64,000 nucleotides of DNA from Lepidurus packardi. Lineage: Eukaryota > Arthropoda > Branchiopoda > Notostraca > Triopsidae. The notes under the pieces are model-generated. The model did not search any database. It was not told where the DNA came from and saw nothing but the letters and a program-made list of their open reading frames with translations. Made by a program: the position numbers and the translations under genes. Position 1 is the stretch's first letter. Each line of letters starts with the position of its first letter. Positions 1 through 64,000 of the stretch are shown piece by piece. The DNA lies in the NCBI GenBank assembly GCA_023053545.1, contig JAKZAN010000213.1, positions 1 to 64,000 of the forward strand, given 5' to 3'.

Positions 1-274
1 CCCAACCCCAACCCCAACCCCAACCCCAACCCCAACCCCAACCCCAACCCCAACCCCAACCCCAACCCCAACCCCCAACCCCAACCCCAACCCCAACCCC
101 AACCCCAACCCCAACCCCAACCCCAACCCCAACCCCAACCCCAACCCCAACCCCAACCCCAACCCCAACCCCAACCCCAACCCCAACCCCAACCCCAACC
201 CCAACCCCAACCCCAACCCCAACCCCAACCCCAACCCCAACCCCAACCCCAACCCCAACCCCAACCCCAACCCC
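1..274. repeat. Telomere, (CCCCAA)n C-strand
   Basis: The window opens with about 45 uninterrupted copies of CCCCAA, the C-rich strand of a T2G4 telomere, so base 1 is at or near a natural chromosome end. One unit near position 70 carries five C residues instead of four. The array ends in a CT-rich junction (about 275-300) and runs without satellite sequence into ordinary single-copy DNA. The repeat is the one known from Tetrahymena and relatives; Oxytricha and Euplotes use C4A4. The first gene starts 216 bp further in. Confidence 0.97.
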
Positions 275-490
275 TCTCCTCTCCCCGCGTCTCCCTCCAT
301 CAGCGAGTGAATAATCGGTATGTGTTGCACCCTGTGCTGGCACAAATAAATTATAAAATATAGACCTGGGTCCTTACACTTTTATAAACATCATTTATCT
401 CTTAAACAGAGCTTTTCAGATAGTAACCCTCTAGGCTCTTTCCTTGCTCCCTGGTATTCTATAAACTTACTCTAACTACTCCTGTACTCC

Positions 491-1657
491 ATGAACGGCG
501 AATACTACCTCCCAATATCTGCTATCCGTATCGCCACCCATCCTCACCCCAGCCCCTTGAAAAACAAAGATCTAATTCCATACCACTCCACTCCCAACCC
601 TATCCTCAAGTCCAACAGTTCTGGTTGCATGGCGCCCAGAAGAAGGCCAGACTCCGTCCATCTGCGCCAGTCACTCACTCTGGCATATAAGAACAAAGCA
701 CGTCGCAATCTTTCATCGTGGAACTCGAGTGAAGAAGGCAAAGTAAGCAGTATGAGTGTAATCGCCAAGAGCAGCAATGATTGGCTATCGACACCACCTT
801 AGCTGTTCAATACTAAGATTCTGAAATATCTTTTCAAGGACGAACTTGATGAGCAACTGCAACCGAGTGTTATTAAGCCAAGGAGAATATAAACTTTACC
901 CTCCCAGGAAGCAAATAAACATAAATTAAAAAAGCCACGCAAGTTCACTCTACGCAGAAATACCCCACCTAAATAGCGCAAGAGCAACGAAGAGTCCAAA
1001 CCTGTCCCTGACAAAGACTTTGTTTTCGGCCTCGAGTCACTCGACCTGCTCAGGCTCTAGCAAAGTAAAAAGAAGAGTTTAGAAGCAGTCAAGTCCCACA
1101 AGAATCAGACATTATGTGTACGCAACAACATCTCTACCTCTCAATCCCAGACCAGGCATGCTCATCTGTGGTCACCACCTAAAACCGCCAATCCAGACTC
1201 TACACTCATTGTCATACGCTCACATAAATCTACCAGCCGCTAGGATGCTCTACTAAAATGTCTTCACCCAGACTTCAGGGAGCCTTCTCCTTCGTCTGAA
1301 CTGAAGGTTTAGGGCAGCAGTCGGGTGAAGCAACAAACGCAGCAGTAATAGATAGTTGTAAGCGACAAGGATAGAACCTAATGCAAGTAAAGAGAGTGCA
1401 CTTCTCCACCACGAGTGCTCGATATGAACCCATAGAAAATGCTTTATATGAAGGAGTACATGTAGAGAAAAGTCGTGTAGAAGAGGAGATAGGTGAAGTC
1501 TGCAAGTGGTTTGAAGGGTTTTATCCGTGCTCGAGTGACCCATAGCAGGGCGAGTAAGAAATCCTCTACAAATGAGAACAAGGAACAACAGCAATAAAAG
1601 CTCTTTTAGCAATCATTCGGAAGGTGGCCAACGACCGAGTAAGAAGTATAGTTCTGA
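491..1657 (+). CDS. Gln/Lys/Ser-rich orphan next to the telomere
   Basis: A 388-codon frame runs from ATG 491 to TGA 1655-1657, crossing many UAA and UAG codons that are read as Gln. The protein is basic and rich in Lys, Ser, Thr and Gln, with a Gln run near residue 285 and a lysine/arginine cluster in the last third. I see no recognised domain, signal peptide or membrane segment. It is the most telomere-proximal gene and converges tail to tail with the protease gene at 1756-2451, leaving about 100 bp. The antisense of its 3' half is also open, but that reading is hydrophobic and has no stop, so I prefer the plus strand. Function unknown. Confidence 0.6.
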
Positions 1658-1755
1658 AGTACTGACCCAATAGTTCTTTATTTAGAAAGCTGTATACATT
1701 ATTTATTATGTGTAATTGAGGCCATAAATAACAATAGCACTGATAGTGCCTTGTA

Positions 1756-2451
1756 TCATGGACAGCTCTTCTTCGGTTACTTCTTATATGTTGTGATCAG
1801 GTTGATGATCTCTGTCCTTATTTCTTAGCGCTTCTTCTTGAAGTCTATCTTCCTGATCTCCTACTTCATACTCTTCCGGCTGCTCTTGCTCGCTAGAAAC
1901 GCCTAGGCATAACCGATAACGTAAATACCGCAATCGTAACCATTCTACTGCTTCGGAGCTTCTTTCTATAGTTTGATGCATGGAGATAGTGCTTTTATCT
2001 TCTGTCCCTAGAAAAGTGCCTGTAGACGCATAAATACTTAGCACATTCGTTATGCATTTGGTGTCACTCGGCCACAGCTATCCAACACCGTGGCTTCATG
2101 GGTGTTGGTTTCGTAGACCAGCAAAGACCAGTGGTCTCCAGTGCTAGATTTTGACTCATTTGTATTCACTGGTGCGAGGATGAAATCGTTGGCTTGGAAG
2201 ATATTGTTAGACGACTTTATTTGGAGGAGTTCCTATTCGTCATCTTCGAACAAGAGGAAGCTGACGAAAGAAGGATCGAGTAGTTTAATTCTGGGGAGAT
2301 GTGAGTATTTTTATTGGAGCAGTAAGAAGGAAAGGTTGATGGCTTCGGCTGTGAGCCAGGAGTAAGGAGCTAGGCTGAGGATATCGTTATGGTAGAAATT
2401 GGAGTTTTTATAGCTAAAAGGGAAGAAAGACTTCTAGAGGGAGTTGTGCAT
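1756..2451 (-). CDS. NEDP1/SENP8-type Ulp1 cysteine protease (deneddylase-like)
   Basis: This is a 231-residue C48 (Ulp1) family protease, near the length of animal SENP8. The catalytic set is visible in order: His107 in an HWSLLVY block, Asp124 in VLDS, Gln168/169 and Cys174 in QQNGYDCGIYV. A substrate-groove block with Trp32 (SWLTAEAINL) precedes them. The THWSLLVY-like block, the short overall length and the C-terminal helix ending LITTYKK resemble SENP8 more than SUMO-specific SENPs, so removal of NEDD8/Rub1 from cullins is the likely role. That specificity is inferred. The start ATG (2449-2451) is preceded by an in-frame TGA. There is no intron. The gene is divergent from the SAPS gene, with about 250 bp between the starts. 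Confidence 0.85.
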
Positions 2452-2703
2452 GGTTAGGAGTCAATCTGGTGAATATTGGGTTAGATTAAGTAAAAGTGGT
2501 GGGTATGCATAAAATTTTAATATCTGTAAAACTTAACAAAACATTCTAACTCCCTGAATTCCGTCCTCTCGCATTTTAACTCCGTTTCTCTCTGCGGTTG
2601 ATTACCATCTTGAACAGAATACAAGGATAACTCTACACTCCACTTTTGCAATAACAAATACTTAGCCCTCCACTCTTTCCTGTTCTCTCTCAGCCATACT
2701 CTC
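2452..2703. promoter_or_regulatory. Shared upstream region of two divergent genes
   Basis: This 252-bp interval lies between the start codons of the minus-strand protease and the plus-strand SAPS gene and must hold both promoters. The SAPS-proximal half is strongly pyrimidine-rich on the plus strand, which gives a Lys/Arg/Glu-rich but probably spurious open frame on the minus strand. I recognise no specific motif. Confidence 0.4.
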
Positions 2704-5265
2704 ATGTCCAGGTAATCCTTTTTATTCCACTTACTTCTCTTACTATTCTTACTCTCCTCTACCATACAAACACCACCTCGTCTACTTCATTATGACCCTC
2801 TAGATTCAGCTACCTCAGCTGTGACCCCAAAATAGACTTTCCTTCTCTATTTCTCAACCAGCATCTTTCTGCACGAGACTTACTTGTTCTTCCTGATATC
2901 GTCAATGAAGCACGCTCCTGTGGAGATACCCTTGCTAAGTTACTTAGAAACAGACTCTCCATCGTTGTTGACCTTGTGTCCTACGCATTAGATCCTTTGT
3001 CTCAAGCCGGTTCTCATGAGGACAATCAAGTGCCGATCGAGTAAAACTCTAAATTTTATGCATGCTTGAGCTTGAGTAACGTGGATGCATAGGTACCCGT
3101 TCATGAGTATATAGATTCTCTGCGGACTAGGGCAACCTTTCCTGGGCTGGTGCATGGAACCCCTTGAATGGTGGGAGAGCAAAACAAAATTTCCTGTTGA
3201 GATAGTTACAAATAATGTAAAGAATCCAGTGTAGGTAGAAGATCCCCGGCCCAGCCCCTCTGTAGTAGTCGGATAAGATGCGGAGCCAAATAGACAAGCC
3301 GCAATGATCTTACCACCATAGCAACGTGCGATCAGCAAGAGCTAAAAAAAGCTTTCATAGTTTCACATGAATAACCCCAATGCTTCTCTGCTGTGCTTCA
3401 TGTTTCACGTGATAGGGGAGAATCCGAGGTTGAGTTAAACGCCTGCAGGGTACTTGGGTCGCATCATTCACAATATTCAGTACCACAGATCAGCTGACCT
3501 GTTGAGTTTTTTCGATAACCATCCTGACAACTTGGAAATAGTACTAGAACATAGTTACAGTAAGTGCATAGCAGGCATTATGTCGTATCTTCTGACTAAC
3601 GATGACGAGTCCGCCTCCCAGCAAAAAATCAGATACCTAAGTCTCTATTTCCTAAACATAGAGGCTTAGACTAGAATACAGTAGCTCACCTAAAAGCTTG
3701 AAAACCTTGCAGTATTAGTCGACGAAATATCTGAAAAGTCACAGGACCGATACGATGGTCCCAAGTACATCCATATCATAGAAAATGTCATCACAGCCAA
3801 CAAAGCCGAGATCCTTTCCAAGGTTTTGCAAAAACACACTCCTGAGTCTCTAAAGACTCCCAAATGTCCAGAGTAGCTGTTGATTGCAGCGATGGACGTG
3901 CTGCTGAGCTTCGTGAACCATCACCTAAACATCAAGAACAAGCAAGAGAAGAAACTGCAGGCAGAAATCAGCTATGATAACATGGTGAACCCACAGCATA
4001 ACAACAGTCGGGATGAGGATTCGATCCAGGAAGATATTAGCATCGGCATCGACGATAATCTTGTAATGGTCTACAACTCACTGGCTGCATAAATCCTGAA
4101 ACTTCCTCTGCTCAACCTCTCAAGTAATCCACCTTTGCAGACCATAGAACGATCATATATAAATTCTAGAGATGACCATCCTGAAATCCTTCTTACTTCT
4201 CAAATCAATCACCCACTTGCACAAGGAGTCCACGCGCACGATCTTCAATAATACGTGGACCACTTTCATTAGGGATCTGTGCGTACCCCTTTTCAGAGCA
4301 AATCCTAACAACAATCTGCTCCATAACTGCATCAAGAGTATCTTTATGATAGCCATAGAAATCGGTTTGGTCGAAGACGTGTGTTCGCCTAATACAACTC
4401 TTATCGACTTCATTATCGAGAGCTTTCAGCTATTGGGGTCGCCTTAGCTCAGTTCGAGATAAAACATACCTTTGATGGTGGTGCCGACTGGCTCTAGCCG
4501 CTCCCAGTCTATGTAGTTAGAAGTAGCAAGTCAAGAATAAGCATTGGCAAATCAACCAAAGATATCAAACAGGAGATAGAAAAAACTTGAGTGTTCTTAC
4601 ATTAACCAACTATATAGGCTTGCTGAAACCATTCATAAGTCTAGCAAGAGAAACACTCTCTTCCGGGAGATGTTGGAGTCTGAATGTAAGCACCCAACCC
4701 ATATATTTATTCTTTGGTGATGCCAATTGTAGACCCCGACTGGAAACACTTCATTCATGGTCAGTTCGAAGCACGCAGAAAGATCAGGTAACAGTCTCTG
4801 GGTGGGGAAGACCCGCACGAGAAAAACCAGATCTCGCCTATGCATTTCAACAAGCCAGCTGAACCCAATGTCTCTAATGCTTCTAATGAGTAAGAAGTCA
4901 GTGATTTTCCGATCGATAAACCAGACAATGAGTTTTATGCACTGGAGTGGAATAAGGATAGCAAACAACACCTTCAAATCAATGGGGTGCAGGAAGAGAT
5001 TCACTTCAGCATGGATTTTGATGATAAGGCCTCCTCAGACGATGGAGAGATGAAGGTCGAGGAGAATATCTTCGAAGGCAGGAACAGAAGAAAGCAAAAG
5101 GGGCAGTTCAACAACCTCAACCACAGATAGGAAGAATTGGAATTCTCTAAACAGAAATCCCCCAAGTAGCATGAAGCCTAAGCCTTCCACTTTTAAATAG
5201 AAGACGAAGTCAAAATCTAGGAGCAGATTTGCGTGGAAGAAGAAGCGCACTAGCTGTCCTACTGA
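2704..5265 (+). CDS. SAPS-family protein (PP6/Sit4-associated regulatory subunit)
   Basis: SAPS proteins are regulatory subunits that bind the catalytic subunit of PP6/Sit4-type phosphatases. Five exons give an open frame ending at TGA 5263-5265. Inferred introns are 2712-2803, 3093-3114 (22 nt), 4124-4169 and 4686-4732, all GT..AG. Family signatures appear in order: a short N-terminal LxxLL-type helix block, an AGYLGRII block matching the AGYFxKV motif, a helix pair equivalent to the family's 'EFLxxLLKHI...IMDLLLRLL' region, and a C-terminal block with NNTWTTFI, equivalent to the YPWNNFLH region. The tail is acidic and Gln-rich. The first exon codes for only two and two-thirds residues, so the start is the weakest point. 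Divergent from the protease gene and convergent with eIF3j. Confidence 0.75.
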
Positions 5266-5394
5266 AGATATTTACGCTATGCGCCCGTACAGTTACATAT
5301 TTGGCTTTTGCGCCCCCATTTTCCCTGTTCTCACATTCGATCTGAAGTTAACAACTGTACATAACACGCATCCCAGCTGACATTTGCAGACACT

Positions 5395-6115
5395 TCACAT
5401 AAAATCATCCATGTCCATTTCCCGTCGGGATTTCTCCACGGGTTTCTCCTCTTTTTTGGTCTCTTTCTTCTTCTTGTTGTGCTTTTCCTTCTCCTTGTCC
5501 TCCTTCTTCTTTTCAGTCTTCAGCACCTTTAACTTCTCTGCTACTAATTCATAGTCCTTTGACTTCGAGTATTGATACATGCCGACCAACAACTCGATTG
5601 CAAAGTCCTCCAGGAACTCAGACTCGGTGTCCTCTTCGAACCTTTAAAGGACTGTCTTAGCATATGTGGCGAAGTCCTTGTCGTTCTTCAGGACTATTTG
5701 GGCTTGTGTATATTGTCTGTTTTATGTTGAAAGACCTGAGATCAATCATTATTGGCATAGGTGTCATACCTTCGAACAAATCTTAAATATTTCTTTCATC
5801 AGCAAGCCTAGCCAGCAATTCTGCTTTGCGCCGTTCTTCGTTGCTCACAGTGGTGGGTTTTGTGGAGGTGGACTTGATAGGGAGCTCAGCCTTGATAGTC
5901 TGGATTGGTTCGTCCCTGATGATGACTTTGTTATCGGGAGGATATGTTGTTTGGTCGCATGCAGGAGGAGTAGGTGTGTGGTCGGGTTTGGCAGGGGGTT
6001 GTTATTGGGGCTTGTCCTTGAGGATATCTTAGTCTCCGAACGTGCCAGCTTTGTGGGCGGCGATTTCTTCTACATCCTGATCGAGGAGGTCTTCCCAATC
6101 TTCAGCCAAATCCAT
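5395..6115 (-). CDS. Translation initiation factor eIF3 subunit J
   Basis: eIF3j binds the 40S mRNA entry channel and promotes eIF3-40S association and recycling. Two exons separated by a 34-nt intron (5736-5769) encode 228 residues, close to the usual 220-260. The N-terminus is acidic with Trp (DLAEDWEDLL), the middle is Pro/Lys-rich, and a conserved helical core contains DFATYAK and FAIELLVGMYQYSKSKDY blocks. It is followed by the typical lysine/glutamate-rich linker and ends in MDDFM, very like the DFM ends of animal eIF3j. TGA 5395-5397 is the stop. Its start faces the gene at 6386 across 270 bp. Confidence 0.85.
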
Positions 6116-6385
6116 GAGGTATAAAAGTTGGTGGTGGTAATAGTAATAATGGATAATGGGCTGGACGATAGAGGAGAATGGATTACTAGTTGTGAGATGT
6201 AGGCCAAAAGCAACTAATCAAAGATAGATAGTAAGTAATGTTATGATAATCGCAGGGCGGATCATGAGAGCCTGCCATTCTATATAAAATATAAATTTTA
6301 ACACTTTGCACTTTTATTCCTCTCAATAAAACAAAATCAAAAACCATAAACAGACACACATAGTCGTTGCGATTCAAATTAAGCC

Positions 6386-7849
6386 ATGGAACCTCCATCC
6401 GCGTCTCGAAGGTCCGCCGAACCCATACGACTGGGGACTTCTCAGCCTCGCAAAAAAATCACTCTCTCTCGCCTCAATAATGTCCCCAGAGTCACCATCA
6501 AGGTCGATCAGCTCATCAGAGATACCTACCATGGACTCGCTACTGGCACTATCCGCAGCATCCTCGACTCTGAAGCCTCCAAACAGAACCAATTACTTCT
6601 CGAATACATCCGTGAAGTCTACTAACTCTACGAAATCCCCGACCCTTTGCTCAAATATAATCATGGCCCATCTCCGCGCGACCTCAACATTTCGAAGCAG
6701 CTAAACCAGACCGTGCCTCTGCCACAGGATACCTACTCCTCGAGGTTCCAGCCTGGCTCTTCTAGCGCCCAGAGGAATATTGTCCACAGCCACATATACG
6801 AGGCTGAAGCCAGTAACTCTAGAATAGTGCAAAGTAAATTTACACCTCCAGTGACAGAAACCCGTATCCTACAATCGGACGCTTTGGAGATTGGACTTTC
6901 GAGATCTAACGGCAACTCAAGTAACCAAAACCTGGCAAGATACAACTCGTCTGCCAGGTCCAAAATTAATAGACTCAAGGAAAGTTTCAGAGAGCAAAGT
7001 CTGTAGGCTGTTGACATCAAGATCATCAATACTCCTATCGAGCCTCCAGAGTTATCTTCGGGGATGAAGAAACCCTTAGGAATTAGTTCAGCTATTAAAA
7101 AACACATCATGTTCGCGACGCCTGGTGATTAACGTAAGCGCGAATATGCCTCCTAGACCAAACCTCTGCATACTACCAACGTCTCTATGCAAGATACAGA
7201 ACACCGTCATATACGCCACGCTACTTTCCAACCACGCGAAGCAATATCCGTCTTCGATGGTAGTGAAGCTGTACTCAACTCTATCACGCTGATCAATGAA
7301 GCTGTTGAGCCGATGATGGACTCTCCACACAGCATTTCACAACAAACAATATCAGCACAACTGATCAGGAAGCAGATGACTCCGGACCTTAGGGACGAGA
7401 TTTCGCAAGTATTTCGGTATTGCTTTATGTGTGAGGCGCCAATTCTTGAGGCCAATATCATCGCGCACGAATCCAAATGTCCTGATTTCCCAACCCTGTA
7501 CAAATGTAGTGCCGAGTAAATTGTAGAAAGACTGCATGTGAAGATCCGTCGCATGCACGAAGAGATCGAGAATATTATGCAAGAAGGACAATTGGAAAAC
7601 TAATCAGCAGATCATAATCAGGTCTTGCGTAAGGTGGAGAGAATCAGGAGGAGCGTGAAGGAGTGGCTAAGGAATGTGAGCAAAGCCTAGCAGCAGGGTG
7701 GAATTGGAGATCGGGGGAGTTTCGAGAAGAACTACGAGGAGGTTCTGGCATCGTTTTCGTCGATGTACCTGCGGGTGCTGGACGTGAGCCATAAACTGCG
7801 ATGGTTCATGCATATTCGAGACCACATCAAGAGGAGACTAAACATTTGA
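6386..7849 (+). CDS. 487-residue orphan with a C-x2-C/H-x3-C finger-like motif
   Basis: A single exon from ATG 6386 to TGA 7847-7849 is continuous through many UAA/UAG (Gln) codons. The N-terminal quarter is Arg/Ser-rich. It is followed by a short helical segment ending in QLYEIPDPLLKY, a long Ser/Asn-rich linker, and a C-terminal helical domain. A C-x2-C-x11-H-x3-C pattern beginning CFMC lies around residues 347-366 and could bind one zinc ion, although the class is unclear. Beyond it the protein is rich in charged helices and ends LKRRLNI-like. I recognise no family. Codon choice and composition match neighbouring genes. Confidence 0.7.
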
Positions 7850-8143
7850 ATGTGGGTTTTCTGTTTTTATTACATGATCGGGCTGATCGGTTTTTCTGTT
7901 CTTCTTGCTTCAAACTTCCTATTTCAGTGACTCAAAGAAGTAGTCGTTTTCGAACCAAAGGATTACGAAAATTAATACCAAGTGGCAAACGTTCGTATAT
8001 TCTATATTCTATAAACTCAAAAACCCTTTCCAGTAGAGAGATAAAGAATTTCTATCCCGAAAACCACACTTTTCCAATCCAACACCATTTCTCCCAACAT
8101 CACAATCTTCATCGCAATAACAACCTGACCCTTCGTCCAACCA

Positions 8144-9112
8144 ATGAGCTTCTTCTATTCCAAAATCAAATCTTTCTTCAATCCGTCCGATAAAGTCGAA
8201 GACGTCAAAGAACTCTACCGCCTAGAGTCAGTTCCCTTGCGTCCTCTGGAGAAAATAGAGAACTCCATCTTCACTTGTTTCAACTGCGCCCCTAAAGAAA
8301 TCGAATAGAAGATCGACTACCTGATGTCTCGCATCCAGACTGACCATAATATCAAAAGTATAGTGACCCATCTGGTCCTTTTCAAAGATATCGTCTGTCT
8401 GGGCCCTCCTCAAGTCAGTCAACTATTCATTTCCTACAAACTTAGGTTCGACTCCCAAAAGGTGCTCATGTTTTTCTATAATTACACTGTTAAAGTCGCC
8501 TATAACCACGAGCTCTACCTTCTCTGCCTCAATGCCTATAGCCCCACGAAGGGCGACTAAAAAAAATAGTCAGATTAACGCCCGAGCATCCTCTTCGCCT
8601 ATAAAGCTATGAACTTGCTGAGCGAGGTTCTGTCTGGACTCTCTACTATTTTCCAATTGGACGACCCCCTGTACTCCAGGATGAGCATGAGCCTTATATC
8701 TGACTGCATCCTGTATTTTGTCTTCATGAAATAGGCTATATTTTTTTTCGAAAAGAACAAGACTCAAATGTAGAATACAGAAGTCTTGGGATTCGTCGAG
8801 GAATTCATGAAGGTCAATGCGAGTTTCCGCAAAATGCTATTCGACCATAGGGTCGACAATAGGTACTTCAGGACTGATGAGCAGAAGAAGGTTAATCTGT
8901 TTAGACGTGGACTGCAGAGGAAGGCAGCACTACAGCACTAGGGAAATGAGGGAGGCGCCTTAACATAAAGAAATATGCACAGAGGCGACAACGATAACAA
9001 ATAGAATTAACTCGGTGGTGTATTAACGAACAGACCCTGCATCGTAAGAGAAGACGAATTTTCATTCGGGGTGAAGTCTGTGGTACTTCGCAAATTTTAG
9101 GAGGCTCCTTGA
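8144..9112 (+). CDS. ANTH/ENTH-like clathrin-adaptor candidate
   Basis: A single exon encodes 322 residues (ATG 8144, TGA 9110-9112). An all-helical N-terminal domain contains a short APKEIEQK block followed by a helix reading MSRIQTDHNIKSIVTHLVLF. That order resembles the APKxKHV plus helix plus KALxxLHxLL arrangement of ANTH domains (AP180/CALM), which bind PtdIns(4,5)P2 and clathrin. Later helices and the length also fit such a domain with a short tail. The likeness is by eye only, and a generic helical-repeat protein is an alternative. The C-terminal tail is Gln/Asn-rich. No signal peptide or membrane segment. Confidence 0.55.
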
Positions 9113-9463
9113 AAATGATGTGAAACAGTATAGACTAGTCATGTATAGAAGGCGAAGTGGAGTCGCGCCAGTGTTGAGTGTTATTATCCTATTTGATTAA
9201 GACTCAGGCATAGGACTCGAGCAAGGTGTCCTGTAGCCATTTTCTGAATAAAATTAATAAGGCTAGCAATTTTATGATGCATCTATAAGGAGCACAACGT
9301 CGAACTGCCTCAACAGACTTAAACATTTTTCGGATTACTAAACAACATGATGATTTCTGACTTTTATTAGCTCCTCAACCCTCCACAACACTATTTCAAA
9401 ATTATACCCAGATATTTATAATTACCAATACTCACGTCACACTCCCATCTCCTTTCCACCGCC
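9113..9463. other. Intergenic spacer, 351 bp
   Basis: This lies between two plus-strand genes. I see no open frame of note, no repeat and no RNA-like fold. The last part is AT-rich and then pyrimidine-rich before the next ATG, as upstream of most genes here. Confidence 0.5.
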
Positions 9464-10708
9464 ATGAAAACAACGCCACTAACACTCATTCTACTCCTCG
9501 TTTTCCTATCTGCAGCCTACTCCAAAGTCTTCGAAATGGACTTTTCTGCCACCCTCTTCCGCAGGCAGAGCAGCTGGGTGTTTCTCACTAAAATGGGCTT
9601 CGAAAAAGGTCAGTCACGCATCGAGTTTCATACCAAAGTCCGAGGAGTCCCTCACGATTCAGAACTCTCTACCCTCGAGCTCGCAGTTATACCAGATTCC
9701 TAGTGGCAGGAAGAACTAAGGCTTCGCTGCAACTCCAAACGCACCGACATGAGCAACCAGCTGCAGGCCAATGGGTATCCCTCGATCTCCTACAAAACCA
9801 TCGATCTAACAGAAGAGCACCTTTACTATTTCGTATTAAAGGACTGCGATTCTAAACTTTTGAAAGAGTACTCCAATAACAACCTTTATGTGTAAATCAA
9901 GCTGACGATGATCAACAACGATAGTCATCTGAGTAGTGATGAGGACAACTGGCTGATTTTCCCTCTGATCATCTGCATAAGCCTCTGGCTGACTTTCCGA
10001 AACCATAAGGGTAACATCTGGGGTGAATAATTCGACTGGGCAAAGTTCTTACTGTTCGCTGGCATCGTAACCAATCTTTCGGCTCTGTTCTGGAAGGCTC
10101 TCAATTTCATCCTCTACTGGAAATATGGCACCCAGTATATGATATTCGATATCTTCTACTTGGGCATGCATGCACTGTCAGAGACCATAGTAATCTGTCT
10201 CATCCTGCTGATCGCCTACGGCTGGACCATCAACTACATAAACGGCGAGGATTTTGACCTATACATCCCCCTAATGACCATGATGGGGCTTCTCAACATA
10301 ATCATTACCATCCTCAACAAGATCAACGATTCCGACCACGACAAATATCATATGTACGACAGTGTACCTGGCTACATCTTGGTAGGCTTCAGAATCCTGA
10401 TAGTCATCGTATACCTAGCAGGCGTCATCATTACTTACAAGAAGACTTTGCCCAAAAAGCGACCATTCTTCTTGGAGTTCAGCGCATGCGGACTAATCTA
10501 CATCCTATCGCTGCCTATTCTTCTGGTATTGGTAGAGAACTTCGTGCAGGAGCGTGGACAGAATGAGGTGCTGTTCCTGAGCGTTTAGCTATTCAAGACA
10601 GTGTCGAACGTGCTGCTGACGTACATGATTACTTCGAAGAAGTCAGAGTATGCGAAGATCTGCTACAAGAACCTGTCCTTCCTGGCCAGCAGCGATAAGT
10701 TCTTCTGA
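9464..10708 (+). CDS. GOST-family seven-TM protein (GPR180/TMEM145-like)
   Basis: A single exon encodes 414 residues. The N-terminus is a clear signal peptide (TLILLLVFLSAAYS). It is followed by a lumenal beta-rich domain of about 130 residues and then seven hydrophobic segments from about residue 165 to 385. The loop HDKYHMYDSVPGYILVGFR matches the YDSxPG motif of the rhodopsin-like GPCR/TMEM145-GPR180 group within the GOST (Golgi-dynamics-domain seven-TM) superfamily. In animals, relatives act in endomembrane traffic or signalling, so a Golgi/endosome location is likely. The C-terminus is short, with a lysine patch near residue 395. Stop TGA 10706-10708; no introns. Confidence 0.8.
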
Positions 10709-10949
10709 GGGTTGTACAGAATGAAGTGTGTATCTATGTCGTTGTGGGTAATTAAAGCGACCTCTGTTTTGTTTCTATTGTTTTCTGTGGCTTGGGGAGT
10801 GTCGAACCTTTATACTTGTTCTTAGCACTATAGATTGTTAGTCTTTCGTTTATATGACTCTCTTCTAGAAATATTTCAGTTTTCGAAATCATACTTTCCA
10901 CGAAATCTACTCTACCTATCTACATCTTCTTGTACTCTCCAAACAAACA

Positions 10950-11638
10950 ATGCGCCGTCTCAGTCCTGACGACTTCCAAGATAACTACCTCAAACTCATC
11001 ATTGTCGGCAACAGTGGTGTCGGAAAGACCAACATCCTAATGCGCTTCTGTGACAAGAAGTTCAAAAATAACTACATTGCAACTATTGGAGTCGACTTCA
11101 AAGTCAAGATCATAGACATCGAAGGCATGAACATCAAGCTCCAACTCTGGGATACTGCCGGTCAGGAGCGATACAAAAATCTCACTAAAAGCTACTACAA
11201 GGGCGCTGCTGGTATCATACTCGCATTCGCACTGGACGACCATAAATCCCTCGTAGATGCAGGTAAGCAAGTCAGCATAATAATCCCTGGTTCTTAGAGA
11301 CTTGGATGAGGCAGATTACCGATAATGTCGACAGCGACTGTCGCATCGTTGTATTAGGCAATAAGAACGATCTGAGTAAGTAGGAAAAACAGGTGACCCA
11401 GGATGAAATCGACCGGTTCATCAAAAAGTATAATGTGTAGTACTATGAGGTGAGTGCCAGGGACGGCACGAACATCGACAATGCGTTCATAGAGTTGGCG
11501 ACAAGACTAAAACGGTAACGTTATGGAGCAGTGGTGTCTACGCCCAGCCAGTTCACAAAAAGCTGCACTGATATCGCTTTCCCGAAGATAAAAAGTGGGA
11601 TTCAGTATGGAGGATCTTCCAAAAGAAAGTGCTGTTGA
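10950..11638 (+). CDS. Rab GTPase
   Basis: Two exons (35-nt intron, 11263-11297) give a 217-residue Rab. G1 is GNSGVGKT (residues 20-27), switch I holds IATIGVDFK, G3 is WDTAGQERYKNL, G4 is NKND and G5 is SARDG. The C-terminus ends KRKCC, a dual-cysteine geranylgeranylation signal. The sequence is of the Rab1/8/10/18 type; I cannot name the subfamily safely. Splicing restores HKSLVDAETWMRQI across the junction. It controls vesicle docking or transport at an endomembrane. It follows the GOST gene on the same strand after 241 bp, but no operon is implied. Confidence 0.9.
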
Positions 11639-11727
11639 AACTGCGTACTTTTACTGTTCTCTTAAATTCTGCACTGCCTTTTAAAACATTGTAAGCCCAG
11701 GATAGAGTAATAAACAAATATTAAGAG

Positions 11728-13537
11728 TCAATGATTAGGCGATGGTTGCATCCTTCCGCGCTGCTTTCTTTCGTATTTTTTGTACTCCAATTCAAACCAG
11801 GTTCTGATCATTGATCTCAGGATGTCTAGGTCGCGGAAGTACCTCATGTATGGCTCATTCGGCTCTTGCGGAATCTTCAGCAGTGGCTTTTGCCTTTTCT
11901 TCAACAGAGTTTTGTTCTCCTATTTGATCTGGACGTTCATGCGATGCATGCCGTCGATCTCGTCCAGTCTCCTCAGATACCCCTGGTATAGCAGGTTGAA
12001 CTTCAGAGATATATCCTTCACGTACTCCTTGCAGACTGTCTAGAGGTGGCCTTCCTTCGCGAATGAGCCTTCAAATAGTCTTAGATGTGAGTGCTGATTC
12101 AACATTTTAGTAATATGTGAGCTGGCAACCTTGACCAATATCTCTAACCTCGACCAATACTTCACCTGCCAAAACCTCTGCACGTACCGAAGCTTCCTTC
12201 TGAAAGCAGTAGCCCTTTAGAATGCTGCGTTAACATGCGTTGCAACTGCAAATATATCTATAAGCCCGCACAGGACACGACTTCCTCTGTTCGTGCAGCT
12301 TTTCTGCAATGTGTGGGCCGTTATGTAGATCCCAGAACGAAGCTCAGCTAGGTGCCTGCTCTTTTTATTGGGGATACGAGCTACCTGCTTCTTAGTGAGT
12401 AGTTTAAGCTGTCGGTAGAACTTGTAATTGATGGTCTTGGCTCTGTTCTGCTTCGAGAATTAGATGCAGTACGTATTCTTCAAACGTTCTACACCCTTGA
12501 GAAGCCTAACTAGATGCACAAAAGTGGAGATATCCCTGCTGAGTTTACGCCTCTCGAAGGACCCCTATTGCAGTTTCTTTTACTTGAGTGTTATGACTTC
12601 TTTATTCTCAGAAACCTTTTACTTAAAAACACGTTATTTCGAGCGAAGCAGGTCAAGGTCATTTTTGCGAGACTTCGACTCTAAGAGCTTAGAAGTGGAT
12701 CTTTCTGTCATCATCATTATTTTTTCCTGCGACTGGTTGAGGTGTCGCTTGGCCTATCGCCAGTTCCTCTGGATAAAATTAACAGATGTCGACATAAGCT
12801 TCGTTCCACTAATACTCCTGACCTTGAATGAAGAGCTTGCTGTCTCTGCAAAGTGTTTATTTTGTCTGAGTCCTCGGGTACTGGCCCCAGAATTTTGTAG
12901 ATCCTTTTCGAGACTTCGGGAAGTCTTAGGCAGCATTGCCACAGTCTTGCTGCTGACTCCTCGCCTGGCCTATTCGAGTTTTTCGTTGTAAAACTATATT
13001 TTGAGGGTGGCTACGGCAACACTCTTGCTGCTGCTACAGACTCCAATATAGTAATTCTCTATATTCCTCTCGGATTTCGGCGTGATGACCTTCCGAAATT
13101 CCTTTCCTACCTCGAAGCTGTGTTCGCAGCTTTGCTTCTCGGGGTACTTGTTTCGGAAGGAGCCGTAAAACATGAGTGTATTTCGCACCTGCCGGAACTG
13201 CACCCTGAGTGGGAATATCTTTCCTGAGCAATCCACCCGGAAGAATTCCATTTTGGGACCTACCAGATTAACCCTTTCTTCTACTCCCTCATTGATAAGC
13301 GTGTGAGGCTGGAAGGAATTTCCTAGATCTGCCGAGGCGAGCATGATAGAATCATGGGGAACGTCTAGCCGATTCTGACGGAGTTCGAAGCTATTGATCG
13401 CATTCATAGCCTATAGGAACCGAGTGATCAAGAGATCGATGTTTTTGAAATACCAACTCTGCCTTGGTGAGAACTTCGTCATTGAGAGTCTTGAGAATTC
13501 GGGTGCGGAGGTCACCGTTGCCATACCTGGAGGCCAT
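11728..13537 (-). CDS. 588-residue basic coiled-coil orphan
   Basis: Two exons joined across a 43-nt intron (13411-13453) encode 588 residues ending at TGA 11728-11730. The first 150 residues look globular and include a GKIFPLRVQFRQVRNTLMFY stretch. The middle is Ser/Lys-rich. The C-terminal 250 residues are strongly helical and basic, with an IQ-like stretch (QRATAFRRKLRYVQRFWQVK) that might bind calmodulin or centrin. I do not recognise the family; a cytoskeletal or ciliary role is a guess from composition. The start is the first ATG that leads into the spliced frame. Confidence 0.65.
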
Positions 13538-13722
13538 TGAACTTGGATGGATTGAGGGACTTGTAGGCAAATATAGGCAACAGACCAACTGTTTATATCA
13601 TAAAATAATCAAGTGTCGTTCAGACACAGACGCAGCAATCCATCAGTTTTATATACTCATTCAGCTTCCCAAGTAGTTTCGGGGGCCAATATTTGCTCTC
13701 TCCCACGGGATACTCATCTTCC

Positions 13723-14034
13723 TCACAGTTTAGAGTTGGCACGATCGACCTCCCCTATCTTGAACTCTGCCATTTGATCGAACACATAAGAGTAGCTCAG
13801 ATGTCCTGCCTTCACGAACTCATCCGTAGCGTCCGAACCGGCAGCTTCTAAAAGTACATCTTTGCCACCAGGGTGCCCTTATAGGTAAGTAGTAACGTCA
13901 TAGACTGAATAGAAGAGCACGATCCAGCAAGAGTCTGTAGAGCTGTGTTTGGCAATCTCCTCCCGCGTGAAAATGGGATAGTTGCGTTTTTTGGATTCCA
14001 AGCTGCTTCCCTTTTGGTTATGGTTGTTATCCAT
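13723..14034 (-). CDS. Cytochrome b5-like heme protein
   Basis: A single exon of 103 residues forms a compact cytochrome b5 domain. The first heme ligand is His54 in HPGG and the second is His78 in AGHLSYSY. The N-terminal strand YPIFTREEIAKHSS and SCWIVLFYSVYDVTTYL correspond to the usual b5 entry and DVTxFL motif. There is no C-terminal membrane anchor, so a soluble electron carrier is likely, with partner unknown. UAA is used once as Gln immediately before HPGG, where standard decoding would truncate the domain. The start faces the GC-rich gene across 125 bp. Confidence 0.88.
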
Positions 14035-14159
14035 TCAGTGTGTCCAACCTGTGACTGATCCAATGAAAGTAACTCAAGGGTGAGTTAGGCTTTGTTTCGA
14101 AGTTTCCTACAGAATATAGGTTTATTTATACTGCTATAACAATATCAGGCGAGGCCGAG

Positions 14160-15326
14160 ATGTTCGTTCAAGAATTTCTTTCGACGACTGCCAGCGGCCA
14201 CCCGCCTACAGCCAACATCGCCGAACTCGACAACCTCCTCACCGCAACCGACACCATCCTTCAGCCCCTCCGCAGCCTCCGCGAGTCCTAGTCCTTCGAC
14301 CAACGATGTGCTGCCCTCACTGCCCTCCATGACGAACAGGCCATCAGAGCCGAACTCAAATAACAATTCCTGCGCGGCCTCAACTCCCGCACCTTCGACT
14401 TCCCTCCCGAAGCTGTCGTCGATCTCCTCGTCGAACTCGGCTTCCCCTCCGAGGGCTGGAGTCTTGAGTTCATTCGCCAGCGTGCCGATGCAGTCGTGGA
14501 TCGCATATACGACTGTCTCAGAGACACCGAGAACGCAGTGGGACTCACTCCGACTCTCAAATTCGACCAGGACTGCAAAACCTTGGGCGAGGGACTCCTC
14601 AGGGACATGCGCAGGAGTGGGGGCAGCGACAGGAACCAGTACCAGCAGCTCAACCGGGCGAAGGTCGTGCAGTTCGATGAGCTGCGTACCAACATCCGAC
14701 AACACGGTCGCGAGGCTCGCTTCGCACGAGTGCTTGACAAGTCCCTCGCTGAGCTCGTGGCCACCCTGCGCAAGAAAGCATTCCAAGTGGAGGAGACATT
14801 CGGCAAAAGCATCTACGAGCTTCCCAGACCATCGACCTTCGCCCTTCCCCCAGAGCCTGAACCCTTCCTCCCCGGGAGGTCAGGCGGAGGCGGGGAACAT
14901 GCTATCGATGAGCGCTACAACAACTTCACGTATGCAGGCAGACCCATCACTCGCGACACGGCAGTCGCTCCTCCATAAGAACCCATGTTCTACCCCCGTC
15001 TCTACTAGACAGCTTACCGGAGCAGCAGCAGGGGCTTCTTCCAGGATGGCGTGTAGGCTGTGCGGAGTCGGCAGGGAAGGGGGTTCGAGTCTTCTCCTTT
15101 GCGCAATGGCCTCTACAACACAACGAGCGAGTTCCACACGCGACTGGGTCCTGGAGTGGATGCTCTGGGCGATCGAAACGGACTCCTGCAGCCCCAGATG
15201 TACGGAGGACGGACGGTAGGAGACACAGGAAGGTTCTCGCACTTGGCCAGTATGACCGCGGGGTCCCAGGGTGGGTCTTGGGGATTCGACGCGCGCACGC
15301 GCTACGGTTCACGAGGAAGGACATGA
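14160..15326 (+). CDS. GC-rich 388-residue orphan
   Basis: A single exon runs from ATG 14160 to TGA 15324-15326. It is strikingly GC-rich: codon third positions are mostly C or G (CTC, CGC, GTC, AAC), unlike its neighbours. It still uses UAG and UAA as Gln, so it is adapted to this code. The N-terminal half is helical and Leu/Glu-rich with a DRIYDCLRDTENAVGLTP segment. The C-terminal half is Gly/Arg/Ser/Tyr-rich and ends RTRYGSRGRT. I recognise no domain. The tail composition is that of a filament- or RNA-associated protein, but that is only a guess. Both ends of this unit recur joined together at 35101-35183. Confidence 0.7.
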
Positions 15327-15435
15327 ACCAAAGAGAAAGGGTACGGGAAAAAGATGCTGATAAAGTTCAATTATGTATGAAAACAAACGAGGTGCTGTTC
15401 TATTTTCTATGATTCCAAGGTTTTGAAGCTATGTG

Positions 15436-18400
15436 TCAATGAAATATCGTTATTTGGCAAAAATAAAAGAAGGCTCATTCTTCAAGGAACTTTCTGGATT
15501 GAGAATTGGAAGAAGGAGGTCTCCCGAACTTCTTCAGAAACTTCATAGTCTGGCCGCTGAGCTTATACTCTAAATTCACCTTTGTCTTACTTTGGCTACC
15601 TTCTTCTATTGTGGTCTTGTTCAGTTTCTAACAGCTGCTGCTCAGTTTGCTACTCTTCTCATACCCGCTCAGACTGGCTATTTATTGGCTGATATTCCCA
15701 TTGTTTCCTGTGAATTAAGAAACGTGCCGGCTACGCGGTGGGTGCTTGGCGTGCTGGGAAACATAGTAAGGCTCCCTTTCAGAGTGTTAGGGAGTGTTGT
15801 TAGAAGAAGATGGAGGCGCTCGAGAACCACACTTTTGTGAAGCCTAATTCTTCTACTTAGAAGATTTGTTGGCAGCTCTGATCTGACCATCTCTTATCTC
15901 TTTGTTTCTAGTCCTGATATTCTGCTGGCATTCGTAGTCTTGGTGTACCAGAATAGGAGAAATCTTATACTCGACAGATTTCTTGGAATACTAGTCGAAT
16001 CTGTTGACCAATAGTGAGGCGTCTTCTCGATCTGTCTCCTCTGCCAATATAAGGCTTCCGTTTTAGTCTCTCCTTATCAATCCACAATCGCTCAGATCAC
16101 TACTATCTACGACTCTTTAGATTGTTATGTCGTTTAGACACAGTTTATCGCGGCTCAAAGAAAGATTGTTGCTAGAAATAAGAGATTTAGATGTTTTGTT
16201 ATGGTTGATGCAGCTAATACTGGTCTGGTTAAGTAGCATGAAGACCTGACTTGTGCTACTGTTGCATTACCGAGTCTGTACGCAGTGCACCACCAGTTTT
16301 TTGAAAGCAAAATCGATACATCCCAGAAGATATCTGCGTGTGAACTTAGTGACCTTCCGTATTCCTGTTGCTACAAGTCGAAGTCGATGCGTGTTCTATT
16401 TGCGAACATAAATGGTTCTGGAATCCATGCGAGTCACGACTCTCCAATGGTCCCAAGCAGTTTCCTTAGAACGAAGGAGTTGCCTTTTGTTCAGAGTATA
16501 GAATAGGAGGCGGCTGGCTGCAATCATGTAGCTAGATTTCTTCGAGAGATTCTTTTCGTACTGAATAAGTTCCTAGCATTCTCTCAGGTGTTTTTTGGCA
16601 ATGTGCAGTTCATCGCATCTTTTTGAGTATTCGAGGTCTTTCTTCTTTATCTGCTCTGTAAAACTGGAGATCTAATGAGTTAGCCTATAGGATCGTTCCA
16701 CGCTTATGTACTTTTCCTTACGCGAACCCCAAAGCACCATGGTCTTCTGCCAATGATGTAGCGAGTCTGATAGAATCTTTTCTTTCCTTCTCTTGAATAA
16801 TGATGACGTCAGCATAAAGACAGGGAACAACTGCATTTTCAGGGATTTGAGCTGTTCTGTCACCACTTTGCTCACAGTCTCAAGATGATGCTTAGAAGAA
16901 AGAGTGAACACAGCAGGGTCCGAGTATAGCCATTTAAGGACGGAAGATCCATTCTCAATAGTAAATATATGAGTGGCAGCATGCGCTTTGGCGAGCTCTT
17001 CGTCAGTTTCGATTAATGGCTTAGTCTGGATTGCGTGCTTCTATTCGTCCCACCAAATTCTATTCCTACTGTACTTATTCGTGAGTACTAGCTTGAAATG
17101 TTCGATTTAGTTGATTTTTCTGAGCAGCGAAGCAATACACTTAGTATCGGGCGAAAGAGTAGCCAGTTTTGAAAGCAGTGATTGGGAATAGTGGGTGTAA
17201 GAGTCCAGATTACGATGATGTTTGATTTTCCTTAGAGCGTAGTGCTGTATTTTGAATATTATGTTATTGAAAACCTCGAAGTTGTAGAATTTCAGCTGTG
17301 AGCAAGATTTAATGGCTCGCAATGACTCACTCAAGTGTTGGTGTCTTGTCCTCTCCCAACATTTCAGTGTTAGGCGCTGAAGCTAACTTATTCGATCAAT
17401 TTTTTTACTGTTTCCTACCAGTCTGTTGAAAGCCGACTTAATGCAGGAAGTCTTTATCTTTTAGATGCTCGAGTTAAGTTTGCATAAGTTATAAGTAGAA
17501 TAGCGTTTTTGATTTTTGACCAAGTAGTTGAGTCTAGAAAAACGACAAATCTGATTAAAGCTAGTCTGAAGGCAGCGTTGCATCAGATTTTGGAAATAGG
17601 TAATTCTGATAGTCCGAACGAGTTCAAGGGATTGGTTGGCTAAATGACGTTGGGCGAGAGTGTCTCTCAGTTAGCGGAATCGCAACAGTCTCTGGTTGTT
17701 GAGCACATTGTCAATCACATTAGCTAGGTGATAAGTACTCTGGATTTTAACAATTCGAGCTAAAGATCTATCATGGTTCAGATTCTTCTGATATAGGATT
17801 TGCGCAAGTTTAGTGACTAACTAGAATAGTTCCCAAGGCTAGTTGGGTTTGTCAGTATTGGCCCCAAGCATGAGGATGTACACGGAGTCCTTTAGTGAAA
17901 TACTCATCAAAATGATTTCTGAGGGCTTAGTAGTACATGAATGCAATAATAGTTCCAATCCCTCTGAATAGGCTTCTAGTTCCTTTTTGTGGGTTCTAAA
18001 CTGCTCAACCTTTTGGATAAATTCAATTGAAACCTAATCAGAAGCAGGATCAGGTTGAGGTTAGCTGAGCTTTAGTTGGACAAGTGACTACTTCAACACT
18101 TTATTAAAGAGAAGTGAAGCGCCAGTGAGCTTATGGGTGGTGCTATTCAAACAGTCTCGGATATTCTCAATGCTGTACTCAAAAATAGATGCTTCTGAAT
18201 GGAAAGTTTCCTTCAAAACGCGAACTAGTTACTGCTACCAACTTCCAGATGAAGGAGTCTTCGAATGATCTGACCATGAAATAAGGTTTTTTAGTAGACT
18301 GCGATCCTATCGAGGCTTATTCTTTCTGACTGCATGAGTATTCTTGTGACCACTACTGTTCTGGCTAACTGTTTTGTCGCACTTACTATCCAAAGGATAG

Positions 18401-20703
18401 ATCAAGTTCAAGTACTGGCTAATAGCCATCCGAGTATCGGTATCCATGTTCTTTTTGCTCACTATGCATAGTAAGAGTGGAACGTTCAGCCGTGCCAGTC
18501 TGAATTTGAAACTATACATGCTCATTCCTTCCTCCCAAAAGTACTCCGAGCAACCACAGACCTACTCGACTTGGGTCACCGAAACATCATATGTTACTGT
18601 GTCTTCCCATTTAAATGCGGCCCGCAAGATAACGTTATCAGTTATTCTGTGCCAAACTTCCTGCTGGTCTCTGACGACCTGAGCCAGCACTACGCACGAG
18701 ATGCCGTTGCTAGAATGTTTGTTTGTGCTTCTGAAAAGATTGACTGCAATTATATCTTAGACGAAGTTGTGTATAGTTCTGGTGCAAGAAATGAGTGAAC
18801 TATTAGAAGGCTCAATATACTTGAGGATATGCTTTTTAATAAGTTATTCATAGCGAATTCGATTGCGCTTCTGAATCTCTTCGCGTCGAATGGCCTCCAA
18901 CTGTTAGTTCTCTGTCTACAGGTTAAAGAGCAACTCTTGTCTCTGGATCGCTAGTTGAGTTATCATTCTCAATGACTCTACGGGAGCATCGAGCATCGGT
19001 TGTACGATCTCCAACAATCCCTCGATCGTACTCTGGCCCCCGAGTCTAATCACATGCACGTTAGAAGTCTGCACTGACTAGAGTTTCGTAGACTCCATAA
19101 CCTTAAGGCAGGCCAAAAGGTTCTTCATGTCTGGCTTGTGAGAAGAAGCTGAATTAAATACTATTCGTAAACAGTTCTGTTCGTAATTGGAGATTGAGAG
19201 ACTTTCGATGAAGAAAATCTACTTGATTTCATTGAACAGAGTTCGGAAGACATCCCCAGAAGATTACACGCTCTCGATCTTATGAATGCAGTTAAGAAGC
19301 TTGAAATGAGTCATTGTCCGGTCCTGGCTTATGTTTTGTTTGAGATTGGCGAACTCCTTATGTAGGTTGGAAGAGGACTCGACGATACCGCTAAGCTGCT
19401 AGAACACGCTTAGATCGATCTTAGGAGGGATTCTATTAAAATAGTACATTCTGACGATCGCGATCACCTACTTAGAACTACCAAGGAGAGGGATGAAGAT
19501 AGCAGCAACAGTAGTATTGTTCTTCGCGCTGTGGAGAACTGGTTTGCCCAGGATAGTGTCTAAGGTTGAATAGTCAGTGTCTGCCTCAAGGTTGTTTACT
19601 TTCAGCAGCTGCTTCCTGCAAATCGCTATTTTAGAAATACTGTCTTTGAGGGATAACTCAAGTTTCCGGTAGTTATCTAGGGCTGGCCGTTATTCTCTAT
19701 TCGATTCATACGTGTGCACCCGATCGGAACAGACTGATGACAGCATGGGTTCCGCTGCATTATATACCACATTCTCGACGTAGGTGTGCAGCGTGCTTTG
19801 GTCTCTGTTATAGATCAGAATCTCGGCATGATCACAGTAGCGTTCCCTCAAGTAGTCGATTGCTGTGACAATCATGCCCAGCTCACTCTTTGTGGAAGAC
19901 TCGACCAGCAAGCCCAACTCCTCAAGTCTTTAGTTGGATTGGATTATTTCGGAGTCGATGAACTACTCCACGATTTGTGCTCGCCATCTGTTGAAGCCTT
20001 TGGAGAGCTGGGCAACTCTTTTTCTCTGAGCAATCAGAAATACCTTTGAGGCTCTTTTCTCATTTATATGTTCGAGTGCGATATTTCCGAAGGCCCATCT
20101 GTATAAAGCTTCTTCTTTTCTAATAAGCATATCATTAAGCATATTAACGAAGAGTTTTGCCTCTATAAAAAGAGATCTCTCGCTCATAGGCAATTTAAAC
20201 TCATGAGGTACACTGTTAAGCAAGTTTTCTGTGGCTAGCTGCAGGCAAGAGATCTCCTCGGGCAGCTCAGTGCATAACTTCTTGACACCTTCTAAGTAGT
20301 AACGGGTGGTTTGATTGAGCGAGGATTCTCTGCTCACAGAAACATCAGGAGAATTCGGGTAATTATGATTCCTCAGACGCTACTGCTCGTGGGTATTGTT
20401 GAGCATTAGTTCAACTTCTTGTTTGAGCCTGTCCATTTGGCTCTTGAAGGAGTTATTAGACTGCGCAGTGAGTTCTTTGGAGACAAGCCTATGCACTTCG
20501 GTGGAACTTGATTTGAGGTATTCAGGTAATTGATTTTCCTTGTCATTGTGTGGGAGTCGATGGCGCGGTATATAGATGGGAGGTATTTTGTCAGCGATGG
20601 AGAGGGACGTGGAGACGGAGGTTTCGTTTTTCTTGGGGTAGAGGATAGCCTTGAGACGAGCGAGTTCCCTGGGATCGTAATTATGTTTGGGATAGCTTTT
20701 CAT
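15436..20703 (-). CDS. Single-exon 1755-residue protein with recurring aromatic motifs (SFI1-like candidate)
   Basis: The frame from ATG 20701-20703 to TGA 15436-15438 contains no UGA over 5.2 kb. The N-terminal 300 residues are helical. A mixed alpha/beta region with TTVAAIFIPLLGSSKQVIAI follows and looks GAF-like. The basic second half carries repeated short helices with an aromatic or Leu core: GFNRWR, SFNQIC, AFNRLV, VFNNII, SLHHWQ, AWDHWR and AFKKLV. This spacing recalls SFI1 centrin-binding repeats of basal bodies and striated fibres. The last 250 residues are Ser/Gln/Asn-rich, ending in a basic block near KFLKKFGRPPS. The repeat class is not proven; a general coiled-coil ciliary protein is the alternative. 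Confidence 0.75.
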
Positions 20704-20853
20704 TATGCCGAGACAGTACTGATATATGCAAATTCAAAAATATGATTAAACAAACTTACGGTTAAAGCAGTGATTTATTTGGGTAGTCGAACTAATTTTT
20801 ACTCCACGAATTGATGTGCTCGAGTAGCATTTCCGCCACTCTTACATTTTGTA

Positions 20854-22210
20854 ATGTCTATTAATCCCAGACAACATCCCCTCCTCCGCTCTGGCGAATA
20901 TTCACACCTACTAATAAACTATTTCACTGCTTTTGTCCAATCATTGCACTCGCTACAGCATTACATCGCTTTCTCCTATGAACTCATCAAAACGCACTCT
21001 TACCTCACACCCTCCTCCGCCATTCCCGAGGCCTTCCAGACCTTGCATTCCTTACTCTGCCACCACCATCCGTCATTCCCAACCCTGCAGCGATATCTTC
21101 AATGACACCTAGCTTTTCTATCACCAAAACACCAATACCAACCCTTTCTACTCCTGCAACATAATTACCAGCCTAACTTCTCTGTCGTAAGAGAGACCAG
21201 ATACCTCTGCTCCCCCATCGAAGCAACATCCTATCGGAAATGATAAAGCCAATCACATACAACTTTCATCTTCAGAACAGGTATAATAAGAGTTTGATAA
21301 TGTTAATTCTCTACTCGGCAGAACATCCTCATCGAAAAGAGTACATCAGAAACTATCAAGACTCATTTAATCCAAGAAGGGCGCCCCGTAAAGTCTTGAT
21401 TGTAGAACAAGTTCTTGTGCTCTGGGGAGGGAAATCTATCGACCACGTTAAAATTTTGAGTCTCGCACTGAACTCTCTCTTGAAGTTGCCAATATGACCA
21501 CACTTAAATCCACCATCGACTGCTTGGATTACTCAGAAGAGCAATTCGCATTTATTCCCCGAAACCAATATACGTATAGACCCGATGTCCAACTCGATAA
21601 CAAAGCTTAAATGACTGTCAGGTCTGCTCGGCTGTGGTCCCATAAACGAACTGGAAGTATTAATTACCGACAACTTGCCCCTAATCGTACATCCCTCGCA
21701 AAAGACAAGAACAGTTCTTAGTAGAGATTAGTAGCAACAAACCCGACTATCTGCTGGCCCCAAACCGGTAGAACGTCTGCATTTTCCTCCAGCAAGCCTC
21801 AACACAGAAATAACTATATCTATATGTCTGATCTGAGGACACTCCAACCGCAAAACAAAGGTATAAGCAGAGTTTCTAATAAGGCAGAAATTGAATCCCC
21901 AGTTCTAAAAATAAAACCTCTTCCCCTCTGCATGGGGAGGCAGCTTCTTAGTGCTCGTCCTATACAAGTCTCTTCGACGGGCCAGCATCTTATTAGAAGA
22001 ACTGCCACATTGAATACAGAGAGAGGATCCGAGAGTTTGGGATTCGGTAGCTGGTGCATAAAATAAGAGTAAAAAAGGCATAGCAAGAAGCAAAGGAGCA
22101 TGGATAAACAGAGGAGATTGGCATCCGGAAGGCCAATGGAAGAGTAGGACAGGGGATAATTAGGAAAAACTAGACCCGATATCAGGGGCTGGGACATTGA
22201 GGAATGCTGA
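20854..22210 (+). CDS. 424-residue Ser/Arg-rich orphan, three exons
   Basis: Two inferred 41-nt introns (21072-21112 and 21281-21321) connect three frames into 425 codons ending at TGA 22208-22210. Exon 1 encodes a helical segment with HYIAFSYELIKTHSYL. Exon 3 carries most of the protein, including FESRTELSLEVANMTTL and SEEQFAFIPRNQYTY blocks, then a basic, Ser/Thr/Arg-rich low-complexity tail. No domain is recognised. The second intron is well supported because downstream codons read sensibly only in its frame; the first is less certain. Divergent from the 1755-residue gene, starts 150 bp apart. Confidence 0.6.
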
Positions 22211-22306
22211 GAAAAACCCTAAAGAGATATTGAATATAGACACCAATACTAATATGGAATTCTGTATCATCTTAGTATATTTGCTTAATTTCAAACGAAG
22301 CTCATA

Positions 22307-22958
22307 ATGTTGTCGGAGCCTGAATATTTTTTATACTATGAAAAACAATAAAGGACACCCAGTGACCCAGACTGTCAGCCCCACCAGCCATCTTCTTTAC
22401 CTCCCAACCTCAGCCCCACTCCTTCTCGCCTCCTCCTAAAAGTAGACGTCCTGTGCGCTGTTTCCAATATTTCCGGTTGCCATCATGATATCCCAGCATA
22501 CTCGTTCACACACTGCGCTAAATTCCGAAATTACTTCCCAAATAGTTTAAAATACTCGCCAAAAATAGGCTCTCATAGACCCACCCTCAGACTCCAAAAC
22601 TTTAATTAACAAACAAATGCCCAACCAAGTCCCAAAACAGGAACCCTCACTCCCCGTGCCCGACATTCTGCTTGCAATGTCTCAAGCTTGGATCAATTTA
22701 TTCGAGAAGTGCGATGGTGAGCTGGGCGATCGATTGTTCTAAAAACACAAGAAACAAGAACACGTAGCGCCTAAGTGCGGTGGCTGTCGAAAAGTGATCA
22801 AACGATCGGATATCAAAAAATTGAAAAACTGTGAATAGTGCAACCGAGTGCGACATGAAAGATGCGGCGACAACAAGCATTGCTGCGGGAAGCCTCTGAT
22901 GGGTCTTGAGCACTTCGAGTTACTTTACTTCTACGAAATTCTGAAGAAAAAGAAGTGA
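22307..22958 (+). CDS. Small zinc-ribbon/RING-like cysteine-rich protein
   Basis: Two exons (55-nt intron 22442-22496) encode 198 residues. The first half is Pro/Ser/Gln-rich and disordered. The C-terminal 85 residues contain CGGC, then CEQC after about 15 residues, then RCGDNKHCC. These cysteine pairs with a histidine are spaced like a treble-clef or cross-brace zinc module (PHD/RING/FYVE class undetermined). The protein ends in a Lys-rich helix at TGA 22956-22958. An ATG at 22485, inside the predicted intron, gives a shorter 157-residue protein in the same final frame. Role unknown; a protein-interaction or ubiquitin-related adaptor is possible. Confidence 0.6.
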
Positions 22959-23155
22959 GCCAGAAGATGGAGTATAAGTTATGGAACTCGAATACTCTGG
23001 AGAACTCAGCATGCCTGATTAACATCCCCAATATTTTTATGCTCTCCCTATAATTGACCTAGACTAATAGCAAATTTTGAAGCCATATCACATTATACTA
23101 TCACAGTATACAATAGTAAGCACCCAATCAATACGTAGACTACCAATCACACCAA

Positions 23156-24093
23156 TCATATATCCAATCGCTGTGCAGGAAGGTGATGTCTCACCACTCT
23201 GTATCCGGGTTGGTATAAAATTTCGCCTGAATTACTTGTAGAAACATCTTGTAGATGTGCTGGTGGTGCAGAAACTACTTCACTATAAGAGAGAGCCCCG
23301 TTCAGCTATCTAGAAAGCATAATGCCCTGGCACAGACTGATGGTGACCAGAATTAAGCATAAGACTATGAGCTGTCCAAGGGCAGGCTTAAACCATTTAA
23401 AATAGCTGTGGAAGCAGACCCAGAAAAGAGCAGCCAGGTAGCATAGCAAGAATATGACTCGTAAAAACGGGGTGGACACTGAATAAAGGAGGATGAACAG
23501 AAGTATCAGAGGGTACACGAATGACAAAAAGCACAAGTGTTCAGAAAAGGAGATTAGTTTGTCTGTCCCTATAGCCTTAGTGTATACAAACATAAAAAAG
23601 GCTAGCAGGAAGTTCCAGACCATGAGAAGAGCCATGGAAGTAGGGATGTTGGCGTTGAAGCGTGTCTCGAAGGGGTTATTATTGATGATGTGCATCTCGA
23701 GTACGCAGGTAGCAGGGCCCCAGAAAACAAGGTAGCTGGAAATGTTAAAAAACATAAGGAGGGTTGACTCTTTACTATGAACTGTTCCCGCTGAAGTTCC
23801 AGTTTCCATAAAGGAGAGATTTGCAGTTTTAGAAGGCTGCAGAGCCAGTCAGAATCCAATGAGGAATCACTCTATCGGAGAATAAAGATAGGAAGGTACT
23901 TACAGTGATTTGATTTTGTCAATGGCATCTTAAATGATGTTGGATTCGATGGGGATGTACTTATCAATGACTAGTTGTGGGATGCGGGACTCAACAGGGT
24001 CGGGATAGTGACTTTCCACATCTAAGATATGAGTTAGAATGAATTAGCAGATCAACCAGAGGTGGTAGTACACACGATGTTCGGGTCGGACAT
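23156..24093 (-). CDS. Multi-pass membrane protein, Yip1/YIPF-like candidate
   Basis: Four exons (inferred introns 24022-24071, 23872-23903 and 23736-23775) give 271 residues. A soluble N-terminus (PQLVIDKYIPIESN) is followed by a short amphipathic block, a polar stretch, and then about five hydrophobic helices. A PW/HW entry and a mid-bundle FVYPLILL followed by a closely packed pair of helices recall Yip1-domain proteins, which act with Rabs in ER-Golgi vesicle budding. The family call is tentative. The C-terminal 55 residues are hydrophilic and end at TGA 23156-23158. All three introns shift frame and are needed to keep the membrane segments together. Confidence 0.55.
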
Positions 24094-24228
24094 TAGGCGA
24101 AACGAGCGAGGTTTAAAAACTTAACACAAACTATTATAAACTGTAGGTTCTATTTGACCTCCAGGATCTTTGATCTGTGACTGAACACACTCATTATAAT
24201 CCTACGAAATCACATCACGAGATAGTCC

Positions 24229-25036
24229 ATGACTAATAAGCAAAAATTTACAGGAAAGGTGGCTGTCATTACTGCTTCCTCCACAGGTATAGGTCTCGCC
24301 ATGGCAGAGAGACTGGCTTCCGAAGGCTGCACTGTTGTCATTTCAAGCCGCAATAAAGATCATATCGATAAGGCCGTCAATGGGATTATTGCCAAGGGAG
24401 GTAAGGCTATCGGAATCCCGTGTCACGTGGGTAGCAAGGAAGACCGAAGTAGGTTAATCGCAGAGACAGTACAGAAACTGGGCGGTATAGACTATCTTGT
24501 CTGCAACGCAGCAGTCTCAACTCAGATGGGTAACTTCCTCGAAGCTACTGACACGCAGATCCAAAAGATGTGGGATATCAATTACAAGAGTGCCTTCTTC
24601 CTCATCCAAGAAGCCCTGCCACACCTGCGTAAGAGAAAGGGCTCCAATATACTGATTCTGGCAAGCTACGCAGCATGTACCCTATTAAACTTACCCTTAT
24701 TTATGCATTTGATTTGCCACAGATGAACTGCCCTCGCTCATTGGACATTATGCCATTACCAAGACAGCACTCGTAGCCTTAACTAAAATACTGGCACGGT
24801 AACTCTCGGCAGAAGAGATCCGAGTCAATTGCATCGCACCTGGTCTGATCAAGACCAAATTTAGTGGATCGATGTGGAAAGACAGGGAACAGGAAAGCGC
24901 AGAGAACATGGGTGTCACGAGGCTGGGCGAAGTAGAAGATATTGCGAACGCAGCACGGTTCCTGTTATCGGACGAAGCCAGTTACATCACAGGCGAAACC
25001 TTGCTTGTGGCTGGGAAGCCTATAACGAGACTATGA
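24229..25036 (+). CDS. Short-chain dehydrogenase/reductase, DHRS4-like
   Basis: This is an NAD(P)H-dependent SDR of 253 residues in two exons (46-nt intron 24677-24722). The cofactor motif TASSTGIG is at 15-22, the NAA motif is in CNAAV, the catalytic Ser is about 146, Tyr159 and Lys163 form the YxxxK motif (HYAITK), and the C-terminal motif is ASYITGE. PGLIKTKFS plus RLGEVEDIA are typical of the DHRS4/carbonyl-reductase branch. Animal DHRS4 ends in the peroxisomal signal SRL; this protein ends TRL, a weak match, so peroxisomal location is only possible. It probably reduces carbonyls or retinoids; the substrate is not readable from sequence. Confidence 0.88.
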
Positions 25037-25222
25037 TGTGACTGTGTGATATTTTAGTATAGCATCATAATGATTTAAGAGCAAGGTGGATTAGATGAAG
25101 GATTTTTCTGAAAGGGCAGGATTATTCAGGTAGACAATGGGTTGACAATCTGTGGAACTTAACTATAATTGAGATTTACTAGAGTACTACTGCAACACAG
25201 CCCAATAACATTCGAGCATCCG

Positions 25223-25897
25223 ATGTACGGAGAAATAATAAAGGTAGAGATGAACATCAGCTTCGACAATCTCTCACCAAAACAACTCATCTGCGAATGC
25301 CTCGACCTGGCCTCCACAGTCCTCTCCTAACTACTCAGCCACTACTTCAGTTCAAGAGGAGACAACTCGCCCTTCAAATCGGGTCAGGGCGACCTCAGCA
25401 AGATGATAAGCTTCATGGTCGATCCCAATAATCTTGAGAACATCTACTGTACCCACCCAACTCACCTGAAACTCACTCCATCACCTTCGCATAGCCTTCT
25501 TGAACATCACCCAAGGTTTCGACAAATCGTTCATCAAGACGTGGCTTTTTGAGCTGCGGGCCATCCGAAATATGTGGGCACACTCGCCTGATCTAGAATA
25601 CAGACTCGTCCCTCGGTAACTACTCCCCGATCATAAAGTCCGGCTAATGAATTTGTTCCAACCCACTACGACCACAGAACCTTCGATACGTTGCAGCTTC
25701 TAATGATTAAGTTCAACGCCAACCAATAATCCGAAGTCTACAAACGAGTTGATTCGTACCGCAAACTCATCATAGTCAAACTAGCGCAGGAATATCTGCA
25801 GGGCGAAAAGCAGAAACAAACATCGTTCGGAATGAATAACACTTCGGTACAGCCGGGAGCTTCATACCCGCAGTTCAAGACTAACCGTCCCTTCTGA
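25223..25897 (+). CDS. Small HEPN-domain protein (Swt1-type-like)
   Basis: Three exons (introns 25449-25494 and 25616-25677) encode 188 residues. The central helix reads WLFELRAIRNMWAH, giving an R-x4-H motif with Arg100 and His105. This is the catalytic signature of HEPN RNases, in the WxxELRxxRNxWAH form seen in Swt1-type HEPN domains. A later helix (TFDTLQLLMIKF) corresponds to the fourth HEPN helix. There is no PIN or other partner domain, and the C-terminal 45 residues are polar. HEPN proteins usually cut RNA or act as inactive scaffolds; which applies here is unknown. An in-frame alternative ATG lies at 25250. Confidence 0.6.
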
Positions 25898-26050
25898 GCT
25901 TTGTCCAAGTAGATATCTATAATTGATACTGTTTTGAGGTTTTATGTATGGTCAAGATTAGAAAGTTGTTTCAGCACTCGAAATAGACTTTATAATGTTT
26001 AGATATTCGCTTTAAAATTTACAGCAACTCCCATTTCCTACAGAACTAGC

Positions 26051-29000
26051 ATGAACATCATAGAGTTTATCGAGGTAGAGCTCAAACTCCTCGTCAAGGC
26101 ATCCACAAAGGTTCACAAGGCTCTCTCCGAGGTACTTCACAACCATTCACCTGTGTCCTTTTCACCTTTACCCCTTCTCAGCGACTTCACCGCGCCGTCG
26201 AACAACTAGTCATCCTCAGATAGACCCGCAAGAACTGTGATATGGCCGATATAATCGACTGCCTTCTGATCGGCGTGCGCCACAAAGAATTAAGCAACCA
26301 GTGCCTTGTCATCCTGCAAAAGCTGATGAGCGTTAACCTGCTTCAGAGCAAGTACTTCGATATCACTCTTTACATAGAGGGAGTACACGAAAATACTCAA
26401 TCACCTCGTAGCCATTCGCGATACACATGACGTCAACTGCCAGATGAAGATTGTCCAGATCTGTCTCAATCTGATCACCCCCGAACATGTTCACGTGGCA
26501 GTCCCTCCCACATAATAACCTCCTTCTCTAACCAATAAGCAATAGTCTCTAATTCCTCAAAATCAAGCGAATGCAGGCGTTAAGGAGTTGTTTCTAGTTT
26601 GTTTCACGATCAGCGCGGCCAAGGACCCTATGACTCAAAAAATCGCAATAAGCGCTTTGATGCAGTTAGTCGAGCTCGTTTATTCTCAATAAAGGATCCT
26701 ATGTGCATACAACCCAGAACAAAGAAAAATCATTATCTAGGGTATGGTAGGATAGATTCTACTGTATCTACTTGAAGCAAGAGCCGCTTGGTGGATCCCT
26801 TCGGGTCTAGTCGGGTTGGTATGGGATCTGCTACTGGAGATTTTCAAACTGCAAGGATAGCTGATCTCACAGAGCGAGACATTAAGACCACATCTGAAGA
26901 AGTTGTTAGAGTTGTCAGCGAAGAAGAGCTTCGTAAAGCAAGTCGAGAACAAGTATGACCTGGTGCGTTTCGTGAGAGGATTCTACTATTTAGTGTGCTA
27001 TTTGGGAATGGGCTATGAGGAGTTGAGCAAGCTTGAGTTCGTGCCAGAGATGGATAAAAACGTATTCTCCTTCACAATCTATCTAGAGACCATTTTGAGC
27101 CTCCTAGTCGAGCAAGTGCACAAACTGTCATAACACTCCTAACTAGCCATCTGCATCGACGTCGTGGCCCGTATTTCTGAAGAAATATGCATGTCAAATG
27201 ATCGACTCAAAATGTCCTAGCGAAGACTTAAGTATTTTCTCAAAGGCCCAACATTTTTGCTCCAGCTGGATTCTCAAGACCCCGCTTCAGATGACGCATT
27301 TTGGATCAAGCATATCCACCAAGCTCTGCTGCTACTTAGGACCACTGTGGAGTCCAAAATCAAGGCACTGGAGCCAACTGCTCCTCAAAAACATGAGGCC
27401 TTCAGGAAAAGTATCGAAATGCTTACGCCAGGCCTACTCAAATGTTTCCGTTATCTGATTTCAGTATAGAGCTGGCAGGAGGAAGCTCTAAGAAAGTCCA
27501 TCCAGTAACTGCAACCATGGTTTTTAATTTGTAGCGAACTCAAACTGATCAAGAGCAAAAACAGGTATCTTGAAGAGTTGGCTGCACTCACGCGTAAAAT
27601 AGATAGCAAAGGCGGAGCAGTGGCCTGTGGACAGGCTGTGCAAGTGATGTTCAACTTGATCTATGGCTACCAGCAGGAGCTCGACACATCCAGTCTCTCC
27701 GTAATGCTGGGAAGCTTCCAACAACTTGAATAGAAGTACTCCAAACTCAAATCCAACAAACAGTGGGATAACGAGATCGGCCACGAACTGTAGAGTGCTT
27801 ACAATATGATCACTAACTTATATGGCAAAGGCAGCATTAAACTCAACTAGTCCCAGCTCAAAAACACAGTGGAGGCACTCAATGAAGTCACCCTGAGTAT
27901 ACTCGAGGAGCTGAGCGAGTGCGCCAATCCCGATGCCTACTCCGTGAAGTTCAAAACCTTTGGGGTGCGCAAGATGAAGAACGTAATCGAGGACCACTTT
28001 GATAAACTATCTTCGGTCTGGAACTTCATGGTGGCCCACTTCATCTGCCTCTGCTCTTGCAAATATAAGGAGATTCGGACCAACTCTGTAGACATTCTCG
28101 CTGAAACCATCAGCAATCTACTCGTGCTGGAGTTGGAGCAAGACCAACTACTCTCCATCTACTTCGAGGTGCTAAAGACCAAATACACTGATGTCAAAGT
28201 GCTCCTCATCCATAAATTAAGATTTTTCGTCAGCACCCACGGCTTCCGCCTCTCGTAGAACTCTCTTTTGCAGATTGTTCGCCTGCTGAAGATGGTGGAG
28301 CCAGCTGCGAATTCCAAAGCTGAAGAGATCACAGCCTTAGTTGAGGCTTAGAATGAGCTGAACGATATCATTGTCAAATAGTGTCTTGTAAATTTCAAGA
28401 GTGTGGAGTCGATTTCCCATCTAGTGAGAGATTTCAAGATCGTTGCAAGCAGCAGCAACAAAAATTTGGAGTATTCAGGGGTCGGACTGTTGTGGTCCAT
28501 CGGAGACCATCTCAAACGCCTCTATTCCAGCCAGGAGTAAAAAGATAAGTACTCAGAAGGTTACTTATCGATTTTCTCAAACTTACTGAACAAATTCCGA
28601 GACCTGTGCGTGAATAACCCCAACACTGATGTGCGACAGTCCTCTTTGCACACGCTCACCCTCATAATTGCTGAAAACCTAGGCCTATTTCCTGAAGAAT
28701 ATCTATCTGGGTTCGTGATAGAAATGATTCTCCTGAGGATCTTCGAAGAGGTAGCCACCCACTACAGATAGACGCCCAACCGCATAGACCGTACAGCACT
28801 CACCATCACTCCATAACTTACCACCATAAACTTCTATATTTTTAGATGTGAGTAATATTGAGAATGACTGGTTCCCCACTTGCGAGTCTGTATACGCTAA
28901 CTTCATCAAGCTGTTCAAGAGACTCGCAGCAGAAAATAAGCTGCAGGAGTCTCATGTTTAGAAGCTGGTCCTTCAGACACTGACAAACATCGAAACAGCC

Positions 29001-29207
29001 GATCAGCCCATGTTCTTGTTCAGGAGCATGGGATTTCTGAAGTAGATGGGGAATTCAGTGGGAGGAAGCCAGCAGCACAGGAAGAGTGTGGTGGCATGCC
29101 TGGAGAATCTGTAGAAAAGACTGGACTGGAAGGTGAGATAGAACAAGCTGAAAGTGAAGCCTGAGCTGCAGGAACTAATGGATATGTATAATAAATTCTA
29201 GGAGTGA
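26051..29207 (+). CDS. MON2/BIG-family DCB-HUS protein (MON2-like)
   Basis: MON2 proteins are large helical-repeat scaffolds at the Golgi/endosome, related to the DCB and HUS domains of Arf-GEFs but lacking Sec7. Four exons (introns 26132-26181, 26332-26377 and 28791-28845) encode 1001 residues. The N-terminus shows the DCB pattern (LVILQKLMS then NCQMKIVQICLNLI). FLVCFTISAAKDPMTQ matches the family's lCFxLhxSKDpxV block. NKFRDLCVNNPNTDVRQSSL and HTLTLIIAENL match the C-terminal 'DxRxEVRxSAxxTLF' region. No Sec7 block is visible. It is shorter than animal MON2 (about 1700). Confidence 0.78.
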
Positions 29208-29282
29208 GAGGGATAGACTCTGGATTGGCTAAGAGGTTGAATTTGATAATATTATTAGGAAAATATTTGTGGGCCAGGAGGT

Positions 29283-31223
29283 TCAAACGCGCACACTATC
29301 TTCTGCTGGGGAAGCAGAAGTCGCCTTATTGCACATCTGCACCTTGTAGTGAGGCGTGAAGTGCATTCCTCTTGACAGAAACAGCTTGTTCCCCCCGATC
29401 TCCCGGCTGATATCCACCAACTCTAAGTAGTCTTTCCTGTCCGAAAACAACACTTGCTTCCCAGCCATCTTCATCGTGAATGACTCCCAAGGGATCCTCA
29501 GGTGCCGATAGTTTGGCTACCAGTCCACTTCTTCCTCCTTCTGCACTATGCTAGCTGCCTTCATCAACAAGTACTTACTGTTTTGGCAGACGTAAGCCAG
29601 TGAAGTCACCCTGTCCCCATTAACGATATAACGACGCAGAATATAGCCGAGAATAGGCTGCACGATCTGTTCTCGCCTGCAACGGAACCCAGCTGTTTAC
29701 ATCGGACAGATAAACTCCTCGTATACAATTTTGGAGGTGTCTTCTTCCAGCAATAGAAGATGTAAAAGGAGAGAGGCAGGATCTCTGTTCTGTACTCGCA
29801 TTTGTTCCACCCAGTTTCGGATGTCTAGGGGAATCCATTCTTGCGGGTCTAGGGGTTTGACCTTAGGGAGTCTGATGAGCAGTTTGCCTGTCGTACAACA
29901 AAGCTTGAGACCTTGGAGTTTCACGAATTCTAAAGTACTACAGTTGATGAGTATGAAATCTATCCTCTCTGTGTCTTCCAATAGACCTGCGAGAGTGGTG
30001 GGTTCGATGACTGACCTCCAGTCCATATTAGCGTCGAGATGGGCTGATCTGTCGATTCTATGCTTGTACATGAGTTGCCGGGTCTTGTGGGAACCCTTCA
30101 GAAATAAAACATTGGTGAGATTTCGGAGTTCCTGAATTTTGGTGTATTATGTAGAAGCATTTGTTTTTTTCTGACTCCCGAACAGTCTTTTGTTTAAAAC
30201 TGGTTGGCTTATTGACTTGGTCATAATCTCCGTCACAAAAGGACCTTCATTTTGATTTATGTTCACAATCGCATCTTCACTCTGCTGGTTCTTCTTCTGA
30301 AGGGTCTGCCTCCACCGAATATCTTCGTTCAGAATGATGCATTTCTTCGAGATCTCTCTGACCACGTCTTCTTGGATGATCCTCAAGTAGTCGCTAAACA
30401 CATCTTGTGCCGATGAAGGTTTGGCTGAACTCTAGAATCCCGAGCGGCGCTGGCACTACACCACTGAGTGTATGAACTCGTTCGTGAATCTGTGCTGTTG
30501 TTTATGATGCAGGGAAACTGCACTCCAAGGCCTGGACAATTTGTTCTTCTTGATTTGAGGCTTAGCAAGTGTGGTTGGTGGTCTGCTAATGCTTTTCTCC
30601 GCATTTTCGTTTAGGGCTTTCTTCCTGTCTCCTTTTGTTTCACTTTGGGTGTGATCATCGGTTGTTCGAAATAGTTTTGCGAAGTTTATTTCCCTGGCCA
30701 GGGAAGGAGAGCTGAAGTTTTTATTTTTCCTCTTCTTAGTGGGCGAGCCAGATAAAGCCGCATGATTCGATGCTTCATGATGGTTGGTCTAGCCACTAGC
30801 TGTAGTAATTGGTGCAATCGACTGTTCGGTCTTGAAGTGCTGGTTATGTTCAGCACGGTTTTTGCCAGTCAAGGGTCTTTTTATTGGGACCCGTTATTTT
30901 TTTAAGAACTGCGTCGACAGATTACTTTCGATTGTAAGGAGGATATTGACTTGGGTCTACTGAGCGGTGCTGTGCTTTCTGCGATCATTGTTTTCGAGAG
31001 GGGTTTGGACGAAGTGGTGTTTTATGGCTTTGGGGATGTTGGGTGGGGAAGAATGGTTTGAACAATGGGGAATCGGCATGGGAACTCGGGAGAGGTCGGT
31101 ATGGGGATTGGTGATGCTGTACTTGGGAGCCCAGGGCGAATCCCTGTCTGTAGGCTAGGATTCCTCGTTGGCATCCTGCTCGGTGAGTCGATGATGGTGG
31201 AGCTTGACAGGAGTCCTAATCAT
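29283..31223 (-). CDS. 646-residue single-exon orphan
   Basis: One exon runs from ATG 31221-31223 to TGA 29283-29285. The first 330 residues are disordered, rich in Pro, Ser, Lys, Asn and His. The last 300 residues look folded, with alternating strands and helices. Landmarks include EFVKLQGLKLCC, a KLLIRLPKVKPLDPQEW segment, LLLHLLLLEEDTSK and a C-terminal RIPWESFTMKMAGKQVLF. I do not recognise a family. The tail-to-tail gap to the MON2-like gene is 75 bp and the head-side neighbour is the WD-repeat gene. Confidence 0.68.
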
Positions 31224-31342
31224 TTAAATATTTTCGATGGGCTCTATTTCCAAATTATGTTCTAAAACAACCCCAGACAAGCATCGAACACCCTACTATT
31301 AAACTATCGAAATATACAGTTAATTCGCAACGATTCCCCTTC

Positions 31343-33896
31343 TCATTCTTCCATGGGATCTTCTTCGTTGTCATCCCCACTCTCTTATGCCTTGGGCTGC
31401 GAAACCTTCAAACCTGGTAGACTCAGCCTCCCAGGGGCTCCGTTGCCATTATTCTTGTCCTTGTTCTTCTTCTTCGATTTGTTCTTTTTGGGTCTGGGTG
31501 GATTGCGCTATGGAATATGCGACAGATTCCACATTTTAATATTCTGGTCCTGCGACACAGATATCACAAATCCTGTCATAAAGAACTACGCATGAATTAT
31601 GTTGCCGTGGTGGGCTCTGATGTTCCTACTCACAGGCTTGACATCCTCCCTCCTGTCTCCCAGTTCCCAGACCTGCACAGAGTTGTTCACATGCGAATAG
31701 CACATAGCCATGTTACAGTAGGCACTACCCTGCATTGGATGAAAACTTGCATAGTCGACAGGATAGCTAAACTGCAACTCGTATTTCTTCACTTCTAGCA
31801 GGAGCGAAGGAGAAGCTTCAAGCATAACGATGTTTAGGAACTTTGATTTCGTTAAGCCTATTTCAATTAAAATTTTATCAGATTGAGGATCTTCCTTTCT
31901 TGTTTGGCACCACACCTCCGAACCTGCATACCTCGAGTCGCACTTGTAGATATGATGGATTCCCCCATAGTACACTCGAACCTCAATATCTTAGTTACAC
32001 CTGACAAACACGATCCCCACGTCAGGTTCCACTACAGTCTTGATTACACGATGGGAGTTCGTGAAGTCGGGGTAGTATCTCAAGCACTTGAGAGCAGCAT
32101 TATTTGTGAAGTCAATAATAATGAAGGAGTTGGCGAGTTCGGCCACACAGTATTGTTGTGGAGAGGTGGTTCTTTTGTACATCTATTTGGTCTCGAGATA
32201 GATACTCTCAGGCGCGAAGTTAAAGGTCTTAAAGAGAGTCTAAAACTCCGTCTGTCTTAAGACTCGAATGGAGGGTTTCTCTAATGTATCGAGTCCGAAT
32301 ATCTTGACCACTCTCTATTCGTACAAATCGTATAGGATCACTTTGTTTTCATCAGTCAACGTGAAAAGTACGATCCCTTCATCCAAAGGACTCGAAACGA
32401 TATTGCGAATCGAGTACTTCTCACCAACTTTCCAGTACTCCGCGAGAGTCTGTCCAGAACCTTAACGTGTGGGATCGAAGTTCCGAATCACTGAGTCCTC
32501 CATTAAGAAGAACACTGAAGTCGGCTCAGTAGGCGAATAGAATATGTCTTTCACTTTCGATGCCAAAAACTTGACAACTATCTCGTTTTCTAAAGAGTTC
32601 TGGCGGGTGACAGCCCAGCGAGTAAGAACTCGATCAGTGCCTATCATATAGAAAGTATGGTGATCTCGGTAGACCTAGTAGATTTACCCATAGTGTTTGG
32701 CGTCTGGTAAACACTAGTAAGGGGTGTCAGGCCCGGGTGCTGAGAAAGGCTGGAGGATAAGTTTCTACTGTTTCGGGGGCTTGTCGAGGTCGAATAGGTA
32801 AACCTCGCCCATTTTACCAGTGAGCATGAAGTGGGTGTCGTCGATCCATTTGATGCAGAGGGCTGCTTTTTTCAGTTAGTCTCTGCGATAATTGTATTTC
32901 TTGGGGTACTCGAAGTCGATCCTACACTTCTTGATCTGCTTGGTTACTTCGAGGATGGATTTGCTGTGTTCGAGTTCGAAGGAAATGGGGTCTTTTTCTA
33001 GGAGGAACAGATTAATGTAGACATGATCTTTTTATCTGGAGAGCAGCAGAACTTGGCTGTCCATGATGTCCACGTACAGTACGGACTCATGCTTCCCGAA
33101 CGATATCCTCTTGATCAGCAGTTCGAAGGACACGTCGAACATGTAGATGTCTGATCGGTGGTAGAAGCAATACAGAATATTCCCAACCACTTCGATCTTT
33201 TTGAGCCTGTCTTTCTGCTGTTGGTCTATTTATATTTTGAGTTCCAGTTTGTCTACGAGTTTGCGGGTGGAATCCAACACGACCCTAGCTGCGGTGCCGC
33301 TCTCATCAAATACAGCCAATGTGTTTTCCGAAACACAGTGGATATAGTTGATATTCAATAGTTTCAGACGGTAGACCAGTACCACCTTCTGGCTCTGATT
33401 GTTAAGCAATGCCATTATCCCGTCGTTTAGACCCAGCACGAGAGTCTCTTCATCCAGTTTGGCCAGACTAAACAGCTTCATATTTTTGTATTGAAGTTCA
33501 GATATCATGGACTTGTCTCGACAGTTGTCCACATAGGTTTTGACTGCAGTCTTGATGGAAATCTCGGTGGTTACTATATTTTCATGCAGACAGTAGAGTA
33601 GGTGGTTGGAGGCATAGTAGACGACGTGGGAGGAGCCGGAGTCAGGGTTGGCATGAGGGTTGGAGTAGGGCAGCACGGACTGGGGGTTGTACCAGTTGGG
33701 AGAGTAGGTGAAGCAGCCAGCGAAAGAATCCTGAGTTGCGGGATTGGCCTGGTGATGTTCTGCTTGCATGAATGATTGTTGTTTTGGTAGAGCCAAGTAA
33801 TATCTTTTAGGAGGGATACTATTCTTGTCTGACAGAATGCGCAAGTATTTACTTTAGATTCAATTATACCACACCGGCCATCATTATACAAATCAT
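31343..33896 (-). CDS. WD40-repeat-like protein, about 830 residues
   Basis: A long minus-strand frame ends at TGA 31343-31345. The N-terminus comes from a tiny first exon joined across an intron ending at 33829. Two starts, ATG 33894-33896 or 33882-33884, each preserve frame, so the first residues are uncertain. The body has repeated beta-propeller features: DESGTAARVV, HFMLTGKMGEVYLFDL, TSVFFLMEDSVIRNF, SVQVWELGDRRED and finally GFVISVSQDQNIKMWNL, a good WD terminus. The C-terminus is Lys-rich then acidic. It is probably a scaffold with one or two propellers; subfamily not identified. Confidence 0.7.
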
Positions 33897-33934
33897 ATCC
33901 TAAACTAAGACCCCGCCTTTAAGTCTCCAAATCA

Positions 33935-34983
33935 ATGGGCAGATTCTTCCTTCTCTTTGCACTCCTCGCAATCGCTGTCTCGACTCCTCTTTGGGATGCT
34001 CCCAAAGCATGGAGTTGGTACAAAGCCTACAACTGGTCCGCAGGAGTCAACTACATCCCCTCTTACGCTGTCAATGTCCTGTAAATGTGGCAGTCCTACG
34101 ATCCTATTTCCATTGAGAGAGAACTAGGGTGGGCAGAAAAACTTGGTTTCTCATTGCTGCGAGTGTTCCTCCACACTAAGCTGTACCTAGCCGACCCTGT
34201 AACCCTAAAGATCAACATGCGTCGATTCCTGACCACAGCCGAAAACCATAAACAAAAAGTAATGTTTGTATTGTTCGATGACTGCTGGAACTATGAGTAC
34301 CACTTGGGCAAACAACCCGATCCTATCCCAGGAATTCACAACTCTCAATGGGTTCAGTGTCCAGGTTTTGAGAAATTTACAGAAGAACAGACGAGGACCT
34401 ATGTGACCGATCTTTTATCCACTTTTGCACGCGATAATCGTGTGGTCATGTGGGACTTGTACAATGAGGTTGGAAACTCCGCACATCTCAACAACTCTTA
34501 CCCTTTGATGAAGCTAGTCTTCGAGTCTGCGAGGTCTGTGGACATCGACCAGCCGATCACTTCAGGGCACTGGAATAACGATGCAGGCTTCAAGTCCATA
34601 AATGAGTACATTCTGTCCAACAGTGATATCATCACTTTCCACGCCTATTGCGATGGAACCTGCACTGAGGCTGCAATTAGAAAGTTCACAGGTAATCCCA
34701 TCACATTTTCAATTTAGCCATCGGTAGACCCACTGTCTGCACGGAGTATATGGCCCGCCCTCTCTTGTCGACATTCATGTCACACTTACCCATTTTCAAG
34801 AGGGAAAACGTATGGACGATTTCTTGGGGCTTCGTCTTCGGGAGGAGTCAGACTTATTATCCTTGGTGGTCTAAGTAAGGTGCCCCGGTCCCTGAGGTTT
34901 GGTTCCATGACGTTTTGGACACCGAAGGCAAGCCATTCAGCCAAGTATAGACTGATTTTATTAGAAATATAACTTCATTCTGA
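33935..34983 (+). CDS. Secreted glycoside hydrolase (GH5/clan A-like)
   Basis: Two exons (26-nt intron 34692-34717) encode 340 residues. Residues 1-16 form a signal peptide, so the enzyme is secreted or enters a lysosome/phagosome. The fold reads as a (beta/alpha)8 retaining hydrolase of clan A: WDLYNEVGN carries the acid/base Glu178, TFHAYCDG follows strand 6, and RPTVCTEYMAR carries the presumed nucleophile Glu262. ISWGFVFGRSQTYYPWW matches the C-terminal W-rich strand. It probably cuts beta-linked polysaccharide from food microbes or plants, but substrate and subfamily cannot be read. Ciliates often hold such genes, some by transfer. Confidence 0.8.
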
Positions 34984-35100
34984 TCGCATGACCAAACAGA
35001 GTATTAACATACCCAAAAATCATTAAAGAAATAGGAAAAATATGAGATCCATAGTGATAGTTTGTGGTCCTCACTAGGAGTAACAAAAATATTATATTGT

Positions 35101-35183
35101 TTTCTCTTTGGTTCATGTCCTTCCTCGTGAACGGTAGCGCGTCGAATCCCCAATACCAACGCCTCGCCTATTGTTATAGCAGT
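35101..35183 (-). pseudogene. Internal-deletion relic of the GC-rich orphan gene
   Basis: On the minus strand, 35183-35161 matches the leader just before the GC-rich gene's ATG (14130-14155), with three bases missing. After a 7-bp joint, 35153-35101 matches that gene's last codons, stop and first 3' bases (15278-15338), with one 8-base gap and one substitution. About 1.1 kb of the middle is absent. Similarity stops abruptly at both outer edges. No inverted terminal repeats or target duplications are visible, so I do not call it a transposon. The surrounding 34984-35297 spacer holds nothing else I recognise. Confidence 0.75.
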
Positions 35184-35297
35184 GAGTATCCCTTTTCCCG
35201 AACAGTATGCTACTTGTTATTTGGTGGATAATTCAAAAGAGAGAGTATTTCAAAAGATAAAGTTTCGATCTTTTATATAGTCGAATCAGCAGGACCG

Positions 35298-38200
35298 TCA
35301 TGGGCTGTTGTTTTCCGGGAACGAAGCGTCTCTGCGGTCTGACCTCTCGTTAATATTAATCTGTTTTCTGGACTCATCCTCCATCTTCTCTTGCGCTTTT
35401 TCGCTCTATTCGAAATCAAAAACTTCAATCGCATTTTGTTCTATCTTGACGAGCTTCGTATTAATTCTGCCCTCACCGTCTAACCTCGACCCATTGCCTT
35501 ATTCATTCTCGTCTGACTGCCCCCAACCATCAGGCCCTTGCTCTCCTTCGCCCTCTTCGTCAACTTCCAGATTTTTCACGCACTTTATCAGAATTTGGGG
35601 AGGGTTATTGCCCTGTTTAAGATGAGGCAAGTAGTCGCTATTCTCACTCTCATCCTCCTGCCCTGGTTTTTGTGTGGGGTTATAGTTGTTATCGTCCTCA
35701 TCTGACATTACCTTTTGGTCTCCGATGTCTAGGATTTTCCTGGGCTTTATCATGACCAGATTACTGTCTGTTTCTTCTTTTTCCTAGCCATTTTCTTTGG
35801 CAAATGCTTCCACAAGGCATTTGAAGTAGTCTTTTCCACAGCATTGTCTGCCAATCTCTGCGAAAAGCAAGAAGTACATGTATACCATCATTGGTATAAA
35901 CACCAAAAGTGTCAGCACAATCAATACTCCTCCTAGGACTATTTTCTGAGGCTCTCCCAAAATGTCCGATCCCAGGACCACAATGCAGAAGAACATCAAA
36001 ACCAAAAGCAGCAAGAACTCAGTCACTGCATGATATATATTCTATATCCTGCTGACGAAAGGCTTGTAGATAAGGATGACTGAGAAATGAATGAGACAAG
36101 CCAGCGTCAATAGGCCAAGTAAGTACCCAGGATAGCTCGACTTCAAAGGATAGTTCGTGATCACAGCCACCACAATACCGGTGGCCAGTTTACGTGAGTA
36201 TTTGTAGACGACCACATAGGATGTATAGTTGACTTCTACATTAAGGCGATAGATGAATGTAGTCAGGGGCTGAATGATTTCTTCAGGAGGCTGGTCATAG
36301 ATTTTCTGTCCCATAAGAACAAACAGCAAGAAGAACGGAACTATGATCAGCACGATAATCAGTACTACTGACACGAAGTTGCTGATGTAGTTGTAGCCAG
36401 TTTGCGTGCCGAACACTGTCAGCTGGCTGAAGCTGAACACAGCCAAGTAGGAATAGACGCAATAAGTCAGATCGTTGGCGTAGTTCCATCGAATTCGCTC
36501 CACTACTGTATGAACGAACCGTGAAAACAAAGGCTTATTGGACAAACTGGAGAATTATCGGGCCTAGTCAGCAGGTTTGACAGAAGAGATGTCTGACACA
36601 GGGGCTTTGCCAACAATAAAGAAGAAGTCGATCAGCTTAAAGATAAAGAAGATCCCTAGAGTTCCAATCATGACCAGAAGTTGAGGAGCAGTATTTCCGA
36701 GAAGAGTTGGGTCTGAATCAAACTCTCCGTATTTGTAAGGCGAGGGACGGATGGTGTTTGTGTCGAGAGTCGGGTCTACGAACATCTGCGGGATGAAGAG
36801 CAGGTGCGAGAAGCCGAAGCCGAACAGGTAACTATTCAGATTAGGAGCGTAGTCAACATTGATCAGCGTTAGGATGAAAAGCAGTTGGAAAAAGTCCAGC
36901 AGCGGGTGGCAGATGTACCCAACTCCGAACACAATCGCGACAATGAAGGTTAGCAGGAGGATAATAGATAAGGCTCTGGAAAAGCTAATCAGGGAGCTGT
37001 AAGAAAGGAATGAGCCGTCTGTTGCATACTCGTCGTAGTTGAGGAGAATACTCGACGAGTTGATATTCTGCAGAATCTTGGGGTAGGCCACAGAGTGATT
37101 GCGGAAAAGAGTGGCAATACGCTTGGGTTATGAAGTACTTCCCATTTGGAGCTAGAGAGTGAGAGAAGTAGAAGTGCTCTTGGAAGTCGTGAAGGGAATC
37201 TATATTATGGCATCACTATTCAGGAGTCTGCTTTGGGACTCAGTGAACAGATTATCTAGAGTTAGCCTAATAATCGATTGAGCATTTTCACCCAAGGCAG
37301 TGACACTTTAGCTAAACCAGAGCTTTATGTACAGTCGATTGTATATGCTTCGGACCTGCGTGTCGAAGCTCAGCAAGCGATTGCATTCGTCTAGCTTATT
37401 TCCTTTTGCATCGTAACAGCTCTAACAGAACAGGGAACTGCTGATATAGTAGTTTTAAGGGCAGGTTTCCACACAAAGCTGCTGACCAGCCAGTTTAATC
37501 AAGTTGTCAGAACAGTTCAGTACGCATCGACGTGTTCGAGGGTTCCCAAAATATGGTGCTGTGCAGACTCCCAGGCAAGAAGGCAGCACAGGATCTCTGA
37601 ATGTGTTTACTGGGCACGTATCGCCCAAGATGCACTGATTTTGGTACACCAGATATCCCTCAATACAGGTTAGGCAGTTGGTTGCTGAGCTGCATGTTCT
37701 ACAGGGGGACTGACATTGGTAGCATTGGTAAGTTTTGTTGTCTGGGTACCACAGCGTGGGGCAGGAAGAAATGCACTGTCCAGGTTGTGTGGAGATCATG
37801 TACTTACTTCCTGCGCAGATAGTGCAGACAGCTATACTCCCGCTCATTACGCATTTCTGGCAAAGGGATGGGCAGGTCGAACAGTTTGTTCCGTTTTCAT
37901 AGGTTCCATCAGGGCAGATTTGAACACACTGTCCTGACACGAAGAGCAGATTATTCAGACAAGAAGTGCACAGAAGAAGGGAACTGCAAGACTTGCAGGG
38001 CGAGCGGCAGGGTAGGCAGGAAGTGCTGGAGGCATCAGCATAGAAGCTGCTGTCACACTTGGACACACAAGTCCCATTCTGCAAGAAGGATCCTGAGTTA
38101 CAGGATAGGCAATAGGATGAAGTATTCACACAGGTCTGGCATGTTGAGGAGCACTTATCACAAGTCAAGGAGTTAGAAACGAGGCTCGAAAAAGTTCCAG

Positions 38201-41200
38201 GCAGACAATTTGCAACACAGCTGAAGTTCTGCAATATTCCACTCCAGCAGCTCAAGCAGCGAGTCAAGGATAAACACTATCTGCATGGGGCAGCACAAGG
38301 AAGACACTGGGGGGCCTGCAGTGATGTTTAAATATAGTATTGCAGAGGACAAGATGTATTGGATATACACGTCCGGTTGAATAGAATCGACAGTTGTGAA
38401 GAAGTGTTGCAAGATAAGCAAGTCCTGGAAGTAGTTATACACGTTAGACATGTTGACGTGTTGCATCTCTCACACGTTTTGGTTGTGGAGTCGGCATAAA
38501 ATCCAGTAGGACAAGAAGTGGCGCAAGTCTGGTTCGAAGCGATCAAAAAACCTGTGAGACAGGAGCTGCAGAGAATTTGCGAGCTACAGGTTGAGCAAGG
38601 AGAGATACACTGGAGGCATGCAGACTGCTGGGTGTTAAGGTAGTATCCTCTAATAGAACTGCAGTTCGCAGCCGTGATGCAGGTACCTTGGTAAATATAA
38701 AACGAAGAAGCACAAAGAGTGCACCAGGTGCTGTTTGAACAAGAAGCACAATTGCTGATGCTGGTGTTGCATGAGATACATACTTTGTTGATGTAGTCGG
38801 GGTATTGGGTGCTTGGACAAAAATCGCATCTAAAGGTCTGAGTGCTCAGAAACCCGATTTGGCAAGACAAGCAGTTGAGAGAGTCAGTGCACGTGAGGCA
38901 CGGGAAGATGCATGCTCTACATTGTAATGTCAGATTATCCGCGAAAGTTCGTTGGGGGCAAGCAGTCACACAGGTCGAGTTTGCCAGGTATTTTTGAGGG
39001 TTTGCAGAGGAAGGAGCGCTTATTTTGACGCAGCTGTTACAAGAGGTGGCATTCAAACAAGTAAGGCAGTCTCCAGAGCAAGCTATGCACGCAGAATTCA
39101 TAATATATTCGGTAGAGGCGCATTGTGACAGGCATTGGCTACCTCTCAATAAAAATGGGTTAAAGCACGATAGGCAAACTGAAGAAGCGTTGACGCATGT
39201 CGTACAAGGATATGAACAAGGCTGGCAGATGCCTGATTGGTTAAAGAATCCAGCGTTGCAGACAGCCAGACACTGTGTGCCTTGAAGTACAGTGTTGGAT
39301 ATTGCGGTACAAGTCCGACAGGATGTAGCGTTGCGGCAGGTATTACAAGGAGATTGGCACTTTTGGCATGTAAGAGTAGCTGCTTACCCAAAATAGGTGT
39401 CCTAGCATGTCGTAAGGCATGAAGTTTTTTGAAGTTGGGACAGGAATCCGGTTTGGCATGAAATACAGGATGTCGGAGAAGTACATTTCGAACAAGGAAG
39501 AGAGCATGGAGAGCAAGAGCCCAGGCCAGTCTGGGAAATAGTGTTGTAGGAGAAATCAGGACATGTTCTCAAACAAGAAGATTGGTGAAGGTAGAAATTA
39601 GTAACACAGCTCAGGCAAATGTCGGCAGAAAGACAGCTGGAACAGTTGTTGATGCAGGAAACACACACATTCGATGTAGTGTTGGGAAAGAATCCAGAAG
39701 GACACGTTGCTAGGCAACTCTGAATGCTGAGGTATCCAACGATGCAACTCGTACAAGCTGTGCCAGAGAGACAGTTCAGACAGGGTGATTTGCAAATTAC
39801 ACAAGTATTGGAGCTTGTTTCAAGGTAGTATCCACTACTTGGGCAACTAGCCAAGCAACTTGTTCCGAATAAAACGGACCCACTAGGACAGGATAAGCAG
39901 TTTGTTGCTGTGATATTGCATGTCAGACAGTTGGAAGAACAGTTGAGGCAGATGTTATTGGACGAGGATGGGTACGTTCCAGACGGACAGCTTGCCACAC
40001 AGTTTGAACCATTGTAGAAACCGATTGAGCAAGAGTAGCAGGAGGTTTCATTGAGACAGGTTCTGCAAGGAGTGTTGCACTGCAGGCAGATACTGCCATT
40101 GCTATAGTGTCCGCTGGGACATGTCGTCACGCATGTAAAATTCTGAGAGTAATAAAGGAATCCTGAGCGACAAGACAAACACTGAGTCGCTGATCTGCAA
40201 TTGACGCACGGACTTTGGCACAGCAAACATATAAAGAGGGTGGAACTGGTGTTAGGATAGTAGGTGTCGGGACAGGTCGAAACACATGCCTTTGAAGTGA
40301 AGTTAGATTGGTTGCCTGCAGGGTAATAGTGCTCGAAGAGTCCACCACAAGAGGAGACACACTGATTATTACTGACAAAAAGCGATGATATACATTAGAG
40401 ACAGTAGTTAGCATTGCTACAAATGCGGCAGTCGGACGAACACCTAAATGCTTGGATAAACAACTCTGTGATTCCAATGAGACCAAAGGGGAACGTTGAA
40501 GTCTTATTCCCAACGAGAGTTGAGGTGATGGTTATGCGCACACTCTGTTCGTTAATATTACGGCTGGAGACATTGGTGTAAAGTGGACTGCACATTGTGC
40601 TGAGATTGGAAGCCGTGAGAGAGAAGGAGTCTGCATTGTTCGTTGTGGAATTGTCGCTGAAAATTATCCTAACGCTCAGAGTCTCATTCCCATTCGGAGT
40701 ATAGGAAGAAAGATAAAGAGGATAGAGTTTCACGGCAACAGTCAGCTTGTAGTAGGGTTCGAAGACACGTGTCCAGGAAATAGAATTACTGCCCGAGTAG
40801 ATTGTCTGTTCGTTGCAGACTGTAGTTACAATCGATGGAACAAAGTTTTTTGACGAGTAGGCGGCATAGTAAAAAAGCTGGTACACCGCTCCAGAGTTAA
40901 TTTAGTAGGCGGGGATGCATGAGAAGGTATCATTCGACCACTGCGAGAAAGTTTGGATAGTACCTGATTGGCATCCATAGCTGCAACGGAAAGGTTGCGG
41001 ACCTCGGGCACCATTTTGACATAGCACTGATGCTCCGTAGACGCACGCTCCTCCTGAGAAATAGTAAAGGGGTTTACATGCAATACAAGTCAGCCCGCTT
41101 GTACTGCTGCATTGCATACAGTTCTTTATGCTGCTGATGCAGGTATCCGTGATATTGACGCAGACACCATTTATGAGGTTGAAGTTGAGGGAACAGGTAT

Positions 41201-41795
41201 CACAGGTCGAATTGCTGGAACAACTCAGGCACCCTGTGATACAAGGGCTGCAGAAGGTTCCAGCCGCGACTTGTTTGAGATAACCCGGAGCACAGGTGGT
41301 ACAGGTTGTGGGCCCTGTACATTGGATGCAATTTTATCTGCAGGGCATGCAGGAGTCGCCATTTTTCCAGTATCCGTCTAAACAGCTGGCGACAGTCGAT
41401 GGCGTGTCGCAGCTCCGAACGTAGTCGACCTGGCACTTTTGGCAGACACCACTCGCAAATGCGTATCCGATATGGCAGGCAGAACAGCTAGACGGACTCG
41501 TGCAAGTCATACAGTTGGTCTGGCAGGGCTCACAGCTGCCGAGGGTGGGGCTGAAGTAATAAGAGGATTGACAGTTGGCCTGGGATGTGCAGTTGGTGTC
41601 GGAGGAGCAGGCCTTGCATCGATATGGGCATATGATGCATGTGGACTGCTGGAGGAAGTAGTAGGGGGAGAGACAGGACGTGCAGACCGAGGAGGTGCAG
41701 GTGCAGAGGGAGGAGTCGCACTGCTGGGCCTGGGAAGGGGAGAAGACGAAGAGGAGAAGGAGGATGGTGATTATGTTAATTCTAAAGAATTCCAT
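35298..41795 (-). CDS. Giant cysteine-rich (furin/GFR-like repeat) multi-pass surface protein
   Basis: One exon of 6.5 kb, from ATG 41793-41795 to TGA 35298-35300, encodes 2165 residues. A signal peptide (about 1-23) leads into roughly 1400 residues of Cys-rich repeats of about 45-50 residues, with CxxCxxxC-type knots and motifs such as CLSCxxGxxL and CxxxCPxGxY. They resemble the furin-like/growth-factor-receptor repeats common in ciliate surface proteins. An interrupting non-repeat domain lies around residues 290-470. The C-terminal third has about ten membrane helices and then an acidic cytoplasmic tail. It may be a sensor, adhesin or channel-like receptor; function is not readable. No second gene start is apparent within. 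Confidence 0.85.
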
Positions 41796-41968
41796 GGTGA
41801 AGGTGGTGTAAGGAATAATAATAGTTTTGGAGGAAAGCTTATGATTGAAGAAGAACAGCCATTTATCAATTTCCGGATGGAATGTTAAGTATTCGAAATC
41901 CCTCTTTGAATATTTAAAGATATGTGCCTATCATTCTGACACTCATTCGCCTACCCATTGCTTTCCTT

Positions 41969-43413
41969 TCACTCTTTGATCTTCCTTTCGCCTCCTAGAG
42001 TCTTCTTGCTCCGGATCTTGTACTACTTCTTCTCCTATCGCATCCGCAAGTACTACCCAAACCTGCATCCGTATTCCCGAATCGATGCCTGCATCCCTTC
42101 ATTCTTTTCATGCAATGATTCGTATAGCCTTTCCTCAAACTCTTCTAGACTCTCCCTCTGCGTGTACATTTCGTCCAAGTACGTATTCCGTACGCCCAAT
42201 ACGCTACCATATAGCTTAGCAAACACCGTGCTTTTCTTCACCTGCTTTTGCTTCTTCTGCTTGCCTTCCTTCTCTGGACTTTGCACCTTGCTACCGCCCC
42301 CGTTCTTGATTCGGTTTAATATGTTTTCGTGCTCCTGCTCGTCATTACCGAGCGCTTCCGATTCACCATTAAAAAAGGGACTTAGCTGCTTAAGCTTGAG
42401 CTTCTTCGACTTTGAACTGCTCTTTCGAACAGTCAGAAGCTCCAGGAAGTTTTCACCCAGAGGGAAAACAGGTTTGATTAGAGTCTGAGACACCGACTTC
42501 TTGTCCCTTAACCTCAGATCCATCATGCTATCTTTGAAGTGCTTCTCGGTAAAGTTCTGGAAACCAGTCGTGCGAGCAAGTGTCTAGGATTATCCACTTC
42601 CTCTCTTGCCCAGACTATAAACGGTAGGTCGTTGATCCCGACGGGTATTCGAAGACTCGGAATCATGCTAGGGGTAGTTATCAGATGACTTCTGAATAGT
42701 AGGGGGTGAGCAGAGATGAGTAATGGTATTTAGTTTGACTCGGGTCCGATAGAGAGATAGTCTACTGACAAGAGCGACGAGAGGGACTGCGTTATACTGG
42801 GAAGTAGCCTGGAGTTGGTTGTAATAGTCGTGGATAGCGAGTCGATCGTTGTCAAGGTGGAGTGCGGCACGGGGATCGATATTCTTGATTCTGATTTTGC
42901 TGATGTCGAGACTTTCGAGTGTGCGAGTGAACAAGAGGAACAGGGCTCTGTAGGATCAAAAGAGTTTTTAAAGGAAGAGTTATCCATCTAGGTTTGAGCC
43001 TCGGTTACTGGTTTGAACAGAAAACAAGGATTAAAAATAGTAATAAAAGCATAGGGGCATAAGGTTGCAACGACAATGATACGATAACTGAAGGATTACG
43101 GCTTGTTACTCGATAAAACGGACTTGCAGCCTTCCTCCAGGCTGGCTATCACTAATTGCTCCTAGCTTGCCACCCGATCCAACTCTTCCTTCGTTTGCAT
43201 TAGAGTTTCTATTGCTCCACACTCGTTCCCTTTCTGCTCTAAGTCGCACAGTCGGTAGTAGATATCCTCGCGACGCTTGATAATTCTCACGAAAGTACTC
43301 AGCAGGTCCAGGTGGTTAGGAGTTGCTGTAGAGGAAGCGGGGGCCTTGTTGATAGACTCAGGCTTAAACTTGGGTAGGTTCTAGATGAATTGCCGGCGCC
43401 AGACACTATTCAT
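41969..43413 (-). CDS. 437-residue coiled-coil/low-complexity orphan, three exons
   Basis: Introns at 43008-43109 (102 nt) and 42884-42912 (29 nt) give 438 codons ending at TGA 41969-41971. The N-terminal part is helical (RIIKRREDIYYRLCDLEQK...) and the middle is Ser/Arg-rich. The C-terminus is strongly charged and helical with KLYGSVLGVRNTYLDEMY and a Lys/Arg-rich end. No family recognised. The 102-nt intron keeps frame, so its boundaries rest only on GT..AG and on the AT-rich, non-protein-like sequence inside. A two-gene alternative (start at 42987 for the downstream part) cannot be excluded, but the upstream part then lacks a UGA. Confidence 0.5.
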
Positions 43414-43551
43414 TTGAAGAGTGGGAACTTATTGTTGTGATGCTTCAGAATATAATTGAAATTATGGCTTGTCGGCTAAATAAAAGGAATCCAATCCACT
43501 AAAGGTCCGACCGTAGCGCCAAAGACGCACTACAAAATTGTCTAGGAACTA

Positions 43552-43770
43552 TCAATGAAATGCGATCTGCTTGACTTCGATCTTCTGATCTCGGTAAAAG
43601 GACTGCTTGTGGTCGACGATGGGATGGTCTATGTGAAACAAACGTTCCTGCAGGTTCTTGGTGATGTAGCCCTGGTAGCCGTGGTCTTTCTCCTGCTTCT
43701 TGTGGACTTTGCCGTTTTTCTCAGCATATTTGCGGGAGTAGCTTTTGCCCGAAGAGTCTTTGCTGTCCAT
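43552..43770 (-). CDS. 72-residue basic small protein
   Basis: The frame has an ATG start (43768-43770) and TGA 43552-43554. It is Lys/Tyr/His-rich, hydrophilic, and begins MDSKDSSGKSYSRKY. There is no signal peptide, zinc motif or membrane segment. It is independent of its neighbours, about 140 and 210 bp away. The composition would suit a ribosome- or nucleic-acid-associated peptide, but I do not recognise it and cannot exclude a chance frame. Confidence 0.45.
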   Translation of the reverse strand: MDSKDSSGKSYSRKYAEKNGKVHKKQEKDHGYQGYITKNLQERLFHIDHPIVDHKQSFYRDQKIEVKQIAFH

Positions 43771-43981
43771 GGTGCGGAGTGTGTTTGTAGATTCCTAAAT
43801 AAAGTGGATAAAATATATGTGTTCGAGGGTGTGCGAGTATTTAGGGCAGGTCGCGTCTGTCTGATTCTGAACTCAGCTTCTTGCCAATTCGTAGCTTTGT
43901 TAAACTTTATCAATCAAAATTGCTTGCTTAGCTAATAGCTCATAGAAAATAGGTCTCATCCTCTGCAACCTAACTTATCAT

Positions 43982-45043
43982 TCATCGTCTCCCCCCTTTC
44001 TTCAGCATGCTTTACTTATACTTTCGTTCGCAGAACACGATATGCTTTTCCGCAGCCGCTTCATTGAATTTGCGCCCACAGAACTTGCACCCTTTCATCC
44101 CACTATTCGTCTCCTGCGCAGCCTGCACCATTCGCAAATCCTGCATATTAACTTCTTGTCCTTTGGCTTGTTTCATCGCGATTCTGAATGCCAGTGAATC
44201 CTGCTTCCACTTTGGTATGGCTGCTCTGATCTGTTCATTGGGTTTGGGCTGGTTCTTCACAGTCGTTTAAGATTCTAGAATTGCGTGAATGGGATTTTAC
44301 TATATGTTGTTACTTTTCTTGAGTACCACCTGTTCCTTAGCCACGATTCTCTGCTTGGCAGAGTTGAACACCTTTCGCTTCTGTTGGAATACCTTCCTGC
44401 AGATCTTCTAGTGCTTCGCTAGGGCTTTTTAATTGAAAGTGCGTCCACAGTCTTTACAAGCTTCCAGTCGCTGATCCACTACAGGCGCCTGGAACCGACC
44501 TCCAGTCCCCGACATCGGCCTTGCACTGGGCGGTTGACGAGAGCTTCCTGGCGTAGGATTGTTCTTCCCAAATGGAATATGCATTTGGATAGACTGAGGT
44601 TGCTATTTGGTAGGCTGACGAATACTGCTGCTCATGTTGTAGTTGGGACCAGATGTAATCTTCTGCGGGGCTTGTTGCGAATGAGGAGCTTGTCTATTGA
44701 CAGACCCTATAACAACATTTTGGGAGGCAGGGACGCTTGGCTTGGTCTGGCTAGGCCAATTAGATGTAGCGACCATAGTCGTGGAGGCGGGAATGCGAGA
44801 GGAAGAAATTGTTTGGATCTTCTGAGCAACCTTTGCTACTGAGGATGAAGAAGCCGCGTTGTTGGGGACAGGTTTAGAGTAACTGGGGGATTTGATGTTG
44901 TTGGAGTTGATGGTATTTTATTTCATGATGGGGTTAACGAGAGAAGGAGGCTGCTTGGCAGAAGGAGGCCTGGCCGAGGGGGGTTTCGAGGGTTGCTGCT
45001 GTTGGACATGGCTAATTTTGGAGGCGTAAGAGTTGCTTCTCAT
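43982..45043 (-). CDS. ZC2HC1-like double C2HC zinc-finger protein
   Basis: A Pro/Ser/Gln-rich N-terminal 190 residues lead into two C2HC fingers. The first reads CKDCGRTFNQKALAKHQKIC followed by KRKVFNSAKQRI; the second reads CKFCGRKFNEAAAEKHIVFC. The pair and the linker block match ZC2HC1A/ZNF474-type proteins of flagellated eukaryotes. The frame ends at TGA 43982-43984. It is open without splicing (353 residues), but a 39-nt GT..AG segment between the fingers may be an intron (340 residues). A role in cilia or spermatogenesis is reported for some relatives; here it is inferred only. Confidence 0.75.
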
Positions 45044-45258
45044 TTGGTCGAAGTATTGATTTGTGATATCGTTATTATTTGAACTGTTTCTGTTTAACTC
45101 TGAATATCAACTGCCCTTCAAGTACAGGATTCCATTGACACAATTATGGCTGTCCAAGTGAAAGTGACAGTCCCTGTTCCCGAAATATTTAATCCAACAG
45201 AAAACGTAAAGCATAATACTCCTACCCACACAAAGTCTATTATCACCCCATTCTCCAC

Positions 45259-45795
45259 TCACTCCATCCCCTCTCCTGAGTGCACTTCCTAGTCGATACG
45301 CACTCGGGGTCTGTTATTCTTGATTCTCTCCTTCTCCAGTGCCTTCTTCAGGTTTATATTCTCGTTCAGTTGCTCCCGCAGGTTGCTGTTTGAGATCAGG
45401 TCCACGTGCTTCTCCAGTTCTCGGTTAAGATCTTCTGCCTTCCTGGCGGGAGTCAGCTTCATGCGAGTATCCCAGAAACGTCTTTCTCTGAGCTTCTTGA
45501 TTTCCTCGATACGTTTCATAGCCTGGACAGTCTGAACGTACAGGTCACGGTTGTAGACAAGGGGCTCATTGCGCTTTTTCTCGAAGTCGAAAATGGGGTC
45601 TTTGGAGAGCTCCTTGCCGAAGGCCTTGCGGTAGGCCTTGGTCCACTTGCATTTACGGGGGTTGTGCTTGGCCTTGAAGTGGCGGTGGCACTTGGACCTG
45701 CAGAACCTGAAGATCTTGCTATCGTTTCTGACGAATGCGACGCCGTGTCCTGGGTAGACAGGCCCCGAACAGAAGTAACACTTTTCGATTCTCAT
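45259..45795 (-). CDS. Ribosome biogenesis protein RLP24
   Basis: RLP24 occupies the eL24 site on pre-60S particles and activates the AAA-ATPase Drg1/Rix7-type release step. The 178-residue protein starts [18 protein letters not shown], with the C-x2-C zinc pair and second pair [21 protein letters not shown] and [10 protein letters not shown] follow, then [14 protein letters not shown] and a long charged helix. A UAG occurs ten residues before the end, where standard decoding would stop at RVRID; reading it as Gln gives an end at TGA 45259-45261. Single exon. Length is close to yeast and human Rlp24. Confidence 0.92.
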
Positions 45796-45973
45796 GGCTT
45801 CAACAATGCGAAATATTAATTATTATTATAGTGTTAACTAACCCACACTCTGCCTACTAGTCTATTGCTGCTCTACTTCGGCTTATTCTCAAGTATACAG
45901 CGGACTCCCACCACCCACTTCAAACATCGTTTAATATACTCCAAAGCCTTCGGGCTCCCTTTTCCCTCCTTCA

Positions 45974-46775
45974 ATGCCCCCCAAAAAACAAAAATCCCAA
46001 TCCAAACAAATGCCCTTTGACCAGTTTGCCGAAGACAGCCGTCAACTCAAGCTGCTCCTCAAAACCATTCCTCGCCTGTTTAGCCACCCTACTTGCATTT
46101 CTAAAGTACTGGAATGCCCCATCTGTATTCAGGTGCTGACCATGCCGATCCGGATCGACTGCGGGTAACTATGTCTCGCCAACATCCTTAAATAATACGT
46201 TCCAGCATAGCCATACCTTTTGTGAAGACTGCATCGAATCATGGTCTAAAAACAATGGTACATGTCCCGAGTGCCGCTACCAAGTTGACATGAAGGCAGC
46301 CAGCCTCGACCTGATCGCTGCCAAAATCTTGAACGACCAATAGGTCCTCTGTCATAAGAAGAGTTGCATCTGGACTGGGCCACTCGGTCTCCTCGGAGCA
46401 CACCAATCACAATGCCTGTTCGCTTCCCAAAAAGACGAAAAGAAAATATATAGCAATCGTGATGAGGAAGAAAACTAGCAGATCACCCATAATCTACCTA
46501 AGGGAGACCTTCGTGGGATCGTCTACTCACGAATAATGGAGAAGAGGGATGCGAGTCGAGGGCAGTAGGCAACCAAGCTTCTGCTCGAGCCGACGGCCAA
46601 CCCAAAGGTTTAGGATAAGAAGTAGATGGTCACGAGCGCCGACGGCAAGCGAAGTAAGAAAACAAAGAGCAGCAAAGATACTAATGGGATTGAAGGGAGA
46701 GCGAAGAAAGGAGAAAATTAAGAGTAGCAGGGTTCGAAGTCAGAAGTGCAACTATTTTTGGAGACGCTGTTCTGA
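45974..46775 (+). CDS. RING-TRAF-type E3 ubiquitin ligase candidate
   Basis: Two exons (46-nt intron 46165-46210) encode 251 residues. Splicing rebuilds a canonical C3HC4 RING: CPIC, a central DCGHTFCEDC and the pair CPEC, from about residue 49 to 90. After it, CHKKSCIWTGPLGLLGAHQSQC is a TRAF-type C/H finger as found in RNF41/TRAF-like ligases. The C-terminal 120 residues are Lys/Gln-rich and disordered. The acceptor at CATAG is chosen over CCAG because only it restores the RING histidine. Likely an E2-dependent ligase with unknown target. Confidence 0.85.
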
Positions 46776-46929
46776 AGTGTCTAGCCTTTTCTTTCGTTTG
46801 AGGATTGCCTATTTGATTGGAAATATTGCTACATCATGCACCCGCTGTCCCTCCTATTTTATTTATCCTTAGTTTCGGGTACCTAGCTCATTGCTTAGTT
46901 TTTGCCTTTCCTGCCGATTTATCGATTGT

Positions 46930-47659
46930 TCAGCAACAGTGCCCATGGCTCTACCTGTCTTTCTGCTTCATGATCTGCATCAGCTCAGCCTTGGCGCACT
47001 CGTTCGTGCTCATCTCTTGCGTCCTGCCTGCGACACTCTTGCTCGTATTCTTTCTGCTTTTGAAGGTGCGCACGAGCAAGTTGCGTGCTATCTCCTCAAA
47101 TACTTCATTGACTCTGTCATTAGTCTTGGCTGAGGTTTAGAAATAGAATAAAAGATTGCGTCTCTCTAGAAGCTCTTTAGCGTCCTGCTTGGAAACCCGT
47201 CTCTAATCTTCTTGGTCTGCCTTCATGCCTACCAGTATTTTGACGGGCTATTGGCTGCTGCAATGGTTCAGGAACTCATTCAGCCAGTACTATACTTTAG
47301 TAAATGACTCCTTGCTGGATGGGTAAATTTTAGCTATTGGGTTGGCTGTACCTGGTAATCGAATATGCGAGGAGGACTGCATCGGCGTTATTATAGTAGG
47401 TCTTGACGACACTCAGATACGATTCCTGGCCGGCAGTGTCGAAAATGTTGAGACGGACGCGCAAGTCATCAATGGTTATGTTCTTGGTGCGGAAGTCTAC
47501 ACCGATAGTGCACTTGGTAGAATCTGAGAAGGTGCTGTCGGTGTAACGGAGGGTAAGGCTAGTCTTGCCGACTGCAGGATCGCCGAGGATGATGATTTTG
47601 TAATTAAAGTGTTCTGGATTCTTTGGGGTATCCATCATTTTATCGGAGTATACGTGCAT
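46930..47659 (-). CDS. Divergent Rab GTPase
   Basis: Two exons (37-nt intron 47315-47351) give 230 residues. G1 is GDPAVGKTS, switch I holds CTIGVDFR, G3 is FDTAGQESYLS and G5 is TSAKTN, and the end is HGHCC, a dual-cysteine prenylation site. The G4 motif, normally NKxD, reads VGMKAD: the Asn that contacts guanine is Met. Nucleotide specificity or affinity may therefore be altered. Several UAG/UAA codons are read as Gln. The tail between G5 and CC is unusually long and Lys/Thr-rich. Subfamily unassigned. Confidence 0.85.
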
Positions 47660-47818
47660 GGCAATCAACTCGGATGACCTATTTACTGATGCAATCAGAC
47701 ATCGGGCATGTTCTGCATAAAACAGTTCCTATATCTCGCCAAGCCCCATTAAATCATTTGTTTGTTAAATACTATCATACCGCGTTAACATAAAAACCAG
47801 ATACCTTCCCATGCCATT

Positions 47819-48333
47819 TCAATGACCAAAACACCGGTAATCAGATGCTTTTCTCGCATAAGGCTCCGACTACCAGCCACTGTCTTTCTGCTTATGACTA
47901 CTCTGTGCTCTCTTCAAGCCGTCCCTCCTACCCACCTACTTACCTGCTTCCCAGCTGCTCCCCTTCTTTTTACCTGAACACTAAATTTACCTTTCTTGAC
48001 GACTGCCATTATGAGTGCTGAGGAAGGTTTTTCGAGGCGGAATTATTCGACTCAACTTGGTTCTGGCTAATTCCTACGCTAGTTTTCTACTTTTATTAAG
48101 GCTGCTTCGACTAAAGGATGGTTTTGCTGGCCGGCGAACCTAATTGATGCTTTTCTCAATTATGGCCAGATTTTTATGTGCGTCATCGAACAGCTCTCGG
48201 ATGTTACCCAGACTGCTCATTTAAGTCCTCATCTGTTCCAACACCCCAAGAATCACAAGGGTCTTTGTGCGGATCATCTACGTAATGTCACGTGATGATG
48301 AGAGTTCGGTATCTTATTGACATTCTGCGACAT
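47819..48333 (-). CDS. Small basic orphan, two possible starts
   Basis: A frame ending at TGA 47819-47821 contains a helical block (GNIRELFDDAHKNLAII) and then a long Lys/Ser/Arg-rich tail. The longest model starts at ATG 48331-48333 and removes an intron beginning GTGACATTAC and ending in AACAG. A simpler unspliced model starts at ATG 48275-48277. No domain is recognised. The acidic-amphipathic N-terminal helix followed by a basic tail could be an assembly or adaptor peptide. The opposite strand is also open but reads poorly. Confidence 0.45.
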
Positions 48334-48811
48334 TGCAGAAGTTTAACAAGGGAATAGGAGTATTGGAGGTGGAGTTGGCAAGAGGCGCACGAAGCAATCT
48401 TTATCGTGCATACTTAATGACTCTGTGCTTTTTGATTTGACGGAGTTGAGGATCACGGCTAAACAGCATAGAAGGGGAAGGGCGAAGCATTATATACTCG
48501 GAAGGTATTGGAGAACGGATACTCTTTCTTCTAAAGCTTCAATATCTAATTAGTCCGGAAGATTCAATTAATAGTGACCTGATGCATGGCTCAGGCATTT
48601 ACGGGAGCCGCATTGTGAAAGTCCAATTTCCTTGATCCTAGTTCTAACAATCAGTGAAGTTTAAACCCCGTGGGTTGCGCTGCGACTTCTAGCTTCTTAA
48701 ATTTTCAGCGTCCCTACCTTTTTATTTTATCACTTCACTCTTTCTCTTTTCCTTTGTCCATTTCTGGATAAACGCTTTTTCCCATTTTACATACTTTATA
48801 CTGTTCTACCC
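48334..48811. other. Intergenic region, 478 bp
   Basis: This lies between two divergent starts. The left half is GC-moderate without a convincing frame. The last 110 bp before the kinesin ATG are T/C-rich. I looked for tRNA-like arms around 48650-48700 and did not find a consistent cloverleaf. Confidence 0.4.
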
Positions 48812-51241
48812 ATGAACCAACCCTCCAATCCCAACCATAACAATCCCCCCCGCTAAAACATCAAAGTTGTCGTACGCATACGCCCTCCTCTTGATCCTGA
48901 GCTCAAAGGAAAATCACCTGCCATCTGCCTTCAGCATTAGGGCAATCATAAAATTACTCTCGTAGCCCAACCCCGCTCCAAGACTGCTTCCCAGATGGCC
49001 AAAGAGTTCTTCTTTGATCGTGTATTCCCATCTACGACTACTCAATAATAACTGTACTCAAAAGCATGTTTCGGGATGGTCGAGTCTGCATTACAGGGCT
49101 ACTACTCGACTCTATTGGCGTACGGACAGACGGGCTCGGGTAAAACGTACACGATGGGCGGAGATCCTGATTCTAGATAACAAGAAGGTATGATCCCGCG
49201 TGCCTTCAAGCATTTCCTATCAGCCGCAGAGGCACCTGACGTTCAGTTCAAAAGCATCATCAAAATTAGTTTTCTTGAGATTTATAACGAGTAAATCCGG
49301 GATTTACTCTGCGCAGGAGAACCACAGTGTCGTGATCTTAAGGAGATGCCCGATACAGGTGTCTTCGTTAAGGATCTATCTACCTACCCAGTCAAGTCGA
49401 TCAAGGAGTTTTACGAATACTACAACAAAGGCGTCCAGAAACGCGCTACTTTCGCCACCAAAATGAACTCCAGTTCTTCGAGGTCACACTCTATCCTCAC
49501 AATATACATTGAAGTGATGGAAGAGGTGGCTGGGAGCAAACCTATTTTCAGACTAGGTAAAATTAATCTGGTCGATTTGGCGGGCAGCGAAAGGCAGAAG
49601 AAAACAGAATCAGTCGGCATGCGCTTCAAAGAGGCTGTCAAAATCAACCTCAGCCTCATAGCTCTCAGCAATGTCATCTCAGCACTCGTTGACAGTAAGA
49701 AAAATACGCATGTGCCTTATCGAGACTCCAAACTGACTCGGATTCTACAGGACAGTTTCGGGGGACACACGAAGTCAACTCTAATCGCAAATGTTTCCCC
49801 AGTGGAGTACAACTATGATGAGACACTTTCGACCCTGCGATATGCGAGCCGGGCGTCATTAATCAAGAACACCCCGATCGTACACATTGACCCTCGAGAT
49901 ATGCTAATCAAAGAATATTTAGCCGAAATCCAGCGGTTAAGACTGTTATGCCAAAGCTCTGAGGAACAATTAAAGAAGACGGTACCATCGAATAAAGAAG
50001 ATCTGAAGAGACTGCAGCAAGAAATTGAGGGAAGATACAAAACTGAGCTTGACCGTAAAAATCTATAGAGGAAACGACTGCAGAGTGAGAAGAACTAAAT
50101 AGACTTGGCTCTGAGGGAATAACAGCACAACAATTAGTTACTCAGATTGAGATTGGCAGAGTTCCAGGGGATCACAACCTATCAGCGCCCCAACAGCATC
50201 AAGTCTCCGCAGAACCTCAATCGCAAAGAAGCCATGCGTAAGTACGAGGAAGAACAGCGTGAAGTAACTCAATCGAGAAAGGCTTACTTGAAAGAATAGT
50301 ATTAGTTAGAGTTTGATTCTGAAACAGAAGACGCAGCAGAGGTGAAGAAGTCAAAGGGTATGTCCCTGCAACAGCAGATTTAGCGGCTAACGCGCGAAAA
50401 CAAAAGGCTGAAACAGAAGCTGTATGTTTCGAAGATGGACAACCAGGATCTGTGCCACGAATTTCAGGAAGAAAGAGAGTACTACTTAGAAATAGTCAGA
50501 TAACTGGAGAAGGAAGAGGCGTTCCACTACTCGGTGTGCCTGAAGATGCTGACTGCAGACGAACTGGAAATCATCCGTTCTAATTCTGAGTACGTGGAAG
50601 ACCGCAAAACATACAAAGTCACACCGTTTCTGCTCAAAAAGCACGAACTTCACTTTCCCAAGATTCTGAGTGAGTATCAGATTGAGGACATGATAAGCCA
50701 AGACAAACAGACCCGTCGACTCGTCATTCAGAACAACATACTCAATCACAAATCTTCGGGCTCGCAGCTCGCTAGCCAAGTCACTCGGCCCAAGGCCCAG
50801 GAATATAATTCAAGCAAACTAAACACCGATAGGTCTCATGATTGCGTGCTACGCTCCAGGGTCATCGGCACAGAAGTAGCAACTCAAGCAGCTACTCCGA
50901 GTCGGCTAGAGCCTAAAAGAATTAAGCAAATCTGCAACAATCCAAGCATTTAATACTACAGTCCCAGAAATTAAGACATCACGCGGGTGCAGAGTTCGGC
51001 CCAGAGAATCTTTAATGAGCATGACAATCGAGTGGATCGGTTAACAGCCAGTTCCAAGACTTCTATCAAAAGTAAACAAATTACTCTTAAAGAACTTGGA
51101 TAAAATGTGTAGATCTTGTATAACTAGAACAGAGGGGCATCAGCCGAAAGCTACAGTCACATCATGTAGGAAGCACTCCCGAATTGCGGAAGGTTTCGAC
51201 TTCTCCGGGGAACAGGAGACTGGTGCCACTGGTGCCGCTGA
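48812..51241 (+). CDS. Kinesin-2-like motor
   Basis: A single exon encodes 809 residues. The N-terminal motor (about 15-345) has [20 protein letters not shown] (switch I), DLAGSERQ (switch II) and [19 protein letters not shown]. The neck region [26 protein letters not shown] is close to the 'NEDPKDALLREY' block that marks kinesin-2 (KIF3/KIF17/OSM-3). A coiled coil of about 200 residues and a basic Ser/Arg-rich tail follow. Kinesin-2 drives anterograde intraflagellar transport, fitting a ciliate. Whether it is hetero- or homodimeric cannot be read. Stop TGA 51239-51241; several UAA/UAG in the motor are Gln. Confidence 0.9.
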
Positions 51242-51415
51242 AGCGAGTAGCCACCGAGAAGCAGATATGAAGGAGATGGCTGCTGTGGCTGGTGTGCTTT
51301 TATATTTGGTCTTTCAATTTATTCGTCACTTTCCCTCTTTTTCTAAAAATAATCAACTTGAGTTCCCATAATCGCAATCAGAACCTCTTCGCCACTCTCG
51401 GTTTACCATCTGCTT

Positions 51416-51829
51416 ATGGCCAGCTGGATCAAATCTATTTTCCAAAAATCCAGTCAAACATCGATTTCGGTCGTCCTCCGAAAGGGCAAAATGGAACAAG
51501 TCATCACAGGACAGCCCGGCGATAATCTCATGGATCTCACCAACAAAGTCGTCAATGCCAATTGTAACATCTACGGTCTATGCGACAAACAACTGGCCTG
51601 CACCACTTGCAGCGTGCACATCAGATCTCTCTATGATAAGCTACCAGCACCCAAGGATGAAGAAATCGATGTATTGTTCACCATCAAGGATTATCGCGAT
51701 GAGTAAATTCCTCCCAAATTTGTAACCCCGATGTTCAGACAAACCAGAATGGCGTGCCAGATCCGACTTGCCCCTGAACTCGAGGGCATGATAGTGGAAA
51801 TACCGGAAAAACCGCTGTCTTCCTCGTGA
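51416..51829 (+). CDS. Adrenodoxin-type [2Fe-2S] ferredoxin
   Basis: A single exon encodes 137 residues. Cluster ligands are Cys56, Cys62, Cys65 (C-x5-C-x2-C in GLCDKQLACTTC) and Cys114 in MACQIRL. The gap between the third and fourth ligands is about a dozen residues longer than in animal adrenodoxin. The basic, Ser-rich N-terminus (ASWIKSIFQKSSQ) could serve as a mitochondrial presequence. Relatives pass electrons from ferredoxin reductase to Fe-S assembly or P450s; Fe-S assembly is the more general role. Stop TGA 51827-51829. Confidence 0.85.
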
Positions 51830-51962
51830 TACTTGTCTCCTCGCTCTAGGTCAATCTCAGCTTAATCTAATACTTCATAGTGTTAACTTCACCAGACAGA
51901 CTGCTTCTGCAATATCACTTGATTTTGACCTAGACCATCGATGTGGCCTCTACCCTACTGTT

Positions 51963-53891
51963 TCATTTCTTGGAATACTTCGCCTGTTCTTCCAAGTACA
52001 TTATTTTATTTTCTTGTTCCTTCAGTCTCTTGTCATAGAGTTGGTTCAGCTCCCGCATCTTTTTCAACTCTACTTCTGCCTCCTTTTGTCCTGAAACGAT
52101 TGGTACGTTGCTGCTCTCACTCACTACTTACTCCTGGCCCAGACTTGTCAGTAGTGCACGCTATTGTAGCCACTTTTCTTTCTCTGAAACCAGTTCTTCG
52201 CGCGCCTTCAGCAATAGTTCATCCATTTGAGCCTCGTATTGGTCTCGCAACTCCATCCGCACGTCTTCCCGCAATGAATTCTGTTCAAACCTGAGCTTCT
52301 GAAGCTCACGCTCGGCCTATTCAAGTCCATTGTCTTTGTGGGCAATTTCGGCCAAAAGCCTTTTGGATTCATTAAATTTTTTTGTGATTTCTGAGATAGC
52401 CGACAGTAGATCCTGGATGTAGTCCGCACCATCCTGGGGCTCATTGCCGGCACTGCCTTTGTATTTAAGTTCTTTGAGTTTCCCTTCATAGTCCAGCTTA
52501 TCATTTTAGTATTTCGTGTTCAGGTCTAAGTACTTGCGATCCATCTCATCGTGCAGTGTTTGGAGTCCTTTGTACTTCTATTGTAGATGGTTACGCTCCT
52601 GCTTGTATCTTTCTGCAGCCTTCCGATGTTCCTCCGCAGCAGAAACATCAGCCTTAAGCTTTACGGCCTCCTTGGTAGCTTGCTAGAGCTCTTTGTGCAG
52701 ACGTTCTATCTCTTTTTTATATTTTTCGTTCATTTCCTCGCTTATCTTGAGTCGCTTTTCAGCGTCCCCACTGATGAGAGTCGTGGATGCCGGATTACTA
52801 TTTTGGTGCGTGTTTTTCATTCCTTGCTCGACTCTCAGGTTCTAGTTCTATATCTCCAGAGTCTTTATCTTCTTATTCATTTGCTAAATCATTTTTTTGT
52901 AGTCTTAGGATCGCCCCGAGTCCTCGTTTGGAGTGTTGTTGATTGCCTGTCCTGCAACCTTGCTGATGGGTTTGGCAACAAGCCAAGGATGATTCTCTAA
53001 GTCCTTTAGCATGCTTCTTTCCTTGGGATCCTTTTTAAGAATGCAGAGGACAAAATCCTTCGCAAGAGTCGGGAAGTCGGGAGAAAACGTAATTCGGACG
53101 TTCATAATGTTTTCATTCAGTTTCTTGTTCTCTTCCCCAGGAAGCGATTCTCCCTCTTGAGGTGCGAAGGGTGGCTTCCCGGTTAGCAGCTCATAAATCA
53201 ACACCCCCAAACACCAGATATCAAGTTTCTCATCATGGCCACTTTTCATCAGCATTTCCGGGGCGAGATAGTCGTAAGTGCCGCAGTAGGTGGTGCGTTG
53301 CTTATTCGAAAAAGTGGACCAACCGAAGTCTGTATTTAAATTGTGGGTAAGGTTTACCTGCAAGTTTAACCCTATCGTTTCTATCAAGCAGAATATTTTC
53401 TGGTTTGATGTCGCGATGAATTATAGGGGGGTTCTGAGAGTGCAAATACTTCAGAGCTGCGATGATGTCGAGGGTCATTATCTTTGTAGTTTGTTCGTCG
53501 AACCGACCCTTCTGCATTAGGCGAGAATAGAGCTGCCCCTTCTCAGCGAGTTCCAGCACGAGATAGAGAGAGTCTCCCTCATCGATAACTTCGTAGAGTT
53601 TGATGATATTAGGGTGGTCGAGGGAGTATGAGATTTTGATTTCGTTCTGAAGCTGCTGGACCATACCCTGGTTGAGGATCTTCTTTTTGGAAATCTTCTT
53701 GATAGCATAGGCCTTATTATTTTTTTCATAGGTGCCCTTGTAGACAGTTCCGAATGCTCCTTGGCCCTATTGTTATGCACGATGAAGAGAACATGAGGTA
53801 AGGGAAGTACTATGAGTTCTATGTTTTTAAAGTTGGAGAAAGACTTCTTTTTGTCCTTGGAGTTGGGTGTTGTTGGAGGTTCTGCACTCAT
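51963..53891 (-). CDS. Aurora-like protein kinase with C-terminal coiled coil
   Basis: Three exons (introns 53767-53810, 44 nt, and 53330-53357, 28 nt) give 618 residues. The kinase domain covers about 20-290: IGQGAFGTVYKG, AIKK (Lys), HRDIKPENILL, DFGWSTFS, activation loop RTTYCGTYDYLAPEM, DIWCLGVLIYELLTGKPPF. The DFGWS and R-x-T-x-CGT-xDYLxPEM set is the Aurora signature. The second intron sits exactly in the DFG Asp codon. Beyond residue 310 there is a long, almost unbroken Glu/Lys/Leu-rich coiled coil to the end. Canonical Auroras lack such a tail, so this is a lineage-specific architecture. Probably acts on spindle or basal-body microtubules. Confidence 0.88.
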
Positions 53892-54116
53892 GTTGTATCT
53901 TTGGTCTGCTAGGTATTGCACTGGATCTCTTTACACTTGTTATATAGTGGAAGTGAAGACAATTATTCTATTATCCTTTTTAACGCTACATTCTATCCTG
54001 CCTCTGATTTAGATGACCTTAAACTTACAGATTTCCTAACTATATTGACCTTGCACCCCCTTTCCTGAACCATTCTAGAAAGACCAACATCAAATCTTCA
54101 ATCCTCAGCCATAGAT

Positions 54117-54449
54117 TCAAACATCACTATTCTGCTTGTCCATCACTCTGTGGATGATTCTCCTTTTCGGGATCTTGGGATCGTTTTCTTTCTTTGCAAA
54201 CATCTCTACCCCGAGTGTTCCTTCTTTGATCCTATCCTGCGCGGGCTCCTCCTTGGCTTGCTCTCTTTCTTCAGGCACAAGCGTTGGCCTGAGGACGTCA
54301 CTGCGAGTATCGCTCAGATGATCAGGGAAACTTGGGTCGTGCCACATAAAGACGAGTCTGTAGCAAATAGTGAGGAGAAGCAGCGTGATCGCGGTAACAG
54401 CAAGGGCTAAAGCATAGAGTTCTGCAGGAGTAAAATCGAGGGAAGCCAT
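54117..54449 (-). CDS. 110-residue single-pass membrane protein
   Basis: ATG 54447-54449 to TGA 54117-54119. One strong transmembrane helix near the N-terminus (about residues 12-36, ALALAVTAITLLLLTICYR) is followed by a charged cytosolic tail with Glu/Lys-rich helix and RRIIHRVMDKQ near the end. No cleavage site is evident, so it is probably an N-anchored protein. Not recognised. No introns. It lies between the Aurora-like kinase and a coiled-coil gene, all on the minus strand. Confidence 0.6.
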   Translation of the reverse strand: MASLDFTPAELYALALAVTAITLLLLTICYRLVFMWHDPSFPDHLSDTRSDVLRPTLVPEEREQAKEEPAQDRIKEGTLGVEMFAKKENDPKIPKRRIIHRVMDKQNSDV

Positions 54450-54573
54450 ATAAAAAATGTTATACAGGAATTAATAGTAATTTGTTCCGCGTCTAGCGCC
54501 TTTCGAACATTTTCGTAAATCGAAGCCTGCAATGATCGTCTTCCTTCAACTCTCATGAATCAACAGCCAACAA

Positions 54574-55684
54574 TCATGCTTCTGCTGCTTCGGAGTTGAG
54601 CTTCTTCATTTTCATGGCTACAGCGTACATTTGCTCGTGTAGAATGGAAGGGTGCTTGTCGCTCTTGATCGCCGGTAGCATGGAGATCGTCCCCTTAGAG
54701 GCTTTGCTACTATTGCTGTTGCGTGATTCCACACCATTCCTCGTTAAAGCCATTCCTGGGGTGGCAGTCATCTGCACGATTTCTTCTGCCTTTTTGCGGA
54801 ACTTGTCCAGGTGAGAGTGGCTCTTCATCACGCTTAGAATGAACTGCATAGCCTTCTGATTTTTCTATAGCTGTGCTCTTAACTCCTCATTTTCAGCAGC
54901 CATATTTAATTATGCCACGTTCTCGGTACTCTCCACGATTTCTGACAGCTTCTTTTGCGGAAACGATATATTCCCTGTTAAAGGCACGTTCTCTGTTGTT
55001 GTGTACAGGGAGTCTTACATCGGATTCGGAGATTTCATAGACTTCCTGTCGGTGGAATCTGGTGTAGGTTGCAGAGTTATCACTGCCTTGGCCTTTGGTG
55101 CTGCAGGCTGACTTGCATTTTTTGTGCTCGAGGGGTACCCAGGATGAGAGGGTCTTATCGAATCAAGCCTAGATACTACATTTTTCTTGAACTCCAAAGG
55201 CGGTATCATTTGCCTTTAATTGTTTTTATGCTGATTTTCTGAGTCTTAGTCAGGATTTTGAACATTTTCCATGACGGATATCTACTGGAGAGGCTTCTGC
55301 TGGTTATTCTTGCTCGGAGGACGACGCCTTAGACTCGGCCTGCCTACTGCTTTACCTACCGTCTCGTCAAGAGTCAGTACTTTCGGGATTGAATTCTGCA
55401 GCAGACTCACGACTTTCTCATTTTTTTTGGGATTCTGATTATTAAGAGCAGTCGAAGACTTCTGGTGGTACAACGAGATCTCTGTATCTTATCGGATGCT
55501 GCGTTATCTTTCCTACCTCAAATTCTTCTCCCGGAGTAGTCTCCTTTCCTCGATTTGGCTATCTGATAGATGTCGAAATGAGGGTAGTTAGTTGATTAAT
55601 AGGTTGGGTACCTAGGTAGGCTTTCATCTGGCGCTTCTTGCCCTAGTTTTAAGCGTGGAGTGGTTCTGTGTTCCTGAGTCTCAT
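54574..55684 (-). CDS. 353-residue low-complexity protein with C-terminal coiled coil
   Basis: Two exons (49-nt intron 55563-55611) encode 353 residues ending at TGA 54574-54576. The start ATG (55682-55684) opens a short exon (MRLRNTEPLH...). The main exon is Ser/Asn/Gln/Pro-rich with a conserved-looking GRPSLRRRPPS block. The last 110 residues form a coiled coil beginning MAAENEELRAQLQKNQ and a helix ending KMKKLNSEAAEA. The composition resembles centrosome/basal-body adaptors, but no family is identified. The intron is supported because the downstream frame has a UGA just upstream and no ATG. Confidence 0.6.
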
Positions 55685-55824
55685 GTGTGTAGTATGCCGA
55701 TGGTATATTATAACTGCAGTTAAACCCCCCAATAAATTTGTAGCATGCGGCTCAAGTCGCTGACTGTTGAATCCGAAGGTATCTAAATATAATTTATTAA
55801 CATCCACTCGAAACAACAGTCTCC

Positions 55825-57399
55825 TCAACTATCACTACCGAAACTGGCCAAAATGTGTCTGATTCGCTCGTTGATCTTGCTGTTCAGCTCGTTAATCGTC
55901 TAGATTTTACGATAGGTTTCTTCTTAATTTGATCTAACTGCTTTCCTCTCATCTTCTTCCTGGCCGGTTCCTTCGCCTCTTTAAGTAATGTGCTGAACTT
56001 TACTGTGCTCGCTATTCACGTGCGCACCGTAGGGTCTTTGGTACTTCATATCTGATGGCTCGTCAGCTTGTCCCCTTCCTTCGACTCGCGCTTATTCATG
56101 TTTCTTCCGATAGTCTTTGCTGATTGATTGTCTGAACTAGCAATTATCTGAGGAGTAGGCTGGTCCCATTGGTCCTGATGATACTAAAGAATCTCGCCAA
56201 TCTAAACCCTTCACCGGACTTGGTGGGCTACTTTTCTTTGTGAAAGTATCGGACCTTCCTTGCGATGAGGATTGTTGCTGATTTGATTTTGTGTACTGGA
56301 AAGCATTAAAGTTTTATGAGGGTCTATTGGCGCCCTTGTCTAGTTCAGGCGTACGACGTACTTGATGCTGATACGCACCATATTCGAAGTTGCGCCTACC
56401 GAGAGATTATTTGTCAGGTTCTCCAATATTTAGACGTTGCCTGGAGTTTTTTTAGTGGTACGTCTCATCTCCCTGGTTCTCCTGCTCAAGATTACTCCTA
56501 TGTCTCCAGGCTGAACCTCTCGATGAATAAACTCCTTAAGTTCCATCTCTACCTTAAATTTTTATTGGAGTGGAACTCTACGGCCTTTTAGGGTCATAAC
56601 CATATCTGGTTCCTCTATTGATGCTCGCTGCACTCTCATCTACTCTTTGAGAAGGGTCTCTATTTCCGTGTCCTCTTGTTCTCACCGATAGTTATGGCTC
56701 AGGTTTTTTAGAATTGTGCCTTTCCTGTCTTTCCCCTCTTTAATACATTGAACCACGTCGTTCCCCTCCCTCATCCAAAGGATTTGATAAAGATTATCGC
56801 ATAAGTATTTTGTTCGGAGTGTTCAACTCACTAATAGAGGGGGGGTTTTGTGAAATCGGAGTCTCTCTTCCGTACGTGCTCCCTAATTTTTACTTCATAG
56901 CTGAGTATGATTCTCGGAAGCACTCTCGGGGAGGCTAATTCCTTGACGAAATCTGATTTTCATTACGCCTGTCAGTATAAGAGTACGACTGTTAATATCT
57001 GTGTTCAACTTGATACTTCCGCTAATATAACTAAAGTTTTCGCAAGAGTTAATCTTCTCGCGAGGTAGATGCCTTGAAGGTAGAGATCGATGGGGTAGCT
57101 GGCTAATGAGAGCTTGTAAAAGTAGAAGAAAGAGTAGAAGGGTGTAGCTGGACGTTGAAAGAGCGAGGATTTTGGGATCTGTGCTGAAGGATGTCAGCAG
57201 GAACAGCAGGAGATGGGGTATATTGGTTCTCAGATGTTTAATATCTGGAATATGTCTGGAGAGAGGGCTTGGCGGGATTAGGAGTGGGACATTTAGCTGT
57301 CGAGATGTTGGACTGGGGACGATAGTATTGTGAGGAGTTGGACTGATTCTATAGAGAAGCTAGAGGATCAGACCTGTAGTAACGCCGTGGTTAGTGCAT
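55825..57399 (-). CDS. 524-residue Ser/Gln/Arg-rich disordered protein
   Basis: One exon from ATG 57397-57399 to TGA 55825-55827, with many UAA/UAG Gln codons. The composition is Ser, Pro, Gln, Tyr and Arg throughout with few hydrophobics. There are many RxxS/SP-type sites that could be kinase targets. Only the last 45 residues look structured, as a helix reading IQTINELNSKINERIRHIL. No domain is recognised. A scaffold for the nearby kinase or motors is speculative. The strength of the call is the length of the uninterrupted frame. Confidence 0.65.
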
Positions 57400-57619
57400 G
57401 GTTGTAATGTTAGAATTGAACCAGATTAAAGTTGTATAGTAAATAAACCCATAGATAAGGCTATTAAGGATTTTCTTAACGGATCTTTATGTTATATAAA
57501 ATTTATCTTGCCACGCTCATTCTCTAAACTGAACTTATGTCTAGCTATACTTTCCTACAACGGTATCATTAAATCTCCCTTATCGATTATCCGCAATATA
57601 TACTCTCTATCCAACCCTT

Positions 57620-60600
57620 TCAGAATACCCTACAATCATCCTTGTCCTTGCCCGATTTTTTCGTCGCGTCCTTACTTGTGGTTGTTGTCGGTTTACCGCT
57701 ACTATTTGCCGCAGCATTTACTGTAGGGGTGGTCGTTGGTTTCTTCACCTGCCCTGAAGTAGCCGTGGTGGTTGCTGCAGCTTTAGAGTTTTGAACTGCG
57801 GCAGTGCCAGCACTCGTACCCGCAGGAGTTGTTGGAAGATTCATCTTGGCTCCTGTTGTGACTTTGGGGGGTTCTGTCACGACTTTATTTTTTAGCTCGT
57901 CTGCGAGCTTGGCTTTTTCAACATCGGGAGCGTCTACAAAAAAGTAAGATGGTCGATAAAGAATGTCATGGGGAGGTGTTACTACTATTACTGACGATGG
58001 TGCTGATGGCGTTGGTGGGTGGGTTAGATTTCTTGGTAATGGTTGGTTGTTTGAGGAGTTCGTTGCCATAAAGTTTGAAGACCAACTAATAAGTTAAAGG
58101 AAGTTAAAGAATGGGTGAGAGTAATTGTTACATTGGTGTTTTCCAGGTAGTTGAGAGTCTCGTCAGTGATCTTGTCGAACTGATGGGTCTTGATGTAGTT
58201 GAACGCTGGGTTTTTGGTTTGCTGCTTCACTTCTTCGGTTTTGAACACCTACTTCTCGCCGTCGGGATTCTTCATCGAATATTCGACAAAGATATTCTCG
58301 AAATTATCGGGTATCTTTGCGCTTTCGATCTGCACGTTGAAATAGAAAGGCTTTCCGATCAGCTCTTCTGGCTCCACTTCATCTTATTCATCCATCTCTG
58401 CAGACAAGTTTCTCTTACCTTCTTAGTCTGTGGGAATAAGGTTCACTTTTAGCTCTCCACACTGATGGTTTTCTCCAATAACTGCCAAGTCTGCGGGGTT
58501 GTCGAACATGTATACCAGCCCTTTGAATGTCATAAAGCTTTTGCCAATCAGGATAGGTTCAGGTGGATCCCAGAACGGGTCTTCAGCCTGCGTAATGGTC
58601 GGGACGACGCCCGTGTCATAGTACTTTTCGATCATCTACTTGATGATGTAGTAGCGATTACTGAACTTGTTGAGGTCCCAGAGGTACCGATAGCCGGCTT
58701 CACGGTTATCCACTTGCACCTTAATGTTCATTTTTTATCCCGTAGACTCCTCCTCTTGACCAAACAGAAGCATCTTCACACTCAACGATATATTGCGCTT
58801 GAATTGCTGTGCAATCAAGTTGAGCTCGATAACCTTTGGCATCGTCTTCATAAGTTTGTTCTCGAAGTAGTACTTCTCCTTGACTTTGACCTTGCGCTGG
58901 TTTTCCTATTCCCTGATCTTTTTCTTCTGAACCTCAATTTCCTTTTCTAGCTGCAGAGCCTTGAGTTGTTGGGTATGTTTGCGTTCTTACTCCTGCCTCT
59001 TCGCCTCTAGTTCAGCCTTTTCGTTCTCCATCTTCTCCAGCATTTCCTTCAATGCCTTTTCGTTCTCCTCCTGCTTTCTTCTGATTTCAGCAAGTTCTTC
59101 TTATTTCTCCTTTAGTTTTTTCATCTCAGCTTCTTTCTGCTGCCTTTCCTGCTCTTTGAGGATATTGTCTTCTTTTTCCTTGGAGACGTAGAGTTCTTGT
59201 TGTGCGAACTCCCAGTCAATTTATCCGGTAAACTCCCGAGGCCTTTCCTCGCCTCCAGGAATGATAACAAGGAACATACTGTTCACTCCGAATTTGAGTC
59301 TGTCATTATTCATGAGTTCTATAGTTTCTTTGGAGATCTGACCATTCAAGTAGATATAGTTTTCGCTGAGCAATTCCTCTTCGTCGTCTATCTGAGGTTC
59401 TAAGATGTATTTGTCCCCCACCATCCGAATCACAGCTAATACAGGCAGTATTCCATGTGCGGCAATCTCTATATCGTTCTTTGGCTCCATATTCTTTTTG
59501 CCGAACCGAGTTTCCTCCTTGTTGATCGAGTAATTAATTTTGCGACTCAGGAAAGGATCTTCATTGAGGTTGCTTAGATAAGGTTTACTAGTATCTACCT
59601 TCACATAGAAGTCGTCTTGATTAGCCTTCTCTTGCTTGATTTTCTCGTCTTTGGTCATGTTGTAGTTATTCATCATCTGGTTGTTAAAATTGAGTTCCGA
59701 CTTGGCCTCGTTGAATTTAGCCAGAGATGCCTCGTCATCGATGTTGATACCCATCTTGCTGAACTGTTCCATGAGTTTCTTTAGCTTCTCGTTCTCCGTC
59801 GTCAGTTCACGGATCATCTTATCAGTCTCAGACTCGTTGATGGTAGCTTTGTTCTGGATTTTCTTGGCTTGATCGGCGTAACGGAGGGTGGATAGGGTCT
59901 CTTAGTAATTATCAGTTGCTGGGGAAATGGCGCAAATCATCAGAGTTTTGGAGTTTCCTCCCAAGGCATTCTGCAGGATACGTGTCAGACAGGAATCACG
60001 ATAAGGCACAATTGTATTTTTGCCCTTCCCCATAGCTTTGTCTGCAAGAGCACTGATGACCAAACCCAGTACGGACAAGGACTTGTTGATGCCTGCTGCT
60101 TATTTGAGCCTATCACCTGTGGCTCCTGTCTTGCCTACTTTCTCGCTTCCTGCCAGATCGACCAGATAAATAACAGAAAGTTTTTCGACTTTCTTATCGT
60201 TAACCATTTGCCGTTGGCGGAATTATATCGATATGATAGTATGTGCGCGACTCGAGGAAGCGTTCATTTCTGTGGCAGCGACTGAACGATTCCTACTGCC
60301 TTCGTCCATCTTTTCTTCGATGGCTTGGTAGGAATCCATGAAGTGTTTGGACAAACCCTCCACGTACACTCCGAGTGTCTTGTGCTCGCGGATCTTGTGC
60401 CCTTCTTTTGGACGTTTATTGATCGGAATCAGCAAATCTTGGACCTTCTCGTTGTAGATTTCTAACATTGATAGGTTGACTTCAAACTCATGCGACTTGT
60501 CCTCATTGTTTCTGATTCGGTTAAAGATCTACTCGCAGGAGATAGGGACAATACCCTTGTTGGCGCCGTACCCGATCATGGAGTAGGACTTACCAGCACC

Positions 60601-60915
60601 CGTCTGACCGTAGGCGAACAGACAACAATGATATCCTGCCCATGCATTGTCCAGAATCTCTACTCCGACTGCTTCGAATACTATTTGTTGGTCGGAGTAT
60701 TTAGAGCCATCAGACACGAAGTAGCCCCTTTCGTCGGTGTGAAACTGATCATGCGACCAGAACGAATAATCGAAGGCAAAATCCCTATTTTTTTTGGGAT
60801 CATCAAGATCGAGGAGCTTGGTGGTGTTGCCGACCATGTCGACACAGAGTTTACAGTTGAGTTCGATTTCTCGTGCGTTGAAAGGTCGCACTCGCATGCC
60901 TACTTTGACACTCAT
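57620..60915 (-). CDS. Kinesin-3-like motor with FHA domain and CaaX-like end
   Basis: Three exons (introns 58086-58131 and 57934-57991) encode 1063 residues. The motor (about 1-345) has [44 protein letters not shown] and [17 protein letters not shown]. After a neck coil, an FHA domain lies near 455-565 ([16 protein letters not shown]..., [17 protein letters not shown]), the combination that defines kinesin-3 (Unc104/KIF1/KIF13). A 200-residue charged coiled coil and a Thr/Pro/Ala-rich tail follow. The protein ends DDCRVF, matching a CaaX box with a polybasic segment upstream. No PH domain is visible, so a lipid anchor may replace it. Stop TGA 57620-57622. Confidence 0.88.
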
Positions 60916-61288
60916 GAGTGATGGTGTGCTAGGATGGGTATAATGAAGGGAGTATGGATGTAAATTCTGTGCGTATTGTTAAGTGTATATTATTGTAGTG
61001 GGATAATATTAAACATTGATTAAAAGGACGAGTTCTTGAATGGATGAAGGATTTTTGGAGTATATGTCTGTGGGTAATGGGATGCAGTGAAAGGGAGTAA
61101 TTCGTAGTTTACACGTTACCCCATGCTGTTCCGTATTCTGAATACACTGTCACTATTTTTATGCTTATTTTAAAATCTCCAAAAAAAGAAAGACACTATC
61201 GTAATTTATTGCAATCAGGTGTCAATAGCTTGAATTCCGATTTCCTTTCTTCCGTTCTTCTCCTCATACATCATAAGTGTTCAACACT
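60916..61288. other. Intergenic spacer, 373 bp
   Basis: This holds the upstream region of the kinesin-3 gene and the 3' flank of the next minus-strand gene. It is AT-rich near the kinesin start and pyrimidine-rich towards 61290. No frame, repeat or RNA structure was recognised. Confidence 0.4.
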
Positions 61289-62774
61289 TCACGGTCTTGC
61301 CTGCTGAACCTTGCCCCTCATTGATTTTAAGCTTTCTGATCTCTGCCTCTCGGATATCTTCCCTTCACGCCACACCTAACCTCTATTCATTGCTTTCTTC
61401 ACTCCTCCCCCTTCATTTCTTTTTGCATTCTATCCTATGATCATGACCTTTTAACTCGCTTTCAATCTAGATGTCATCGATAACGAGCGCCTGATTGAAC
61501 CTTGATGCAAGACTGGATGTTCTTTCTAGACGTCTCCTTTATTGGGATGAGCCTATCCCCCATATATTCTTTCGATAAACCTCTGCCCATTCTTTTTAAC
61601 CTAAGTTAGTTTGACCACTCCACTGGCAAAATCCAGTGCCTTCATAGTGGGCTGTGTTTCTAAATGAACGCGGGTATTGGAGTCCAGGGCGAGTAGAGTA
61701 AGGGGATGTGGTCGGACCATCTTATTTGAAGTAGCACCTGAAGGTTTGCTAGACAGCAGAAGCTTATGTTTTAACTGAACAGCCTCAGGAATAAGATGTG
61801 CATATCGATAGTTAATATTAACAATGTTTTCGGTGACGATGGGGTGTTTCGGGAAAGGTTTGGTAGCTGATTTTAATGTACTAACAGGCAGCACAAATCC
61901 CAATCTCTTTTCTAGGCTCTGTCGCTATTATGTACACAACTTTCTCTTTTTACTGGTAGTCGCAGGCTGAAGCCTTTAGGTTTCAGGTTCTAAGGAGTTC
62001 TTCTTCATAAATATAGGCTACTTATCCACAAGTAATTTAGATGGGGACGATGGTACTGTCTCAGCCCCTACAAAACGTGGCAATTTCCCAGGAGTTGATT
62101 CTTCTTGTTTTTTGTTGGGACTGGCAGCTCTGACCCTCTTTTCAAATTTCTGAGGGTCATGGTTCTGTAAAGGGAGACGGAGTTTAGATTACTGATTTTG
62201 ATCGGATTTCTTTATAACTGCAGTAAGTTGATTAAAAATCTCTATCAATGCATCACTTTATGAAAGAACAGGATTCGACCCGAACCGTTGAACCAGGTCC
62301 TTTTTAGGTTTAGGGAGATGCTTCTTTGGCTGAGCATATTTCTGTAGAAGGGGAACTCGCCGATGTTTAAGGGGAGCAGTTGCTGGCTTAGCATCCAGCT
62401 TATTGACTAGACCTAATTCAGGATCTTTGGAGAGATCATGCAACACCTAGCTATATCTAGATTTGTACACATATCCTGAGTGGTAGGTATGAGAAATTTC
62501 AGACTACCATGCTTAGTCCTGGTGTCCAATGACTTTTTTGAGCTTTCTATAGAGATAGTTCCTCTTGCGGTGTGCATGACGCTGGAGGATCAACTCGATG
62601 GGGAGTCCGAAGAAAGTAGGGAAGGGTTAATGGTACTGGTAATACTGGGAGAGTGCGCTGATTTTATGGTTCCACTCATGAATAAGGTAGTGTCTTCGGA
62701 GAAACTCGTCATGCTAATCTAAGGCGAGATATTCGAAAAATCTAATTTTCTGAATAAATAGAACGAGAAATCAT
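61289..62774 (-). CDS. 479-residue basic orphan
   Basis: Two exons (46-nt intron 62719-62764) give 480 codons, ATG 62772-62774 to TGA 61289-61291. The N-terminal 90 residues look folded (HDEFLRRHYLIHEWNHKI, PIELILQRHAHRKRNYLYRKL). The middle is Pro/Lys-rich with KHRRVPLLQKYAQPKKHL. A second helical block (IVNINYRYAHLIPEAV) is followed by a basic tail. No family recognised. The first exon codes for only three residues, so the start is uncertain. A short Ser/Thr-rich reading from ATG 62710-62712 competes but ends quickly. Confidence 0.55.
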
Positions 62775-62831
62775 AAAAAACTACTGCAGATAACCAGAGA
62801 GAAGTGCACTTATTTCCCAATAAAATACAAT

Positions 62832-63222
62832 ATGTTAGTTCTTGTTATTACCTAACTGTCACAGGTAAAATTGCCTCTTCCAGGATGCCATCCACATCTC
62901 TACAATACATCCTCCTCAGCGAACCCTACATATACTTCCTGAACATCCTGCCGTTGATTTTCAGACACCATGGTACTTCGCATTTCCCGTGGCCTATCCT
63001 TTATTGGTCGCTATCTGGTATACTAAGTGAAGAGCGTGGATTGGAACGGATGCCTGTTATCGTAGCTTAATTAGACAGATGATAGTCGGAGTCATTCAGA
63101 ACATGGTTAAGGGTGGTTGGGTTGCGGGGGTCGACTGGATCAAGGTCATCCGAGGGAAATGTTTTCTATTTGGACATTTGCGGATGTAGCAAGTAGTGAG
63201 TTGTATTGGTTAATTATATTGA
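62832..63222 (+). CDS. Unresolved small membrane-protein locus
   Basis: The plus strand here has coding character that I cannot resolve into one clean model. Model A starts at ATG 62832, removes a 19-nt intron (62865-62883) and reads LPEHPAVDFQTPWYFAFPVA then a hydrophobic helix to TGA 63028-63030. That end vaguely recalls PIG-P-like ER proteins. The same frame continues after this UGA as plausible protein (MIVGVIQNMVKGGWVAGVDW) to TGA 63220-63222. Model B starts at ATG 62885 (MPSTSLQYILLSEPYIYFL), itself hydrophobic, and reaches the downstream frame through a 62-nt intron. Either way a small membrane protein is likely. Confidence 0.3.
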
Positions 63223-63289
63223 AAAACTGAATGTTAACTTTAAGGGGCGAAATATTAGAGAAGCGAGGCGTTGGTTGTCCCGACAAGCC

Positions 63290-64000
63290 TCAGAATTGTT
63301 ACATTAAGACATACTTCACGTACACCTTCTTAGGCCTCAGCTGGGCATGGTGTTTCTTACTCTTCTTCTTGGCCTCCTGCTGGCTGCTTTTGGGCTTCCT
63401 CCCACATTCCTCTCTGGGACTGGAGCATTCTTCCCCATTCAAGTAAGATTATGGATTCACGTCCAACTACTTTTATTTATCCAATCCTGCTGTTTCCTCA
63501 TTTCCAATATTCTCCCCAAGACTATGTTTCTTTTTCGCGGTCCCGATACTCATGCTAGCCCTGAGCTTGTTCTTACCAGAATTCCTCCTTCGATCGCTGT
63601 CAATGGCCTTTATTGTTACAGATGTACTTAAGGGGTTCGGTCCAAAAGATTTCAGAAATAGTTTTTTATCACCCCTTATTTGATCGGTACACTGTCCGTT
63701 ATCTTTAGATAAGGGAAGGGTCGCAGAGGGCAGATGAAAGGTCGTGGGCAACAGACTGGTTCTTCGAGGCCTGGAACTTTTAGGATCTGTGCAGGTGAAG
63801 AAGTTGAGTTAGTGTTCTTCTCGCGCGCAGGGCTGACTGAACAACTGATGAGTTTCTCCTGGAGACAGTTTGTCCTTCATGATTGCTCGATTTCGGTGAG
63901 AAATTTGGAAAGCCTTGATATCAACATCGTAGACTTCTTCAATCTGCTCCTTAATTATCTGCTCCTGCTGGTAGCTGTACTTCAGCCGATCGATGAGTGC
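63290..64000 (-). CDS. Lys/Ser-rich protein, 5' end beyond the window
   Basis: An open minus-strand frame enters from the right edge and ends at TGA 63290-63292, giving at least 236 residues. The visible N-terminal part is helical and charged (QEQIIKEQIEEVYDVDIK). The remainder is Ser/Lys/Arg-rich and disordered, with SRPRRTSLLPTTF and a C-terminal lysine-rich stretch before KVYVKYVLMQQF. No domain recognised. Gln codons include several UAA/UAG. The start codon and any upstream exons are not in this window. Confidence 0.6.

Follow-up and report, generated by a model that had tools for sequence, protein, structure and literature searches.

The question raised by this locus is how the two extreme ends of one gene came to lie side by side about 20 kb away from it, in inverted orientation and without the interior between them. 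The short copy occupies positions 35101-35183 of the window, by which we mean the whole stretch of DNA that was analysed, covering contig C202 (69,997 bp) from its start to base 64,000. The first-pass annotation had likened it to what a mobile or eliminated element would leave after loss of its interior, or to the trace of an imprecise developmental excision. We favour a simpler reading, to which we assign a probability of roughly 0.8: that an orphan gene present as a single copy was duplicated once, at a distance and in inverted orientation, and that the duplicate is now a non-functional remnant. It looks like an ordinary pseudogene remnant and not a mobile or programmed element, and we propose no function for it.

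The nature of the chromosome bears on which mechanisms are worth considering. The contig has C4A2 repeats at its start (window 1-270) and G4T2 repeats at its end and, with telomere repeats at both ends, constitutes a complete small chromosome. Together with the long frames of the window, which contain in-frame TAA and TAG and stop at TGA, these ends indicate that the contig is a ciliate macronuclear chromosome. A second contig (C203, 70,588 bases) likewise has C4A2 repeats at its start. Two kinesin motor genes lie about 7 kb apart in the window (48578-51238 on the plus strand and 57880-61149 on the minus strand); when TAA and TAG were read as Q, E or K/E, the scores on the two kinesin domains were within 4 bits, and when they were read as Y, the scores fell 7.8 and 5.7 bits below those for Q. 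Another contig (C6) exceeds 6 Mb (near position 6,164,356), compared with 70 kb for the chromosome studied here, and may represent a bacterial companion or another type of molecule.

Read on the minus strand, the remnant consists of a leader block followed by a tail block, and the matches previously noted for both were recovered as described. The leader block (35161-35183, minus strand) copies positions 14130-14155 but is 3 bases shorter, and its 23 bases are identical to the donor apart from one 3-base gap. The tail block (35101-35153, minus strand) copies positions 15278-15338 with one mismatch and one 8-base gap, the latter shifting the frame. Between the two blocks there are indeed 7 bases (35154-35160, minus strand), as the first-pass annotation had it, but they are best read as diverged donor sequence (15271-15277), which they match at 5 of 7 positions, so that no filler need be invoked. 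Furthermore, the BLAST match of the tail reaches position 35160 and so adjoins the leader block. When all leader ends from 14145 to 14164 were scored in combination with all tail starts from 15255 to 15289, the best chimera for the minus strand from 35183 to 35101 was 14130-14155 joined to 15271-15338, with a score of 132 against 127 for the runner-up. The earlier description of two gene ends joined, with about 1.1 kb gone, is borne out, as 1,115 bp of the parent (14156-15270, plus strand) are absent from the remnant. Taken as a whole, the remnant aligns with the parent over 83 bases, of which 3 are mismatched, with gaps of 3 bp and 8 bp, and it lacks the parent's ATG. The best junction joins GAGGC to GTGGG and contains neither TA nor any exact repeat or microhomology; AGG is common to its two sides only when shifted by one base.

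The parent gene (14160-15326, plus strand) comprises 388 codons and a TGA stop when TAA and TAG are read as sense codons. The donor leader (14130-14155, plus strand) begins 30 bases 5' of its ATG and stops 4 bases 5' of it, and the donor tail (15271-15338, plus strand) contains the last codons, the TGA stop (15324-15326) and 12 bases further. The length of the frame alone proves little, because two further frames in the same GC-rich stretch are open for 398 and 406 codons. A better argument for its being a gene is its high GC3, which is 0.69; four further long frames in the window have values of 0.50-0.57. It is a GC-rich, single-copy orphan; the chromosome that bears it has a GC content of 44.6%. 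When its protein was searched against the genome, only the parent itself and one chance-level match (E 2.6) came back. Pfam offered no family with an E value of 1 or less, the solved structures gave no match with an E value of 10 or less, and the pattern matches in the viral (2) and prokaryote (19) contig collections yielded none that was confirmed. A foreign origin for this GC-rich gene, which we considered, is unsupported by Pfam, the solved structures and the two contig collections, although these are weak tests for a ciliate orphan. A single-sequence structure prediction for the protein gave a mean pLDDT of 39.2.

How secure are the two matches, and where do they stop? Across the whole assembly of 108,557,554 bases, the tail match has an E value of 2e-13. 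The leader match scores 37, a value that none of 19,818 random 100-bp pieces of the window reached, the best of them scoring 28. Self-comparison of the window at E 0.01 gave only one other pair (51 bp, 76%), a count taken after removal of pairs in which the first member begins within the initial 300 bases, which are telomeric. Both outer edges are sharp, as had been observed before: the flanks of the remnant are unlike those of the parent, and its 100-bp flanks align to the parent no better than shuffled sequence does (96% of 2,000 shuffles reached the score of the left flank and 61% that of the right). A candidate second piece of the leader in the right flank (AACAATAT) was rejected, its score being reached in 29% of 2,000 shuffles. 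The first-pass annotation had also seen neither inverted repeats nor a target duplication. A search of 35051-35233 gave no inverted repeat of at least 8 bp, and of the 29 inverted pairs in 14080-15388, none of the 25 listed joins the two ends of the parent. A direct repeat of 5 bases, TACTC, lies immediately at the left edge of the remnant, with its second copy 18 bp past the right edge, so that no target-site duplication abuts both edges; a repeat of this kind occurs at 1,411 of 50,000 random positions (about 3%). The 3' edge bears no poly(A) and continues into ACAATATAATAT.

Whether the remnant belongs to a dispersed family was addressed by searching the assembly (108.6 Mb in 344 contigs) with the remnant and its flanks, the parent, the leader in its parent form and in its remnant form, the tail end, and a 6-kb stretch bearing the remnant; the pattern searches tolerated 3 mismatches. 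Only the parent, the remnant or both were returned, with no third place among the best candidates, which were the ones scored, so that more divergent copies may have escaped notice. Additional copies sharing these outer edges, which the first-pass annotation had looked to for support, did not appear: there are two places in 108,557,554 bases, both on the same one of the 344 contigs, about 20 kb apart and in opposite orientation. The lack of more copies among the candidates scored is the first of the outcomes that the annotation had named as refuting its reading, and derivation from a mobile or eliminated element is not supported. When positions 300-60000 of the window were compared with the assembly in three pieces, 9 matches were listed, the window's own place being left out and one candidate per piece going unscored. 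Two of these are the parent and remnant seen from either side, three belong to a Rab-like ORF and four to the two kinesin ORFs, making the parent and remnant the only listed match outside such gene families in the 59.7 kb searched. The ORF near 11 kb, which we take to be Rab-like by its motifs, is a small-GTPase gene at about 10725-11640 (plus strand), apparently split over two frames; its DNA matches show 71-83% identity and lie on three other contigs. Self-comparison of the contig at E up to 0.001 gave the parent and remnant alone, and that of C203 (70,000 of its 70,588 bases, same limit) gave one pair at 68% over 603 columns and another at 73% over 74 columns, both comparisons leaving out pairs with a member that starts in the first 300 bases.

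The remnant sits in the middle of a spacer of 314 bp (34984-35297, GC 0.376) between two converging genes. On the plus side is a GH5-like gene (Pfam Cellulase, E 9.2e-5, 22.5 bits, slightly below the cut-off of 23.5); the left edge of the spacer depends on reading the ORF at 34669-34983 as the end of this gene, which requires an intron or a frame change. On the minus side is a cysteine-rich protein of 2,210 amino acids with furin-like repeats (35301-41930, minus strand), the frame of which ends at 35298. A tRNA scan of the window under the bacterial code came out empty. A structured RNA was considered and rejected: no Rfam family reached its gathering score in the window, and one weak match that overlaps the tail end of the remnant (22.3 bits, cut-off 50, E 0.37) was taken as chance.

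The reading that we prefer is a decayed partial duplicate. The remnant matches one parent gene, significantly and in collinear order, and the reading frame of that parent is broken in it, both by the missing ATG and by the 8-base shift. A segment running from about 30 bp 5' of the ATG to 12 bp past the stop would have been copied, in the germline, into the spacer about 20 kb away. Free of constraint, the copy would then have lost 1,115, 8 and 3 bp by deletions, provided that the parent shows the ancestral state at every gap. With three gaps and as many mismatches over the 83 bases aligned, the remnant is in keeping with a sequence that is free of constraint and losing DNA. Alternatively, two snippets may have been copied in a single template-switching repair of a break. 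Both a deletion-trimmed copy and break-repair snippets would be ordinary repair scars, and the evidence does not separate them. Four points count against the preferred reading. Both edges lie just outside the frame, a placement that would be favoured by an mRNA template but not by DNA breaks at random; the TACTC repeat may be a target duplication, although such a repeat turns up by chance at about 3% of positions; the best junction has no exact microhomology; and the assembly searches, which scored the best candidates, may have passed over diverged copies.

The first two of these points are those that would be expected of a retrocopy, in which reverse transcription of the parent's mRNA would have jumped from leader to tail and the product would have been inserted 20 kb away. 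Edges just outside the frame are where short untranslated ends could start and stop, TACTC is a possible 5-bp target repeat, and a template jump would account for the loss of the interior in a single step. However, the tail runs into ACAATATAATAT with no trace of poly(A), although the rest of the copy differs at only 3 of 83 positions; the second TACTC stands 18 bp off the right edge, as happens by chance in about 3% of cases; and landing sites would be expected mostly on other chromosomes. On balance, we regard a retrocopy as unlikely. A short non-autonomous, MITE-like element derived from a mobile GC-rich gene would share with the remnant only its shape, with both ends retained and the interior gone. 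The sequence occupies only two places in the assembly among the best candidates scored, there are no terminal inverted repeats (none of at least 8 bp around the remnant), and the parent has no relative in Pfam, the solved structures or the viral and prokaryote contigs; of all the explanations considered, this is the least probable. An assembly artefact or chimera is scarcely more credible, as the 3 mismatches and 2 short gaps that set the remnant apart from the parent would be unlike a mis-joined copy, and the contig is capped by telomeres on either side.

Ciliates eliminate DNA in development, and the window apparently lies on a ciliate somatic chromosome, so that a programmed or imprecise developmental excision has also to be weighed. 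Here, the germline would hold a full-length inverted copy, the interior of which is removed as the somatic chromosome forms. Imprecise ends would be tolerable in a spacer, and no feature of the junction contradicts such an event. The best junction has neither TA nor an exact short repeat, which tells at most weakly against it; in some ciliates, the boundaries of excision are loose. In Paramecium and Tetrahymena, the old somatic genome is described as a reference that guides elimination, and if such a comparison operates here, the interior should be shielded by the intact parent that the same somatic chromosome carries, which again tells weakly against excision. Moreover, the mismatches and the 8-bp and 3-bp gaps require ordinary germline mutation in any case. 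Nothing observed here points to developmental excision, and we consider it very unlikely. Its most specific form, in which development removes the interior of a full-length inverted second copy and leaves a footprint of 83 bases, with position and not sequence marking what is removed, is slightly less probable still. Were it true that a germline interior is removed in this way, it would matter, as the same sequence stays elsewhere on the chromosome. As found, the remnant matters little: as a decayed partial duplicate, it is the trace of a single duplication, followed by decay, in a compact genome. Among the papers listed for the organism, the mechanism and genome scanning, we found no report of this locus, which is not proof that none exists.

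Several known systems offer comparisons. In Paramecium, truncated silencing transgenes (PMC4937312) resemble the present case in that a truncated copy exists alongside an intact gene. However, those copies are injected transgenes, and the authors go no further than suggesting that a pseudogene could silence a homologous gene in a similar way. Alternative DNA splicing in Oxytricha (PMC4684698) likewise concerns ciliate somatic loci with gene parts in common, and is described there as the use of single germline segments by several somatic genes. If a single segment served several genes in this manner, the common parts should be identical; with 3 mismatches and 2 gaps between them, the remnant and parent need two germline copies. 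Templated insertions at repaired double-strand breaks in yeast (PMC11724301) also place short inverted copies elsewhere. The abstract of that report describes mostly copies of 5-34 bp made by foldback, whereas the remnant measures 83 bp and its source is 20 kb away. Finally, although the remnant departs from the usual partial gene duplicates in retaining the two extreme ends alone, it resembles them, and truncated pseudogenes, in being a fragment of one gene at a second place, with its start codon lost, a frameshift and sharp edges.
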